Assembly (NCBI RefSeq): GCF_003324165.1
Contig: NW_025407851.1
Location: 416,641 to 480,640, forward strand
Length of the DNA: 64,000 nucleotides
From: Naegleria lovaniensis
Taxonomy: Eukaryota; Heterolobosea; Eutetramitea; Acrasida; Naegleriidae
Direction: 5' to 3'
A program made the translations under genes and the position numbers. This document shows, piece by piece, positions 1 to 64,000 of this stretch (position 1 is the first letter of the stretch; every line of letters starts with the position of its first letter). The notes under the pieces are model-generated. The model was not told where the DNA came from. It saw only the letters and a program-made list of their open reading frames with translations, and ran no database searches.

Positions 1-1
1 A

Positions 2-253
2 CTTTGTGCCAAATTGTTGCATCCCAAATATGAAGGCTTTGTTAAGAAAATTCATTTATTTACACTCGATGAAAATCATCACAGACCAGTCGAAATGAAC
101 CCAGATGCACCATTCATTATTGCCAAAGTTGCTAGAGAACTTCATCGTCGTTATGCTCCAGAGTTGAACATCATGTCACCGAGCGGATCTGCAGAATATT
201 TAGTAGATTCCAGTTCCCTTGACAAAATTCATCATTCACATAGTTTTTATTGA
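2..253 (+). CDS. 3' end of an unrecognised protein (5' partial)
   Basis: An open frame enters from the left edge and ends with TGA at 251-253, giving the last 83 residues of a larger protein. The segment has ordinary amino-acid composition (EMNPDAPFIIAKVARELHRR and a tail ending HSHSFY) and no low complexity, which supports real coding sequence. I recognise no domain in so short a piece. The first ATG at 14 is probably internal, because the frame is open to the window edge. Confidence 0.6.
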   Translation, partial: LCAKLLHPKYEGFVKKIHLFTLDENHHRPVEMNPDAPFIIAKVARELHRRYAPELNIMSPSGSAEYLVDSSSLDKIHHSHSFY

Positions 254-592
254 GCGATTCATGTATTCCAAGCGACGTTTCCATACTGCAAGAGTATGAA
301 GAAGATGCATTTTGAAACATTGAATGGCAACATGGCCCCAAAAACTACAAAATACAAGAGAATGATTTTGGGCCATAATCAATAAACTTCAGACATGTCT
401 GATTTGCCGTAAATGATTGTGACATTTGGAGAGTTGGGGTTGAAAAAGAATGGAATTATCAATTATGAATCCAGAAACAAAACACCTCTACAATGTGCCT
501 TATTCAACTTTTTTCAAATCGCAGCGCTTTTTATTTTTAGTATCCATCAAAAAAATACGTTTTAAAACTTTTTTTTATGCAAGCTCAAGATT
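254..592. other. Intergenic, no gene seen
   Basis: AT-rich spacer between two convergent coding ends. It presumably holds both 3' untranslated regions. No RNA gene, repeat or convincing open frame was seen. Confidence 0.6.
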
Positions 593-805
593 TTAGAAAA
601 AATCAAAAAGCTCATCCAAATTATTGTTGGGAAATAAATTCGTCGTCTCTGATTGGGTATTTTCCACAACTGGAAACGACGAAAAGGCAACAGATGATGA
701 GATTTGATCCTTGTTCTCATTATTACTTTGCAATTCAATGAAATCATCCAAGGAAGTGTTTGGATTCGTCGACAACGTCCGCATGGATTGATTCAAAGCA
801 CTTAA

Positions 806-814
806 TGTAAACCA
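806..814. repeat. Target-site duplication, left copy (TGTAAACCA)
   Basis: The 9-bp sequence TGTAAACCA lies directly left of the element and is repeated exactly at 1898-1906 on its right. Nine base pairs is the usual duplication length for Mutator-like elements. Confidence 0.85.
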
Positions 815-1897
815 GAGGACATACCTTTTAGCACCTTACACCTTACACTTTAGTGCCGTTTGCAATGGATATTTTTTAATTTATTTAAATATTATTTTGA
901 AATTACAAACCTCCGTCTTCACGGTTGTGAGCAACGGGCCTCAAAATTCTCTTCACTACACAATCATCATCGAGTATCACGAACGCAATTTTTGGACAAT
1001 TCGTCTGACAACGACAATACCAAATGATCATCTACGAAATTTAGTTTATGGAGGGAAGAATAGACTCACGCTCATTTTCTAAGGTGAAGCGTTGTGAGGC
1101 AGTGGTTCAAATAATGTTCCACCGTTCAGCACCTGTTTTCTGAGTTGATGTTGCGCCATACAACACGGCGTTGAAAGAGATTGAGATGAAGTTGTCGAAC
1201 AGGATGTCAGAGCTTGCTGAATGAACTTGAGAGACGATTTATGTTGAGGAAAAACACTTGCAGTACAGGAAAACATTTTCATTTGGTTCAACAGGGGAGT
1301 GAAACTTGCCAGCTTTTCTTCATAGTGACATGTACTTTTGTTCAATTGTTACAAAAACGGTGAGAAGAACAAGAGAATGGTGCTCAACACTGTTGTTGGC
1401 TGATGTAATCGAATTTGAGTGATTTGGGAATGACGGTAACAGCAAAAGTCAAGCTGAAGCAATCAGAAGGGTACAATTAAGGGAACTGGAATCACTTTTT
1501 GTTTCGTAGTCATACTTCTTAACGGCTGAGTCTATCATCGTGAATGAAAGGAACATATCATCTTTTGTGCCTCCTAACTCCTTTCATACGAAGGTCCAAG
1601 CTAACATACGTAAGGAAAGTAGATGCATGAGATTAAATCATGCCTTTTTTTTTGTTTGATAGATTCGTTATTGACCTTTTTATATGAACACGAAGTAGAA
1701 TGGTTAGGTTCACAAACTAGTACCTCCATTTCAATCAACATCCATTTCGCACCTTACACTCAAGTGTCAAATACAAATAGCACCTTACACTCAAGTGTCA
1801 AATACAAATCACACTTCATTCATTTGGCACTCAAGTGTCAAATGAAAACAGCACTGACACTAAGTGTAAGGTGTAAGGTGCCAAAATATAACAACTC
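815..1897. mobile_element. Non-autonomous MULE (1,083 bp)
   Basis: Left end GAGGACATACCTTTTAGCAC continues into a CACCTTACACCTTACACT block. The right end, read inward on the other strand, is GAGTTGTTATATTTTGGCAC followed by the same block. Both ends match the two ends of the autonomous element at 42650-45177: the right 200 bp here (about 1699-1897) matches that element's first 200 bp in inverse orientation, and about 60 bp at the left matches its right end. The interior (about 875-1695) is unrelated to the transposase and holds no recognisable gene. It is therefore a deletion or sequence-capture derivative mobilised in trans. The exact flanking duplication and intact ends suggest a fairly recent insertion. 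Confidence 0.85.
1750..1890. repeat. Subterminal repeats of the MULE family
   Basis: Direct repeats of a unit GCACCTTACACTCAAGTGTC followed by AAATACAAAT occur twice, followed by degenerate copies with ACACTCAAGTGT or GGCACTCAAGTGTC cores. ACACTCAAGTGT is an inverted repeat with arms ACACT and AGTGT. These repeats recur at 42663-42810 and, more degenerate, at 45040-45160. They are plausible transposase-binding sites. Confidence 0.7.
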
Positions 1898-1906
1898 TGT
1901 AAACCA
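1898..1906. repeat. Target-site duplication, right copy (TGTAAACCA)
   Basis: Exact copy of 806-814. On the minus strand it reads TGG TTT ACA, the codons for W-F-T at the point of interruption of the host gene. Confidence 0.85.
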
Positions 1907-2569
1907 CGTTGACAATAACTTTTCCATGATTGGATTTGCTGTTGTGGTTCTTGTTGCAATATTACCATTATTGGAAATGTCATTGGAGGGATGTTGTTGT
2001 ACATGTTGTAAAGATGAAATGAGAGTATGTAACAATTGAATTTGCATGTCATCCTGAGGATTCGAATTTGTATGGACACATGCATTTTCAGAAATTTCTG
2101 GTTGAGAGATGTTGACATGCAAATTTGTGCCACTTGTCACGGACGCATGTAATGATTCAGTTTCTGAAGAGCAAGTACTCTCATTCTGTTTGACTTTCTT
2201 GGGAGCTTGCGCCACTTGCATATCTTCTACCTTGTCTTGTTGCTTTCTCTTTTGACTCGATTTCTTACTTTTTGTTTCGGACGACATTTTGGCATTTGAC
2301 TGATGTGGTTTGTTCACTTCCAATACAAAATAATTCTCTTTAAAATTATTGCATGCACGAAGTTGTTTTCTAAGTTGAGTGTACCGACTCGAGATTTTCT
2401 TATCGACATGATTCGAGAGTAACACCTGAGGTTCATCATGATTCATTGATGATGATGAATGATTACAATGAGAGGATAAAAAGTCTTGCATGCAAGTCGA
2501 ACTAGTTGTACTATTCGTTGTACACTGCTGACTCGTTGTCATGCCAGAATTGGTAAATGTTGCGTTCAT

Positions 2570-3147
2570 TTCATCGGATGTGTTAAGAAGATGAACGGAA
2601 TCTTGTTCGGACGGTTATTGTTGTTCGTGTGTTTTTTTTGGTGTGTCTTTGAAAGGAGCGTGTTGTGAACATGCTTTTTGATGGCGATTCGAGAACAATG
2701 CACGACATCAAAATGATGAGAGATGATGGAAGTCAACAACAACTCTTGGATTTTCAACCTTCTGTGTAATCTCTTCGAATCTCGCAGTAGCTCAAGCGGC
2801 ACACGATTTGTAAAATTTTACATCAACTTGTGGTTGATGGAGACATCAATAACTGGAGAGAGAATTATTTTTACCTTATTTGTAGCGAAAGATTGCTTTA
2901 AAAGGAGTGTGTCCCAGATATTCCAAAAACATGGTAGTCAAAGAGTGAAGAGATTCGTCATCGTGTCGATGGGAACTGCGAAATAATTTTTATCCCAACA
3001 CGTTTAAGGACAAAAGGTATAAACCATTGAAAATCATGTAATCATGTTTTGGACTATTTCAGGATAGTGTACACTAAAATGTGGTTCAATGATGAGCCAC
3101 TACAACATGTGACAATGGTTGTCGTCATGGCCAATAATAATCTCGTC
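2570..3147. other. Intergenic between tandem paralogs
   Basis: Upstream region of the interrupted gene and downstream region of the next minus-strand paralog. Open frames here lack coding character. No RNA gene or repeat recognised. Confidence 0.5.
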
Positions 3148-4154
3148 TTACATTCGCTTCATTCCTTGAAGAAAATCATGTCGAAAATCAGAATCTTCAT
3201 TAAGATTCTCATCTTGATCATGACAGGAGTGGCCACTGTATGATGAGGAAGGCATTTCCAAGATATCTTCAAACATCAATAACGATGTGGCCTTAGAATT
3301 CACTTCTTGATCATGAATCATTTGATCTTGTCCAAGGAAAGATGGATTTGTATGACTCGTGTCATTCGTGTGGAAGTGTGTTTGCATCCATTGATCATTC
3401 ACGTTGTTATGTGTCACATCATCATTCAATAGAGAATTCATACAACCACCTTCTGGTTGTACAAAACATTTGGTTCATCATGATGATTGCTGACGTGATC
3501 ATTCTTGTGGAGTGTTTTGATTGCTTCAATAATGTCATTTAACATTTGAAGTTGCCAATACCTTAACATCATGGATGGATCATACATTTGTTGACTCAAA
3601 CCTTCTTGTACCAGTGAATAGTGGGTGAATGAAGAGTTGATTTGTGAATGATTCATTTCCATAGTGGTGACAGTGGATGCCAATAATGATGCACATGGTT
3701 GTTGTTGTATTTCCTGAGCTGGAGCATGTGTGTCCAAACTCATATTATCCTCTTGCTTCTTCTTTTTCATCATGGGTTGTGAATGTTGTTTCTCGAGATC
3801 ATTATGATCTGACAGTTCATGACCTTCTTGTTGTTGCTCTTCTTGTTGATCCTTGTTTCTCTTTTTTGTGGTAGAGGATGAACACTTGTTTCTTCTAGAC
3901 GCTCCTTTTTGAGATGCAATGGAAGAGGTCACTTTCATTTCCATCACAAAGTAATTCTCTTTAAAGTTTGAACATGACCGTAATTGTTTTCTCAACTGAG
4001 TGTATCGACTACAAATTCTTGATGATGAAGAGGGTGTGGTACTGACATGAGGTGGCTGTGATAATACGACTTTGTCGTCTAGATCTTCGTTCTGAATCTC
4101 ACGACCGGTCGTAGTGGTGTCGATGGTCTTCGAAGGATGATGTGGAGAGCTCAT
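3148..4154 (-). CDS. Low-complexity paralog of the interrupted gene, with a frame break
   Basis: Start ATG at 4154 (MSSPHHPSKTID). The conserved block SRYTQLRKQLRSCSNFKENY is shared with the gene at 593-2569, followed by a Lys/Gln/Glu-rich basic tract and a helical segment (MMLRYWQLQMLNDIIEAIKT) that also has a counterpart there. The first frame stops at 3438, where TGA overlaps ATG of a second frame (ATGA) that runs 97 codons to 3148 with the same H/N/D/Q-rich composition. Either an intron I could not place or a one-base frameshift separates the two parts. Without the second part the protein would be 238 residues. Function unknown. The duplicated pair suggests a small Naegleria-type family. 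Confidence 0.55.
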
Positions 4155-4921
4155 GAAATGGTTGTACACCGGTGGCTTTCAAGAGTGTTGTTGTCAACTT
4201 TTTGAATTTGATTTCCATTGATATTTCAAACTATACACCTGATAGTTTTACGGTGGTGTGTGAATGGTGTATGAACTCGTCCTCTTCATTGTATCATCTT
4301 CATGACTCCTCATAAATGGATAAAAGTGGTGATGGACGAACAAACTTGTCAAAAAAAAACATTCATAGAGACGACTGATAAACACTGAGGACATGTTTGC
4401 TTTGGGAGATTTCACTACGAAAGGGCAAATGCCTTCCCGTTGGAGAAATTTTGCTCCATGCAGCTGAAAATTCTGAATTTGTGAGCTTAATGTGTGGAAC
4501 ATTGTACGTCGTTGGGATTGTTCACCTGTTTTGTTTTGATATTGGATCATGCTAGCGACAAATCTCTGTGAAAATGTACAACTTGTCAATACCATGTAAT
4601 CACCACACTGTAACACATATGATCCAATACAGAACAAAACTCATTAAAAAGGTTACAAGTCGTGGGTATCATGGATGTTAATACCAAATATGAACAAATC
4701 GACAAGTACTTATCGAAATTGCTCATCATTCAAATCATTCATGAGTTGCATTGAGTTGTGTCTTTTAAGGCATTCTGTTTGAAGCATCCATTACTTGAAT
4801 AGTGAAGTGGAAATGATCAAGGTTGTGAGCATGTTCATAGATCAAATAAAAGGAAGCTGTAGAGCCAATTTCGATTAAAATTCCAATACAACGCGAGTTT
4901 TGGCGTTATTGATCCATCCAA
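4155..4921. other. Intergenic with one doubtful open frame
   Basis: A minus-strand frame of about 116 codons can be read from an ATG at 4595 to 4248. It has no homologous look, no paralog and no splice partner, so I do not call it a gene. The rest is AT-rich spacer containing the 3' end of the nucleoside-hydrolase-like gene. Confidence 0.4.
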
Positions 4922-6315
4922 CTAGAGTCGAAATAATTCTTTCAAATATTCAAGATATTGAATCTTATTGAATGCTACTGCTCGATTCACAACAATGTCC
5001 TGTTGTTCTTTTCCAGTACAATCAATTTCATGAATTATTCCTTGAGTAGGAGTTTGTGATGAAATGGACACACAAATTTTCTGAAAGGTAAATAAGTGTG
5101 GATGCGTCAAATAAAAGGAAGTAACCACATCGTAGGTGAGAGAGGCGCGTGACATTTCTAAAAGACCCAATTGGACAAATTGAAGAGAATGTTTTGGAAT
5201 GGTAAAAGAGGTAGCATATTTGTAAATGTCCTGAGCATTGGTTTCATTCACAGCATCTTGTGTCATTAATTCGAACAACACATACAATTCCACCAATTCA
5301 ATACAACAGTGTTTACATTCGAATATTTGATCAAAATGTTAAAATCATGATCACAACACATTACAATAGAAAAGTTTCACGTACCTAAATTCGCAACTTT
5401 CAAGTCAAACAATACAGTTCTTCCACTGAATGCTCGCAACACAATTTCTGCCGCTGTGGAGTCACAAAAGAAGTTCCATTCAGCGCCATTAATAGCATTG
5501 CTTGGATCAATCATGTCAATTGCTCCTCCCATTATCACAATTTTCTCGATTGCTTTTTCTAATAAATTGTTGTGATTAGAGAGAACCAAACGAGCCAAAT
5601 TAGTGAGTGGGCCAATGGCTAAAACAGTTGCAGGTTGATTCAAATCTATTTGATTTTTCAATAGGTGCATCATTTCCTTGACATATTCTTGACTATTGAC
5701 AACTGGTAGCAATACAGGATGTGAATAATTCGCAATTGGTGGAATTTCAAGAATATCAGCCATATGTAGCTCTCTATCTTTCCATTTCGCATACCATGTA
5801 CCTTCAGCAAAACTATGACTCTGGGACGGAATTAATCCATGTGGATCCATGGAAATGTAGAGTTTAGGTAATTTCATTTCTTGTGATGGTGTATAATATA
5901 TTGAATTCGTCATGGACATTTTCATATGTTTAAATCCGTTTGTAAATAATTGCAATCTCTGTAAAATATCAACTGAAGTTTCAAGAGAGAGTTGCATGCC
6001 AGTGACAAGACTAATTCCAATTATTGAAATTGTGAAATTATTATTCGTGCCGGCACAATGAATATATTTTTCATCATTAAATTTCATTTTTGTTTTTTCA
6101 AGCTGTTTCTCATCATGATGAAGAAGATGTAAAATTGCAAACAAATCATCAGTACCTAAATCACTATCCACAATCACAGGAATATTTCGGGATGCATGAA
6201 TGTTATTGAATCCACAACTTGCAACAATCATCATCATGGTAATTATCAACCAACCATACAAGACCATCTGCTCGATCACGGAACGAGAAAGCTCATTCTT
6301 GACCTTCGGCATCAT
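4922..6315 (-). CDS. Inosine-uridine-preferring nucleoside hydrolase-like protein
   Basis: Two exons, 6315-5385 and 5256-4922, joined across a 128-nt GTACGT...AAG intron in phase 1, giving 421 residues. Residues about 17-33 form a hydrophobic segment, so a signal peptide or N-terminal anchor is likely. The family's metal-binding motif DSDLGTDD follows at about residues 51-58. The block VLAIGPLTNLARLVL is the family's A-x-GPLTN motif, and IVIMGGAIDMIDPSNAINGAEWNFFCDSTAAEIV matches the ribose-binding region, split here by normal variation. The region that usually carries the catalytic histidine (HDP) reads TYDVVTSFYLTHPHLF, with Tyr in place of His, so activity or leaving-group specificity may differ. 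It shares a 96-bp divergent promoter with the gene at 6412. Family assignment is firm; the splice acceptor is my best choice by frame. Confidence 0.8.
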
Positions 6316-6411
6316 GATGAAAACGGGTGATTTGTTCTTAGGCTCAACACAATTTTTTTTAGATAAACAACGAATTTCGATGAAATATTGGACGTTGTAA
6401 AGTTAAAAAAA

Positions 6412-9400
6412 ATGTTTCATGCTGAGTCCAGCGATTGTCCCATTCGCACACACGAGGAAGAAGAACGGTTGCTCTCTCTCAAGAGAAAGAGAGAGCTATT
6501 GCAAGATCAGGACAATACATACACGAAATCCAAGCTGAGCTCCAGCGTAGAGGAAGGAGAACAAGGGTCAGCCTCCGAGGATGATGGCATTATTCGAAAT
6601 CATGATCATTTGAAAAAAGTGAAAAAATTCAATCATCACAGCAATGATGAAACATTGGATTTAAAATACTTGTTATTGCAACACTATGAAGATAATTTTC
6701 CAAAGCATGGAGCCAATGTATTTGCTGAACAAGTTCATCAGGAGTTGGATGATGATACAAGTAGTGAAGGCAGCAATGAAGATGAGAAGTTTAATCAAAT
6801 TTGGCGCGTTCGTAAGATTAGACACTTTCTGTCATCTCTGATTCTTGGCATTCAGAATTGGACCAGTGCAGATTCATTGAAGTGTTTGGAAATGCATTCA
6901 GATCAGACCTCTTCAAAATGTGACACAATGCACTTGCCAACAAATGATGATACATCTCGTAGCATTGGTGAAGACGATGTCACGAAGAAGGAGCATGTAA
7001 TCAAACTGTTCTCCGAACTGTTTACAAAGAGAGAAATGATCGAATCCATTTCACTTTTTCTGGCAGACAGAATGGTAAAACGATGTCAGATACATGACGA
7101 AGAGTTTATCAAAAATCTGATTCGATCAAATTTGAGATTTGAAGATGAACAGAATTTTGATGGTGTTGGTTGGGATCTAACAGGAAAAACGTACAACACG
7201 CCAGAAAATTGGATCAAATATATTCTGCCACAAATTCTCAAAGACCAGCGTGAGGAGAATTTATTAAGCGACAATACTGAAGAAGGTAATTCTGAAAAAT
7301 TGCCAAGTATTTCAGAAATTGATCCAGGAAAAGAAGAAATATTGCGATACTCCTTCCTTGATGCATTCTACTTGTCACCTTCTATTTTGTACCAAGATTA
7401 TGATATTGGAGATGAAATTCATCAAGAGCAAGAGTTGACCTATTCGGTCGAGAGTTTCGAGGATCTTTCTGATTATGAAGACGTTTACGTTAGCTCGTAT
7501 CTGTTCAACAAAACATTGGCTGATGAAAAAGATTTTGGAAGCAATTATGAACCTCCTTTTGTTGAAATTTGCTTACAAGATGCTACACCTGAAAATGCAC
7601 GAGATCATCCTTTCCTTAGTATTCTTGAAAAAACCATGAGAATGCGTGTCAAGGGGTCGCTTCATCATGAAGAGCATCAAGATATTGAGGTGTCACTCAT
7701 GAGACTTGGCGTCTCCTTAATGATTCTCGACTGCTTAAATCAGGAGCTCATTTACTTACTTCACCGCACCACTGAAGAACAATATCAAAGGGAAAGTAGA
7801 CCATTGATAAGATATGTTTTAGATCAATTCATTGATGAGAATGGTGCGAATTATTTATTGACTGGCAATGCTTCGGTTTCAGTAATCGAGGGACAATTGG
7901 CTGAATACACTGATTTGGAAGGAATCACCAAAGACTTGAAAAGAACATTTTCTGACCCATTTTGCCATGACTCAGATAGTGAGGAAATTTCAGATCGAGA
8001 TTCAGATGATTATGATTCATTCGATGAAGGAGAGGACAACAATATCATTGAAAACTATTCAATGAGATATCGTGGACACATGATACAAGTGGATGATACC
8101 ACTAACACACGTCATCCTCTATGGTATACTCATCATACTCCATCATCCACTTTGAAAATGTACAGAAAAAGCAAATTGTTCAACTCTGACACCGTACCAA
8201 CCAGTATAGCAAGTTGTGAAGACTGGTTGTACCATGGCGTAGGAGAAGAGAGCACCAGCGTGGCAGACGAAGAATGGGTCACTTTTTATAAAAATGTAAG
8301 TTTGAAAATAGGAGTGACATGTTAGAAAATAATAACATGGGCAATGACATTAGTTCCAACCTCAAAACGGTGAAGATAATCACATTCAATCGTTGGATCA
8401 TGTTTTTGAGACCAGTATCGATGAAGAGCATCAGAACCCTGAAAGTGATTCACTTCATGTGGATTTAATGAGATTAATGCGCCAGGCTGGAATTCTTTCA
8501 TGCAACGAAGGAAGTATCCTCGAAGGATTCTTTATTCTTAAAAGCTTTATTGGAAAAATTATTGAATACTTGCAAATAACGAAGGAAAATAACTTTGTAG
8601 ACAAGGACGATGTCATTTGCGCTATCAAGGCATTAGGTCTAGGTAAATTGTATTCACCACCTAGGCTTTGTGAATTCATGCAGAGTGTGTTTACAAATTT
8701 GGAGCCACAATTCAAGTCACAACCTTCTATTGCACCAACCAATTTTTCTGAAGTGATTTATGAAGATTTGAACACATTTTTTGAAAATACCAATCTGGAA
8801 GAGCTCGACCAAACAGAGGACATTGAATACAATTTATGTGACTATGATACATTGGTGAATAACAACACAATGGCTGATGATATTACACATTTCCTCAATG
8901 AGGATGATCCATCTTACAATGATAGCTATATTGTGAACTCTCAGTCTGACAAGATTGGTGTGTACACTCCTTTGATTCGTAGCAGATGTCCCTCATTGTA
9001 CAACGACTTCTTCAGCACACCAGAAATGCGCTCCAAAGGTTTAGACATTTCATTGGTTAGGGATCGTTTAATATTAGAAAAATTTGAAAATATTTGTTTG
9101 GAACCTGACGTTGTATTTGCATGGATTGAAAATATTTATCTTGGAGTTTTAGAAAATATGTTTGACAAGACAGTTGAAGAAGCCAAGTACACAACACTCA
9201 ATGCCTTGTTCTCAATTTGGAAGCCTCATGTTCATGCGATGGAAAAGCGTTTTATTGATGACGAGGACACAATTGAACAGTCACAATCTGGAACTCCTTT
9301 CGAGTATTTATTAGACAGGATCGATCATCATGACAAATGTTACACTCTCAATGTATTGTGGAAAGATGACGAATCTAAAGATTTCACACTATTTATTCCC

Positions 9401-10885
9401 ATTGAAGAGAGCAATACACAACAAACGAACGATTCAGAGCAGCAAAAATCTCACCTCGATAATGAACTTGTTGTTCAACAGTCATCCAAGCACAGAATTG
9501 AATGCAAAGTCCACAAATTTATTCTTTCTTCTCGTTCACCTTATTTCAAACAATTAATGAAAGGAACATTTAGTGAAAAACAAGCCACAGAGTACAATGT
9601 TGGAGACTTTATCAGCACTGAGAAAACATTACAACTATTTGTGTACTACTTGTACCACAATTATCTTCAAACTCCAACTTTGCCGCACACCCATCCAGAT
9701 TTTTCGCAAGTATTTTCAAATGATATGGCAGATGTTATTGAAAAAAGTCATCAAATCAACACTTACCATACCTATGAAGAAGAAGATGACGAACAAAGTG
9801 ACAATACAATGGAAGAAAGTGATGCAGAAATTGGAGACAGTAAAGAAGAAAGCAACACCATGGATCATGGAGATGATGTCCTTTCTGATGGACAAAACGA
9901 AATTCAAAATGTCATTGTGGCAACAACAGGACAAATTTCATCAATGGCTCTCAACGAAAATGACCACGAGAAGAATATAAATTGTGGTGAATCAGAATTA
10001 CAAGAAGAAGAAACAACTAGATCTCATAATGAGGAAAAAGAAAGGAGTTCATCCCCCAAGTCGCATGGCTCAGAAGAAAATCTCGAGTTATTGAACAGTT
10101 CTGTTCAAAGTGAAGCAGAGACAAATGACAATCCAGTGGATGGAAGAAGTGACGACTCTGTTCAAAAAGAAGACACAGCATTGTCACAAGCCAAAACAAC
10201 AACAGAGAGTATCATGGATATTTATACCAACTTGGAATTATTTCAAACAGCAGACTTTTTCATGGTTCAAGGTTTGAAAGATTTAGCAGAGCATAATATT
10301 GGTCACTTGATTTGTGATGAGAATGTCATTGAACTTCTCAATCTGGTACTGGAAAACACGAATTTTTCCAAGTTGTTCACAACCATTGATGCCTATTTGC
10401 TTTCTTCATCGAATATTGAGTCGATCACCAATGATATTGCGCAATCTGAGGAAATGGTTCAATATTACACCTCACTTTCCGGACCAATCACCCGAGAGAA
10501 TGTAATGGACAGATTGAGATACGTTTTTGGAGTCTTGGATAAAGTTAATTACAGTGATCCCAACAACAATCATCAGCATGCAGAAGAGAAATCTACAACA
10601 CTGCTGCTCCATGAATTATATGTTCAACGGCTTGCATCCTTCCACAAGCAAAAACTGGTTTGGTTTGTTGTGCGCAATTTTGATTTATTTTCACACGATC
10701 AGTTAGCCTTAAAAGAACTTAGTGAGATACCGTGCACCTTGATCACTGATCAAAAGAAAACCAATGTATTGAAAGTAGTAGAATGGCTATGTGATCGATA
10801 TGGTTACACTTTTGAGCTCATCGAACATTCATCAATGCCTAGCTCCCAAACAATTACCACTCCTTTGACTGAAACAAGTGAATAA
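6412..10885 (+). CDS. Large BTB/POZ protein with an embedded histone-H4-like fold
   Basis: Exons 6412-8295 and 8354-10885 join in frame across a 58-nt GTAAGT...TAG intron (FYKN|FQPQNG), giving about 1,471 residues. The ATG at 6412 is the first in frame. Residues 1-620 are acidic and Ser-rich with no domain I recognise. Residues about 662-731 align with the core of histone H4 almost without gaps: LMRLMRQAGI corresponds to the IRRLARRGGV region, then LKSF and DDVICAIKALGLGKLY correspond to LKVF and MDVVYALKRQGRTLY. Residues about 960-1070 form a BTB/POZ domain (CKVHKFILSSRSPYFKQLMK). A 190-residue acidic low-complexity insert then precedes a second BTB/BACK-like helical part (LELFQTADFFMVQGLKDLAE). 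BTB proteins commonly act as cullin-3 adaptors; linking this to chromatin is inference. Confidence 0.75.
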
Positions 10886-10942
10886 GTTAATGATGGGATG
10901 TGATGAAGTCTTTGAATCAGGGCATGATAAAAATCATTGATA

Positions 10943-11736
10943 CTACTTTTCCAATGCTTCCTTCTTCTTTTTGAGTCTCTCAATAACATCTGCAAAATCT
11001 GAATTTGTGTTTTGGCCACTATCAGTAATTGCTGCACTAATACTATCCAGCTCGTCGCCTGATAAATCACAATCTCTAGCTTTGAGCATTGCTTCATAAT
11101 TGGTGGCACATTGTTTAAAAAGTGCAGTCTTGGTTTTGTTGTTTTTTGCAGTGTCAAAATCTGGTAAATCTTCCACGAGCTTCAAAAGCTTGTTAAGAAA
11201 GCTGGAGAAATGACAAATTCAGAATTGAATACAGAGTTAGTGAGCCACATGCACATGGCTCGAATCATACAGCGTACTTACTCACACATTAAATGCCAGT
11301 TTTGACCATCCTTCACTTCCTTAATTTTTTCACTGACTCCTTTTTTGAAAGCTGTCAAACATGGCTTGACTCGTTTAAATGCATAATCATCTCGATTGGA
11401 TCCATATTTTGCACGCGGAAAAGCCTTTTGAATGTTACGATGCAAAATGTTCAATTCATTCACGACGTTATTAATATTTTGATCAGGACACACAGTCAAC
11501 ACATCTGCTTCAATTTCTCCATACTTTTCTGGGAATCTATGTGGTAGTTGCTCCGTAATCAAAACAATAATTTGTTCCTTTTCCAATGAATGTAATTTCT
11601 TGGCTAAATTCACTTGTTTTGTTTTTTTCTTTGCAGATGATCCCGATGCTGCCGACGTTGATTTTCTCTTTTTTGCTGGTGATGATTCCACTTCGGGTTG
11701 AGTGGGTGTGCTAGAGGAAGCCGATGCATCTGACAT
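10943..11736 (-). CDS. Cut8/STS1-like nuclear proteasome tether
   Basis: Exon 1 is 11736-11282 and exon 2 is 11201-10943, joined over an 80-nt GTAAGT...CAG intron in phase 2, giving 237 residues. The start MSDASASSSTPTQ is preferred to the upstream in-frame ATG because it gives a compact Ser/Lys-rich leader with a likely nuclear signal (SPAKKRKS, SAKKKTK). The folded part begins at about residue 45 with LHSLEKEQIIVLITEQLPHR and continues into DDYAFKRVKPCLTAFKKGV, which resembles the helical bundle of Cut8/STS1 proteins with their Tyr-Ala-x-x-Arg-Val-Lys-Pro stretch. In fungi these proteins hold 26S proteasomes at the nucleus, with the Lys-rich N-terminus as the proteasome-binding part. Assignment is by motif memory and should be treated as probable. 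It is convergent with the BTB/histone-fold gene. Confidence 0.65.
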
Positions 11737-12092
11737 TTTTTTTGTATTTGAAAATAAATACAAAACTAAAGTGCATAGTTTACGAATTACGTTCCAACAA
11801 TTAAATTGTTCCAAATCTTCATTGTTTTTAAATAATCATTTGCTTTACATTGGTTTTCAATGTTCAAAATTCATTTAAAAACCAAATGTTCAAAAGCATT
11901 TCACGGCGTTTGTGCATTCCTAAAAAAAATACAATTTTCAATGCACTTGATCTCACGGCCTTAAATCCAACAAATTGTTCAGAGCAATTTTCAGACTTGC
12001 ATAGCAAACACAATTCTTGTTTGCAATTACCAATTTCCGAGAAGGGAATATAAACCTCTCTGAAATATTGGATGAATTCAGAAACATCCGAT

Positions 12093-12854
12093 TCAATGCA
12101 TTTTTCCACCAGGTCTAAAATAGGTCACATTGGTCAAAGCAGTCGTTCGACTGGACCATCCCAATGCGGATACATGCGAAGGAGCTGTTCTTGGAGCTGC
12201 TCTCAATGGGGGAGTTTGCATTAAGGCTTGAATACGTTGTTCAATCATTGCTTCTTGTGAGTGATTTTGATCCAAGACCAATGTTGTTGAGTTTGTTGAT
12301 GATTCCATTTCATCGGATTGATGCTCTTGAGTCTGTTTGATCATCATCTTTTTCATCAGTTTTTCTCGATTTCTCTTGGCACGATTCTGAATGGTTCGGA
12401 TACGTTGCAATTCCTCTCGTTGCTCGCGATGGAATTGAGTTTGAATGGAATTGATGGAATCCGATGATTTTGGAGGATCATAAAAACCATTCTCTGGATT
12501 CATCTTGGGATACACGAGAGAGAAGGTGGATTCAAATTGAATCACAGAGGATGATGATCCGACACTCAACAATGAATGATGATCCTTCCTTTCATCATTC
12601 CATCTCGTATTAAATAAAAACCGTTTCCGATTTCTTCCTGTACGATCCTTCTTTCTATTGCGTTGATTATCATGAAGAATGGATGTGGTAGTCGTGTAAA
12701 AGAAAGGAGGTGGTTGAGGTGTTTGTCCTGGAACTTGTGGTGGTGGCGGTGGATTGGCCAAGGAATGAATTTGACGAGCCTGTTTGGCTGTTATGTGTTT
12801 TGAGGGAACGAAAGCGGTTTGGAATCGAACCTTTCCAGCGCCGAGATTGCTCAT
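12093..12854 (-). CDS. Unrecognised basic protein
   Basis: A 253-residue frame from ATG at 12854 (MSNLGAGKVRFQTAFVPSKH). The open frame continues to 12911 without another ATG, so an upstream exon is possible. It carries a Pro-rich stretch (NPPPPPQVPGQTPQPPPFF), several Arg/Lys clusters, a predicted helix or coiled coil in the middle (REQREELQRIRTIQNRAKRN), and a C-terminus ending TNVTYFRPGGKMH. No known domain was recognised. Just beyond its stop, a further open frame with two CxxC-like pairs (11864-12117) could be an alternative 3' exon. Confidence 0.5.
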   Translation of the reverse strand: MSNLGAGKVRFQTAFVPSKHITAKQARQIHSLANPPPPPQVPGQTPQPPPFFYTTTTSILHDNQRNRKKDRTGRNRKRFLFNTRWNDERKDHHSLLSVGSSSSVIQFESTFSLVYPKMNPENGFYDPPKSSDSINSIQTQFHREQREELQRIRTIQNRAKRNREKLMKKMMIKQTQEHQSDEMESSTNSTTLVLDQNHSQEAMIEQRIQALMQTPPLRAAPRTAPSHVSALGWSSRTTALTNVTYFRPGGKMH

Positions 12855-13169
12855 GGGTTTTTTGTCGTGTTGTTGTTGTTGTCTTTTTCTTGGGGAGTGT
12901 TTATCAGTCAAGAATGAAATGCCAGAAAATGAAAGAATGTCGTTCTATTTTTGTCATCCAATCGGAAAACTGCAATTTCCATCTTGTTCACATGATGACC
13001 TTCTCTTATGCTTTTTCAGCACAAAACAGTGTTTGAAACACTGAGCAGGACGAAAAACATGTTCATGAGGCTGTAACACTGCTCCCTTAAATTTAACAAG
13101 ACATTTGTTTCGAACCAACGTTACATCCCACTCTGGGATGACACAATAAGGTCAAAAAAATTACAAAAA
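12855..13169. other. Divergent upstream region
   Basis: Spacer between the 12854 start on the minus strand and the adenylate kinase start on the plus strand. It should carry both promoters. No named motif recognised. Confidence 0.4.
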
Positions 13170-14388
13170 ATGAACAAGTCTGCCTCTGTTGTCTTCCGAA
13201 AGATCGCTACGAGATCATCCTCTTCCCTCATCGTATCGACTCATCAATCCAGAAATTTCTCATCCCAATGCTCTTCTAATTTTGCTGAACAAAGTACTTT
13301 CAAGAAGGGTGTTTTGCTTGTTGGTAGACCTGGTGCAGGAAAGGTATGTGTTTTTTGTGAATGTGGTTGGAGTGTGGGCTGATCGTGCGTGTGTGGTGAA
13401 CAAATTTGACATTTTGGATCCACACAATGATTGGAATGAAAAACATCACATGATGGGTTTGCTTTTGTTTGTGCGTGTGTATGATACCATGTGATGATGA
13501 ATTTCTTTATTTCCATGATGACATCATCACTCTGATTTTACAACGTTGAACTGTTAATGATGGAATTTTATGGATCATTTGATGATTAACTCTTGGTACA
13601 TTCCATATCATCATACCAACTATTCCATTGTACATATACCAAAAATTCATCACACCCAACATGCCTTGTCGTGAAATGAAAAATTATGAAAAACCCGAAT
13701 TGAATTTCGAATGTATTCATTGTTGAAAAACACACACACAATATAGGGAACTTATGCAAGTCGTGCTGCTGAACAATTAAACATTCCTCACATTGCTGCC
13801 GGAGACATTATCAGAGAAGAGATCAAGAACAAGACCAAGATTGGTTTGGAGATGCAATCCTACACTTCCAAGGGTGCTTTGGTTCCTGATGAATTGGTCA
13901 TTGATCTCTTGGTGAACAAGATCACTCAGAGTGTTGCTGGAACTGGAAAGGGTTTCATCTTGGACGGATTCCCACGTACCATTAGTCAAGCCATTAAACT
14001 TGACTCACTCTCCGACAAGATTAAACTCGATCTCGTTCTCAACTTGCATCAAGATGAGGATATTATCATTGCCAAGATTAGTAACAGAAGAGTTTGCTCC
14101 AATTGTGGTCAAGTCTACAATTTTGCTCACATCAAGAGAGATGGTTTGGACATGCCTCCATTGGTTCCAAAGGTTGAGGGAATTTGTGATGGTTGCGGAG
14201 CTAAGGACTCACTTGTTCAAAGAGATGACGATCGTGAAGAAGTTGTACAAAAGAGACTTGTTGAATATGACAAATTAACTTCTCCATTGTTGGAATTCTA
14301 TCAAAAGAAGGGTCTCCTCAAGACTTTTGTTGTCAATGGTGGTGCTAAGGCATTGATGCCATCATTCCTCAAAGTTCTCACTGAATAA
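13170..14388 (+). CDS. Adenylate kinase, long form, probably mitochondrial
   Basis: Exons 13170-13343 and 13747-14388 join in phase 0 across a 403-nt GTATGT...TAG intron, giving 271 residues. The first 40 residues are rich in Arg, Ser and hydrophobics without acids (MNKSASVVFRKIATRSSSSL), a typical mitochondrial presequence. The P-loop GRPGAGKGTYA is split by the intron right after the Lys. Further hallmarks are HIAAGDIIREE (AMP site), GFILDGFPRT, a full LID domain with the zinc-type cysteines CSNCGQVYN and CDGCGA, and QRDDDREEVVQKRL. It interconverts ATP + AMP and 2 ADP. Everything needed for catalysis is present. The intron is among the longest in the window. Confidence 0.95.
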
Positions 14389-14728
14389 GTTAATGGTCAT
14401 GTCCAACATTTACAAAGAAGAAAATATTTAAGGCCATGATTTATGGAATAAATATTACGAGGGAATCACAAAATGTCTTTGATTCACTTGTTACATTGTT
14501 AATGAAGCATGTGTCCTTGTTCTCGATTGTTATTGAGCTCATTGTTGCGCAGCTGTGAATTTTCAAAGGAAGGTATAACACAGTCATTATGAGATCTCAC
14601 GGGGCATGGTTGGAGAAAAACGAAGGCATGGAAATTGTAAACATTTTGAACTCTCCTGGTCTTCGGCCTTACTTTACCTCGTCATACTTCCAACTTGGTC
14701 CACTCAACTTACAACACTCGGCAAAAAA
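14389..14728. other. Intergenic
   Basis: Adenylate kinase 3' region followed by the upstream region of the next gene. An in-frame ATG at 14606 would lengthen the next protein by 41 residues, but that leader looks like untranslated sequence. No other feature seen. Confidence 0.4.
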
Positions 14729-15874
14729 ATGGCAATCTTTGACTCACTTGTTTCTTCACTGATTTTACAATATTCTCATCATTCGGAATGGGAAGTTTTA
14801 CAACCCAATTTAATCAGTAAAACTTTTCATCAGTGCTTCCAGTCCGAAGAATTTGCTCGAGAATATTTACGAAATTTATTTTCATTAAATGAACGACAAG
14901 CTATAAAATTAAATGAAATGATTCAGTGCGCGAATCAATTCTTTCATTCCAACAATCAAGAAGAAGAAGAAACAAACTTCAAGCCAAACAAGAAGAAGAG
15001 AAAACACTCTAAAAAGAATGAAAAGCAAAACGACAAATATAGTTATTGGTCCATTCTTAAAATGTTTGTCAAGTTACAAAACAGAAATCATGTCAAGCAA
15101 ATGAATGAACATTTTACCAAGTACAACTCTTTGGCGATGGAATTTCCTCAAATCGTGCCATCCCCAGAATTAGCGCAATGGAAATCAAACAAAGCTACTA
15201 ATTATCTTGAAACCATTGAAAAATTAGTGCAAATAGAACAGCAACAAGTGGCATTGTTGGAAAGAATGAAAAAGTTTTTCTCAACAATAGAAACCTCTAC
15301 CGATGACAGAATTTCTTCAAACATTTCGCACAAAATATTCGGAACGTTGAAGGGACTATTTGTGACCAAATTTGCAAGAATATGTGATACTGATGACAAG
15401 AGGATGGAATTGGATTACGTTGTTTTTAGTGATTGTGGATTTCCATTAAGCATTTCCACCAAAGGTTCACACAATATTGACACCTATAGAAGTAACCATT
15501 TTTATTCTGAACAAGTTTTCATTCAGTCCAAGAACTTGTTTTTAAATTCATATTTCAGAAATGAGCATGGTTATTGTGAGAGAGAATACCGTTCCATCCA
15601 TGACGACAAATTACTCAATTTTGTAAAAGATGTATTCTTTGATACCGAATTGGCTCAAGGAGAAGAATCGGCTATTGACTTTGAATATGAATTGACGTTG
15701 TTACTGAGCTCATGGTTAAATGCTGGAATTCTATTGCCAGTGGATGTGTCAGTTTTAGATGGCGATATTGACAAATTTTTCCCATTTTGTCTTGCTCCTA
15801 ATGAAGACGATGATTTCATTGATGACGATTTTATTGATGATTCTGAAGTGAATGATGAGGAACTTAAAGTTTAA
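14729..15874 (+). CDS. Unrecognised acidic-tailed protein
   Basis: Single-exon frame of 381 residues from ATG at 14729 (MAIFDSLVSSLILQYS), chosen because it follows a long A-run as other starts here do. A Lys-rich nuclear-signal-like patch (KPNKKKRKHSKKNEKQ) lies at about residues 84-99, followed by predicted helices with a coiled-coil look (ETIEKLVQIEQQQVALLERM), and the C-terminus is strongly acidic with a short repeat (DDDFIDDDFIDDSEVNDEE). I recognise no family. Confidence 0.65.
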   Translation: MAIFDSLVSSLILQYSHHSEWEVLQPNLISKTFHQCFQSEEFAREYLRNLFSLNERQAIKLNEMIQCANQFFHSNNQEEEETNFKPNKKKRKHSKKNEKQNDKYSYWSILKMFVKLQNRNHVKQMNEHFTKYNSLAMEFPQIVPSPELAQWKSNKATNYLETIEKLVQIEQQQVALLERMKKFFSTIETSTDDRISSNISHKIFGTLKGLFVTKFARICDTDDKRMELDYVVFSDCGFPLSISTKGSHNIDTYRSNHFYSEQVFIQSKNLFLNSYFRNEHGYCEREYRSIHDDKLLNFVKDVFFDTELAQGEESAIDFEYELTLLLSSWLNAGILLPVDVSVLDGDIDKFFPFCLAPNEDDDFIDDDFIDDSEVNDEELKV

Positions 15875-16045
15875 GGAAATTTCTTTTTCACAAGGGAAAC
15901 TCTTCAATACACACACAACTAATAAATTTTGAACTCAACTTTGTATTCCATTTTGTCAAAATTTTTGTCTTTTCGAATTGTTGTTGTCAGGCAAGATCCT
16001 TAATGCTAAAAATATCTCAAAATTGCGAAAATTAAAAGCAAAAAA

Positions 16046-16534
16046 ATGCCCTCCGATAAGAAAGACACTTCCGCGACAGCAACGACCCCATCCGAACAGA
16101 AAAATTTGGAAGAGCAAGACATTCTTGAAGATGATGATTTTGAAGAATTTGAAGATGAAAGTATGTATTTTTTTTGATGTATGATCATATGCGATTACGA
16201 AAAATCCATTTTGAAAATTATTAACGGATGATCGGATCATGAACTTGGCTTATACAATTTTTTAATACATTGCTGCATTGTGAATATTGACATGAATGTG
16301 ATCGGAACATCTATATTGAATATAATCAATGTCTGCTTATCAATCAATTAATCAAAAAATTACCTCATACTTTTCAATTAATTGAAAACCATATCAATAG
16401 ATTGGGATATTAATCAAACAGAAGAACAAGAACAACTTGAATGGGAGGAAGATTGGGATGATGAAGATGTTGATGATTTCTCAAAACAATTGCGTGAGGA
16501 GTTGAAGCGACACGAAATGCTAGATGAGCAATAA
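16046..16534 (+). CDS. SEM1: SEM1/DSS1 proteasome lid subunit
   Basis: A small two-exon gene. Exon 1 is 16046-16160 and exon 2 is 16401-16534, joined over a 240-nt GTATGT...TAG intron in phase 1, giving 82 residues. The protein is almost entirely acidic with the two signature blocks of DSS1: LEDDDFEEFEDENW, which spans the splice, and LEWEEDWDDEDVDDFSKQLR, followed by a C-terminal amphipathic helix (EELKRHEML). Spacing of the two Trp/acidic blocks matches the family, whose members are usually 70-90 residues. SEM1/DSS1 is a lid subunit of the 26S proteasome and also serves in BRCA2-type and TREX-2 complexes. The gene is convergent with the Myb gene. Confidence 0.93.
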
Positions 16535-16879
16535 TTTCCTTTGGAAAATTCACTTCCCAGCAAGCATAAAGAATGTCACCACCAATTAAGCCACTTCCTC
16601 TGTGAAATACCAAGTCTTCCGTCCTAATCCCTTTTATTCTCCTCGATCCTGTAAGAATTATTAAAAACAACTATTTCAATATTTATATCAAAAACTATTG
16701 AATTGTCATCAACTTTTGTTTGTGAAAAGGCCCAGCTTTATTTCAAATAACCACTTATCCACAATTACAAGCTCCCAAATTTTCAAATGTCCTTTTTTGC
16801 CCGTTCGGAGTGAAAACGGCCTGATGTTCATAGTGGCAGCGGATACAGCTCACGTTCACTTGTGAGCACCTTTGTACTT
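16535..16879. other. Convergent 3' spacer
   Basis: Between the SEM1 stop and the Myb stop. It contains a short perfect inverted repeat GCTCAC...GTGAGC (about 16850-16867), which may be chance. No gene seen. Confidence 0.4.
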
Positions 16880-19401
16880 TCACAAAGTACTGTTTCTTGT
16901 AAGGGCTGAAAAGAGCATTTCTGCTTGCGAATATGCATGTCGCTTTGTCATGTTGGATGGTGAAGGAATTCTAGGAGAGATTGGAGAAGCATTGGTATAT
17001 GAAGGTGTCCTGGTGCTAAATGGAGAAAAGCTTAAGGATGATAAATCTCTTTCAGGTGTGAAAGGCACTTTTTCTGAAGGCGATCTGAATGAATCTAAAT
17101 TCTTGTCTACCGAATTGATTTTGTTGTTGATATGAGAAAAGTTTGCAATACCGCCTCCAAACAGTGTTGTTGTTGCTGCTGGGGTATTGTTGGTGGATGA
17201 TGATGACCTTGCATTTTGTGGAGTCGAAATGAGCTCTTGATCATTGAAATCCAATCGTTTTTGAGTCGAGTAAACCTTTCTAGAAGACTGATTGTCTCTA
17301 ACCTTTTCATGTTGCTGAGGAGTAGAAGGACTGAATAAGAAGTTTGGGCTAGTCAATACACGATCGTTCATTGGAGACTTTTTCTTAATAGGTGTGTTTG
17401 AGTTGAGTGCAATCCTATCTTGCAAAATCTCAGAATCTCGCTTTCGTTTTCTAAATATGGATGGCGAATGAAAGGCTGACCGAGCTGGTGACAAGAAGCT
17501 ATCCCTAGGAGGTGAAAAGAAGAGACCTTTTGAGGGTGTGTTTTTGATGGGACTGATGAAACTAGAATTTCTATCGTGTTTGGGGCTTGCAAAAACTTCT
17601 TCAAAGTTGAACGAGCTGTTTAACATGGAAGAGTCTTGCTTGCTTGGTGAGGAAGAAAATGACAAATCGTATTGCAACGCATTTGGATACACCTCTGAGC
17701 TTAGTTCTGGGTTATAGGATGGTGGTGGTACAAGAATGGAAGAATTAGGATCAACACCTCCTGGCAAATCAGCAAAAAGTGTTTCTGCATAGTTTGCTCC
17801 TTCTACAGAATCCTGTACAACGTTATCTGCTTGATGATACGATGATGACAAGGCAGAGTTGTCATTGTTTAGAGATAGAGGGTGCATTTCAGTCATTGCG
17901 CTCACATTGACATCACTTGCTGAAGCAACACTGCCTGACATCATGACCGTTGTGATCTGAGATGGTGGCTGAGATTTTGGTGGTAATTCGCTCAAGTTTT
18001 GTTCAGAAATTTTCTTTGACTTTCTTCGCGTGTACTTTCGTTTTGGTTTGACTTGCTCAGAAGCAGCAAGTAGAGGCGTGGAGGAGGCAGATGCCGTGGT
18101 ACTATTATTGGTTTGGCTTGATGCAAGCGAGTTGGTACTCATAGTACTAGCTTCAGAAATTGCATCCAAATTGGACTCTTCCTTCTTTTTCTTTGAAGAT
18201 CTGCCTCGTGGCTTGGTTGGAGGAAGTCCTTGTTGCTCCCTTCGTTCTCTCTCTAGTTTTCTTCTCATTGTAGAGTTCCAGTGATTTTTGATTGCGTTAT
18301 CAGTTCGGCCTGGGAGGAGTTTGGCAATTTGAGCCCACTTATTTCCCAGCTTCTCGTGAGCATCAGCAATAATTTTATCTTCTTCCTCTGTCCATGGTCC
18401 CTTGTTGATATCTGGATTTAAATGGTTGTGCCATCGTTCACGACATTGCTTTCCAATACGTCCTGGTAAGTGTTGAGCAATGAGGGACCACTTTTTAGCA
18501 CCATATTTTTTCACAAGCTCAATAACTTGGTTGTCTTCTTCCGCTGTCCAAGGTCCTTTAACCACGTCAGGATTCAACACTTTTTGCCACCTGTGAAGAC
18601 ATTGAACATCTGTCCTGTCTGGAAAATGTTCAGCAATCTTCTTCCAGTTCTTTCCTCTGTGGAGAAGGACGGCGGCCTTTAAAGTCTTGTCTTCCTCTGG
18701 TGTCCATTTTACCTTGGATTTATCCCTGTTGTGAACATTGGACAGACCACATCATTGCATTGGCATGATTAGTACAAGTTTCAATAAATGATGTTGTTGA
18801 ACAACACTAGAACTTACTTTTTTGTTCCTGTTGCTTCATCTTCTGATTCATCTGTACTCTCCGAAATTATTCCTTGTGTCTCTTCTTCATCGTCAGACAT
18901 GTCTGCTTTGTCTTTGCCAGTGGATGCTACCGATGAAGCAGGAATTGCTGCTGGTTTGCTGGACAATGATTCCATATTGTTTGTTGTGTTGGATGATGGT
19001 GTTGAAGGAAAATGTTGAGGTGTCGGAGGAGCCATGTTGTGATTACCAGTGGTCGTGGCTGTTTGTTGTGCGAGTGAAGAGGACTGATTCATGGACTGGT
19101 AATTTGAAAGATTTGTGTTATTTACACTGATTCCAGAGAGAAGTCCTCCTTGTTGGTGATGAATTGTTCCATTGAATTTTGAATTCAATCCGAATAAATT
19201 CTTAGAGGTGTCGCCAAGGTTTGTTGGCGTCATGGGTCGATAGGCTGGATCTATCAGTGCCGATGAAGAGGAGGAGTACAGAGCTGAATTTTGTGTAGAG
19301 AGTGTTGTGCTTGTGGAAGGAGGTGGAGGATTGAGAGGTTGATTTTGAAGGAAAGCCGAGTTAGGTTGTTTCTTGGTAGTCATGGTTGTTGTAGGATTCA
19401 T
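16880..19401 (-). CDS. Three-repeat (R1R2R3) Myb transcription factor
   Basis: Exon 1 is 19401-18818 and exon 2 is 18725-16880, joined over a 92-nt GTAAGT...CAG intron in phase 2 that falls just before R1, giving 809 residues. The leader (about 190 residues) is Ser/Thr/Asn/Pro-rich and ends in an acidic patch. Three Myb repeats follow: R1 ([20 protein letters not shown]), R2 ([20 protein letters not shown]) and R3 ([20 protein letters not shown]), each with regularly spaced Trp, then a basic tail with AT-hook-like PRGR. The long C-terminus has many SP/TP sites (FLSPAR, FSPPRDS, STPQNA), as in cyclin-dependent-kinase-regulated animal B-Myb and plant 3R-Myb proteins that control G2/M genes. Identity as a 3R-Myb is firm; the cell-cycle role is by analogy. 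Candidate E2F- and Myb-type sites lie upstream. Confidence 0.93.
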
Positions 19402-20766
19402 TATGATCTTTTCAATTGGTATAAGTGGAAGGTATGTTAATAATAATATCTCTCAATGTGAGTCGTATGCAATCGCAGAGAGACTTGGTTGAACTTTTGT
19501 ACCACGAGAAATGTGCAAGAATATATTGAAATACATCATCGTTAGAACTAGTTGATAATCAATGGTAAACACAAATACCTACTTTTCAATCCTCGGAGTA
19601 AAGTCAGCCAGGTAAACCTGTGATGATGTTGGATTATTGTTATGTTGTAGAAGAATTTTCCAAACAACAATGATGAGAAGAGTCAAAGTTTTGGATTACA
19701 ATTGTTATGGATGAAGAGCAACAACAACCATCAATGAATGTATATATAGACAGATATACTCTGATGATGGTCAACAAGAAGGAGAAGGCTTGAATCAACC
19801 ACAAAAGCTTTGTTGCTTCAAGCTCGCTGTTGTGAATATGATTTTTTTTGGAGGGATGAAAGAGTTTTTTTGGCGCAATTTAAATTTTTTTAACGGTTTT
19901 TTACAACGGCTCAAATTTTAATTTGGAGTGCAACACCGTGGCATCATACAACACAGGTTTTCACACGATGTGTCGTGATCCTTAAAATCAAGCGACCACT
20001 ACTACATAACGAACATGAGAATAGGGTATTCAACCATAAAGTGGTTGAAATGTTGGAAATATTTATGTGTGAATGAATATCTTTGAAATTTGTGTGCTCG
20101 ATGAAACAATGAGAGGAAATTCTTGTGTTGTTCGTTCACAATTCCATTCCTAGAGTGATTTGGCAAACAATCTTTTCGGATTTTCAAGAAGAACAAGGAT
20201 GTGAGTATTCCTCCTTTTCGTCATCTTTAAATGCTCTCTTCTGTCATATATTTCATCAGGTTGAGCCAAAGTCGAACTCACACAACAGTTGTTGGGTCTT
20301 ATGGTCGTGTGTGAATGAATTTGTTCAAGACCAATCGATACTAGTCGTCATTTTGGCGAGTACTGTTGCTCTCCACAAAGTCGGCAGGAATGCTGCTTTT
20401 TTTTTGTGAATTGATTTTTTTCAAAAACTAGAATCTTATAACGACTAGTTGAAGCGGCTGGAAGCTTTGAATTCAATTTGTAACGGTACAATTGCTGTGG
20501 CGACGATGTTATAATAACTAACACGTGTTGATACAAGCATTAATGTACAACATGGGTTTTCAATTTCAAATACAAAAAAATAGCCTTCTCTGTTGTTGAG
20601 ACTTTTTTCGGAATAGTTCGTGCATAACCCATTCCGATAATCGCCACTGCGATTTAAAAATACAATTACATAACAACTGCAATTTAAAATACGATTACAA
20701 AATAACAAGATCATATTATAATTAATTGACATCGATCCATCCAATAATTATTTACTAAATATCATC
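19402..20766. other. Long divergent intergenic region
   Basis: 1.4 kb between the Myb and selenoprotein K starts. Several open frames of 60-100 codons are present, but none has coding character, splice partners or a known motif. No tRNA-like T-arm was found. Candidate promoter motifs are listed separately. Confidence 0.5.
19867..19909. promoter_or_regulatory. Candidate E2F site plus paired AACGG Myb elements
   Basis: TTTTTTGGCGCAA contains the E2F consensus core TTTGGCGC. Within 25 bp follow TAACGG (19891-19896) and CAACGG (19904-19909), both matching the AACGG core bound by Myb repeats in plant and animal systems. The cluster lies about 0.5 kb upstream of the 3R-Myb start. Short motifs can occur by chance. 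Confidence 0.3.
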
Positions 20767-21021
20767 ATGGTGTATATAGATAGCACTGGTAAAATCCAAT
20801 CATCACGAGGTTTTATCGGAACCATCAAACATTGGTGGGCTGCTTTTATTGCCTTCATTGTTTTATTCTTCTCTACGTTGAATCCGTCAAATGATCATAG
20901 ATCGAAAGGTAGCGGAGGTACTTCGGGAAGTTTGTCATCGAGTGGTGGAAGAACAATCGGAAGAGTGAAAGGACCACCTAAACAAGGTCCGAATTGCATG
21001 TCAGGATCATGAGGACGGTAG
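20767..21021 (+). CDS. SELENOK: Selenoprotein K (UGA read as selenocysteine)
   Basis: The frame runs MVYIDSTGKIQSSRGFIGTI, with a hydrophobic segment (WWAAFIAFIVLFFSTL) at residues about 24-39, then a Gly/Ser/Lys/Arg/Pro-rich tail. At 21010-21012 it meets TGA, and the reading continues GGA CGG TAG, giving a C-terminus MSGS-U-G-R. Animal selenoprotein K begins MVYI, has one membrane segment at the same place, a Gly/Pro-rich tail and ends G-U-G-R, so the match covers both ends and the topology. Read this way the protein has 84 residues with Sec at 82. It is an endoplasmic-reticulum membrane protein linked to ER-associated degradation and palmitoylation. A SECIS element is expected in the 3' untranslated region after 21021; I could not confirm one by eye. 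Confidence 0.85.
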
Positions 21022-21588
21022 TGCGTGCGTGTTGAGAAGAATTTTTGGAGTAGTATCACGCAATCGGAATAATCTCTCTCATCTTGCAAATTAGGATCAC
21101 ATGGCATGGCAACACTTCTTTTGCTTGTTACCAGACGTGTAAATGAGCTCGTTGAACCATGTTGTTATCGAAATCAATCTTTTGGAATGACATGTTACTG
21201 GAAATGCAAACCAAACATTGTTGCATGCATTGCCTTGAGGCAATCTCAACAACATTTCCCAACATTGAAGATTTAAAGATTGATCGGTGGTGCCAGGTCC
21301 ATGAGGGAGAGAATGATTCAAGTTTAAGGTTGTGGTACTCTTCACACACGTATGCACACAATTTGGTAATCATCATGATTACCACAATGATAATGATGAT
21401 CATAATAACATTAAGAATGCTATTTTTTATAATAATTATCATAGTTTTAAACAAATCTTGTACATGAATGTAGTGTTTAGAATACGTCGGATTACTCTAA
21501 AAGTACACTTTTATTAAGACTGTTCGGGAAAATATTTTGGTGATTCTTCGTTTGATTTCAGTCCAAACAACAATCTCATTGGAAGCAA
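21022..21588. other. 3' region of selenoprotein K, expected SECIS location
   Basis: Convergent spacer with profilin. Several ATGA cores that could start a SECIS quartet occur (about 21137, 21186, 21306 and 21320). A hairpin ATGCAA...TTGCAT is present near 21205-21235 and ATTGCCTTGAGGCAAT near 21230-21245. None could be folded with certainty into a SECIS by eye. The stretch after 21365 is rich in ATGATNN simple repeats. Confidence 0.35.
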
Positions 21589-21987
21589 TTACAAGTATTC
21601 ATTGACTGGTGAAATGGCCTTTCCAATGCCTGCACTAATGTTACGAGCTTGCTCCAATTTACCCATTGCAATAACAATGGTCTTGGAGCACACAATACCA
21701 ACAGCAGCAGTCTTGTTTGGTCCATTACAGACAAATTCAGTGCCATCACATCTAATTCCCATGAACTTGGATCCTGCCAATGTTGGTGAGATTGGTGGGG
21801 ATTGTTCAGTCCATCCCTTCAAGAGAGCAGCCAATGATTGAGCTTCAGTTGGAGAGACATTCCAATTACCAGCAAGACCCCACATGGAGCCATCCTTACC
21901 GATCAATAAGACAGCCTCAACACCTGATGATGCTGATGGAGCGAGGAGAGCACCTTGTACCCATTGAGTCCATGGAAGAGTAGCCAT
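21589..21987 (-). CDS. Profilin
   Basis: Single-exon frame of 132 residues, the usual profilin length. The N-terminus has the poly-proline-binding helix with Trp (MATLPWTQWVQGALL). The core AVLLIGKDGSMWGLAGNW is followed by FMGIRCDGTEFVCNGPNK, a TAAVGIVCSKTIVIAMG strand pair and the C-terminal helix (ISAGIGKAISPVNEYL), all in the family order. Profilin binds monomeric actin and formin or Ena-type proline tracts and feeds actin assembly, fitting an amoeba. It is convergent with selenoprotein K. Confidence 0.95.
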   Translation of the reverse strand: MATLPWTQWVQGALLAPSASSGVEAVLLIGKDGSMWGLAGNWNVSPTEAQSLAALLKGWTEQSPPISPTLAGSKFMGIRCDGTEFVCNGPNKTAAVGIVCSKTIVIAMGKLEQARNISAGIGKAISPVNEYL

Positions 21988-22261
21988 TGTTATTGCTGAT
22001 GCGATTAAGGTTGTACGATGATTAAGGCTTTTGAAAAATCACTACAGATGAGGGATGTGGTGATTATTTTTTTTTGAAAAAGCTGTAAACGTGTACATTG
22101 TAAGTGAGTTTTTATCCGGCTGGAGATTTGAATGTTGCAAGAGATTTGAATCAGAACAGGATCAAGGTCGTGTGTATTTAATTAAGAGGGTTGACAGTAA
22201 GAACAGGATCATGACGTTTATTTCATCAATCGACTTGCTCTTTCGAGTTGGCCTTTTTCAT

Positions 22262-24313
22262 TTATTCCTCGTCATCATCTGTCTCCCATTCCATGTTTGG
22301 ATCAACATCTAAAAAGCTTGTAAACGGCTCAAACTCATCCTTACACAGTGTGGAATAGTATTGAGGTCCCTTTGAAAATTCTTCCTCAGTAATCAGAGCT
22401 TGATCCAACTTGTTGCAAATTTCCTCAATATTCAAATTTTGACCAATAATGACAATTTCTTGCCGACGATCACCAATGACCATGTCCGAGCTCGAGTCTT
22501 CATCCTTGCCCTGATAGAAATCATTCTTAATGGCCTTCTCGACAATTTCCTTTCCGTACAATTCTATACATACGTCTTCACCAAGAGCGACAAAGAACTT
22601 TCCTCCGTCGTGAATGGTAATTTGATGACCTGCTTGTTCCCAATCTATTGTGAATGGATCATCATCATGGATAGGACCATTTCAACGTAGGTTACGATAA
22701 GTTCAATTCAATCATCATCATGAGATTCGAGTCATTGGTGGTTCGCAATATAAGAATACAAGTTTGAACTCGTGTTCGAATTTCTCACACATAACACCCA
22801 CAACTTACCTCCACAGTAATCATTTCGAGTACAGAGCCATGCATATCCTTTCGAACGAAGGGCCACTTGCTGTAAATACTTTTCACGATAGAACAAGTCA
22901 TACAACTTTTCAGTATGGAAAGGTCTTCTTCTTCGATACACAAATGAGGAAATTCCATACTCGAGTGTTTCTGGTTGATGAGAACCTCTCAATTCTTTCA
23001 ACCAACCTGAATTGCAAGCTGCCTTTTCAAAATCAAACAAACCTGTATGGAGTACTTGAGAGAGTTCGACTTGTGAATTTTGAGTTTCATGAATGACCGC
23101 TTCAGGATTCAATTTATGGATGAAGGCACGAATTTGTTTCAATTCGTCAGTTTGGACCAAATCAATCTTATTGAGAAGAATGACATTAGCAAACTCAATT
23201 TGATCAATTAAGAGATTGGCAATGTTCTTTTCATATTCGGAGGTGGCGTCTTCTTCTTTCTCATCCTTGGGAGAGTCCTTATTATTATTGTTGTCGTTGG
23301 TGGCCTTACTTTCATCTTTGGTTTTACCAAATCTCTCAGCAAACGTTTCAATCGAACTCAAATCATGGAAGAACGAGCAAGCATCCACGACCGTTACACA
23401 TGTATCTAACTGAGCAAAGTCAGACAGAATCATGGTTTGCTTTTTCTTTGAGACAGTTTGGTGATTGTTCTTCTTGGATGATTTTCGTTTTTTGTTTTGT
23501 TGTTTGGAAGTTGCTTCTTCTTCATCCGAGTCGACCATTTCAAATTCAACATCAAATGTGAATGTTTCAGCAACTGTTATTGGATGAAAATATTGTGGAT
23601 CATGGGTGATATTGAATCATGATTCAAAGAGTGATGATATACTTACCTTGCATTGGCTCACCAATACCAGTCGATTCAATGACACAATAATCGAAACGAC
23701 CTTCTTGAGCCAATTCGTACAATTCCATGAGAAGATCCTCTCTCAATGTACAACAAATGCAACCGTTTTGCATCGAGACAAGTTTCTCTTCAGATTGTTT
23801 GAGTTTCACTCCAGACTTTTCAATGAGTGCATTGTCAATATTCACTTCATTATGTTAGGAATGGTCAACTTGATGTTAACAATGTACGTGGATAGATTTT
23901 GAAATACACTTACATTCAGCCATATCATTAACAATAACAGCTACTTTAAGATTTTCTCGATTCTTGAGGATGTGTTTCAAGAGAGTGGTTTTACCTATTG
24001 AATGAATGTCATTCATGATTTAGAATCAAGATTCATGATACACATGATGAACGGTATTCAATGATGTTACTCTCGAACCACTTGCATGGTACTTACCTGC
24101 TCCAAGGAAGCCACTCAATAGAGTCACTGGAATCTTCTTCTTGATAGTTGTTGCATCTTCTTGCTCGTCTTCCCAACATGAGTCATCGTCCGTCTGATGA
24201 AGGTCGTTGGCATGTTCTCCCACTTGGTGTTCGAGTTGTCTTTTTGGATGAGGCGCTTGTTGGCTATGGGAGAGCATTTCTGTAAGGGTTTGTTGGTTCG
24301 TTGGAGTGGACAT
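22262..24313 (-). CDS. CobW/COG0523-type metal-chaperone GTPase
   Basis: Five exons in phase 1 throughout: 24313-24097, 23994-23914, 23844-23647, 23573-22809 and 22644-22262, giving 547 residues. The introns are 102, 69, 73 and 164 nt. After a Gln/His-rich leader come [20 protein letters not shown] (Walker A, split by intron 1), [28 protein letters not shown] (the CxCC metal motif), the Walker-B-like region [11 protein letters not shown] and the guanine motif LLNKIDLV. A Lys/Asp/Glu/Asn-rich insert (about residues 185-275) interrupts the G domain. The C-terminal CobW domain includes [17 protein letters not shown] and ends in an acidic tail. Family members use GTP to insert Zn, Co or Fe into client proteins; the metal cannot be told from sequence. 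Confidence 0.9.
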
Positions 24314-24772
24314 TGGTGTGTTGGTTGTTCAAAATTAAAATGGAAGGTATGGTTGGAAAGAAGCAACGAAAGAGTAGTTGGCAGGTCTGTGAATATTTTT
24401 TATTTTTTCACCAATTTTTCACCCTGCAAGAATTGTACATGGCTATTGGACGGGGCGTTCCCAGGTCAACCCGGATAATTACTTTACAACGGATGATTTT
24501 TAGCACTCCTTGTGCTTGCGTTGGAACAGTTGCGAGATTTCCAACGATGGACTATTAGGTGGTGAATTGAAATGCATGAATTACATTTTCAAGAGCATGG
24601 AACTAAACAAATCAGCTTTGGTCTTCCAGCTGGAAGAACATTTTAATTGTTATACGTTCACCATGCCAAGCGCACTTTTGTATTGGTTACTTGTCGTTAC
24701 AAAGACAGGATGAAGCTGCTTTTGTTCGTCTCACTTTCCTTCTTGATGTTGCTCGCCTGTAGTAGTAGTAAT
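24314..24772. other. Upstream region of the CobW gene
   Basis: Spacer between the CobW start and the left end of the candidate transposon. No gene or RNA recognised. Confidence 0.4.
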
Positions 24773-24784
24773 CCTAGGAGCAGA

Positions 24785-25222
24785 GAATCGCGTCTGTATT
24801 TTACATAGTTATCGTCGGTAGTAAATGAAGCTTATTGAATGCATATTGTGCATAAGTAGTGTCTCCTTATTGCGGTCTGTTATTTCGAAGGTGATTCAAG
24901 CTTGTTTCCGCAGGTACAGCCGACGGTAAAACTCGAGATAAAAAATACTGTCGGGAGTTACTGACGAAAAGAATCCACCAAGACACAAAATACAGCCGGA
25001 AGAAGCATCATGTTAAATATTCTAATAATGGAGGTTTAATGAACGAAATAACGACGGAAATACTGTTGAAATAACCTACCACAACACCTGTGGCTGTTAC
25101 TATCGATGATAATGATGGAAATCTTCTTATTTTATTTTAATTCAATTTGAAATTTTTTTGGTTCAATATTTGATTTAAAATTGTTATTGCAAATGCATTT
25201 TAAATTTTATTGGCATCATAAT
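24785..25222. repeat. Left subterminal repeat region
   Basis: Contains copies of the GTATTTT/CCGAC motif, mostly as AAAATACTGTCGG-type complements: near 24792 (forward CTGTATTTT), 24940 (AAAAATACTGTCGG), 24987 (AAAATACAGCCGG) and 25052 (GACGGAAATACTGTTG), plus CCGACGGTAAA near 24919. They mirror the array at 28755-29095. Confidence 0.55.
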
Positions 25223-25925
25223 TTACAACTCAACAACGTTGGCAGGGTTGACAGGTCTTGAGCGTCTCATTTTCGCTGATGATGATTTACGTAAATGCTC
25301 TTGATACAATTTATATTCCTCAGAATTGATGTCATACACATCTTCGTCGTTTTCAAAGTCAAAAAGGTTGTCTGAATTTTTGCTTTTTGAGACTCCAGAT
25401 CTTCTACGAAGTTTCGCCTTCTTTTTTGCGTTCACAAATATTTGACTTATATGTTTCCTGCATATCTTTATCAACTAAAAACGATTGTTGTGAAATTTAG
25501 TCAAACAAATAACAAACACAACTTACTATTTCATCTACCTGGGATTTATCACAATCTGAAAGAATACTATAGTTTGGAAGACTTGAACAAAATGTTTGAA
25601 CATGAGTAACCACTGTGTCTGAAAGTTGAAGCTTTTGCTCTTGTGTTTGGGGATTAGAACAGATCTGAAGAGTTAAAATTTATAGGAGCAACATTACAAC
25701 TTACTTGGGAGAGAAATGAATGAAATTTCAATTTACAACATTGTTTGATGCTTCATGGAAAGAAATGATTACCAAGAAATATTGACAAGAAACAAACCTT
25801 GCGTTGTTCTGAGTTAAGAATTGCTTGCTTTCTTGAAAAAGTGTTATATTCAATGATGGAGCTATATAAGAAATGTTTTTTCGATTACGTTTCTTCTTGA
25901 TACCCCTTACAGTGTCAGTTGGCAT
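25223..25925 (-). CDS. Small basic accessory protein of the transposon (unrecognised)
   Basis: Four exons, 25925-25798, 25750-25705, 25664-25527 and 25474-25223, joined across very short introns of 47, 40 and 52 nt with matching phases, give 187 residues. The start MPTDTVRGIKKKRNRKNISY is basic. The middle is helical with several Cys and His (CCKLKFHSFLSQICSN). The stretch LIKICRKHISQIFVNAKKKA runs into a Lys/Arg cluster and then an acidic patch, and the end is basic (KSSSAKMRRSRP). No family recognised. Its position, divergent from the transposase inside the same inverted repeats, suggests an element-encoded DNA-binding partner like TnpA of CACTA elements. That role is inference, and a captured host gene is the alternative. 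Confidence 0.6.
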
Positions 25926-26061
25926 TATGATTGGTTTTTTTTTGTTTTGATTTTTGAAAATATTTAAACGGGTCAACTTTGAAACTATTGGAGAGAAGTT
26001 TTTGTAAGCGAGTTCAGATCGAGCGCGCACAGGAAGCGTTTTCTTTACAAAAAAAAATATC
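25926..26061. promoter_or_regulatory. Divergent promoter of the transposon genes
   Basis: The two element genes start 136 bp apart on opposite strands, so both promoters must lie here. The region has T- and A-runs next to each start and no subterminal repeat copy. Confidence 0.5.
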
Positions 26062-28674
26062 ATGCTTCAGAACAAGGCCGAATCCAAATTCTTTGACGTG
26101 GTTTCCTTGAGAATGTGCCACAAATGCAATGTACATGATTTGGAATTGTATATCCATAATTCGGCAAAGTGTAAAACCTTGAATCCCTCTATCAAATGCA
26201 CTTGTTTTTCATGCGGCACAACTTACTTCACTTGTCCTTTTTGCAAAGATTGCTTCTTCGACTCTCATGCATCCAATTTTTTAAAACACATGAAAAGATG
26301 TTCAAACAAAGATGAAGCTCAGAACCCCGTTTTCAAGTGTTGTTCCGAACAAACGACAGAGTTTGATCATTATTATTCTCATATCATCAAAAATCATTGT
26401 GGTCATTTGTGTTCGTTTTTAAAAAAAAGCAAACATGAGGATAAAATGGATGACGAAAAAAACAACAAGAAAACGACAGGAGTGGTTGTTATGGAGGAAG
26501 GTTGTGATATTGGTGGTTTATTGATGAACTTAGAAGCTCTCACTGCTGACGTGCAGAATTTAGTACAAACACCATTTCCAATATTTGAATTTTTTGAGAA
26601 ACTGAAACAATCTATGCCATATGTATCAAATCACTCGTGCGAGCATGAACAAGAATTTCACTTCCCTAAAGATCACCCTTTTGAAAGTTTTGAAGAATTA
26701 TGTTGTTTTATGTTAATCAATCACTTTGGAATTTCTAAACAAGCATATAATTTCATGATTCAAATGCTGAAATCAACATTTAAAGACCGTCCTGAGTTGA
26801 TGAAATTATTTGTGAGCTATGATACCTTGAAAGCAAGAGGAAATAATTTGAATCCCCAAAAACCCATGCAGTTCAATGATAATTTCATCCTTTACTCTGT
26901 ACAAGATACTATTCGAAACATGTTAATGGATCCGTATTTGGTCAACCAATTATGTCTCAACCGAGAAAAGCATCAACAACAGTTTGCAACCAAGCAACCA
27001 TTTCAATCTAAAATATTCAACAAAATTTTGGAGAAGTGTCAAAGTGATATATTCCCTCTTGTGATGCTGATATATGTGGACGATTTTGTAAAATTCAGAA
27101 CAAAGTCAACATCAACATGTGGAGTGTACTCAAGTTTGTTGAATTTCAATAGCGACTTCATGAGAAAACTTGAATCTATAAGCTTACTTGGGTTCTCAAA
27201 AACTCACTGCGATTTTTGGACAATGACAAGCCATTTGATGAAAGAAATTAATCACCTTGATGGGGAGATAATTGAAATAGAAGATCCCTCTACAGGTGAG
27301 TCTAGAAAATTTCAGATTGTTGTTGCAGGGTTTTTATGGGACACAGTCGAGAAGATGTATTCCTTGCAACTCATGAAAGAAGAATGTAGCCGTTGTGAAG
27401 GAATTTATGATAATCAACATAAAACACCAGATTGTTTATTTGGAGCGTCTACGATAGAAGATCCAAAGTATGTCACGCATTTCGAGAAAAGAAATATATT
27501 TGAAGCAAACACTGTTATTAATAGCATCGATTTAAGATCAAATGACAGAACAAAGGACAAGGGTTTTAAACCCTTAATATGGGAAGAAATGCAATTCAAA
27601 GATTTGAAATTATCTAAAGCGAAAATAACGCAAAAATTACGAGAATTACCTGTTCTGCATATCATAGATAATCCTTTTTTAAAATATCCTAATACTGTGG
27701 ATGCATTTCACAAAGCCTTAATTGATTTTTTCCATTTAGAGATCCAAGGAACTTTTCGAACCCAATTTAAAAGAACAATGAAAGCAATTCATTACTCAAC
27801 AATCATGGACGATTTTTTGGATGTTTGTGAGAGAGAAAGGTTGCCGAATGGCAAAAGGATTACAATGTACAGTGATATTGACAAACTATCCGGAACAGAG
27901 ATGCTTGAATTTATAGCAATAAGCGCTCCAATTTGGTACAAATTTCTATTCCTAAATACCAAATATTCAGATAATACTTTGGAGAAGAGACAAAAACTAT
28001 ATGAGTGTTGGATTTTACATTTGCAGTATTTTGTTCGATTGTTGCGGTTTGACCATACAGACCACGACTTAAAAGAAGCCGAGAAACTCTATGTAGCGTG
28101 GCGAGTTGCATATAGAAACTGTTTTGGATCCGAAAAGTGTAAATTTCCAAACTTTCATGCAGGCTGTCATATATTTGAGGATGTCGATGATATTGGTCAT
28201 GTTACTTGGTTTTGGACTCTCCTCTATGAGTTAAAACATTCCACGTACAAGCAATTCAATGACAAAAGTAACAAAAAACAGCTTGAAAAAAGGGCTTCTG
28301 AACGAGAAATGGTCATGAAAGCTCTTTTTACAAAATATCCTCAATGCAGAAAATTGATACCAAGAGCAAAAGAACCAGAATTCAAGCTTGAAAAAGACAT
28401 TTTTGTCCTATTTGAAACGGATCAAGGAGAAATGAACATTGCGTTCGTTAAACAAGTAACTGATAAGGTAGTTCTTAGTTCCTTGATCTTTGAAGTGAAA
28501 CACATGGATAACGTTTCCTATATGTATCACCTCAAATGCATTCCACAACTAATGCTATCAGCAATAGATATCAGCAAAGTCAAGTCTAAATGTAGCTGTA
28601 TTTGCTATTCATTGCCATCTGGGTTAAAGTGGCAATTGAATCAATTTGCATTTTGTTATAATTTTTGTAAATAA
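26062..28674 (+). CDS. Tnp2/Plavaka-like transposase (tentative superfamily)
   Basis: Single intronless frame of 870 residues. Residues 15-120 are Cys/His-rich with zinc-finger spacing (CHKCNVHD, CTCFSCGTTYFTCPFCKDCF). At about 330-350 is PLVMLIYVDDFVKFRTKSTS, comparable with the acidic-residue strand and following Ser/Thr region of Tnp2-type catalytic cores. At about 690-730 is FPNFHAGCHIFEDVDDIGHV followed by FWTLLYELKHSTYKQ, matching the late block (HLPE..., FWT.PFE..N...K) of Plavaka and Tnp2 transposases. The lack of introns contrasts with the host genes. No frameshift or stop is visible, so it could be active. A host-domesticated copy is possible but less likely given the bracketing inverted repeats. 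Superfamily assignment is from motif resemblance only. Confidence 0.6.
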   Translation: MLQNKAESKFFDVVSLRMCHKCNVHDLELYIHNSAKCKTLNPSIKCTCFSCGTTYFTCPFCKDCFFDSHASNFLKHMKRCSNKDEAQNPVFKCCSEQTTEFDHYYSHIIKNHCGHLCSFLKKSKHEDKMDDEKNNKKTTGVVVMEEGCDIGGLLMNLEALTADVQNLVQTPFPIFEFFEKLKQSMPYVSNHSCEHEQEFHFPKDHPFESFEELCCFMLINHFGISKQAYNFMIQMLKSTFKDRPELMKLFVSYDTLKARGNNLNPQKPMQFNDNFILYSVQDTIRNMLMDPYLVNQLCLNREKHQQQFATKQPFQSKIFNKILEKCQSDIFPLVMLIYVDDFVKFRTKSTSTCGVYSSLLNFNSDFMRKLESISLLGFSKTHCDFWTMTSHLMKEINHLDGEIIEIEDPSTGESRKFQIVVAGFLWDTVEKMYSLQLMKEECSRCEGIYDNQHKTPDCLFGASTIEDPKYVTHFEKRNIFEANTVINSIDLRSNDRTKDKGFKPLIWEEMQFKDLKLSKAKITQKLRELPVLHIIDNPFLKYPNTVDAFHKALIDFFHLEIQGTFRTQFKRTMKAIHYSTIMDDFLDVCERERLPNGKRITMYSDIDKLSGTEMLEFIAISAPIWYKFLFLNTKYSDNTLEKRQKLYECWILHLQYFVRLLRFDHTDHDLKEAEKLYVAWRVAYRNCFGSEKCKFPNFHAGCHIFEDVDDIGHVTWFWTLLYELKHSTYKQFNDKSNKKQLEKRASEREMVMKALFTKYPQCRKLIPRAKEPEFKLEKDIFVLFETDQGEMNIAFVKQVTDKVVLSSLIFEVKHMDNVSYMYHLKCIPQLMLSAIDISKVKSKCSCICYSLPSGLKWQLNQFAFCYNFCK

Positions 28675-28754
28675 ATATTAATTTTCTAAATATTTCAAAA
28701 ATCAACAAGTCTTATTCAACAAAGTATCGATGAAAATAATTCGTGGTACTTTCA

Positions 28755-29095
28755 TCCGAACCAATCCGAAGGTATTGTACGTCGTTGTTATCATAATTAA
28801 TTTCAATCATTATTTTGTCAACATTATTCTCCGTCCATATCTTGCCAGTGGTATTTCATCCGACAGTATTGGTCGAGCAGTAAAATATGTCATATATTCG
28901 TCGGTCAGTATTTTCCTCATTTACTTTTCCGACGGTATTTTGATGACCAGTATTATGCACATGTAATTGCCCTGTTGTATTATGTCGTCCTTGATGCCAT
29001 GGTTAATATCCATCAGTATTTTAACCAGGGATATTCTCCATCCGTATTCGTCCAGCAGTATTTTAATCGAAGGTATTTTTCGATGGTAGATAAAC
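28755..29095 (+). repeat. Right subterminal repeat region
   Basis: About ten copies of a 12-14 bp motif approximating CCGACAGTATTTT. Examples are CCGAAGGTATTG (28766), CCGACAGTATTGG (28859), GGTCAGTATTTT (28903), CCGACGGTATTTT (28929), GACCAGTATTAT (28944), ATCAGTATTTT (29013), CAGCAGTATTTT (29053) and CGAAGGTATTTT (29069), with degenerate copies between. The region holds no gene. Confidence 0.6.
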
Positions 29096-29163
29096 GTCTT
29101 ATTTTTGACCGCACTTATTTTCTGATTACTCATGCGGTATACCTGCTTCCTTCTGCTCCTAGG

Positions 29164-29699
29164 ATGATGCTAGCGCCACCCAGAAAAAAATGCTTCGTCG
29201 ACATCTTTGACTTCATCCTTCCATCATGATTTACTTTGCGGTCGTTACTAACAACAATACAATCACCCGATTGATCGCTGAATAAATCCTTCTCGTCCTA
29301 ATAAATTTGGGACACAATTATAGAGTTTGTACATGTTTGGTCAAATCATCTAGGTTTTACGAGAGACATATCTCATATCTAGATACGAGATAGTAGTGGG
29401 ATACGGAATATTGGCCAAATCTACCAGATACTCTCAACTTCTACTAACCTGTTTCAGGAGGTTAGTTTTTCAAGTAATGATAATCCCGAAACAAGATTCG
29501 CTCACATGAGCATGCATTCAAACACGCAATGACGACCACCACCCAAACACTCACTACCTGAATGGAATGGCGATCTTCGTGTTGTTGAGGTTATTGTAGT
29601 GAGAATGATCCATAAGCGAACGCTCATGGTTCTCCTCGAGGTGCAACCACGTTGAAAAAAGCAGCTTGATCCATAACCTCTGGCACGCTGGAATTGAAA
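29164..29699. other. Upstream region of RWP-RK gene 1
   Basis: Contains a 22-bp near-perfect palindrome at 29370-29391 (ATCTCATATCTAGATACGAG and its complement, one mismatch pair) and a stem-loop with 7-bp arms CTAACCT/AGGTTAG at 29444-29465. No gene seen. Confidence 0.45.
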
Positions 29700-30902
29700 A
29701 TGATCAACCACATGCCAACGCAGCACACTGCTTGCCATGATCCTAACTACAACGCTCTACTAACTAGTAGTAACGCACTTATGGATCAATCACAAGAAGA
29801 CGTTGAAGCAAGGCACATGCATGTTCAGCAGCTAACACAACATAGTGCGCAACATGCTGTACATGCATCCATTGAAGTAGGTAGTCTTGGTCAGCAACAG
29901 CATGTCATGCAAACACAGCTTCAATCTACACCTGTGTTTACATTCACAACACATCCACCACCCACATGCATGTTAGACACAACATACTCCACTCACACAA
30001 ACGCTCCCAGCAAAATTAATGTTGTAAGTAATCAAGTCAACACATGCATGCATCCACAACATTGACGCCAATCCGGGTAATTGTTATTATTATTGCCAAC
30101 TACATCATCAATGCATGATCATGCACATGTTCAACTGCAGGCAAAGCACGATATGGTATGTGATAACAATTACCCCATATACTTTTATCATCAACATGTG
30201 CCTTATTTGTTTTTTTGAATCTAAAATGACCACGGATCGTTTGATTTTCATGATAATCTGCTTCCATCATGATTAGGAACGATATTTTGGAGCATCTCAA
30301 GTTCTAGCTGCACGTTTATTGGGAGTGAGTGTTTCAACTCTAAAGAGGAGATTCAAAGAGTCTTACGAAGGACAACACAGATGGCCATATCACAAGGTCA
30401 GTGGAATATTTTCCTCAATCTTTTCATTTGTGCAATTTTTACCTTGATGCTGTGGCCCGAACTGTTGACCACAATAATGTTTACTGCGGTTTGTTGAAAC
30501 GATTATTATCATTATGGTTGGATGCATGATGAAATTCTATGACTATTAATATGCCAATAGTTAACCAATTTAGAAAAACGGCGGTCTTTGTGGTTTTATA
30601 TGAATGATGAAGAAGATGATGAGAAATTTATTTCACCTCAATGTGAGCAGGTATTAGAAAAAGCGTTTGTAAATTGCACACTCCCTATTGAACACTATTT
30701 TCCAGAATTAAAACCAAAACCAAAAAAGAAAGACATTACATTCTTGAATTACATTCCTCAACATGATCTAGATGCATCAGAATCATTAACAAGAGAGCCA
30801 TTCATCTCCTATCAACAGCAACACAAGCCCCGTCTAAAGGGTGGATCCAAACAATTATACCAAGTTGTAGAAGACCCTTCAAGTAGCAATAATTTGAAAT
30901 GA
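29700..30902 (+). CDS. RWP-RK domain protein 1
   Basis: Four exons, all in phase 0: 29700-30023, a 15-nt micro-exon 30141-30155 (AKHDM), 30277-30396 and 30561-30902, giving 266 residues. The N-terminal 108 residues are Gln/His/Thr-rich. The RWP-RK domain spans about residues 108-168: YFGASQVLAARLLGVSVSTL, then KRRFKESYEGQHRWPYHK with the RWPYxK signature. The C-terminal region SLWFYMNDEEDDEKFISPQC and VLEKAFVNCTLPIEHYF is shared with the next gene. RWP-RK proteins are DNA-binding regulators best known from plants (NIN-like, RKD) and also present in some amoebae. The exon plan is strongly supported by the paralog at 31463: its single 45-codon exon corresponds to the 5 + 40 codons here. Confidence 0.8.
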
Positions 30903-31462
30903 TCATGTACAAGTATGGGACCTGATTCCAATATCGGTTTGAAACAACGACTTGTCGTGATCTCGACGCAAAACAAGTAATTGGAAAGTAGTGGCACTGT
31001 TCTGAAATAAGGTTCATTCTGAAAGTGGAACCATACTTGATCATGCTCCTCATGTGATACTTCGAACATTTTGGTAGGAATATTATGATTGAAAAATTAT
31101 ATGTTCTTAATTGGTATGGTCGTTAACCGTACAATTTCAAGTATTAATCCAACTCGAGGCAATCCGCAACCACTGTGCGTCACTACTACAATGATACAAC
31201 ACCTTTTTCATCAGTGGAATTTTTATTTCTTTTTAGAAAATACACATGTTGAGAGTGTAAGCTTGTTGCATTGTCGAGGCGTTGTTGAACTGCCCATACA
31301 AATTTGAACCAAACAAACAAAAATGTGTCATACCATGAAATGAAAGAATTAGTGCACTCATCATCTCTATTGATCCTCCTGCAGGATCATAAGGCGAATG
31401 TTTTTGAATACAATAAAAACAAACACATCACATGCTAGTCAGCAGTGAATCTCCTCGTCAAA
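30903..31462. other. Spacer between RWP-RK paralogs
   Basis: 3' region of the first and 5' region of the second tandem copy. No gene recognised. Confidence 0.4.
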
Positions 31463-32530
31463 ATGGAACGTCACCAAACGAACAGTAGCCATACGAGAAC
31501 CACAGCTTTCGGAATTGAATCAACCACGAACTACAACTTGGCACAAGTGCTCGATCACAGCCCACTTGACTTCCCTCGTCCTATCCAACAACAACATGTG
31601 TCTTCAAAGGAACAACAACAACAGTTCATGACTCTTCCCTGTGCTGGTGGTGGACAAGTGGACTCATTGATCAATGAATATGAACCCTTGTATCATTCGT
31701 CTTCATCAAATTGCTCGTCATCGTGTTCAGATCATGGTCAATCTCGCATGGAACCACAAGCGACTGGTGAGGCAAGAAGAAAAAGAACCATTCCAAAGAA
31801 TCAAGAAAGATGCGAAATGAAAGAAACAAATTCTTCCATTACGTCGACGAATGGTCGATTGCATGTGGTAAGCTAAATATTTGTGTATGCATGTAATAAT
31901 AATAATACTGAGCATGCTCAATCATCACCTGTGTGAACACCATCTTGTTCGTACATTCACATGTAAATAATGTGACCATGTACGTACGAAATTCCACTAG
32001 TCTCTTGACGAAATGGTAAGTCCTTATGTGTGCGTCTGTCTGTTTGTCAGAGAACCATTGATGAACAGTCCAAGTATTTTCACGCCTCTCAAATGATTGC
32101 TGCCCGCATGTTGGGAGTGAGTGTTTCTACACTGAAACGACGATATAAGGAAGTGAGTCATGGAAAACGATGGCCCTATTCAAAGGTAAGAATTACCAAA
32201 CTTTTTTTGAAGCTAAAACGAACCGTTCTGTTGGAAACATTCATGTTTTACCTTTATCAGATGTCCATTCATGAGAAAAAGAAAAGTTTATGGTTTTATA
32301 TCAATGATGAGAATGAAAATGAAACCACCATTTCTAAAGAGTGTCATCAGGTGCTGCAGAAAGCGTTTCATAATTGTACTCTTCCAACATCGTATTACTT
32401 TTCCGATTTGAAAATGCATCACAAGAGACAAGTCACGTTTCAAAGATATGTGCCCTCGAACCAGCAGCAAGGTGCAGTTGATAAGATACGACCTGATCGT
32501 CATCAGCAGCAGCGTGCTGCGAATAAATAG
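31463..32530 (+). CDS. RWP-RK domain protein 2
   Basis: Three exons in phase 0: 31463-31867, 32051-32185 and 32261-32530, giving 269 residues. The start MERHQTNSSH was chosen because the longer frame upstream has no ATG. A Ser/Gln-rich leader ends in a basic patch (GEARRKRTIPKNQERC). The domain YFHASQMIAARMLGVSVSTL followed by KRRYKEVSHGKRWPYSK carries the RWPYSK signature and the helix-turn-helix-like core. The C-terminal block SLWFYINDENENETTISKEC, VLQKAFHNCTLPTSYYFSDL and VTFQRYVPSN is conserved with the neighbour, so it is probably a functional domain rather than linker. Tandem duplication of the gene at 29700 with about the same length. Targets unknown. Confidence 0.85.
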
Positions 32531-32579
32531 AATTTAGAGCATCAATAGGATTTCGTATATAGTTTTGTTGAATGATTCT

Positions 32580-33602
32580 TTATTTCTTCTTGTGTTTTCG
32601 TTCCTTCTTCTTCTTTTCTCGAATGTATTCGAGAGGAACCTTAAATTCACCACTCTCAACCAATTGTTTAAACTTCTCTTCGACAGTGGCATCTTGGAAA
32701 AACACTACCTTTCCCTTATGAATGTCACTAATTGAAACATTTTCTGAGGTTCCCAATTTTTCATGTAATAATTTTTCTAAAAAAGATGCAAATTTAGATG
32801 TCACTTTTTGATTCTCTGCCAATCCAAGTGATACTCCCAAAGTAGTTCGTGGTTTGACATCAAACCAACTTGGACGATAAATATCCTTAGTACCATGCAT
32901 TGAAATTGTAAATTGTTGTCCATTCATTTCCTTTTTAACAACAAGTTTTTTCTTATTCGTTGGATTCGATTCTTGAGCAATTTCTTGTGTTAAATACTCT
33001 TTGGCTTGCTCCTCTTTTTCAAATGCGACTAGTATTAATCGTGGTCCAATTCTCAGCACTGCACTACAGTTAGGGAAACATGCTTTCAATTCTTGTTCCG
33101 AAATGAAAATATTTTCAGTTTCAACTTTGAGAACTGCTCCTTCCTTCTTGTCTTGTTTTTGCTTCTTTTTCTTGTTTTTCTTCTTCTTCTTGGAGGGTTT
33201 TTCCGATTGGGAAAGAGCTTGATCTAATTTTCGTTTTTTATCTTCCTTGTTGTTGCTTTGGTTTGATGAAGAGGAAGGCTTTGTATTTCCTTTTTGAGAA
33301 AGAGGCTTGTTGAGAGAATTTTTTGCTGATTTTTTAACGAGTTGCTGAGTGGATGATGAATTCTTCAATGCAGATGATGATGAGAGAGGATTGGAAGAGG
33401 TGGTTGTTGTTGTGGATTTCGCATGATCATTTCCCGAACTATTTTCTTGTTTTAATATCAAATTATTTGAAATACCACTTTGATTATTTTCCTGTTTTTT
33501 CAAAGAGGCCAATGTTGGATGATCAGAAGCTTCTGCTGTCGTGTTCTTCTCATTCTTCAATTCCTTTTGAATCATGATTCGTTTCAATCGGTCCCGAAGC
33601 AT
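32580..33602 (-). CDS. Unrecognised Lys-rich, probably nucleolar protein
   Basis: Single exon of 340 residues from ATG at 33602 (MLRDRLKRIMIQKEL). The first half is Ser/Lys/Asn-rich low complexity with a very long lysine run (KPSKKKKKNKKKKQKQ), typical of nucleolar localisation. The second half is folded. ENIFISEQELKACFPNCSAV followed by RLILVAFEKEEQAKEYL resembles an RNA-recognition-like beta-alpha-beta unit but lacks clear RNP motifs. The end is a further Lys-rich tail (REKKKKERKHKKK). It starts 70 bp from the divergent gene at 33673, so expression may be shared. Function unknown; ribosome biogenesis is a guess. Confidence 0.7.
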   Translation of the reverse strand: MLRDRLKRIMIQKELKNEKNTTAEASDHPTLASLKKQENNQSGISNNLILKQENSSGNDHAKSTTTTTSSNPLSSSSALKNSSSTQQLVKKSAKNSLNKPLSQKGNTKPSSSSNQSNNKEDKKRKLDQALSQSEKPSKKKKKNKKKKQKQDKKEGAVLKVETENIFISEQELKACFPNCSAVLRIGPRLILVAFEKEEQAKEYLTQEIAQESNPTNKKKLVVKKEMNGQQFTISMHGTKDIYRPSWFDVKPRTTLGVSLGLAENQKVTSKFASFLEKLLHEKLGTSENVSISDIHKGKVVFFQDATVEEKFKQLVESGEFKVPLEYIREKKKKERKHKKK

Positions 33603-33672
33603 TTTCAATATTTTTTTTGAATTTCACAAATTAATTGTTGAAATTGTTTGGCGATCAAATTTGAAAAAAAAA
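33603..33672. promoter_or_regulatory. 70-bp divergent promoter
   Basis: The only sequence between two ATGs on opposite strands. It is AT-rich with A- and T-runs beside each start. Both genes must use it. Confidence 0.5.
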
Positions 33673-34494
33673 ATGTCGAAAAACAAACGACTCATTGAAG
33701 AATACAACCGCCAGGTGTTAGAACTTTCCAAACAATTCAACGGTTCACAGAAAAAGAAGATTGTTCCAATAGAAGATATTAGCTCTGATTCGGATGGCAA
33801 TGATGATGATGAATGGGAAGATATTGAAGATGATGAATACGGAGAAGATTTTGATCCCAACGTTCATGCATTGGAGGATGATTCCGAATCCGAAGATGAA
33901 GGAACTGATTCCGAAGATGAAGGAACAAGTCTTCCTTCAGAAGAAGCTTCCAAAAAGGTTCAACAAGCTCTTTCAGAGAATGATGCTTTTAAAACATTAT
34001 TCCAGAGTCGAGTTCAAGTAACTGAAAATTGCTATACTGAAACATCAGGACGTGATTCAGTGAGTAGCAAATATGTGGTTCAGATGAAATTCGGAGAAGG
34101 AACCGAGAAACCATCCTTGGAATTACATTTTAAAGGAGATATCCAATATGATCCGATGGAAGAAGGCTCAACAGGGAGCTATCGAGCCACTGTTACCGTT
34201 TTGGACCAATCATCGAGCAAGACTGAATTATTAAGTGGAGAATTATTTAAAAACATGGAAGAAGTCGATTATTGTTTGGGTTATGGAGGAGTTAAATTGA
34301 CTTCCAATGTTAAGAAACTCATGACCGTGTTGAATATTGATTCCAAGATGCTTCTTTCATTGATGGATATGATTTGTACGGCCATTCCAGTGTTTCCTCA
34401 GGGTGATATGGAATTTGTGAGTGAAATTATGCAACTGGTGTATGATTATGTTGGAGAGTCCATTCAATGTCAACAGAAGAAAAAGAAACAATGA
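33673..34494 (+). CDS. Unrecognised acidic protein
   Basis: Single exon of 273 residues starting MSKNKRLIEEYNRQVLELSK, chosen as the first ATG after an A-run and because the longer frame would overlap the divergent promoter. Residues 33-85 are extremely acidic with Ser-Asp/Glu sites (SSDSDGNDDDEWEDIEDDEY) suited to casein kinase 2. The remainder looks folded, with alternating strands (YVVQMKFGEGTEKPSLELHF, YRATVTVLDQ) and C-terminal helices (LLSLMDMICTAIPVF), and it ends in lysines. No family recognised. Divergent partner of the Lys-rich protein at 32580-33602. Confidence 0.7.
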   Translation: MSKNKRLIEEYNRQVLELSKQFNGSQKKKIVPIEDISSDSDGNDDDEWEDIEDDEYGEDFDPNVHALEDDSESEDEGTDSEDEGTSLPSEEASKKVQQALSENDAFKTLFQSRVQVTENCYTETSGRDSVSSKYVVQMKFGEGTEKPSLELHFKGDIQYDPMEEGSTGSYRATVTVLDQSSSKTELLSGELFKNMEEVDYCLGYGGVKLTSNVKKLMTVLNIDSKMLLSLMDMICTAIPVFPQGDMEFVSEIMQLVYDYVGESIQCQQKKKKQ

Positions 34495-34638
34495 AAAATC
34501 TTCAAATAATTTTTAACATGTGTCAGTTCAGCCCTATGACAATACTGTCATGCATTTCTCAGAGATCATTTACATTGAACTGTGTTGTTGAGCGAGAACT
34601 CGAACGTCACATTCCACGTGGGAATAGGACCAAAAAAA

Positions 34639-35553
34639 ATGTTCTCTTTACTTCTCTCTCCCTTCTCCTCTACGACCACTCCGGATCATAACAATTCCAC
34701 TCCTCCAATCACTGAACATGCATCAACTCCCACGATTGAATTTTCTTTTGATTATTTCCAACATGTACAACTTCCAACCGAATTATGGCTCTATATTTTA
34801 CAATATTTACAAATTCCTGATTTGGGGGCCTTCTCAAAATGCGATTCAAAACTCTTCCATTGGATCATGTGTCGAAATGTCAAGAGAGAAAATTCCTTCA
34901 CGTTCACGATCAAGAATTGGTTTTCCAATACGATTGAAACGAGTAAGGAACAAGTGGAATATCAACCCATGCAACAACTTGTTTGGGGACCCATGTTGTT
35001 GAGATACTTTCCGAGATTTCAAATTTCGAGTCTTGAGGGAAGAGTACGGAATTATTTGACCGTTCTGCAGAGGAGAATGAGATTTGTGAAACAACAAGAT
35101 GATGAAATGCCGTCCATTCGAAGACAATTACAATATTCGTCACTAGATTTATTTCGATTGGAACAAGAACGACAACATAAAGAAATGAAAATGAAAATTC
35201 AACAAGGATTAACAACAAATCAGGATGAAAATAATTATCCTAACGGTGCTAAAGTTGATCATGTGTTTGACATTGAAGACTTGTATGATTTTCCTTTGAT
35301 TAAAAAGTCAAAACGTGGATACTTGCACTATCTCGAAGATGATTTCATTGAAAATTGTCAATGGGTCTATAAGTGTCCCTTAAATTTCACACAAATTGCA
35401 GACCATTCTAAAAATTCTACCATATGCTCACATTGCAATGAGAGAGTGTATCGAGTGAGAACTGAACAAGCATTTAAATATCATAGCGACATGGGACATT
35501 GTGTGGCGTTTACGTATAAGGGAGAGAAAAAAATTGGTTGTGTATTGTATTAA
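34639..35553 (+). CDS. F-box protein with C-terminal zinc-binding motif
   Basis: Single exon of 304 residues from ATG at 34639 (MFSLLLSPFSSTTTPDHN). The F-box is at about residues 45-80: VQLPTELWLYILQYLQIPDL followed by GAFSKCDSKLFHWIM. Near the C-terminus CSHCNERVYRVRTEQAFKYH and GHC form a candidate zinc site. F-box proteins bring substrates to SCF ubiquitin ligases through SKP1; the substrate is not evident. The mid region is helical with charged residues. An in-frame ATG 57 bp upstream is possible but less likely. Confidence 0.7.
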   Translation: MFSLLLSPFSSTTTPDHNNSTPPITEHASTPTIEFSFDYFQHVQLPTELWLYILQYLQIPDLGAFSKCDSKLFHWIMCRNVKRENSFTFTIKNWFSNTIETSKEQVEYQPMQQLVWGPMLLRYFPRFQISSLEGRVRNYLTVLQRRMRFVKQQDDEMPSIRRQLQYSSLDLFRLEQERQHKEMKMKIQQGLTTNQDENNYPNGAKVDHVFDIEDLYDFPLIKKSKRGYLHYLEDDFIENCQWVYKCPLNFTQIADHSKNSTICSHCNERVYRVRTEQAFKYHSDMGHCVAFTYKGEKKIGCVLY

Positions 35554-35736
35554 GTGAGTCCAAACCAGGACCCGAGTACCAACATTGTAAATAACATTGT
35601 AAATATACCAAAATTGTTTGAAAATGTATGTTTGTTCTAGCTTCTCAACAATTTGTAAATGTTTTGGAATATTGAAATGAATCATTGAAACAATTAAAGA
35701 GAAAATCACTTTAATAAATTAATGGATTTAATCTAA

Positions 35737-38490
35737 CTACTTCTTGCCAAATCGTCTAAATCTAAGAGCCAAGTAAATACAAATTCTCAAAAACACAAAC
35801 ATTCCAAACAAAATGAGAACATTGCCCCATATTGGAATTTTGCTATCTTGAAATACATAGGCCAATGCTTGTTCTCCATTTTGCAAACATCCAAATGACG
35901 ACAATGTGGTAATTGTATCATTCCAATTCATTCCAGAGCAAATTTCAGTCGTGTATGGCTGCAATGGAAGATAATCTGTTGAATTTGGCAATAATATAGA
36001 GCTGTCATTTCGGAAAGAGCACAAGTCTGAAATATTCACAGATTGTAGTGCTTTTGAAACGGCAGCACATTTGAAATTCAATTGATTAAATTCATTCTGT
36101 GCCATTGCATGAATGGAATATCTAAAAAGTGACGTATATGAGAAGGGATAAAACCACCATCCTATCTGACTATTACGAATTAAATAGCCTCCAAAGCACA
36201 TCCATATTGTCATGAGAACAGATAAAGCTAAATTTCCAACATCAACAGTTTTCACAAGAGCTCCAACTAAGAGACCCAAACTTTCGCTAAGCCACTGAAC
36301 AATGATTAAAATGCCCAAAAGAATGAAAAAGTTTTCAGGTCGATTTTGGAAACCAACAAGCCAATACGTGCAAATTAACATGACACATGGAAATATAGCC
36401 TCTACTGGTGTGTGAACGGTAGTATAGGCAGCATAGTAAGTAAAAGTTCCATATAAATTTCCTTCTCGTTCTCGTGACATCAATGCTCGTTGTTGAGGGA
36501 ATGTGGCCACAACAGATGCTGAGGGTGCATATGCGGCACATGCAACCACAAAGAATAATGCAGAAATTCTGTGTTTGGAGCAAATTAGTGGTTGTTGTTC
36601 ATTAAAGGTATCAAATTTTGTTAGTGAAAAGAATTGAGATTATAAATGAAATATCTCACTACTTACCTATCCGTAATACTTTGTTGATCCAAGGGAAGTC
36701 TAAAATAGAGTAAACCAGTAAAAAGTCCAAGAAAGATGGTTTGAAACAGTTCAGAAATTAGAATGAGAGGATCTCGTACCGTTGTTCTCAAATGACGCCA
36801 TACCAATACCAAGTATTTCACAAGTTCAATCAGGATACGAGAGAATAATGACTCATCTAATTGTTGTTGAGATGATGTTAGTGGTTGCAATTTCTGAGGA
36901 TGTGTTGGAGAGGAATCGTCTTGAACCTCTAATTTTTCCGTTGATAAATTATTTTGACTCAAAAATTTCGTCATTCTGGCATTCTGAATTACCTTATACA
37001 CCTCAGCCATCCAGTCCACTCTGTTTTGCAAGACTGCCATTTCATTTTCGAGCTTCTCCTTCTTCTTTTCTGTGGTGAGAATGGTGTCACCATTATTGGC
37101 ACCAGCTATTTGTTCGTCACCGCCCAGATTTCCCTCGACGGAAATGGAGAGTTGAGATTCTGATTGTTCCAATAATGCAAGAGGTTGTTGAGGTTTTTGT
37201 AATTCAGGTTTCAAGTCAACAAATAACGACTTTTCGATGGGTTGTTGTTGCAAGAACGGATTAGACACTGTGTTAATCAACCAGTCAGCCAAGTTGGTGT
37301 CTTGTGGCACTGAATATCCAATTTTCGAAAAGTAACTCTTAATTTCAGAGATGGGTCCAAAATAAATCAACCTTCCTTTGGAGAGGAGCATGACATTGTC
37401 GAATAAAGCAAACAGTGAAGAGGAAGGTTGGTGAAGAGTGGCCAGAATGGTTTTCTTTTGATCACGAGCCATCGCTGACAGAGTTTTACCGATTTGAAAA
37501 GCAGTGAATGAGTCCAAGCCACTTGAATATTCGTCCAATAGCAATAAATCTGGATTGTTAATGAGTTGAATGGCAATACTGACTCTTCTCTTTTGACCAC
37601 CACTGTTGACATGTAATGTCATACGATTTCGTATTTGTTAATGAAATGTGCTGAGATAATTAGAAACAATCTACTCACCTTGCACCTTTCTTTTCACCAT
37701 TTCCAATTTTCACCTTTCTGCAAGAATAAAGACCCATTTGATTTTCAATTTCAAAAGTTCTGTCACTTCTTTCTTTCAATAATTGTATCAAGCTTTGATT
37801 CTTTGACAGTTTTGATTTGAGAAGAGAGGCCTCCAAAAGAGTCTCATGAATGGTATCTGTCGCAAGTAAAACGTCATCTTGAAAAACATAACCTCCCTCT
37901 TTTTGAAAGAGTTTCTTGGTCATGGGTCTTCCTTTAAACTCAACTTCACCAAAACATTCTTTCGAGTTGTTCACACGACGAGAAATGAGATCTAACAAAC
38001 TGGATTTACCAGAACCTTTTTGAGAGTGGATTAAGGCATTCATTTGAGGACGGACATGATGATGGTGATGACCAAACAAACCAATACAATCATGACACGA
38101 TTTGAATTGGGTTTTCGAAAGAAATATATAAAGAAACATACCTGAACTACCAATAATACAAGTCATTTGACCCTGTGGAAAGGTGCAGCTAATATCCGAT
38201 AAAATCATCTTGTCCTTCTTTTTGTAGCATACATTACGAAGAGTGAGGCCATCCATGTACATGACGGCAGATTCCTCTTCCTGAGGATGCATGTTGGCAT
38301 GTTCATTCGTGAAAGCAGTAGAGGACGAGGATGAAGTTGAAACAGTTTCGTTATTGTTTTTGGACATGCCAAAATCTTTCATGTGTTGTTCATGTCCTAT
38401 CTGTTGCTGATGTGTACTATTGTTGTCCTTCAAGATTGTATGGTTGTTGTGTTCATCACCGTAAGGACGTTGATGGTCGGAATCATTCAT
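35737..38490 (-). CDS. ABCG-type half transporter
   Basis: Four exons, 38490-38142, 38015-37679, 37602-36667 and 36568-35737, with matching phases, give 817 residues. Domain order is nucleotide-binding domain then membrane domain, as in ABCG (White/BCRP) half transporters. The Walker A GSSGSGKSSLLDLISRR is split by intron 1. The Q-loop region is GGYVFQDDVL, the signature SGGQKRRVSIAIQL follows intron 2, and Walker B is PDLLLLDEYSSGLDSFTA with the H-loop ATLHQPSSS. A Gln/Lys-rich linker of about 130 residues follows. Membrane helices include LISELFQTIFLGLFTGLLYF and LILFGMFVFLRICIYLAL. A large extracellular Cys-containing loop lies near the C-terminus. It should work as a dimer exporting lipids or hydrophobic compounds. 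Substrate unknown. Confidence 0.93.
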
Positions 38491-39118
38491 TGTTGGGATG
38501 GATTGATTTTTTAATAATTACAACTTTAACTCAATTTGAAAGAAGTTTTTAAAGCCTAGAAGATGGTTTTTTTCAATATAGAGGTCATCATGGAAATGAA
38601 TTTCTCTCTTTCAACAATAGGGATACACTCGGAAGGAGGAGAGAATGAGAACGAGGTGCTGCGGAGAGGCTCGTTGCCGAAGGACATTTTTTTGCAACTG
38701 CGCGGGCATCGGAGGTCATGAATTTGTAAAGAAGAAAGATTAAAGAATCACACAACCCGGGTTGGTCACGGAAATAAATAAACAGTTTACCAGATAAAGA
38801 ACACACAAATAGATAGATCATTGCCTTGTCGATTTCATAGCTACCTAAAAAGAACATGGGAATGCCTGTTTTTGTTAATCTTTGAGAAGAAGTATAGTAT
38901 CTTTCGACAAGAACAACAATCAACTTGAATCTATATAGAATCAAATGTATAGCGTACGCGCTCTTCAATTGAACCTGAGGCCACTTTAATGTGATAGCAC
39001 AAGGTAGGTCATGAGAATTGCAATGGGTAACGACTAGGGGATAAATTTGGTATTGAGGAATGGATTTGTAAAAACAATAAAAAATAATAAAATTTCAAAA
39101 AAAATAACAGACGACACC
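38491..39118. other. Divergent intergenic region (ABCG/aquaporin)
   Basis: Holds the promoters of both genes. One 126-codon minus-strand frame (38588-38968) has a hydrophobic, irregular composition and no coding look. Nothing else recognised. Confidence 0.45.
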
Positions 39119-40569
39119 ATGTCCCGCCGATTTGACGAAGAGGTGCACGAAGAGAAATTTGATAGACCAGGATCAAAGAAGAAAACTAGTTCCAATATCA
39201 ATTTAGATGATATGGAAAGAGGGCAACGAAAGGAAATTGTTGCTGATGAAATTGAGTTGGAAGATAACAAGGTTCAAGATGTTGATCCAGTCGCTGATTC
39301 CGTGGCCAAGAATATTCTGCCATACTTTACTCATCCCGATATTATTTTCGATTGGCGTGCTGTTTTGGGTGAATTTCTTGGTACCATGTTGGTATGTATG
39401 ATGTTTATGAGTGTTGTTGTAGTTTTAATTTTTGTTTTATTGATTGCTGCTCTCTCTTCAATTATGGACGACGATACAACCTTTCATCAAAAACACACCT
39501 TTTATATATTGGACTACCATCACACTCTTCATGGATACCCAACTTGAACCACACACATCTTTATCATTCTATCATAATTTTAACAACTCACTTGAAATTT
39601 CACAAATGATGACACTCCTGTACCGACATACACCAAAATTTTCATCACCCAAAATCCTTTTTTACGGTGATATGTTACTCTCCTTTCAACATACTCCAAA
39701 ATTCACAATCATTTCCGTTGCTCTTCCTCAATTCACTTACTGTGTGCTCAACAACACGAATTGATCATCACTACAATATGTTTCCACTCTCGAAATAACA
39801 GTTCATCTTGATTGGTACTCTCAGTTCTCAATGGTCCAACGGAGATTACATTCGTGGCTCACTTGGTCACATCTTTGGTTTAATTATTGTCATTCACGTT
39901 TTCGCTCCAATTTCAGGAGCTCACGTAAACCCTGCCGTTACCATTGCGGTCTTGGTCACCCGTAATATTGGTATCATGTCAGGAGTGTTGTACTTGTGTG
40001 CTCAATGTTTGGGTGCCACTGTTGCCTCTTCATTGACTTTGTGGATTGCAGGAGGAATTGACGGAGCTGTCTTTATTTTACCAGCCGACGATGTTGTCAC
40101 TGCTTTGAGAGGTTTCACTTCAGAACTTTTGATGACTTTCATGTTTGTTACAACGATTTTCGGAGCTGCTGTCAAAGTTAAGCACTTGAACACTCAATCA
40201 TACTCTTCTGCACCACATACTGCAAGCAAGATGGTTGAAAATGAGAGCAAGATCTTCTTGGAAGTCAACTTTGAACCTATTGCAAAGATTGTTGCTGCCT
40301 TGTACATTGGTTTGGCTCTAGGTGCTAACGCTATGGCTGGTGCTTTGACTGGTGCCTGCATGAATCCTGCTCGTGCTTTGGGTCCAATGCTCATTTCTTG
40401 GTCCTTCTACAAGCATTGTTGGATTTATTATACTGCTCCATTCTTGGGTGCTATTTTGGCTGCTCTCATGTTTGAATTTGTATTGACTCCAAACAAGGCT
40501 TGCGGACGTCTCTGCAACTTGTGTCCAAAGACTCACCAAGTTATGAAGTTGGGTCAAATGTGGAAGTAA
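39119..40569 (+). CDS. Aquaporin / MIP channel
   Basis: Exons 39119-39391 and 39802-40569 join in phase 0 over a 410-nt GTATGT...CAG intron, giving 346 residues. A charged N-terminal extension of about 75 residues (MSRRFDEEVHEEKFDRPG) precedes helix 1 (DWRAVLGEFLGTML). Both pore motifs are intact: HVNPAVTIAVLVTRN in loop B and CMNPARALGPMLISW in loop E, the latter with the conserved Arg of the selectivity filter. Six membrane segments can be counted, and a Cys-rich C-terminal tail follows (CGRLCNLCPK). It conducts water or small neutral solutes, plausibly for osmoregulation in an amoeba. Water versus glycerol selectivity cannot be decided by eye. Confidence 0.93.
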
Positions 40570-41239
40570 TTCAAAATGTATTCTATATATGCACTACGAC
40601 TGCTATTATTTTTCATGGAAATTTTATATTACCTTATTTCTGCAAGCTGGATTTTTTATTCCTCTTTTGAAGAGTTACTTCTTTAAAACATGCATCGTAG
40701 CTGTTGTAGCAGTACCACATCAAGTGATGGATGTAAACATCCAATTTTGAGATTTCACACTCAAAAATACTGATCTCACCTAGAATTAAAATTGTTTTAA
40801 TTGATAAAACCAAATTTTCTCAAATTGTGTGCGTGGTTCACTTCTCCAGTGTGCTTGTATTAGAAAAACTCCAACAAGTGTGACTTGTAGCTAGTTCCTG
40901 CACTAATCAGTTGCCTCTGGGATTGAAAAGCGAAATGATGGTTGTAACTCTTCACAAAATACACTCATTTGTGCGCAAGTTCATTGACAACAAAAAGGTC
41001 AGCACTCCCCAAATAGAAGAAAACAACGGTTCATGGTTGCAGCATACACACTGAAGTTACATCAATTAAAAAAACCATCGCTTCTTTCTCTCTCTAGTTT
41101 GATTCGTTATCTCTCTTTGAAACTCTTTTCCAAAGGTTTTCACTTCTTCCTTTTAACCGAACTTGATTCTTCCTCTCGTGAACTATTGCTCTGAACAGAA
41201 CCACCAAACAACTATTCTCCACACCTCGAACTATTCGAC
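40570..41239. other. Intergenic
   Basis: Aquaporin 3' region and protoglobin promoter. AT-rich, with no gene, RNA or repeat recognised. Confidence 0.45.
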
Positions 41240-42314
41240 ATGTCTGACACTGCTTCATCTCCTCCAACTACAACTCTTCATTCCCAACAACTCGAAACCG
41301 ATCTTTCCTATCGACTTCAATACCTCACTCAACTCATTGGATTTTCCCATGAGGACATTGTTCTCATTCATCAATCCACACCCATCCTTGCTCCACTAAT
41401 TCCCACTGTGACTGAACTCGTCTATGATCAATTGTTTTCCTTTTCCGTTACGAAACATGTCTTTGCGGAATATGCACTGAAAAAACCATTCACTCTCTTG
41501 GAAGGAAAAGGATTGGATCATAGGAAGGGAGAACAATTGAAGTTTAGAAAGGACATGTTAGGAAGATATTTGGTCAAGTTGGTGACTTGTGATTATGAAA
41601 ATATTAATTTCTTAAAGGTGAGTACTCACGAAGAAGAGGAATGTCTGTTTGGTTCAAACTGATACTGTTGTTTCAATGAATTATAATTGTGGATTACGTT
41701 CATGGTCGTGTAATTTCCTATATTTGGAAAAAATTATGATTTGCTTGATGGTTGGATGTACTGTGTGTGATCTTTTCATTGTGTCTGTGTGCAAACTGCC
41801 ACGATTTTCACAGTATTTGGATTATGTTGGAAAATTACACACTTCAAAAGCAGGAAATCAAAACATTGTGATCGACTACATTCATTGCAACGCCTTATTT
41901 GGATTTGTTTCAGATATTATTACCAATGCCATCATGGAAGCTCCTAAACTTACCTTTTCCACCAAGTGCAAAACCGTTCGAGCTTTCAACAAGTTACTTT
42001 GGATTCAAAATGATTTATTTTCAAGACATTATCAACAACAAGATTTTTCCATCGTGAATGGCTTGGAAAAGAATGATACAGTGTCCAAGAGTTTGGAACC
42101 ATCCGTTTCATCAATGAATGACTCTTCTTCTTCTTCGACTTTGGACAAGAACGATGAATCCTCTCGAGTGGTGTTGGATGTGCCAAATGGAAATTCTCAA
42201 AATGAGCCATCCCCTTCTTCAACTTCGTCTTTGACTCCTGTAACAACAACATTAACCACTGTTTCACCCTTATCCAATGCTTCAAATTCTCTCAACCTTT
42301 CCAATCTCTCATGA
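41240..42314 (+). CDS. Protoglobin-like haem protein
   Basis: Exons 41240-41617 and 41814-42314 join in phase 0 across a 196-nt GTGAGT...CAG intron, giving 292 residues. Residues about 25-200 follow the protoglobin/globin-sensor plan: YLTQLIGFSHEDIVLIHQST, then PLIPTVTELVYDQLF, a middle region with KDMLGRYLVKLVTCDYE, and DYVGKLHTSKAGNQNIVIDY with the proximal histidine in the VGxxH position. The last 90 residues are Ser/Thr-rich and disordered, with no attached kinase or methyl-accepting domain. Protoglobins and globin sensors bind O2, CO or NO and are mainly archaeal and bacterial, with some fungal members. The presence of an intron argues that this is a resident nuclear gene. Confidence 0.75.
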
Positions 42315-42649
42315 AATAAAGTCTCATCTTGAAGAAAATCCTTTTTGGGAGCAGAATGAATTATTAAAAATTCCAACATTCATGTCCGTGAGCGAAAACT
42401 TGCCATGAAAATTCCATCTCTCATTTCCTGCATGGTCGAATATGTGCTGCTGCGGACGCAAGCAATAATTCAAAAGTAAAAGTGGCATGATCCACACAAC
42501 ATTTCAAATTAAAAAACCAGCACTCTCCGGTTGTTGATATTTTGTGTGCTTTTCCCCAACACGACTAGTTACTAAATGCTCAAACGATGATGATGTTCCG
42601 AGAGGTTGCAGCTGAAGCAGCAGCAGGAACCGCCACTTTACTTGCGCAC
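42315..42649. other. Spacer left of the MULE
   Basis: 3' region of the protoglobin gene and sequence that originally lay next to the promoter of the F-box/LRR gene before insertion of the MULE. No gene seen. Confidence 0.4.
42641..42649. repeat. Probable target-site duplication, left (CTTGCGCAC)
   Basis: CTTGCGCAC directly left of the MULE compares with CTTGCCAC directly right of it (45178-45185), equal except for one missing G. It is a slightly decayed duplication, suggesting an older insertion than the element at 815. Confidence 0.55.
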
Positions 42650-42662
42650 GAGTTGTTATATT

Positions 42663-42810
42663 TTGGCACCTTACACCTTACACTTAGTGTCAGTGTCGTT
42701 TGCATTTGACACTTGAGTGCCAAATGAACGAAGTGTGATTTGTATTTGACACTTGAGTGTAAGGTGCTATTTGTATTTGACACTTGAGTGTAAGGTGCGA
42801 AATGGATGTT
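42663..42810. repeat. Left subterminal repeats of the autonomous MULE
   Basis: Multiple copies of ATTTGACACTTGAGTGTAAG and related forms (GACACTTGAGTGCC), inverse to the units at 1750-1890. A weaker set with GGCACTCAAGTGTC and GGCACTCCAGTATT lies at 45040-45160. Confidence 0.7.
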
Positions 42811-42908
42811 GATTGAAATGGAGGTTCTAGTATGTGAAACTAACCGTTAAACTTTGTTCTCAATAAAACCAACACTTCGTTCCTTAGTATCAAACAATTG
42901 ATTAAAAA

Positions 42909-44999
42909 ATGGTCAGATTCAACCCTTGGCAACTTCTTTCAGACAAATCGATTCACCATGAACATCTTTCTAAAGTTATTCAATATCCGTTGCCCAATAT
43001 TCTCTACTCATATGAGGGGTCTTCTATTTCTGATAATTCTTTGAAAACGGGAATTCAATACAGCATCAAGTTTGGAAGCTACACATCCAAAATCATCAAT
43101 CAACAAAAGCATAACCTTGCTCATGGATTATGTCGAGGCTGTTATCAATGTCCTGAACATGGTTGTAATCAAACTGCTGCAAAGAGTGCTCATCGCGCCA
43201 TTTGTTCGGTACATCAAAAGGAAATGGTATTGTTTGAATGTGTTGTTCAGTTCAAATATTTCAAGAACGAAATTTCTGGCAAGCAGTTTCTGTTTTGCAT
43301 TGGTGAACATCTTCATCACAACCCTCCACCTTCAAAAGTAAGCACTGAGGAGAAAGAATTGTTAGAACATGCATTCCATCAAAATCCTACATTGACCGCA
43401 AAACAAGTGACAAGAGGAGTTGGAGTTCCATTTATTCCTGGTGCCCAAAACAGAGCTCTGATTAACGGGACAAGAATTCAGAGGATAAGAAGAAAAGCCA
43501 TGTCTACAAAATTTGGTTCCACTTCCAACTTTGCATCAATTCTTGCTTCGGTTGAGGAGAATTTACTTCCCTCATTAACGAAAAACTTGGCAGATGAGTG
43601 TCTTTTTGGTATGTCGTTGTCAGATGGATTTGGTAGTTGGGTCCAACAAGTTCAATTTTGTCCTAAAATAGGTTTCCTAATGTTTCCTATCAGTCGACAT
43701 TTGATGGAACATGTAGACATGCTAGTCATTGATATGAAACATCAAGCGAAATCAGGGCCGTTTCTTAATCACCTTGGCATAAGTACATTTTTTGAACATG
43801 CGAAAGGAGGAATGTGCTTCCAATTATGCCGCTTTTTAATTGAGAGAGAGGATTATAAAACCTGTTTCCGAATGTTCTTGGATGCGTTGGAGTCCGGTGG
43901 TTTGGATTTGAAAGAATTGTTTGTAGGCAATGATCGAAGAATCAAGTCCATCCTTGTCGATTTTTCTCAGTCTCAGCTTAAGGGATTACGGGAGGCTTTT
44001 ATGGAGAAATTTGGAAGTGCTGGTAAAGAAGTTGTTGAACAATTGGCATCTGGTTGTTTTATTCACTTCAAGAGAAGTGTGAAACGGATGGTAAAGGTTA
44101 TCCCAGTTGAAGAAGCTGTACGGACGAGAGTGGAAGGTTTGGCCAGTGATATTGAGAAGTTTAGGTCTGAGAAAGCAATAACAACCATTCTTGATGCAAT
44201 TGAACTTTATTGTCCAGGTGTGAAGTCGTGGTGTGATTGGTGGCGGCAGTCGCATATTGTTAAATTGTTACTTGCAACAAGTGCTGTGGAGAATAATCTA
44301 CCAAGAAACACCAACGTCCAAGAAGTGTTAAATGCTACAGGAGTACCCACTTATGATGGTAATGCAATCGTAGAAATTGAAATGATGCTCCGAGAGGATG
44401 TTACAGGCGTCATTAAATTATTGGGCCTGAATGAAAATGTGCCACTTTCATATGCTGACAACACCAAGCAAGGAAGGAAGAAGAGAAACGAGAAGAGAAA
44501 AAGAGCCGACCCTTTCGATTCCAGGCCTGCTGACACAGTGTCAAGAGGCTTGATTCCAACAAACACCGCTCCTATTGACGCTCTTGAAAACTTTTTAGAA
44601 GGATTGAAAACAGACCAACGCACAGCATTGGAAGAGTTCGCCGGTCAGGAAGCTGATGATGTAATTGAAGACGAAGATTTTCAAGAAGTGGGAGATGGTG
44701 AAATTGTTGAAGTGACGTCGGAAGAAGAAGAAAAAGTCGAAGAACCAAAGGCAAAGAAGAAAAAAGGAGCAACAACTCGAACAACATCCCGTAAGAGCAA
44801 AATTATTACAGATTCAGAATCTGAGTACTCATCATCATCTTCAAATGACGTGTTGGACGAAGTGGATGATGGTTGTACAGCGAGAACTGATCAAATTGTG
44901 ACCCGAAGCTCTCAAGCAATTTCTTTTGAGCCAGGTCGCTCCTTTGCATTTCACATTGAGCAAGCCACGAAGTTCGGTCGCAAATCTGCTAATTTTTAA
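42909..44999 (+). CDS. MULE-type transposase
   Basis: Single intronless frame of 696 residues. Residues 75-138 form a Cys/His zinc finger of the WRKY-GCM/FLYWCH kind (CRGCYQCPEHGCNQ ... CIGEHLHHNPPP), the usual DNA-binding end of MULE transposases. The RNase-H-like core follows: MLVIDMKHQAKSGPF with Asp275 in the position of the family's first catalytic Asp, SILVDFSQSQLKGLREAF with Asp351 as the second, and GCFIHFKRSV for the C...H motif. The C-terminus has basic nuclear-signal stretches (KKRNEKRKR, AKKKKG) and acidic low complexity. No stop or frameshift interrupts the frame, so the protein may be functional. Confidence 0.8.
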   Translation: MVRFNPWQLLSDKSIHHEHLSKVIQYPLPNILYSYEGSSISDNSLKTGIQYSIKFGSYTSKIINQQKHNLAHGLCRGCYQCPEHGCNQTAAKSAHRAICSVHQKEMVLFECVVQFKYFKNEISGKQFLFCIGEHLHHNPPPSKVSTEEKELLEHAFHQNPTLTAKQVTRGVGVPFIPGAQNRALINGTRIQRIRRKAMSTKFGSTSNFASILASVEENLLPSLTKNLADECLFGMSLSDGFGSWVQQVQFCPKIGFLMFPISRHLMEHVDMLVIDMKHQAKSGPFLNHLGISTFFEHAKGGMCFQLCRFLIEREDYKTCFRMFLDALESGGLDLKELFVGNDRRIKSILVDFSQSQLKGLREAFMEKFGSAGKEVVEQLASGCFIHFKRSVKRMVKVIPVEEAVRTRVEGLASDIEKFRSEKAITTILDAIELYCPGVKSWCDWWRQSHIVKLLLATSAVENNLPRNTNVQEVLNATGVPTYDGNAIVEIEMMLREDVTGVIKLLGLNENVPLSYADNTKQGRKKRNEKRKRADPFDSRPADTVSRGLIPTNTAPIDALENFLEGLKTDQRTALEEFAGQEADDVIEDEDFQEVGDGEIVEVTSEEEEKVEEPKAKKKKGATTRTTSRKSKIITDSESEYSSSSSNDVLDEVDDGCTARTDQIVTRSSQAISFEPGRSFAFHIEQATKFGRKSANF

Positions 45000-45227
45000 T
45001 AAATAATTAAAAAAAATAAATCGGACAAGTGCTGATGATATTTGGCACTCAAGTGTCAGGTGCTGTTTGCATTTGGCACTCCAGTATTAAGTGCTATTTG
45101 TATCTCCTTTTTGGGACTACGTGCCATTGCAAACGGCACTAAAGTGTAAGGTGTAAGGTGCTAAAAGGTATGTCCTCCTTGCCACCACCAACACCCTCAT
45201 GAACAATCATCATTCATTGCCAAGGAT

Positions 45228-48065
45228 ATGGAATGGATGGTGGTTGATTCAGAGTCTTTGGATTTCTCAACTTGCAGGAGTGATGATGATGAATACACTT
45301 CCTCAAGGAATACCCATCATGATGATGATGAAACCCTTCTCGCTTCCCAACCAATACCAACAACAACCAATAATTTATCAGATCTCCCTATTGAGGTACT
45401 CGGTCATATTTGTAAATACTTGTTGCGCGTGAGAGTATTCGGAAAGGAACTTGCCAACGATCTGTTACCCTTGTTGCACACCAGTAAAGCTCTGCATGAA
45501 AAGATTTATTACAATCCATTCATTTGGAATGAGGTGCATGCAGATTTGCATCTCTTTGTTGCGTCGTATATGCCAGATAATTACAGCACGACTTGCTTTT
45601 CAGTATTGTGTGATGAAAAGTTTAAAAACACTGATATGGTTATTGGACGATTTAATGGACAATTTGCGTATTATTGCTCTGTGGAAAGCGAATTGACTAG
45701 CATGTTTTTCTCATTTGTTGAGACTTTGTGTGACGCGAGTAATCTTATTCGAAACGTTAAGGTGCCATTGCCATTAATTTCTTCGTACTCTCCAACTAAC
45801 TGCTCTCCTTCCATTTCTTTTACAAACTCCACTACTCCCACTGTATCTTTTAATTTATTGACAACAAACAATTCCACAACCATAACTGATATCCCAACCA
45901 CCAATAACGAAATTGATAGAAACCCAATGGAACCCACTCCTCTCCTCAAGAAATGGATAGCACAATTTCCCAATGCCAAGTCACTCTCATTTGTCTCCTC
46001 TAACGAATGTGTAGAAAATGCACGACCCAACGATTTGGTACCATACGTTCAAGATTTGTCTTTTTATGACCCCAAATCATGTAAATTTCAATCATTGCAA
46101 GAGGTGCAATTGAGTGGAAGTGTGAATGGATTTGAGAGTATATTTAAAGCTCATTCAAGCGAATTACAATCACTCTATGCATTATCCGTATTCTCATTTA
46201 CCACAAAATCAAAGAATCAAGAATTACAAAAGATTGAAACCTTGTTACAGCAATGTTCCAATATCAAAAGCCTAGCTTTGGCAAATCCTGTAATTGTAGA
46301 GCCAGATAATTTCAATCTATTCATGACACTTTCATCTAGATTAACATTTCTAAGTTTGGAGGTATCATTTTCGTTTTTAGTGGAAGGAAATGATTGGAGA
46401 AACTTGTGTCACTCACTGACCAACTTGAAGAAGCTCAATTTAAACATTGGTAGTGTTGGGAATGATGATTCCATGTCACCTACGACTGACACCTTGTTGA
46501 AATTTTCCTCACACACCAACGGTATTCCACTTCCTAACAATATTACACACTTGGGATTGAGTAATTTTATGGATTCTCCAATTTCAATTGTTTTGGGCGG
46601 TTGTGACTTGTTCAACTTGACCTACTTGCATGCCTACAAGGTACTTTTATCTGTAACCTCTCATCAAAAACCATTTCCACGCTTGGAAACCTTTGAATAC
46701 ATGACCGAGATGAGAGATCCCAAAGAAAGAAGCGTGATACATTTTTGGATTGACCAACATTTGTCTCTCAAGAAATTTTCGTATGTGTATGACTGGGATA
46801 ACAGAGCATTGTCACAGAATGAAAAAACGCTCGTGATTAAGCGTCACCCAACCCTGAATCGACTAAAACTTGCGTGTGACAAGAGTGATGTGCACATTGA
46901 GAACGCTCCAAGTATCATCTCCATTATTGGAGTACCAAATACTTTCAAGTTGAATGGAAGTCGTGTTCAAAAATTAAGCTTCAACATTTGTAACACTGGA
47001 GCTAGCTTACACAACACCTCCATCTTTGACATTAATCTCAATCAATGCGACTTGTTTGCAGTAGAATTTGGTAGAGCTATTAATCTTTCACAAGTCAAAT
47101 TCAACTCTCAATTTGAAATACTTCGAAATGTTCATGTGACCTTCTCCCACTCGATCAATGAGCATCAAGTATTCGATGTGGCCAATATTTTACCCATGCA
47201 TTCTGAGACTCTCTCGTTGGAAGAAATGAAAATTAGTTTTCAAGACAAGCTTCCTCAATTCATCACTGAAAGCTTGTCCAACACTCTCTGCCAATTCAAC
47301 TCGATCAAGGAATTCACTGTCCATTTCGCATGGTTAAAGACCACCATTCGTGGCTTCTCTTCACAATTTAAAACCTTAAATGTATCCAATTTTTTGGATG
47401 TCTCTTCATATTTCACTAAAGACGAAAAGAATTGCAGACAAGTTTCCAATCCCCATTTAGCACATTTGAATGTTGAATCTGAAGAACTAGGAGATTTTAC
47501 AACCATTTCATGTCCATCCATGACTCAACTCTTGTGCACAAGTTTGAACCTTAAATATTCACCACATGACAAGCCAGCGAGGAAAATTATATTGGATCGT
47601 GAAACTGCCAAGTCTTTACGAGACATTAAGATTTCATTTGCACAATTACTAGTCCATAATATTCACAATAATATTCAGCTCTCACATGTTCAGTCATTGG
47701 AATTGACTGATCCTTCACTTCGTGGAGTAGAAATTGATTTACAATATTTTCCAAATTTGAACAAATTGGAATTATCAAAAATTCAAAGTGAAATCAAAAT
47801 TAAGGCACAAGGTCACAATGACAACACCATCAACAATGCAACAACACAAAACAGGACACCACTGCATCATGCCAACCTCCAACACGTATTCATTAACATG
47901 GTCTATTCTCTCAGAATTCACATTGCTCTCATTGCTCCCAAATTACGTAGTTTCACACTGACCAATATTTCACACACTCATCCTGAATCCAATCTTGAAC
48001 TTGTTTCAACACCAAAACTCATTCGAAAAATTGTTCATTTGAATTTGAACCCTTCACAACAGTAA
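45228..48065 (+). CDS. F-box / leucine-rich-repeat protein
   Basis: Single exon of 945 residues from ATG at 45228 (MEWMVVDSESLDFSTCRS). An acidic Asp/His-rich leader precedes the F-box at about residues 48-90: NLSDLPIEVLGHICKYLLRV, then LLPLLHTSKALHEKIYYNPF. The remaining 800 residues have irregular leucine-rich repeats of about 25-30 residues (for example SLTNLKKLNLNIGS, NITHLGLSNFMDSP, FPNLNKLELSKI). This is the plan of FBXL-type SCF substrate receptors, in which the LRR solenoid binds the target. The 5' flank is interrupted by the MULE 50 bp before the start, so its promoter may be altered. Confidence 0.8.
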   Translation: MEWMVVDSESLDFSTCRSDDDEYTSSRNTHHDDDETLLASQPIPTTTNNLSDLPIEVLGHICKYLLRVRVFGKELANDLLPLLHTSKALHEKIYYNPFIWNEVHADLHLFVASYMPDNYSTTCFSVLCDEKFKNTDMVIGRFNGQFAYYCSVESELTSMFFSFVETLCDASNLIRNVKVPLPLISSYSPTNCSPSISFTNSTTPTVSFNLLTTNNSTTITDIPTTNNEIDRNPMEPTPLLKKWIAQFPNAKSLSFVSSNECVENARPNDLVPYVQDLSFYDPKSCKFQSLQEVQLSGSVNGFESIFKAHSSELQSLYALSVFSFTTKSKNQELQKIETLLQQCSNIKSLALANPVIVEPDNFNLFMTLSSRLTFLSLEVSFSFLVEGNDWRNLCHSLTNLKKLNLNIGSVGNDDSMSPTTDTLLKFSSHTNGIPLPNNITHLGLSNFMDSPISIVLGGCDLFNLTYLHAYKVLLSVTSHQKPFPRLETFEYMTEMRDPKERSVIHFWIDQHLSLKKFSYVYDWDNRALSQNEKTLVIKRHPTLNRLKLACDKSDVHIENAPSIISIIGVPNTFKLNGSRVQKLSFNICNTGASLHNTSIFDINLNQCDLFAVEFGRAINLSQVKFNSQFEILRNVHVTFSHSINEHQVFDVANILPMHSETLSLEEMKISFQDKLPQFITESLSNTLCQFNSIKEFTVHFAWLKTTIRGFSSQFKTLNVSNFLDVSSYFTKDEKNCRQVSNPHLAHLNVESEELGDFTTISCPSMTQLLCTSLNLKYSPHDKPARKIILDRETAKSLRDIKISFAQLLVHNIHNNIQLSHVQSLELTDPSLRGVEIDLQYFPNLNKLELSKIQSEIKIKAQGHNDNTINNATTQNRTPLHHANLQHVFINMVYSLRIHIALIAPKLRSFTLTNISHTHPESNLELVSTPKLIRKIVHLNLNPSQQ

Positions 48066-48182
48066 AGAATTCAAGTTCATTTTCACGTTTGATCCACACG
48101 ACATCTATTTTTAAAGTGAAATTGTTCAATTGTTGAACTACAAGTGGATCGAATAATAATTTGACCAGGAAGAATTAAAAAA

Positions 48183-48743
48183 ATGTTGGCTGCAACTTCC
48201 TCCTCATCCACACCTATTGTTAAAAAGTATTTGGTTGATGCACAAAATCAATACACGAAATTTCATTATTTCTGGAAACAAGACTCGGTCTTTTCACAAT
48301 GGCACATGCGATCCATCACGATCGACTCGATCACATTTTCATGTTGTGAACAATACATGATGTATCAGAAAGCCAAATTATTCCGAGATGATGATGTGGC
48401 TCAACAAATTTTGAAAACATCATCCTCTCAGAAAAGCATGAAAGCTCTCGGAAGAAAGGTCAAGAACTTTTCCAATGACATTTGGGAAGCCAATCGAGAG
48501 CGAATTGTCTATGAAGGAAATTATGCCAAATTCACTCAACATTCTGATTTGAGAAGAACATTGTTGGAAAATGTCGACTGTGAATATGTAGAGGCAAGTC
48601 CATACGATGCCATTTGGGGAATTGGTTTGTCGCAAGATGATCCAAAAGCAAAACGAAGAGAAACTTGGAAAGGTTTGAATTTGTTGGGTCGAGTGTTGAC
48701 TCAATTGAGAGAGGACTTGATTTTGGAATCGAAAGGTCAATAA
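48183..48743 (+). CDS. NADAR (YbiA-type) N-glycosidase
   Basis: Single exon of 186 residues. After a Ser/Thr leader come the hallmarks of the NADAR fold in order: FHYFWKQDSVFSQWHMRSIT, ITFSCCEQYMMYQKAKLF with the conserved Glu-Gln-Tyr-Met, ALGRKVKNFSNDIWEANR, VYEGNYAKFTQHSDLRRTLL, VEASPYDAIWGIGL and WKGLNLLGRVLTQLRE. Family members cleave N-glycosidic bonds, either of riboflavin-pathway intermediates (YbiA) or of ADP-ribose attached to guanine. Which substrate applies here cannot be read from sequence. Length is normal and the motifs look intact. Confidence 0.92.
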   Translation: MLAATSSSSTPIVKKYLVDAQNQYTKFHYFWKQDSVFSQWHMRSITIDSITFSCCEQYMMYQKAKLFRDDDVAQQILKTSSSQKSMKALGRKVKNFSNDIWEANRERIVYEGNYAKFTQHSDLRRTLLENVDCEYVEASPYDAIWGIGLSQDDPKAKRRETWKGLNLLGRVLTQLREDLILESKGQ

Positions 48744-49064
48744 TTATTATATACGTCATTTCAATAAAACATGATGATAACTTTCATTTTAATATTTTTA
48801 ATTTAATGAATCCAAATAAATGTTTATTAAGGACGCTCTTTGATTCCCTTTCCAAGTTTTCAAATATGTCTTTAAACTGTATTTTGGAACAATGATCATT
48901 GTTCTCTTGTTTTGTGATCAATAAATCCATGTAACCAACGAATAACACAAACTGGAACGCTTACAACGAATGAATGAACAAACCTCGAACCACCACTCGT
49001 GTAACCTTTCGCAATCCATTAAATTTTTGTGATAGGTACAATCGTTTCACACATTCATAAAAAT
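48744..49064. other. Intergenic
   Basis: NADAR 3' region and promoter of the secreted protein. No feature recognised. Confidence 0.4.
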
Positions 49065-49520
49065 ATGAAACTCTCCATTAGTATTGTTTTTCTTGTGTTG
49101 TTGTTGGCATGTGCTGTATGTGCATTAGAACAACAACAACACTTGACTCAACCAGATTCTTCTGTAAAGCTTGCCAAGTTGATTCAAGAACTCGTCAAGA
49201 AGGAAATCAAAAGAACCACAAGAAGAATGATCAGACAAGCAATGAGAGAGGAGGAAACACTTGCAGAACAATCAGACAGTTACTACTACTACAACCACGC
49301 ACCATACAATACCTATGGACGTGCAGTGGATTTCATTCGTGGCAGAAATAATGGTAATAACAGATTACTTGCAGATGCGCAATCATCACCACCTCCAGTG
49401 TCACGTGCTGGTTGTTACAACCAATGTTATGAAAAATATGGTGGAATGTTTAACGAACTATTTACTTCCAAAGTTGAAAGATGCAAGGCCACCTGTCGAT
49501 TTTATTTTGTTGAGAAATAA
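49065..49520 (+). CDS. Small secreted protein with a C-x3-C / C-x3-C hairpin
   Basis: Single exon of 151 residues. The ATG at 49065 is chosen because it starts a clear signal peptide (MKLSISIVFLVLLLACAVCA), whereas the longer frame from 49029 would bury it. A helical, Lys/Arg-rich segment (KLIQELVKKEIKRTTRRMIR) is followed by a Tyr/Asn-rich linker and a C-terminal module GCYNQCYEKYGG...ERCKATCRFYF. The four Cys in two C-x3-C pairs separated by a helix-length spacer resemble helical-hairpin peptides held by two disulfides. The layout (signal, pro-region, Cys hairpin at the end) looks like a secreted precursor peptide. No family named and activity unknown. Confidence 0.6.
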   Translation: MKLSISIVFLVLLLACAVCALEQQQHLTQPDSSVKLAKLIQELVKKEIKRTTRRMIRQAMREEETLAEQSDSYYYYNHAPYNTYGRAVDFIRGRNNGNNRLLADAQSSPPPVSRAGCYNQCYEKYGGMFNELFTSKVERCKATCRFYFVEK

Positions 49521-49842
49521 AACAACAACTTAATGACCTTTACCCAAAACAACTCTAGTTGGCCAATATTCCGTCTTGTTGTTGTGGACAAACCAATTCC
49601 TGGAAATTTCATCCACTTATTATTGCTAAAAAGAGAGTTCAATGGCAACACATGAGTGGGAGAGTCTTATGAATGTTTAAGGAACATTGTTAAATGGAGA
49701 ACACTTGAAATCGAAAACTTTAGCTTTGATCATTAAGACAATGATTCGAGTGAAGATTCGACATTGGAGTAGTAGAATTAATTTCTTTACACGCCTTGGA
49801 ATTGAAAATTGATGTTTATGGTCATGGAAACAATCTCACTTG
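49521..49842. other. Convergent 3' spacer
   Basis: Between the secreted protein stop and the SPAG17-like stop. No feature recognised. Confidence 0.4.
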
Positions 49843-52800
49843 TTAAAATTCAATCTTGTACAAGGTTGGTCTACTTTTAGCAATCTTCACTCGTGATGAA
49901 ATTCTGTATTGATGATCTGCAAATTCTTGTTGTGACAAAATGGTTGCAGAAACAGGAATGGTTATTATACTCTCTTCGGTACGCACTTGAACATCGAATT
50001 GAATTTTTTGAGGTCGAATAGCATGAACTTCAAATTCAATCTTTCGATTAATTCCTGGTGCAATAGGACCCTTGTCACAATAAATTCTCAATGTACTATT
50101 CAGAGAATCTGCTGAGGCATTTCCATCCATAGCTGCAAACCATTGACTTCGATTTTGATAATCAATTTGGAATCGTCCTGTAACATGTCCACTGTTAATC
50201 ATTTGTACACTCATTCGATAGACGTCTCCAACCACTAGATATCCAAAATTACAAGTATTTGGGAAAATTTGAATATTACTCAATCCATGCTGTGAGAGCA
50301 TGGATGTCGTTGCAGCACTACTTGGAGATGCTAAATACATGGAATTCATTGAAGTTGCAAGCTCGTTTTTAGGTGGTAAAGAATTGTTCAATGAATGGTT
50401 TTCAATGGTTGTCGTTTTCTTAACCATGGAAGAGGTCTTGACCTTAATCTTGGATGAATCATGTAGAGACTTGTAATCGTGGTTGGGAATGGCCGTAGCA
50501 GTTGGAACAAATGATTTTTTGAACCAGACCGATTTGCTGACATTTTTCACATCGTAAAAGCTTGGATCATGTGCGTTAGCTCCTCTTGTGTGAACAACTT
50601 CGAATTGTTCTGTCTCTTCGTTGTTTTCGACATGGTCATATTCGGCAGTGGGATTTGCATGGTCTTCCATCATGGAAGTGTCTTGCACTGCATTTTGAGA
50701 GGTAGTAGTGTTAGATGGTTCAGTTGTGATTGGTTCGTTATGATCATCATACGATGTTTCATTTCTTGCATATGACACTTCTTCGACAGTTCTTGATTCA
50801 TCATTGTCCAATAATTGCTTTTCAGAATTTCTCAACGACTTCTTTTCCTTCTTTGGAATTCCAAGTACAAGTGTTTTCCATGTTTCCAAGGCTTCAGGTT
50901 CAGCCCAGTATTTTGGAACGCCGTCTTTACTCTGCATGGGCTCTTTATAATCATTTGTCATTAAGCCATGCTGTTCCTTGGATTGTTTTTTGGGAACTAC
51001 TTTGTCTTTTTGCAATGCGGTTGGTTTTTCTTTGGATTCGTTGGGCATCATTGGTTGGGATTGGTTGGAAGATGATGATGGCTCTGCAAGATCGAAAATC
51101 TTCTTTTCCACAAATATTCTTGCCAATTCTTGCTTAATTGCCTCCTCTTCTTGTTTCAATTGTTCTGTTCTGGTGTCTGCCTTCTCTGGGTCATAACTCA
51201 TCGTCTCGTTGACATAGTCCTCTCGTTTTGATCTCCATTCTTTCCATCTCTGAAGTTTTTCTTTCAATGTATTTCTTTCGTCTTGAGTGAGAGGTCTATA
51301 TCTATTAAAATGTCTATGATAAAATATGGATGGATCGAGTTGTTTCAACTTTCCAAGAGGCATGACAGCCTTTGGAATTGAATATACTGTTTCTGGACTT
51401 TCCAAATATCGAGTACCTTGGTCGTACTTGGTGTAGATGTGAACAGAAGATACGCTCTTGAACTCTCCAATTCGATCTTCAGATAAGGTCACCTTGTCAG
51501 GATTGGATTTGGCTGCCTCTGCAATTGGTGTGATCACCGATTCTGATACATATTCAAATGCATAGCGTCCATCGAGTGACAACTCAAAAAGTCGAGGAGG
51601 AACAAGATGCTTATGACTATCATCATTGGGCACATCTCCAATGAGAGAGACGGGAGGGATGCCTACCTTATTCTTTTTAAAGTAAGCAATTAGTGATTGT
51701 GAGAGAGCTTGAACTTCTTCTGATTCTTCGTTATCGTTCTCTTTTTGCTCGCCTGATTTTTCAACGTTGCCATTGTCTTCCACGCTACTGGCAGTGTCCT
51801 GAGGACAAATTGTTTGTTGGCTAGCGTTCTCTCCTGTAGCTTCGATGGCTTGTCGTGAACTGCTTGGTCTACTTGGTGTACGAGGTGTGCAAGCTCGACT
51901 TGCTTTTCTTTCCTCAACAATCATTCTATCTTCATGAATATCTTTGCTTGACTTTTCATTCTCGTTGAAGAATTTGATCATGGATCGACCTGTGCCTGTC
52001 ACAACAAATTCATGGCCTAAAATATCGATGGTTTTCATTCCTCCATTGAAATAGTCAAAAGAATACATTCCAAAGTAGTATTTTGAAGATTTCTTGTGGA
52101 ATCTCTCCTTATTAATGGATGTAAATGATAAACTCGATGGCTCAATGTCGACAAAATTCTTTTCTAAGTCTACAGAAATAATGTGACCGTCTTTTGAACA
52201 GGTATACAACTTTTGTGATGAGTATGTGAATAGCGCTTGATCTGGCAACTCGTAAAACATTTGATCTTTGATAATCTTTACAGTTGCAAAGCCGCTTCTC
52301 TCGATGAGAGTGTAAAAATCATTGACATGCATAAACTCGTCCTCATCTTCATCCTCAGAAACAAATAATTGCCCGTGGACAACAGGACATCGCCACACCC
52401 GGAAACCATCTGAATATTGTACGAACTGGGATCCATCATTAAAAATTACTTTCATTACCAAATCTTCTCGAACATGTACTTCTGCTTCTTTCCAGGCATC
52501 AAAATTCTTGGCATATTTGATTGGAAGCAAAGGTGTGATTGTACCATCAGGCAACTCTACGCATCTCTCTCCAGTTGGTGACGTCTTCAAACAAGCTCCT
52601 TGTGCATTGAAATGGTGCACCTCGCTGTTGGGAAAAATTACTTGAGAAATGTCATTTTCAAATCTACGAATCACAACACCTGATTTTGTGATCGTCACTG
52701 ATTGCTCTCGTACTAATTGTTGATCCACAGAGTTTGTTGAAGAATTCCACACTTGAATTATTTCATCAACAGAGTCTAAACTGATCGTCATTGTGTTAGT

Positions 52801-55644
52801 TTCGTTTTGGTAAAGCCCTTTGAAACCGGTTCCAAATATTTTCTTCTTTGAGTATTGCTGTGCTGGATAGAATTGATGAATAGATCCATCTTGTGTTAGC
52901 CGCACATGTAGCCCATTAGTGCAACTATAATCCACCTCAGTGCTCGTAGAGTCCAATTGATCTCTCAAGTAGACCAGCAGTGTAGAGGAGTCTTCAAACG
53001 TGCATGAAAAATAGCAATTCCTCTTTAGCACATTGTGAGGATTATCCAATGATTTAATGGTATTTTTAAACCCAAAAATCATACCATCCTTATCGACCGT
53101 GCATGAAATCGTTTTAGAGGTGCAATATTCTGACTGGAGGTAAATTATTGCTCCGTCGCTTGGATAAAAATTTACAGTATCTACATAAAGGTTAGAACCT
53201 TTTCCTTCAAATATGTATCTCTCATGTTTTGGATCTGGCAATTCTTCACGCTTTGATTTTTCCAATTTAGGAAGAGGAAGAGTGATTATATGCTCTGGAA
53301 GCTCCTCCAGTTCCATGGCAGCAGATCGAGGTGTCTCTTTATGTTCCTCGTCTTCCAAACCAAATTGAGCCATTTTGACTGTTCTGTCGTAGGTCTCCTT
53401 GTGTTGTCGTTCATACTTGTTATTAAATTGTTGCATGAAATAGTCTTGATACTTGGAAAACCATTCCAAGAAATATGGCTTTACGGAAAATCGTTTTACG
53501 AGAGAAATTCTTTCATATCTGCATGAAGGAACATCAGTATAAAATGCAAGCATGACAGAATGATTGAGTTGGTTGTACTTGGACACAAGAAGCGGCTTCT
53601 CGAACAGACCAATGTTGGAAATGACTTCAATCAATGTATCAACAGAGAATACTTCTTGAATGTTTCTGTCTGTAAAGTTATAGGTAAGGCCTCGTTCTTC
53701 CATCATTCGTTCAAATTGTTGAAGTACGAGTTCCTTATCAATTTCTTCTTTAGAGTACTTGTATGGCCCATGAATATCTTCATCTTTTCCTGAGAGGAAA
53801 TGATAAATTTCAGTTTTGTGAGTGATTCGTTCTTCGTCAGATTCAAGTTGTGCATCGTGGTGTGACTCGTCCAAATCAGGGAATAAATGAAGCATTCGTG
53901 TAATTTTCTTTTCAACATCCACGTTTGTAATGTCTTGTTGAATTGGAATGGTGTGCAAGGAGTGTTCAGAAATTTTGGATCCAAATGGTATGAGGCTAAC
54001 ATTTCCAATCTTCGTAAGTGTGTTCTTTGGTTCAGATTGCTTCTCAGCAATATCTGCTTTTTGTAAAAAATTATATGGGCTAAATGTGGTTGAAAGTAGT
54101 GTGTTTAAACTTTCTGTAACTTGCTGAGTGACCTTTTTGTCATCACCATTCGATACAAGTTCAAACTTGTCCTCAACTGTCTTTACCAGTTGTTCCATTA
54201 AGCAATGAAGTATCACTGCCTCAGAGCAACAAATATCAGGAACTTTTTCCAAAAGCTTGTTATAATAACTCAGATCCACTTCAATTTTGTCATCTGAGAC
54301 ATATGTGGATGTTTGAAATCCAGTGTCTTGCAAATACGAGTCATAGTGATTCATAACTAATTGAGCATTTTGAACGAGCGTGGAGAAGAATCTTGCCACC
54401 TCACGTTCCATATTGTCACCAGGGTCAAATTTCGAATTGTCATCATCGTATATGTATTGTACAAAAGAATAATGTATGTACATGACATTCCTGAGAAGAT
54501 TGGCCTGATTATTTTCTTGCAATACCTGTTGTTGCTTTTCCACTAACTGGCATAGTCTGTTCTCGGGCTCAAATATTGGAGGATTGTTTTGTGACGACGC
54601 CGATGACGCTGGTGGAACTGTTTTCTTTGGTTGATTGTTGGTCTTTGCTCCACTTCCACCACTTTTAGGTCTCTGCTTGGTATCGTTGCTTTTTGGTCTC
54701 TTCTTCTTGTCATTTAGTTTTTGATTTAATTCTTCTTCAGAAATTGGAGGAGGGCCTCTCTTTTTCTCCTTCTTTAGCACAACAATACAATCAAAATTAA
54801 CACCAGCATCAACCAGTTGATTTGCTTCTTCACTATTTGTTGGATAATCTTTAAACAAAAAGAAGAGTATGGGAGAATTTTTTGTGAGAGGTGTTGCCTC
54901 TTGTGGCTGTTGCGAAGTGGAGGAGTCTCTGCTGTTGGGTCGTTCTTCTGTCGGAGGGGGAGCCTCGGATTGTGTTGGATTTGTTGTTGTTGCAGTAGTA
55001 TTCTTCTTATTGGCATTGTTCGCCTTTTCTCGTTCCTTTCGCTTTTCCTCTTCCTTTTTTTGTAATTCTATTTGTTTTTTCTTTTCCTCTTCCGCCTTCT
55101 TTTTAATAAAATCCTCGATATGAAAATTAATACTTCTTCGGTAGATGAGAGCTATGAGCCGTTTGCGATCATTTTTCAACTTGACAATTTTTTTCTTGAT
55201 TTCTTCTTCACTCTCCACTTCTTTTGGTTTTTTGTTTGTGGCAGCTCCAGATGACAGTTTCGTTTCCTCTGCCAAGTTCTTTTCATATTCAGCATATTCC
55301 TCGAATTTTTGAGTTTTTGCTAATTGAAGCACTTCGTTGAAATTCAAAATTTTAAATCTTGTTGGATCAACGGTTGGGTTTTGTTCAATTAACGGAAGAT
55401 GTCCATACAATGTTTCGAGTAAATTTTCTCGTTCGGAAAGCTCTAGCTCTAAAAGAGCTGACGGATCTTGAGGGATGGAAGTATTTTCGTTTGTTGTTTC
55501 TGAGGAATTTCCTGAAGTAGTCGCTTGTCCCTGTTGATTCTCGTTCTGAATTTGTGGCACGACAGGAGGAACGAGAGGATAATTGGTATCCAGGTAGAAG
55601 GAAAAGTACCTGAAATCTCTTTCGTAGGTCGGAAGTGTTTTCAT
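49843..55644 (-). CDS. SPAG17/PF6-like ciliary central-apparatus protein
   Basis: Single uninterrupted frame of 1,933 residues, the longest in the window and close to the 2,000-2,300 of SPAG17/PF6. The N-terminus (MKTLPTYERDFRYFSFYLDT) leads into Lys/Glu-rich coiled coils and then a block LFFLFKDYPTNSEEANQLVD followed by AGVNFDCIVVL, like the conserved early SPAG17 region. The middle has beta-rich repeats (SCTVDKDGMIFGF, HIISVDLEKNFVDIEP). The end, about residues 1800-1920, is an Ig-like ASH/MSP-type domain (IQIFPNTCNFGYLVVGDVYR) typical of ciliary proteins. PF6/SPAG17 is a scaffold of the C1a projection of the axonemal central pair and is needed for beating. Large size without introns is notable here. 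Assignment is by overall plan. Confidence 0.72.
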   Translation of the reverse strand: MKTLPTYERDFRYFSFYLDTNYPLVPPVVPQIQNENQQGQATTSGNSSETTNENTSIPQDPSALLELELSERENLLETLYGHLPLIEQNPTVDPTRFKILNFNEVLQLAKTQKFEEYAEYEKNLAEETKLSSGAATNKKPKEVESEEEIKKKIVKLKNDRKRLIALIYRRSINFHIEDFIKKKAEEEKKKQIELQKKEEEKRKEREKANNANKKNTTATTTNPTQSEAPPPTEERPNSRDSSTSQQPQEATPLTKNSPILFFLFKDYPTNSEEANQLVDAGVNFDCIVVLKKEKKRGPPPISEEELNQKLNDKKKRPKSNDTKQRPKSGGSGAKTNNQPKKTVPPASSASSQNNPPIFEPENRLCQLVEKQQQVLQENNQANLLRNVMYIHYSFVQYIYDDDNSKFDPGDNMEREVARFFSTLVQNAQLVMNHYDSYLQDTGFQTSTYVSDDKIEVDLSYYNKLLEKVPDICCSEAVILHCLMEQLVKTVEDKFELVSNGDDKKVTQQVTESLNTLLSTTFSPYNFLQKADIAEKQSEPKNTLTKIGNVSLIPFGSKISEHSLHTIPIQQDITNVDVEKKITRMLHLFPDLDESHHDAQLESDEERITHKTEIYHFLSGKDEDIHGPYKYSKEEIDKELVLQQFERMMEERGLTYNFTDRNIQEVFSVDTLIEVISNIGLFEKPLLVSKYNQLNHSVMLAFYTDVPSCRYERISLVKRFSVKPYFLEWFSKYQDYFMQQFNNKYERQHKETYDRTVKMAQFGLEDEEHKETPRSAAMELEELPEHIITLPLPKLEKSKREELPDPKHERYIFEGKGSNLYVDTVNFYPSDGAIIYLQSEYCTSKTISCTVDKDGMIFGFKNTIKSLDNPHNVLKRNCYFSCTFEDSSTLLVYLRDQLDSTSTEVDYSCTNGLHVRLTQDGSIHQFYPAQQYSKKKIFGTGFKGLYQNETNTMTISLDSVDEIIQVWNSSTNSVDQQLVREQSVTITKSGVVIRRFENDISQVIFPNSEVHHFNAQGACLKTSPTGERCVELPDGTITPLLPIKYAKNFDAWKEAEVHVREDLVMKVIFNDGSQFVQYSDGFRVWRCPVVHGQLFVSEDEDEDEFMHVNDFYTLIERSGFATVKIIKDQMFYELPDQALFTYSSQKLYTCSKDGHIISVDLEKNFVDIEPSSLSFTSINKERFHKKSSKYYFGMYSFDYFNGGMKTIDILGHEFVVTGTGRSMIKFFNENEKSSKDIHEDRMIVEERKASRACTPRTPSRPSSSRQAIEATGENASQQTICPQDTASSVEDNGNVEKSGEQKENDNEESEEVQALSQSLIAYFKKNKVGIPPVSLIGDVPNDDSHKHLVPPRLFELSLDGRYAFEYVSESVITPIAEAAKSNPDKVTLSEDRIGEFKSVSSVHIYTKYDQGTRYLESPETVYSIPKAVMPLGKLKQLDPSIFYHRHFNRYRPLTQDERNTLKEKLQRWKEWRSKREDYVNETMSYDPEKADTRTEQLKQEEEAIKQELARIFVEKKIFDLAEPSSSSNQSQPMMPNESKEKPTALQKDKVVPKKQSKEQHGLMTNDYKEPMQSKDGVPKYWAEPEALETWKTLVLGIPKKEKKSLRNSEKQLLDNDESRTVEEVSYARNETSYDDHNEPITTEPSNTTTSQNAVQDTSMMEDHANPTAEYDHVENNEETEQFEVVHTRGANAHDPSFYDVKNVSKSVWFKKSFVPTATAIPNHDYKSLHDSSKIKVKTSSMVKKTTTIENHSLNNSLPPKNELATSMNSMYLASPSSAATTSMLSQHGLSNIQIFPNTCNFGYLVVGDVYRMSVQMINSGHVTGRFQIDYQNRSQWFAAMDGNASADSLNSTLRIYCDKGPIAPGINRKIEFEVHAIRPQKIQFDVQVRTEESIITIPVSATILSQQEFADHQYRISSRVKIAKSRPTLYKIEF

Positions 55645-55835
55645 ATAAAGATGATTTGTTGACTAGTTCTTAATTCTATCAAACAAGGATTTAGGTACTA
55701 CACTTGAACGAAATAAACACCCGAAGAGCGTTGGATAAAAGCAATCGGCGTTGATGAACTTTTTTTTTAATTGTACATTTGAGTGGCGGGAGATTTTTTT
55801 CGAACAACATTTTATTTTCATTGATTACTCTGGCT

Positions 55836-58800
55836 TTATACTCCCATCATGAGCTGAACAAGTGCTTGGAATACACAAACACAACTAATCATAAACACCA
55901 TCATGAAAAGTCCCACTCGTTGGTTGGAAGACACTCCAGAAACTCTTGAATGACTTGCCGCTCCTGTTGTTCCAGGCAACACTTGAACCACAAACAAACT
56001 ACTTGCAGAATTTGAACCACTCGTCGACTCTCCATTGAGTGCCATAATCACTGCTGAGGATGATCTTGACAAGGGAGTGAGTCCCACATTCGATTGAACA
56101 AAACACGAAGTCGAAGCATTGGAATACTTTTGAGGGAACATGGATGGAATGAGTGTGAATGAAAATCCATACAAAGTCTTGGATCCATAATATGGATACA
56201 GAGTTGTTTCTAATTCTGAATTGGCAACTTGATTGGAAATGATGGTTTTCCACACATCCATCGTTTCTGAATGGAATTGAGAACATCCATATTCTCCTTG
56301 AGAAGGATTATATGAAATACTTGGTGTGAACGATTTGAAACAACACAAATAAGCATCATTCACAATGAGATGATTATTTCCCAAAGAAGAGGAAGTTTGA
56401 ACTTGTGCATAGACTTTTTCACCAGATTTGAATTTTGATTTGGGAGTCCAATCATTCGATGCCAAATACATGGAAGCTTGTAATGTAAAATTCTTATCGG
56501 AAGGACCGTCGACAATGGAATAATCAATTTTGAGTGGAATGTCTTGAACGAGATCATCCATGAAACCATCTCTCTTGAAAATGGCTCTAAAATAGGAAAG
56601 AGCTCTGAAATCATTCACCTTGACATTGGATTGGATTCGAATTTGATAAAAAGCATACGGACCGTTTTGATACATGAATGAACTCTCACTCACTTGGAAA
56701 TAATAATTGGAATTGGTCGTGTTGTAAAAGGTAAATGACTGAAGGGTGACATTTCCTGCTCGTAAGATCATTTGAATTTGAAGCACTCCTGAGGTTGGAT
56801 GAGTGGAAAATTCTTGTGGATATAAATTCACAGAATAGGGTAGTAATGGAGTGAATTCATCGAAAAATGAAAAGACAGTCGAAGAGAGTTTCACATACAT
56901 GATCTGATTGGTAGTGAATTGATACGCACGACAAAATCCTCCATTATCAATTCCCATTTCATCGAAATAAAAGAGTGCAATAGGAATGGTCAATTTCACC
57001 CACTCACCCAATAATTCCTTTTTCACATTGGAATTACTCATCAACTCGTCGAGTGTGAATCTTGTAGAAGTATACACATTGAAACATGAACTAGTCGTGG
57101 AATTGGTCAATGTCAAATTCACTTTTTGACCACCAGTCAAACGACAAGTCTCTGCATGGAAGGAAGAATTTTCTCCAATCAACATTTCATGAGTGAATTT
57201 CACGTTGGGATCTACTGAAAAGTTCAATGAAAACTGAATACCATCTTCAATGATTTGTGAGGAAATGAGAGGTTTTGGAGCTCCTATTTCTGAATTGGAA
57301 TTCCAACAAGATTCATTGGGGACTGGTTGTGGATGATTGATTTCAATTTCACATTGAGAGCCCATATATCCAACTTGACATGAACAATTATCTGGAGATG
57401 AACACGAGCCATGACCACTACATACAGTTGTAGTTTCATTGGCTAATTTGGAGAAACAACTTGGAATGGAACAATTCGAACCATACCAACCAGCGCTGCA
57501 TCTACAAATATTTGGACCGTCACAGGTACCATGTCCATTGCAAACAGAGGAGTTACCTTGTAAAAATCCAAAACATTTTGGTAAGGAACACATTCCTCCA
57601 CCCCAATGAGAGTCACATGCACACGTGTCAACACTGTAGCATGATCCATGACCATTACAAACATTGGATGAATTTTGTAAAATTCCAAAACACTTTGGTA
57701 ATTCACAGTTGGATCCACCCCAACCATACTGACATCGACATATGTCTGGAGCATCGCAAGTACCATGTCCACTGCACACACTCGATGAATTTTGTAACAT
57801 TCCAAAACATGTGGGCATGGAACAATTGAAACCACCCCAACCAGGTTGACATCGACACACATCTGGAGCATCGCAAGTACCATGACCACTGCAAACATTT
57901 GGCAAATTTGAAGCGACTCCAAAGCAAACGTCAAGACAATTCAATTCAGTGGTGTTGTAGACTTGTCCGGAATTACAATTGGGAGTAAGAGTTCTAATGG
58001 CATTGTTGAAATTGTCAGAAATGTAAATCCTTCCATTGTTATCAACAACAGCGCCATAAGGCCAAAAAAGCTTTGCTTCCAAACTATCACCTCCATCTCC
58101 AGAATAACCTGAAGAATTTGTAATACCAGCTATAATGGTTTGCACCGCTTCAGGATACGTAAAAATGGAAATTGTGTTTTGGTACCAATTGGGTATGATG
58201 ATCTTTCTTTCATCATCCATGACCCAAAAGTTTTGACCAACCATTTTTGAAGGAGATTGAATGACTGTGGAAATGATGCCGTTTGTGTCAACTTTTCTTA
58301 TTGCATTGACTTGATGATCGAAATAAGAAATGTAAACATTTCCTGAAGGTGCAACTCTTACACTTGTCGGGTAACACAATGAAGCTAGTGTTGCAGGTCC
58401 ACCATCGCCTTTGTATTGGAAAGATTGTTAGTGCTCATTGTTGGTGTTGTTTTGTGAATATTTCACCTACCTGCAGAACCCACTTGACCGTTACCAGCAA
58501 TGGTTTGTATGGTACCGTTGTCAATCATACGAATTCTTTGATTGCCATGGTCAGCAATATAAATCTTTGAATTGAACACATAAATACCACGAGGACTTGA
58601 TAATTGGGCGTTCACAGCTAAACCTCCGTCGCCTGAAAATCCTGAAACTCCAGTCCCAGCAATGGTTGCGATCGTATGATCTGGGTAAACCACTCTAATT
58701 TTATGATTACCATTGTCCACTATATACACAGCTCCACTACTGGAATCAACAAAAACGTCTTGAGGTACATTCAACTGACAAGAGGTTGGTACAGAACTGG

Positions 58801-59110
58801 TCCCATCACCGGCTGTGCCTATAACACCAGCAATGGTAGAAATGTATCCATTGACCACTTTTCGAACAACGTGATTCTTGTAATCTGCCCAATAAAGAGT
58901 ACCATCAGAAGTAATAGCCATACCACAAGGACCATTGATTTGTGTACTTGTGGCTGGTCCATTTGCCGTGTTGTAACCTCCAGTGCAACTTGTATCTGAA
59001 CATACTCCAGCAAAGAGATTGATCTGGTACTTTGGATTCGCAACAACAAACGACGCTATGAGTATAAGCGAAAACAAAGAGTTGAGTAATTGTTTGGATG
59101 ATAACTCCAT
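55836..59110 (-). CDS. NHL-repeat and EGF-repeat cell-surface protein
   Basis: Exons 59110-58471 and 58408-55836 join in phase 1 across a 62-nt GTAGGT...AAG intron (GSAG|GDGGPATLAS), giving 1,070 residues. A signal peptide is evident (LLNSLFSLILIASFVVANP). Residues about 30-385 hold NHL-type beta-propeller repeats with recurring TIAGTGVSGFSGDGG and NHKIRVV motifs. Residues about 395-590 hold five EGF-like modules of 37-39 residues (VCSGHGTCDAPDVCRCQPGW). A beta-rich extracellular region with many N-glycosylation sites follows, and a hydrophobic C-terminus (VGLFMMVFMISCVCVFQALV) suggests a membrane anchor or GPI signal. The architecture suggests an adhesion or recognition protein. The partner is unknown. 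Confidence 0.85.
57350..57905 (-). repeat. Tandem EGF-coding repeats
   Basis: Five tandem units of about 111-120 bp encode CFGxLQNSSxVCSGHGTCDA-type modules. Units 1 and 2 remain nearly identical over stretches such as GGAGCATCGCAAGTACCATG (near 57749 and 57866), showing recent internal duplication or conversion. Confidence 0.75.
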
Positions 59111-59660
59111 TTTTTTAACTCTCAATTATTGCGGCAAAGCTTTGCTGCTGGACAAAGAGCTTTTACCATATTACATGTCAACCACAAACTTTCCAAAATT
59201 ATCAATTTGTCATCCGCCAAAAATCAAAACCTAACCTAACTTTGAATTCAAATTTATGGTCAAACGTTTTCACAATTGGAAACAAACACTCTACAGTTTT
59301 CGTTTTCCGTTCATGACTCATTCCGATTAATACGATAGGAAAAATAAGTGTCCATACCGAGACAACTATGATTGACTTTTCCTTCGCTTGATTTTGTCAG
59401 TGGCATTGGTTTGGGTCAGTAACACAAACGAGTGGAGTTGGTTTCGCCACCTAGGCAATAAATCTCATAAGTGACAGGATGACAGGTTGTTGTAAGGCGA
59501 CCTAAAAATAAAACACGATTTCACGATGAGCGAGATAATATCATGTTCAAAAATCGTGAAGTTCCGAAGCATTGTCTCTTCCATCATGATGAACCCTTCT
59601 TCACAACAAATCGTGAAATAAATGAACTTGTGAACTTAATCCCATTCCCAACAAAAAAAA
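59111..59660. other. Divergent intergenic region
   Basis: Holds the promoters of the NHL/EGF gene and the Nudix gene. No gene, RNA or repeat recognised. Confidence 0.45.
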
Positions 59661-60657
59661 ATGTTTCAACCTTCCAAACCATCATCATCCTCCACACGGC
59701 AACCACCTCAATTGTTTCCATGTCCCTACGAAAATTGTTTGTCCCATCAACAACAACAAGATCATTCTCTCTTTTCCGAAAATGATCTCGTGAAACATTG
59801 TTTGCAACATCATGCCCGAGAAAATTCCAAACAAATTTGTACCATTTGTGATTTACGAAATAATGATCGGAGCTTGAAGGGATCACGTGATTGGGGATTT
59901 TCTACGCACTTGTATTTTGAACATGGAGAAATGGCTACTCCCGAGGCTAAACGGAAAGAAGAAATTCAGCAAGAAATGTCAAGTAAACCAACGTATAGGT
60001 GAGTATTAATAGTTGTAGTCGTAGCGGAATGGTTTTTTGGATGAATGAAATTATTTGAAATGATATGAACATCCATGATACATAATTGGAAATTCAAAAT
60101 TACTTTTGGAAATTGTAATCTTTTTTTAATTGCTACATTTACACATTTTGAAATCCAACTCATCCTCCTTATCCCTGAAACTAATCCAACCCTTCAGTTT
60201 TGCCCTTGTCATTGTCCGTCAACCTTCCACTGGTAAATTTCTTCTCGTTGAAGAATGTTGTTCACAAGGTTGGTGGCTACCAGCAGGCCGAGTGGATCCA
60301 GGAGAACGTTTTGAAGAAGCAGCTCTTCGTGAAACAGTAGAAGAAGCTGGCATTCAAGTCGAATTGAAAAACATTTTACGAGTGGAATATTCTCCTTTCC
60401 AAAAAGGAGGAGCCAGACAACGAATTATCTTTTATGCAGAACCTGTTGAAAAAGATCCCGTGTTGAAAAGTGTGGCTGATTTTGAGAGTGTTGGTGCTCA
60501 ATGGTTCTCGTACGATGAATTTGTGAATCAATTTTTGAATCCATCGACTCGAACCAAGAAATTGAGAGGTACTGAACCCGTTCAATGGTTTAAATATGTA
60601 CATTCTGGAAAACCCATGTATCCCTTGTCCATGTTGACACTTGAGGGAGAACCTTAA
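59661..60657 (+). CDS. Zinc-finger / Nudix hydrolase fusion
   Basis: Exons 59661-59998 and 60198-60657 join in phase 2 across a 199-nt GTGAGT...CAG intron, giving 265 residues. The first 110 residues contain two C2H2-like fingers: CPYENC...HCLQHH, and CTICDLRN...HLYFEH with Cys-x2-Cys and His-x4-His spacing. After the intron comes a Nudix fold (SFALVIVRQPSTGKFLLVEE, WWLPAGRVDPGERF) with a complete Nudix box: Gly, five residues, Glu, seven residues, then RETVEEAGI. Nudix enzymes hydrolyse nucleoside diphosphate derivatives. The substrate is open, though the fold resembles NUDT18-type oxidised-nucleotide hydrolases. The intron sits exactly between the two domains, consistent with exon shuffling. 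Confidence 0.85.
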
Positions 60658-60807
60658 TTGTAACAACTAACAGGATTTTCATTCAAAGCTGATAACATTG
60701 ACCTTACATTGTCAATTACAATGTCATGTCCGTACCTTCAAATTTAGTGTCATGCTGTTTTTTGAAAGGTCCTTATAAAAATACGGAGTTTTCACATCAA
60801 CAACAAA

Positions 60808-61638
60808 ATGTCCAACCGCTGCCGTCCTCATCCTTCTTCTCTCACATGTTGCCATCTGTTGTTGATTGTTCTGATCTTCACTTCATGCGTGAACGCTTCT
60901 GTGGATTCGTATCGGGTTCGTCTCGTCGATTCCAATCCCTCTCTCCAACGATACCTCTTCCGAGGGAACACTCCAGTGTCTGGCGGTTCTACCTTTGATT
61001 TCACTCTCCTTCAAAGCACTCTTTCACAAGTCGCTCAACAACACTACAATACGACTCTTCCTGCCCAATATTATTTAGTGGATATTTCGTTTTTATTTGA
61101 GACGCAACAAGATTTGAAAGTAGAGAAACAATTCTTTCAGCAAAATCCACACCTGGGTGGCCTTGCACATTGGACCATATTGGGTGCGTTGGTGAATGCC
61201 ACAGATTTACCCGATTGGCTTCGGAAGGAATTGGCATTGAATGAAGCAAAATGGGACGTGGAAGATCAATTATTGAGTCGTGTGCCACAATTACATGCAT
61301 GGGTGTGGGAGAAGGAGAGTATTCATTCGAATCATCATCATCATGATGATAATTTATTTAAATATTATGTGGATGGAACTCCAATTGTTTTTTACATGCA
61401 TTGTGAAGCTGGAATGGATCGTACAGGAGAGGTTTCTGGAGCTTATTATTTGAAATATTTCAAATGGACCTTTTTACAAACCTTGAATTATGATTACAAT
61501 ATTGAGGAGAAGCCAAGACCAATTGGATGGGCAAATCAAAATGCATTGAATTGGTTTTGTTGGCATTTGTTTTATACAGAGGGTTATCCTTTGGATTGTG
61601 GCAAGTCATTGCCTCGATTAAAGCCCATGGGTGTGTAA
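60808..61638 (+). CDS. Secreted tyrosine/dual-specificity phosphatase-like protein
   Basis: Single exon of 276 residues from ATG at 60808 (MSNRCRPHPSSLTCCHLL). A signal peptide or anchor is likely (CHLLLIVLIFTSCVNAS). The catalytic signature HCEAGMDRTGEVSGAYYL at about residues 198-215 is the His-Cys-x5-Arg loop of Cys-based phosphatases, with the D-R-T-G ending common in lipid and atypical dual-specificity types. Several Asn-x-Thr sites and a His-rich loop (SNHHHHDDN) are present. The C-terminal part has aromatic residues and Cys (LNWFCWHLFYTEGYPLDC). A secreted or lysosomal phosphatase is likely. The substrate (phosphotyrosine, phosphoinositide or inositol phosphate) is not determined. Confidence 0.75.
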   Translation: MSNRCRPHPSSLTCCHLLLIVLIFTSCVNASVDSYRVRLVDSNPSLQRYLFRGNTPVSGGSTFDFTLLQSTLSQVAQQHYNTTLPAQYYLVDISFLFETQQDLKVEKQFFQQNPHLGGLAHWTILGALVNATDLPDWLRKELALNEAKWDVEDQLLSRVPQLHAWVWEKESIHSNHHHHDDNLFKYYVDGTPIVFYMHCEAGMDRTGEVSGAYYLKYFKWTFLQTLNYDYNIEEKPRPIGWANQNALNWFCWHLFYTEGYPLDCGKSLPRLKPMGV

Positions 61639-61786
61639 GCGTGACATGAATGACCTTTTCACAAAGTAAATATTGCATTATGGCACAATTTCAATAATGT
61701 GAAATTGATCAATTTAGGAAACGATTTGCTTCTTCCTGTCAAGGCCTGAACTTTAGATCTCTTTGGCTTCTTGAAATGTATACTAT

Positions 61787-63759
61787 TCAACAGTATTTTT
61801 CACAATCGAGCGCGACTGGGGTCAACAGGTCCACAATGGTTGATGCAGACGGTCTGTCTTCGGATTTTTCTGAAAGCATGTCGAATACCACATGTTTAAA
61901 CGTTGGATATTTCCAATTTAACTGCCCTACCATGTCTTGAAGATTTCCTTGCTTCGCTCTTGTTGTTAAAAACCGTTTCTGATCCGTTAGGGAGAGAATA
62001 GTGGATCCTAATGAGAAAATATCAATCCTTTCATCATATGCCTCCATTGCAATCACTTCTGGAGCCTTAAATAGGTGTGTTCCAGCATTTTCGGTGGCAA
62101 GAGAGTGTGAATAAGAGTCGACAAGTCCATGGTCTGTTCTTTCAAAATGAAAGCTTAAACCAAAATCAATAAGCACAAACCAATAATAGTTTTTGGGATG
62201 ATCGAATCGTCTTAGCATAATGTTTGAGGGCTTGACGTCACGATGAACGATGTTCATTTTGTGTAAAAACTTGAGTGCCTTACAAACATCAATCGTTAGA
62301 GCTAGAAGATCTTCCTCATTGTGGATATGAATCGCAGTCAGCAATTCAAATTCAACGTCGCCATTTCGGTAAATTTTCAAAATCTTGGGAAGGTATATGG
62401 TGTATGTGTCCAAGGACAGAAGCTTAGTAATGACATGCAACTCTTCTTTCGAAACGTTCTTAATAAATGTCTGTGACTTGACAATGTATGTAAATCGGTC
62501 TGCGTGCTCTTCTTCAACCGCGGCAACTACTTTTTTGTTCTGTCTCAAACGCCCAGAATATTTTGGTTTGGAAGTTGCTTCCTCTGCAGCAAGAACCTTA
62601 ACGGCTTTCCAATTTGTTAGAGGGACCGAAATTGTTGGTCTGTATGGTGTCAAAGTGGTGACAGGTTCATCCTTAGGTACATAGTCGACATAAAAACTCA
62701 ACACATGGTTGAAAAGGTCGAATATTTGTATTTTGGATCCCATTTGAAATCGTTTTGAATACAAAAAGTATTTTGGAACAATTTCAAGACTTTCTTTGCA
62801 AACAAGTTCTTCAAATCGAGCTTCTAATAAAAACAAAAAAGCAGTGGTTTTCAAGTAACAAAGACCCAAAACCTTACTAAATGTGTTCATGTCATCTTTT
62901 TCATATTGCAATTTTTGTTCCATATTGTATCTTCATGAAAGTAATATCTTTGAGATGTATTTGTTACATGTATTTGTACATACCTTAACAAACTTTTTAA
63001 ACAAAGTATGAGCTTAAAACTATCTACTTCTCGATTCTCCCAAGAGACCTCCGAATCTAAACTTGAATCTTCTCTGTAGAACCACGTTAAAGGGTAATCT
63101 GTTGAGATACTACCATCTGGTTTAACCATAAATTCTGGTAAATTGTGGTCTAACACTATTGGAACCTCCTTATTTCTGGATACAATAGTTGAATTGAATC
63201 ATTAAGGAGTAACATACCCGTATTGCTTATTAGAAGTCATTTCGCAAACAACATCCAGTAAACCCGAAATTGCACAAGACACAACTCTTTCTCCAACGTT
63301 ACTCTCCTTAGAAATTGTTATCAGTTTTTCTGTTACTGCATGTAATTGCATGAGATGAGTTGGCATTGCTTTCAAAGAGCTTGATAATAATTTATATTCA
63401 TTTGTGCATTGGTTCAAAGGCTCAATCAGTGCTTGTATTGTTCCATGTTTATACAAATCATGATTCTTTACCAAAGCATTCACGTTTCGGATAACGCTCT
63501 TTAATGGACTCGATTCAGATTCTTCAATTGGGATGATCTCCGTTACCTTTAAAAATGTTTTTGCAAGGTCCGATGAAACCCATGATGGAAATGAAAGATT
63601 CTCAACATCTGATTCTTCTTCCTTCAGGTTTTCAATAAAATTAAGAAGTACAAGAAGCTTTTCAGAATCTTGTTCAAGATCGTTACATGCCTCTATGACA
63701 TCATGCATCGGATCTATTGTTTCCCAATTCCTTTTCTTGTACATTTTTTTTAAAGTCAT
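61787..63759 (-). CDS. Protein kinase with unrecognised N-terminal region
   Basis: Four exons, 63759-63218, 63175-62984, 62930-62878 and 62823-61787, with matching phases, give 607 residues. The three introns are tiny (42, 53 and 54 nt); the last is a multiple of three without a stop. Residues about 1-300 are helical and unassigned. The kinase C-lobe is clear: FLHKMNIVHRDVKPSNIMLR (catalytic loop), VLIDFGLSFHFE (DFG), HLFKAPEVIAMEAYDERIDI (APE) and SLGSTILSLTDQ, ending with RPSAST. The glycine-rich loop is not obvious and the usual VAIK lysine is uncertain (possibly YIVKSQ), so the N-lobe is divergent. The start could also be the ATG five codons later. Substrate and pathway unknown. Confidence 0.75.
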
Positions 63760-63802
63760 TTAAAAAATTGCACAACCATTGAACAAATTTGTTTAATATT
63801 AT

Positions 63803-63999
63803 TTACAGTCGTTTCTTTATTACTTTATGGTGATGAGAAGTCGATGAGACAGTTACTGCAGAGCCACCACAACAAGTAGCAGCTACATTCACTGCATTCA
63901 TATTCGATGAGATGAGTTCTTTCCAAGCTCGCAATCCATCATAGACATACTTTTCACGTTCCAATCGAGTCAAACAATCAGCGAGTAGATACAATTCAC
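63803..63999 (-). CDS. 3' end of an unrecognised protein (5' partial)
   Basis: An open frame enters from the right edge on the minus strand and stops at 63803, giving the last 64 residues. It begins RELYLLADCLTRLEREKYVY and ends in a His/Lys-rich tail (SSTSHHHKVIKKRL). The helical first part looks like real coding sequence. No domain can be assigned from this fragment. Confidence 0.55.
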   Translation of the reverse strand, partial: ELYLLADCLTRLEREKYVYDGLRAWKELISSNMNAVNVAATCCGGSAVTVSSTSHHHKVIKKRL

Positions 64000-64000
64000 G

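Follow-up and report, generated by a model that had tools for sequence, protein, structure and literature searches.

The window, a 64,000-nucleotide stretch of the Naegleria lovaniensis genome, contains at 24773-29163 a unit of 4391 bp that is bound on both ends by exact 12-bp inverted repeats, CCTAGGAGCAGA. The locus raises the question of whether this unit is a mobile element and, if so, to which lineage of transposons it belongs. Judging from the sequence, it is a real two-gene DNA transposon, apparently recently mobile, and its kind is already known, a CMC-type two-gene transposon. We consider it highly probable that the element is a recently active cut-and-paste transposon of a divergent lineage of the CACTA/Mirage/Chapaev/Transib (CMCT) clade, with atypical CCTAGG ends. 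Its ends and the target-site duplication around them are located as follows.

24773..24784, plus strand: left terminal inverted repeat CCTAGGAGCAGA, 12 bp, exact match
29152..29163, minus strand: right terminal inverted repeat, 12 bp, exact match
24771..24772, no strand: left target-site duplication, AT directly outside both ends
29164..29165, no strand: right target-site duplication, AT directly outside both ends

The perfect inverted ends described by the first-pass annotation are confirmed: the repeat has no other exact match in the window, and the identity of the two ends to each other stops after 12 bp. We searched the N. lovaniensis genome as 30.69 Mb in 97 contigs; the excerpted genome paper gives 111 contigs and 30.84 Mb (PMC6125883). 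The genome contains 22 exact occurrences of CCTAGGAGCAGA, 12 in forward and 10 in reverse orientation; a control, the reversed pattern, occurs 3 times. Twenty-one of the 22 are ends of element copies, and the remaining one, at C46:188997, is without further similarity to the element. With the end regions as query in place of the 12-mer, there are 23 matches: the same 21 ends and two in a single remnant on contig C3. Of these, 11 of the 12 left matches and 10 of the 11 right ones, 21 in all, extend to the CCTAGG terminus; the two that do not are those of the C3 remnant.

The further copies bounded by CCTAGGAGCAGA that the annotation had called for thus exist. Nine copies retain both ends, six of them full-length (4391 bp) and three internally deleted (two of 3521 bp and one of 3608 bp). 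Among the full-length copies, four, including the one on C6, are identical; the remaining two, in the window and on C28, are 2 nt apart, and each has 14 differences from that group of four. This near-identity indicates recent movement. The two 3521-bp copies are identical to each other and lack 27662-28531, inside the transposase gene, and the 3608-bp copy has five gaps, the largest of which (27744-28512) also lies inside that gene; derivatives with such internal losses are typical non-autonomous elements. Three copies are single-ended: those on C41 and C85 reach the contig end, and the one at C43:5661 adjoins a stretch of N. A partial copy on C32 has 84.5 and 89.9% nucleotide identity in its two matched parts. 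The C3 remnant, at C3:660900-662100, is a degenerate miniature of ~0.3 kb, which keeps parts of both ends (84 and 87% match) and whose left end, read by eye, has lost CCTAGG. The C6 copy sits shortly upstream of a reading frame whose translation is cytochrome b5-like; the element may prefer to insert close to the start of genes.

Directly outside CCTAGG, the left and right flanks match over 2 bp in eight of the nine two-ended copies (AA in three, TT in four and AT in one), and none match at 3 to 8 bp (0/9 at 3 bp). The corresponding 2-bp match is seen in 19 of 72 mismatched left-right pairings, because the targets are A/T-rich, and at a frequency of 0.068 at random flank positions. When the flanks of the nine copies are joined, the longest frame across the junction is obtained by dropping 2 bp in three copies and 1 bp in six, a split that speaks neither for nor against the 2-bp duplication. 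On C41, where the copy retains a single end, the bases adjoining that end are TA. The two-ended copy without matching flanks is located on C90, a 19.8-kb contig, and its left flank is that of the single-ended C43:5661 copy (99.8% over 1503 nt), so that recombination or misassembly is likely. This common flank would also fit a pair of host genes carried along by segmental duplication, with no transposon involved. However, C43:5661 and C90 are the only similar flank pair at E 1e-6 among the 13 loci compared, and the identity between copies ends at the 12-bp repeats, with 2-bp duplications. Since the flanks are distinct, the reading as a host gene pair is refuted in practice, and we give it next to no credence.

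Two genes are enclosed by the repeats, as the annotation had stated. They are an 870-codon open reading frame on the plus strand and a divergent, spliced gene for a basic protein of 187 residues on the minus strand. Their parts are listed below.

26062..28674, plus strand: transposase gene, 870 codons, open in all six full-length copies
27079..27081, plus strand: D340, predicted catalytic, invariant in three families; D290 also fits the spacing limits
27340..27342, plus strand: D427, predicted catalytic, invariant in three families
27385..27396, plus strand: C(2)C motif, C442-S-R-C445, invariant in three families
28156..28170, plus strand: H(3)H motif, H699-x3-H703, invariant in three families
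28228..28230, plus strand: E723, predicted catalytic, invariant in three families
25798..25925, minus strand: gene 2 exon 1, with the start codon
25705..25750, minus strand: gene 2 exon 2, between GT..AG introns 25665-25704 and 25751-25797
25527..25664, minus strand: gene 2 exon 3, between GT..AG introns 25475-25526 and 25665-25704
25223..25474, minus strand: gene 2 exon 4, 83 codons and stop; spliced product matches C9374_012423
25926..26061, no strand: presumed divergent promoter, 136 bp between both start codons, placed by position

The larger product had been called a Tnp2-like transposase. Relatives of it are found in the same genome on C15, C51 and C59, with a piece on C5, and are piecewise 27-45% identical to it. 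The C15 and C51 relatives form one family (99% alike over 527 nt); their copies hold common segments in changed order and orientation, which suggests that this diverged family consists of rearranged relics. When the window protein is aligned with the stitched C15 and C59 relatives, 105 columns are invariant, and these include D340, D427, C442, C445, H699, H703 and E723. These residues follow the order D, D, C(2)C, H-H, E, the catalytic signature of the CMCT clade as defined in the excerpted description (PMC12730594). The spacing is 87 residues from D340 to D427, 15 from D427 to C442, 254 from C445 to H699, and 20 from H703 to E723. Only 1 of 100,000 shuffles of the invariant letters produced a D, D, C(2)C, H(3-4)H, E pattern, a figure that serves as a guide, as the spacing limits were generous, were chosen after the pattern had been seen, and admit two solutions, with D290 or D340 as the first D. 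By its context, D340 is preferred over D290 as the predicted first catalytic residue.

The conserved CMCT catalytic signature supports a relation to Tnp2/CACTA at the level of motifs, but no Tnp2 or Plavaka profile matches. The profile check that the annotation had proposed for the 870-residue protein, against Tnp2, Plavaka and KDZ transposases, gave no match to any of them: none to PF02992 (Tnp2) up to E 1, and none to PF18759 (Plavaka) or the KDZ domains. A scan against Pfam yielded no transposase model, the best hit being LRR19-TM at E 0.03, under the cut-off, and NCBIfam and PDB sequences gave no transposase match. Searching the PDB with the alignment returned 42 chains, of which 40 are zinc-finger proteins and the others 3i2b and 3hm8, with no transposase among them. 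Among 5.8 billion proteins, the 870-residue frame gave 5634 candidates and none at E 1e-3. The alignment gave a single match among 6562 candidates at E up to 1, in a search that may have missed short annotated fragments from other Naegleria because of its length limits. This match, the N. lovaniensis protein C9374_007569 (452 aa), is 100% identical over 47% of the query and reads across the internal deletion of the 3521-bp copy type. Viral contigs contained no match to the transposase or to the Tnp2-type protein encoded elsewhere in this genome. A C2H2 zinc finger is suggested at the N-terminus of the C59 relative (E 2e-4; 22 bits, where the cut-off is 25.2), and the window protein has no Pfam zinc finger, though its N-terminus is cysteine-rich. 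Searches for inverted repeats around C15 and C59 gave none convincing, so the ends of the diverged families were not found. The broken transposase relative on C59 (~30% identical) lies between perfect 65-bp direct repeats (C59:89386-89450 and 92227-92291), which a genome search finds at those two places only and which are far longer than the target duplications of the class.

In the second gene, minus-strand reading frames join via three GT..AG introns of 47, 40 and 52 nt into a product of 187 residues (25925-25223). Our predicted splicing model is supported by an annotated N. lovaniensis protein, C9374_012423, which is also 187 residues long and agrees with the product from end to end at 99% identity. 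The protein is basic, with a pI of 9.6, 33 K/R and 19 D/E as computed on the annotated variant. In agreement with the earlier remark that this gene resembles no known family, no Pfam family is above the cut-off (the best are Mus7 at E 0.0035 and TAF10 at E 0.51), NCBIfam gave no match, and the PDB gave none up to E 10. We dropped a histone-fold reading of the protein, the sole basis of which was the TAF10 match at E 0.51. In N. fowleri, gene 2 appears to survive nearly unchanged over its first two thirds: in FDP41_001973 (130 residues), 122 of the first 123 residues are identical to it, barring an 11-residue gap, and the last 7 residues depart from it. The element or its remains may therefore occur in N. 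fowleri too.

Having neither a family above the cut-off nor a PDB match, the second gene could be a captured passenger that is dispensable for transposition. We regard this as unlikely. A diverged relative of gene 2 on C51 (E 1.2e-4 in the genome, 31% over 80 residues, one stop) is located ~1.4 kb away from the diverged remains of a transposase gene, and keeps the same head-to-head layout. In addition, gene 2 is open in the six full-length copies, as gathered from the window copy, from C28, which differs from it only outside gene 2, and from C6, one of the four identical copies, whose annotated product has 187 residues. Most likely, then, the second gene is part of the element and would act as an end-binding or regulatory partner, by analogy with En/Spm TnpA.

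The subterminal regions carry repeats of a motif with the consensus TCCG(A/G)CAGTATTTT, which cluster at both ends of the element.

24942..25071, minus strand: left subterminal motif cluster, 4 sites, matrix scan at threshold 8
28764..29079, plus strand: right subterminal motif array, 11 sites, matrix scan and GTATT count

We scanned the window with a matrix built from 14 GTATT-centred sites (11 right, 3 left). At threshold 8 there are 11 sites in the right end (28676-29163), all on the plus strand, and 5 in the left end (24773-25222), 4 on the minus and 1 on the plus strand, with 1 in the 3453-bp middle and 41 in the 59,609 bp outside, an enrichment that is partly circular because the matrix was trained on the element's own sites. 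Threshold 6 gives 15 right, 7 left, 5 middle and 121 outside, and threshold 10 gives 9, 5, 0 and 10, respectively. Independently of the matrix, the right 501 bp hold 11 GTATT on the plus strand, against a window mean of 0.73 per 501 bp, and the left 700 bp hold 3 mirrored AATAC and 1 GTATT. The annotation had described dense mirror-image arrays at both ends. The motif is indeed present at both and, at threshold 8, all sites but one have the same orientation with respect to the end closest to them; the density and the mirroring were overstated, with 11 sites on the right, the only dense end, and 4 mirrored ones on the left. We propose that zinc fingers at the N-terminus of the transposase, the basic second protein, or both, would bind the TCCGRCAGTATTTT sites and bring the two ends together. 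The transposase would then cut at CCTAGG and insert the element into A/T-rich DNA with a 2-bp stagger. The asymmetry of the subterminal arrays may set the order in which the ends are bound.

What suggests membership in the CMCT clade is the pattern of conserved motifs, together with the layout and the length of the duplications, rather than a scored alignment. Target duplications in the clade span 2 to 5 bp, and the element shows 2 bp in eight of nine copies. Ends of the form 5'-CA..TG-3' are described for CMCT elements 'in most cases' (PMC12730594, in excerpt); here the ends are CCTAGG. As had been pointed out, the layout is CACTA-like. The unit could be an ordinary EnSpm/CACTA or Plavaka element with a drifted transposase, and no separate lineage; subterminal repeats are a CACTA trait. 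Duplications of 2 bp are reported in some CACTA-type elements and in PlavakaA (PMC6004678 and PMC12730594, both in excerpt). The genome paper, as excerpted, lists 38 'CMC-EnSpm' repeat annotations (69,762 bp), which may or may not include the element (PMC6125883). The same genome also contains a separate family of Tnp2/EnSpm-type transposases (786 aa, PF02992; C3:272600-275900, also C36 and C25). Scanned directly against PF02992, its protein reaches 27.7 bits, below the cut-off of 28.6, so PF02992 is a weak detector here and the negative Pfam result has limited power.

On the other side, PF02992 does detect that family in the genome search (three places, other than the element, two over the cut-off; E 3.7e-6), whereas the 870-residue protein matches neither PF02992 nor PF18759, and PF18759 has no match in the genome. 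An hhalign comparison of the element family with the Tnp2-type family gave no similarity, using thin profiles (nine rows, partly misaligned, against three). The ends are not those of CACTA, as the annotation had recognised: CCTAGG..CCTAGG stands in place of CAC..GTG, and differs as well from the TGT..ACA or CATCA..TGATG of Plavaka given in excerpt (PMC12730594). We therefore think that a drifted EnSpm/CACTA or Plavaka element is an improbable reading, though one that keeps some weight. A place in the KDZ group (Kyakuja/Dileera/Zisupton) instead of CMCT would be in keeping with the large protein and its cysteine-rich, zinc-finger-like N-terminus. KDZ elements are described in excerpt with duplications of 4-8 bp and ends of 139-241 bp (PMC12810828), against 2 bp and 12 bp here, and the protein lacks a Pfam KDZ match and has the C(2)C and H(3)H motifs, so that this placement is very improbable.

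Within the preferred CMCT placement, none of the lineages that we compared by described features shares the element's ends, its second protein or its duplications of A/T bases other than TA. The annotation had suggested an undescribed lineage, and this is plausible; no description of the element was found in the passages of the literature that we consulted. More tentatively, and with somewhat less than even confidence, the element could represent a CMCT lineage of superfamily rank, so far in Naegleria only, with palindromic CCTAGG ends that have replaced CA..TG, non-TA A/T dinucleotide targets and a required small basic partner protein encoded head-to-head with the transposase.

With this element, the clade from which RAG1 arose gains a divergent representative in Heterolobosea that has apparently moved recently. 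As its ends break the usual CA..TG rule, it bears on the end requirements of the clade and on the age of the two-protein design. Since identical copies are present in a culturable amoeba, which is not known to be pathogenic, mobility can be tested directly, and the element could become a genetic tool. PMC9928731, in excerpt, mentions three additional N. lovaniensis genomes.

Maize En/Spm likewise has subterminal repeats and two proteins, of which TnpA is the end-binding or regulatory partner. The TnpA site, CCGACACTCTTA, begins like the subterminal motif of the Naegleria element, a likeness for which a literature search found no confirmation. EnSpm/CACTA elements usually duplicate 3 bp and carry the Tnp2 domain PF02992, unlike the element, with its 2-bp duplications (0/9 at 3 bp) and no PF02992 match. 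The CACTA-type elements known to have 2-bp duplications, in the excerpt consulted, have CAC..GTG ends (PMC6004678).

The descriptions of the other systems are likewise taken from excerpts of the cited papers. Plavaka has the CMCT signature in common with the element, and PlavakaA shares its 2-bp duplication, with 2 or 3 bp in PlavakaB (PMC12730594). ESTA (PMC12730594) and CNEST (PMC12810828) also combine a CMC-type transposase with a 2-bp duplication, which is TA in both, in contrast to AA, TT or AT in the eight matching copies here. CNEST of Cryptococcus, which had no Repbase match and was named a new superfamily, begins with CACGG and has 33-bp repeats and a length of ~7.2 kb, unlike the element (PMC12810828). 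Sly1-1 of Neurospora (11.5 kb) has a comparable gene pair, likened by description only, and homologues of the pair are adjacent and divergently transcribed in another fungus (PMC4592977). The signature residues of the element are spaced broadly as in mouse RAG1, where they correspond to D600, D708, C727, C730, H937, H942 and E962, and in both proteins 20 residues separate the second H from E (PMC4914335). The remaining distances differ: D-D is 108 and D-C 19 in RAG1, compared with 87 and 15, and C730-H937 is 207 with H(4)H, compared with 254 for C445-H699 with H(3)H (PMC4914335). RAG1 was not matched when PDB sequences were searched with the 870-residue protein. RAG recombination signals are unlike the CCTAGG ends of the Naegleria element, and the order D, D, C(2)C, H-H, E is the same in Transib/RAG1 and in the element.
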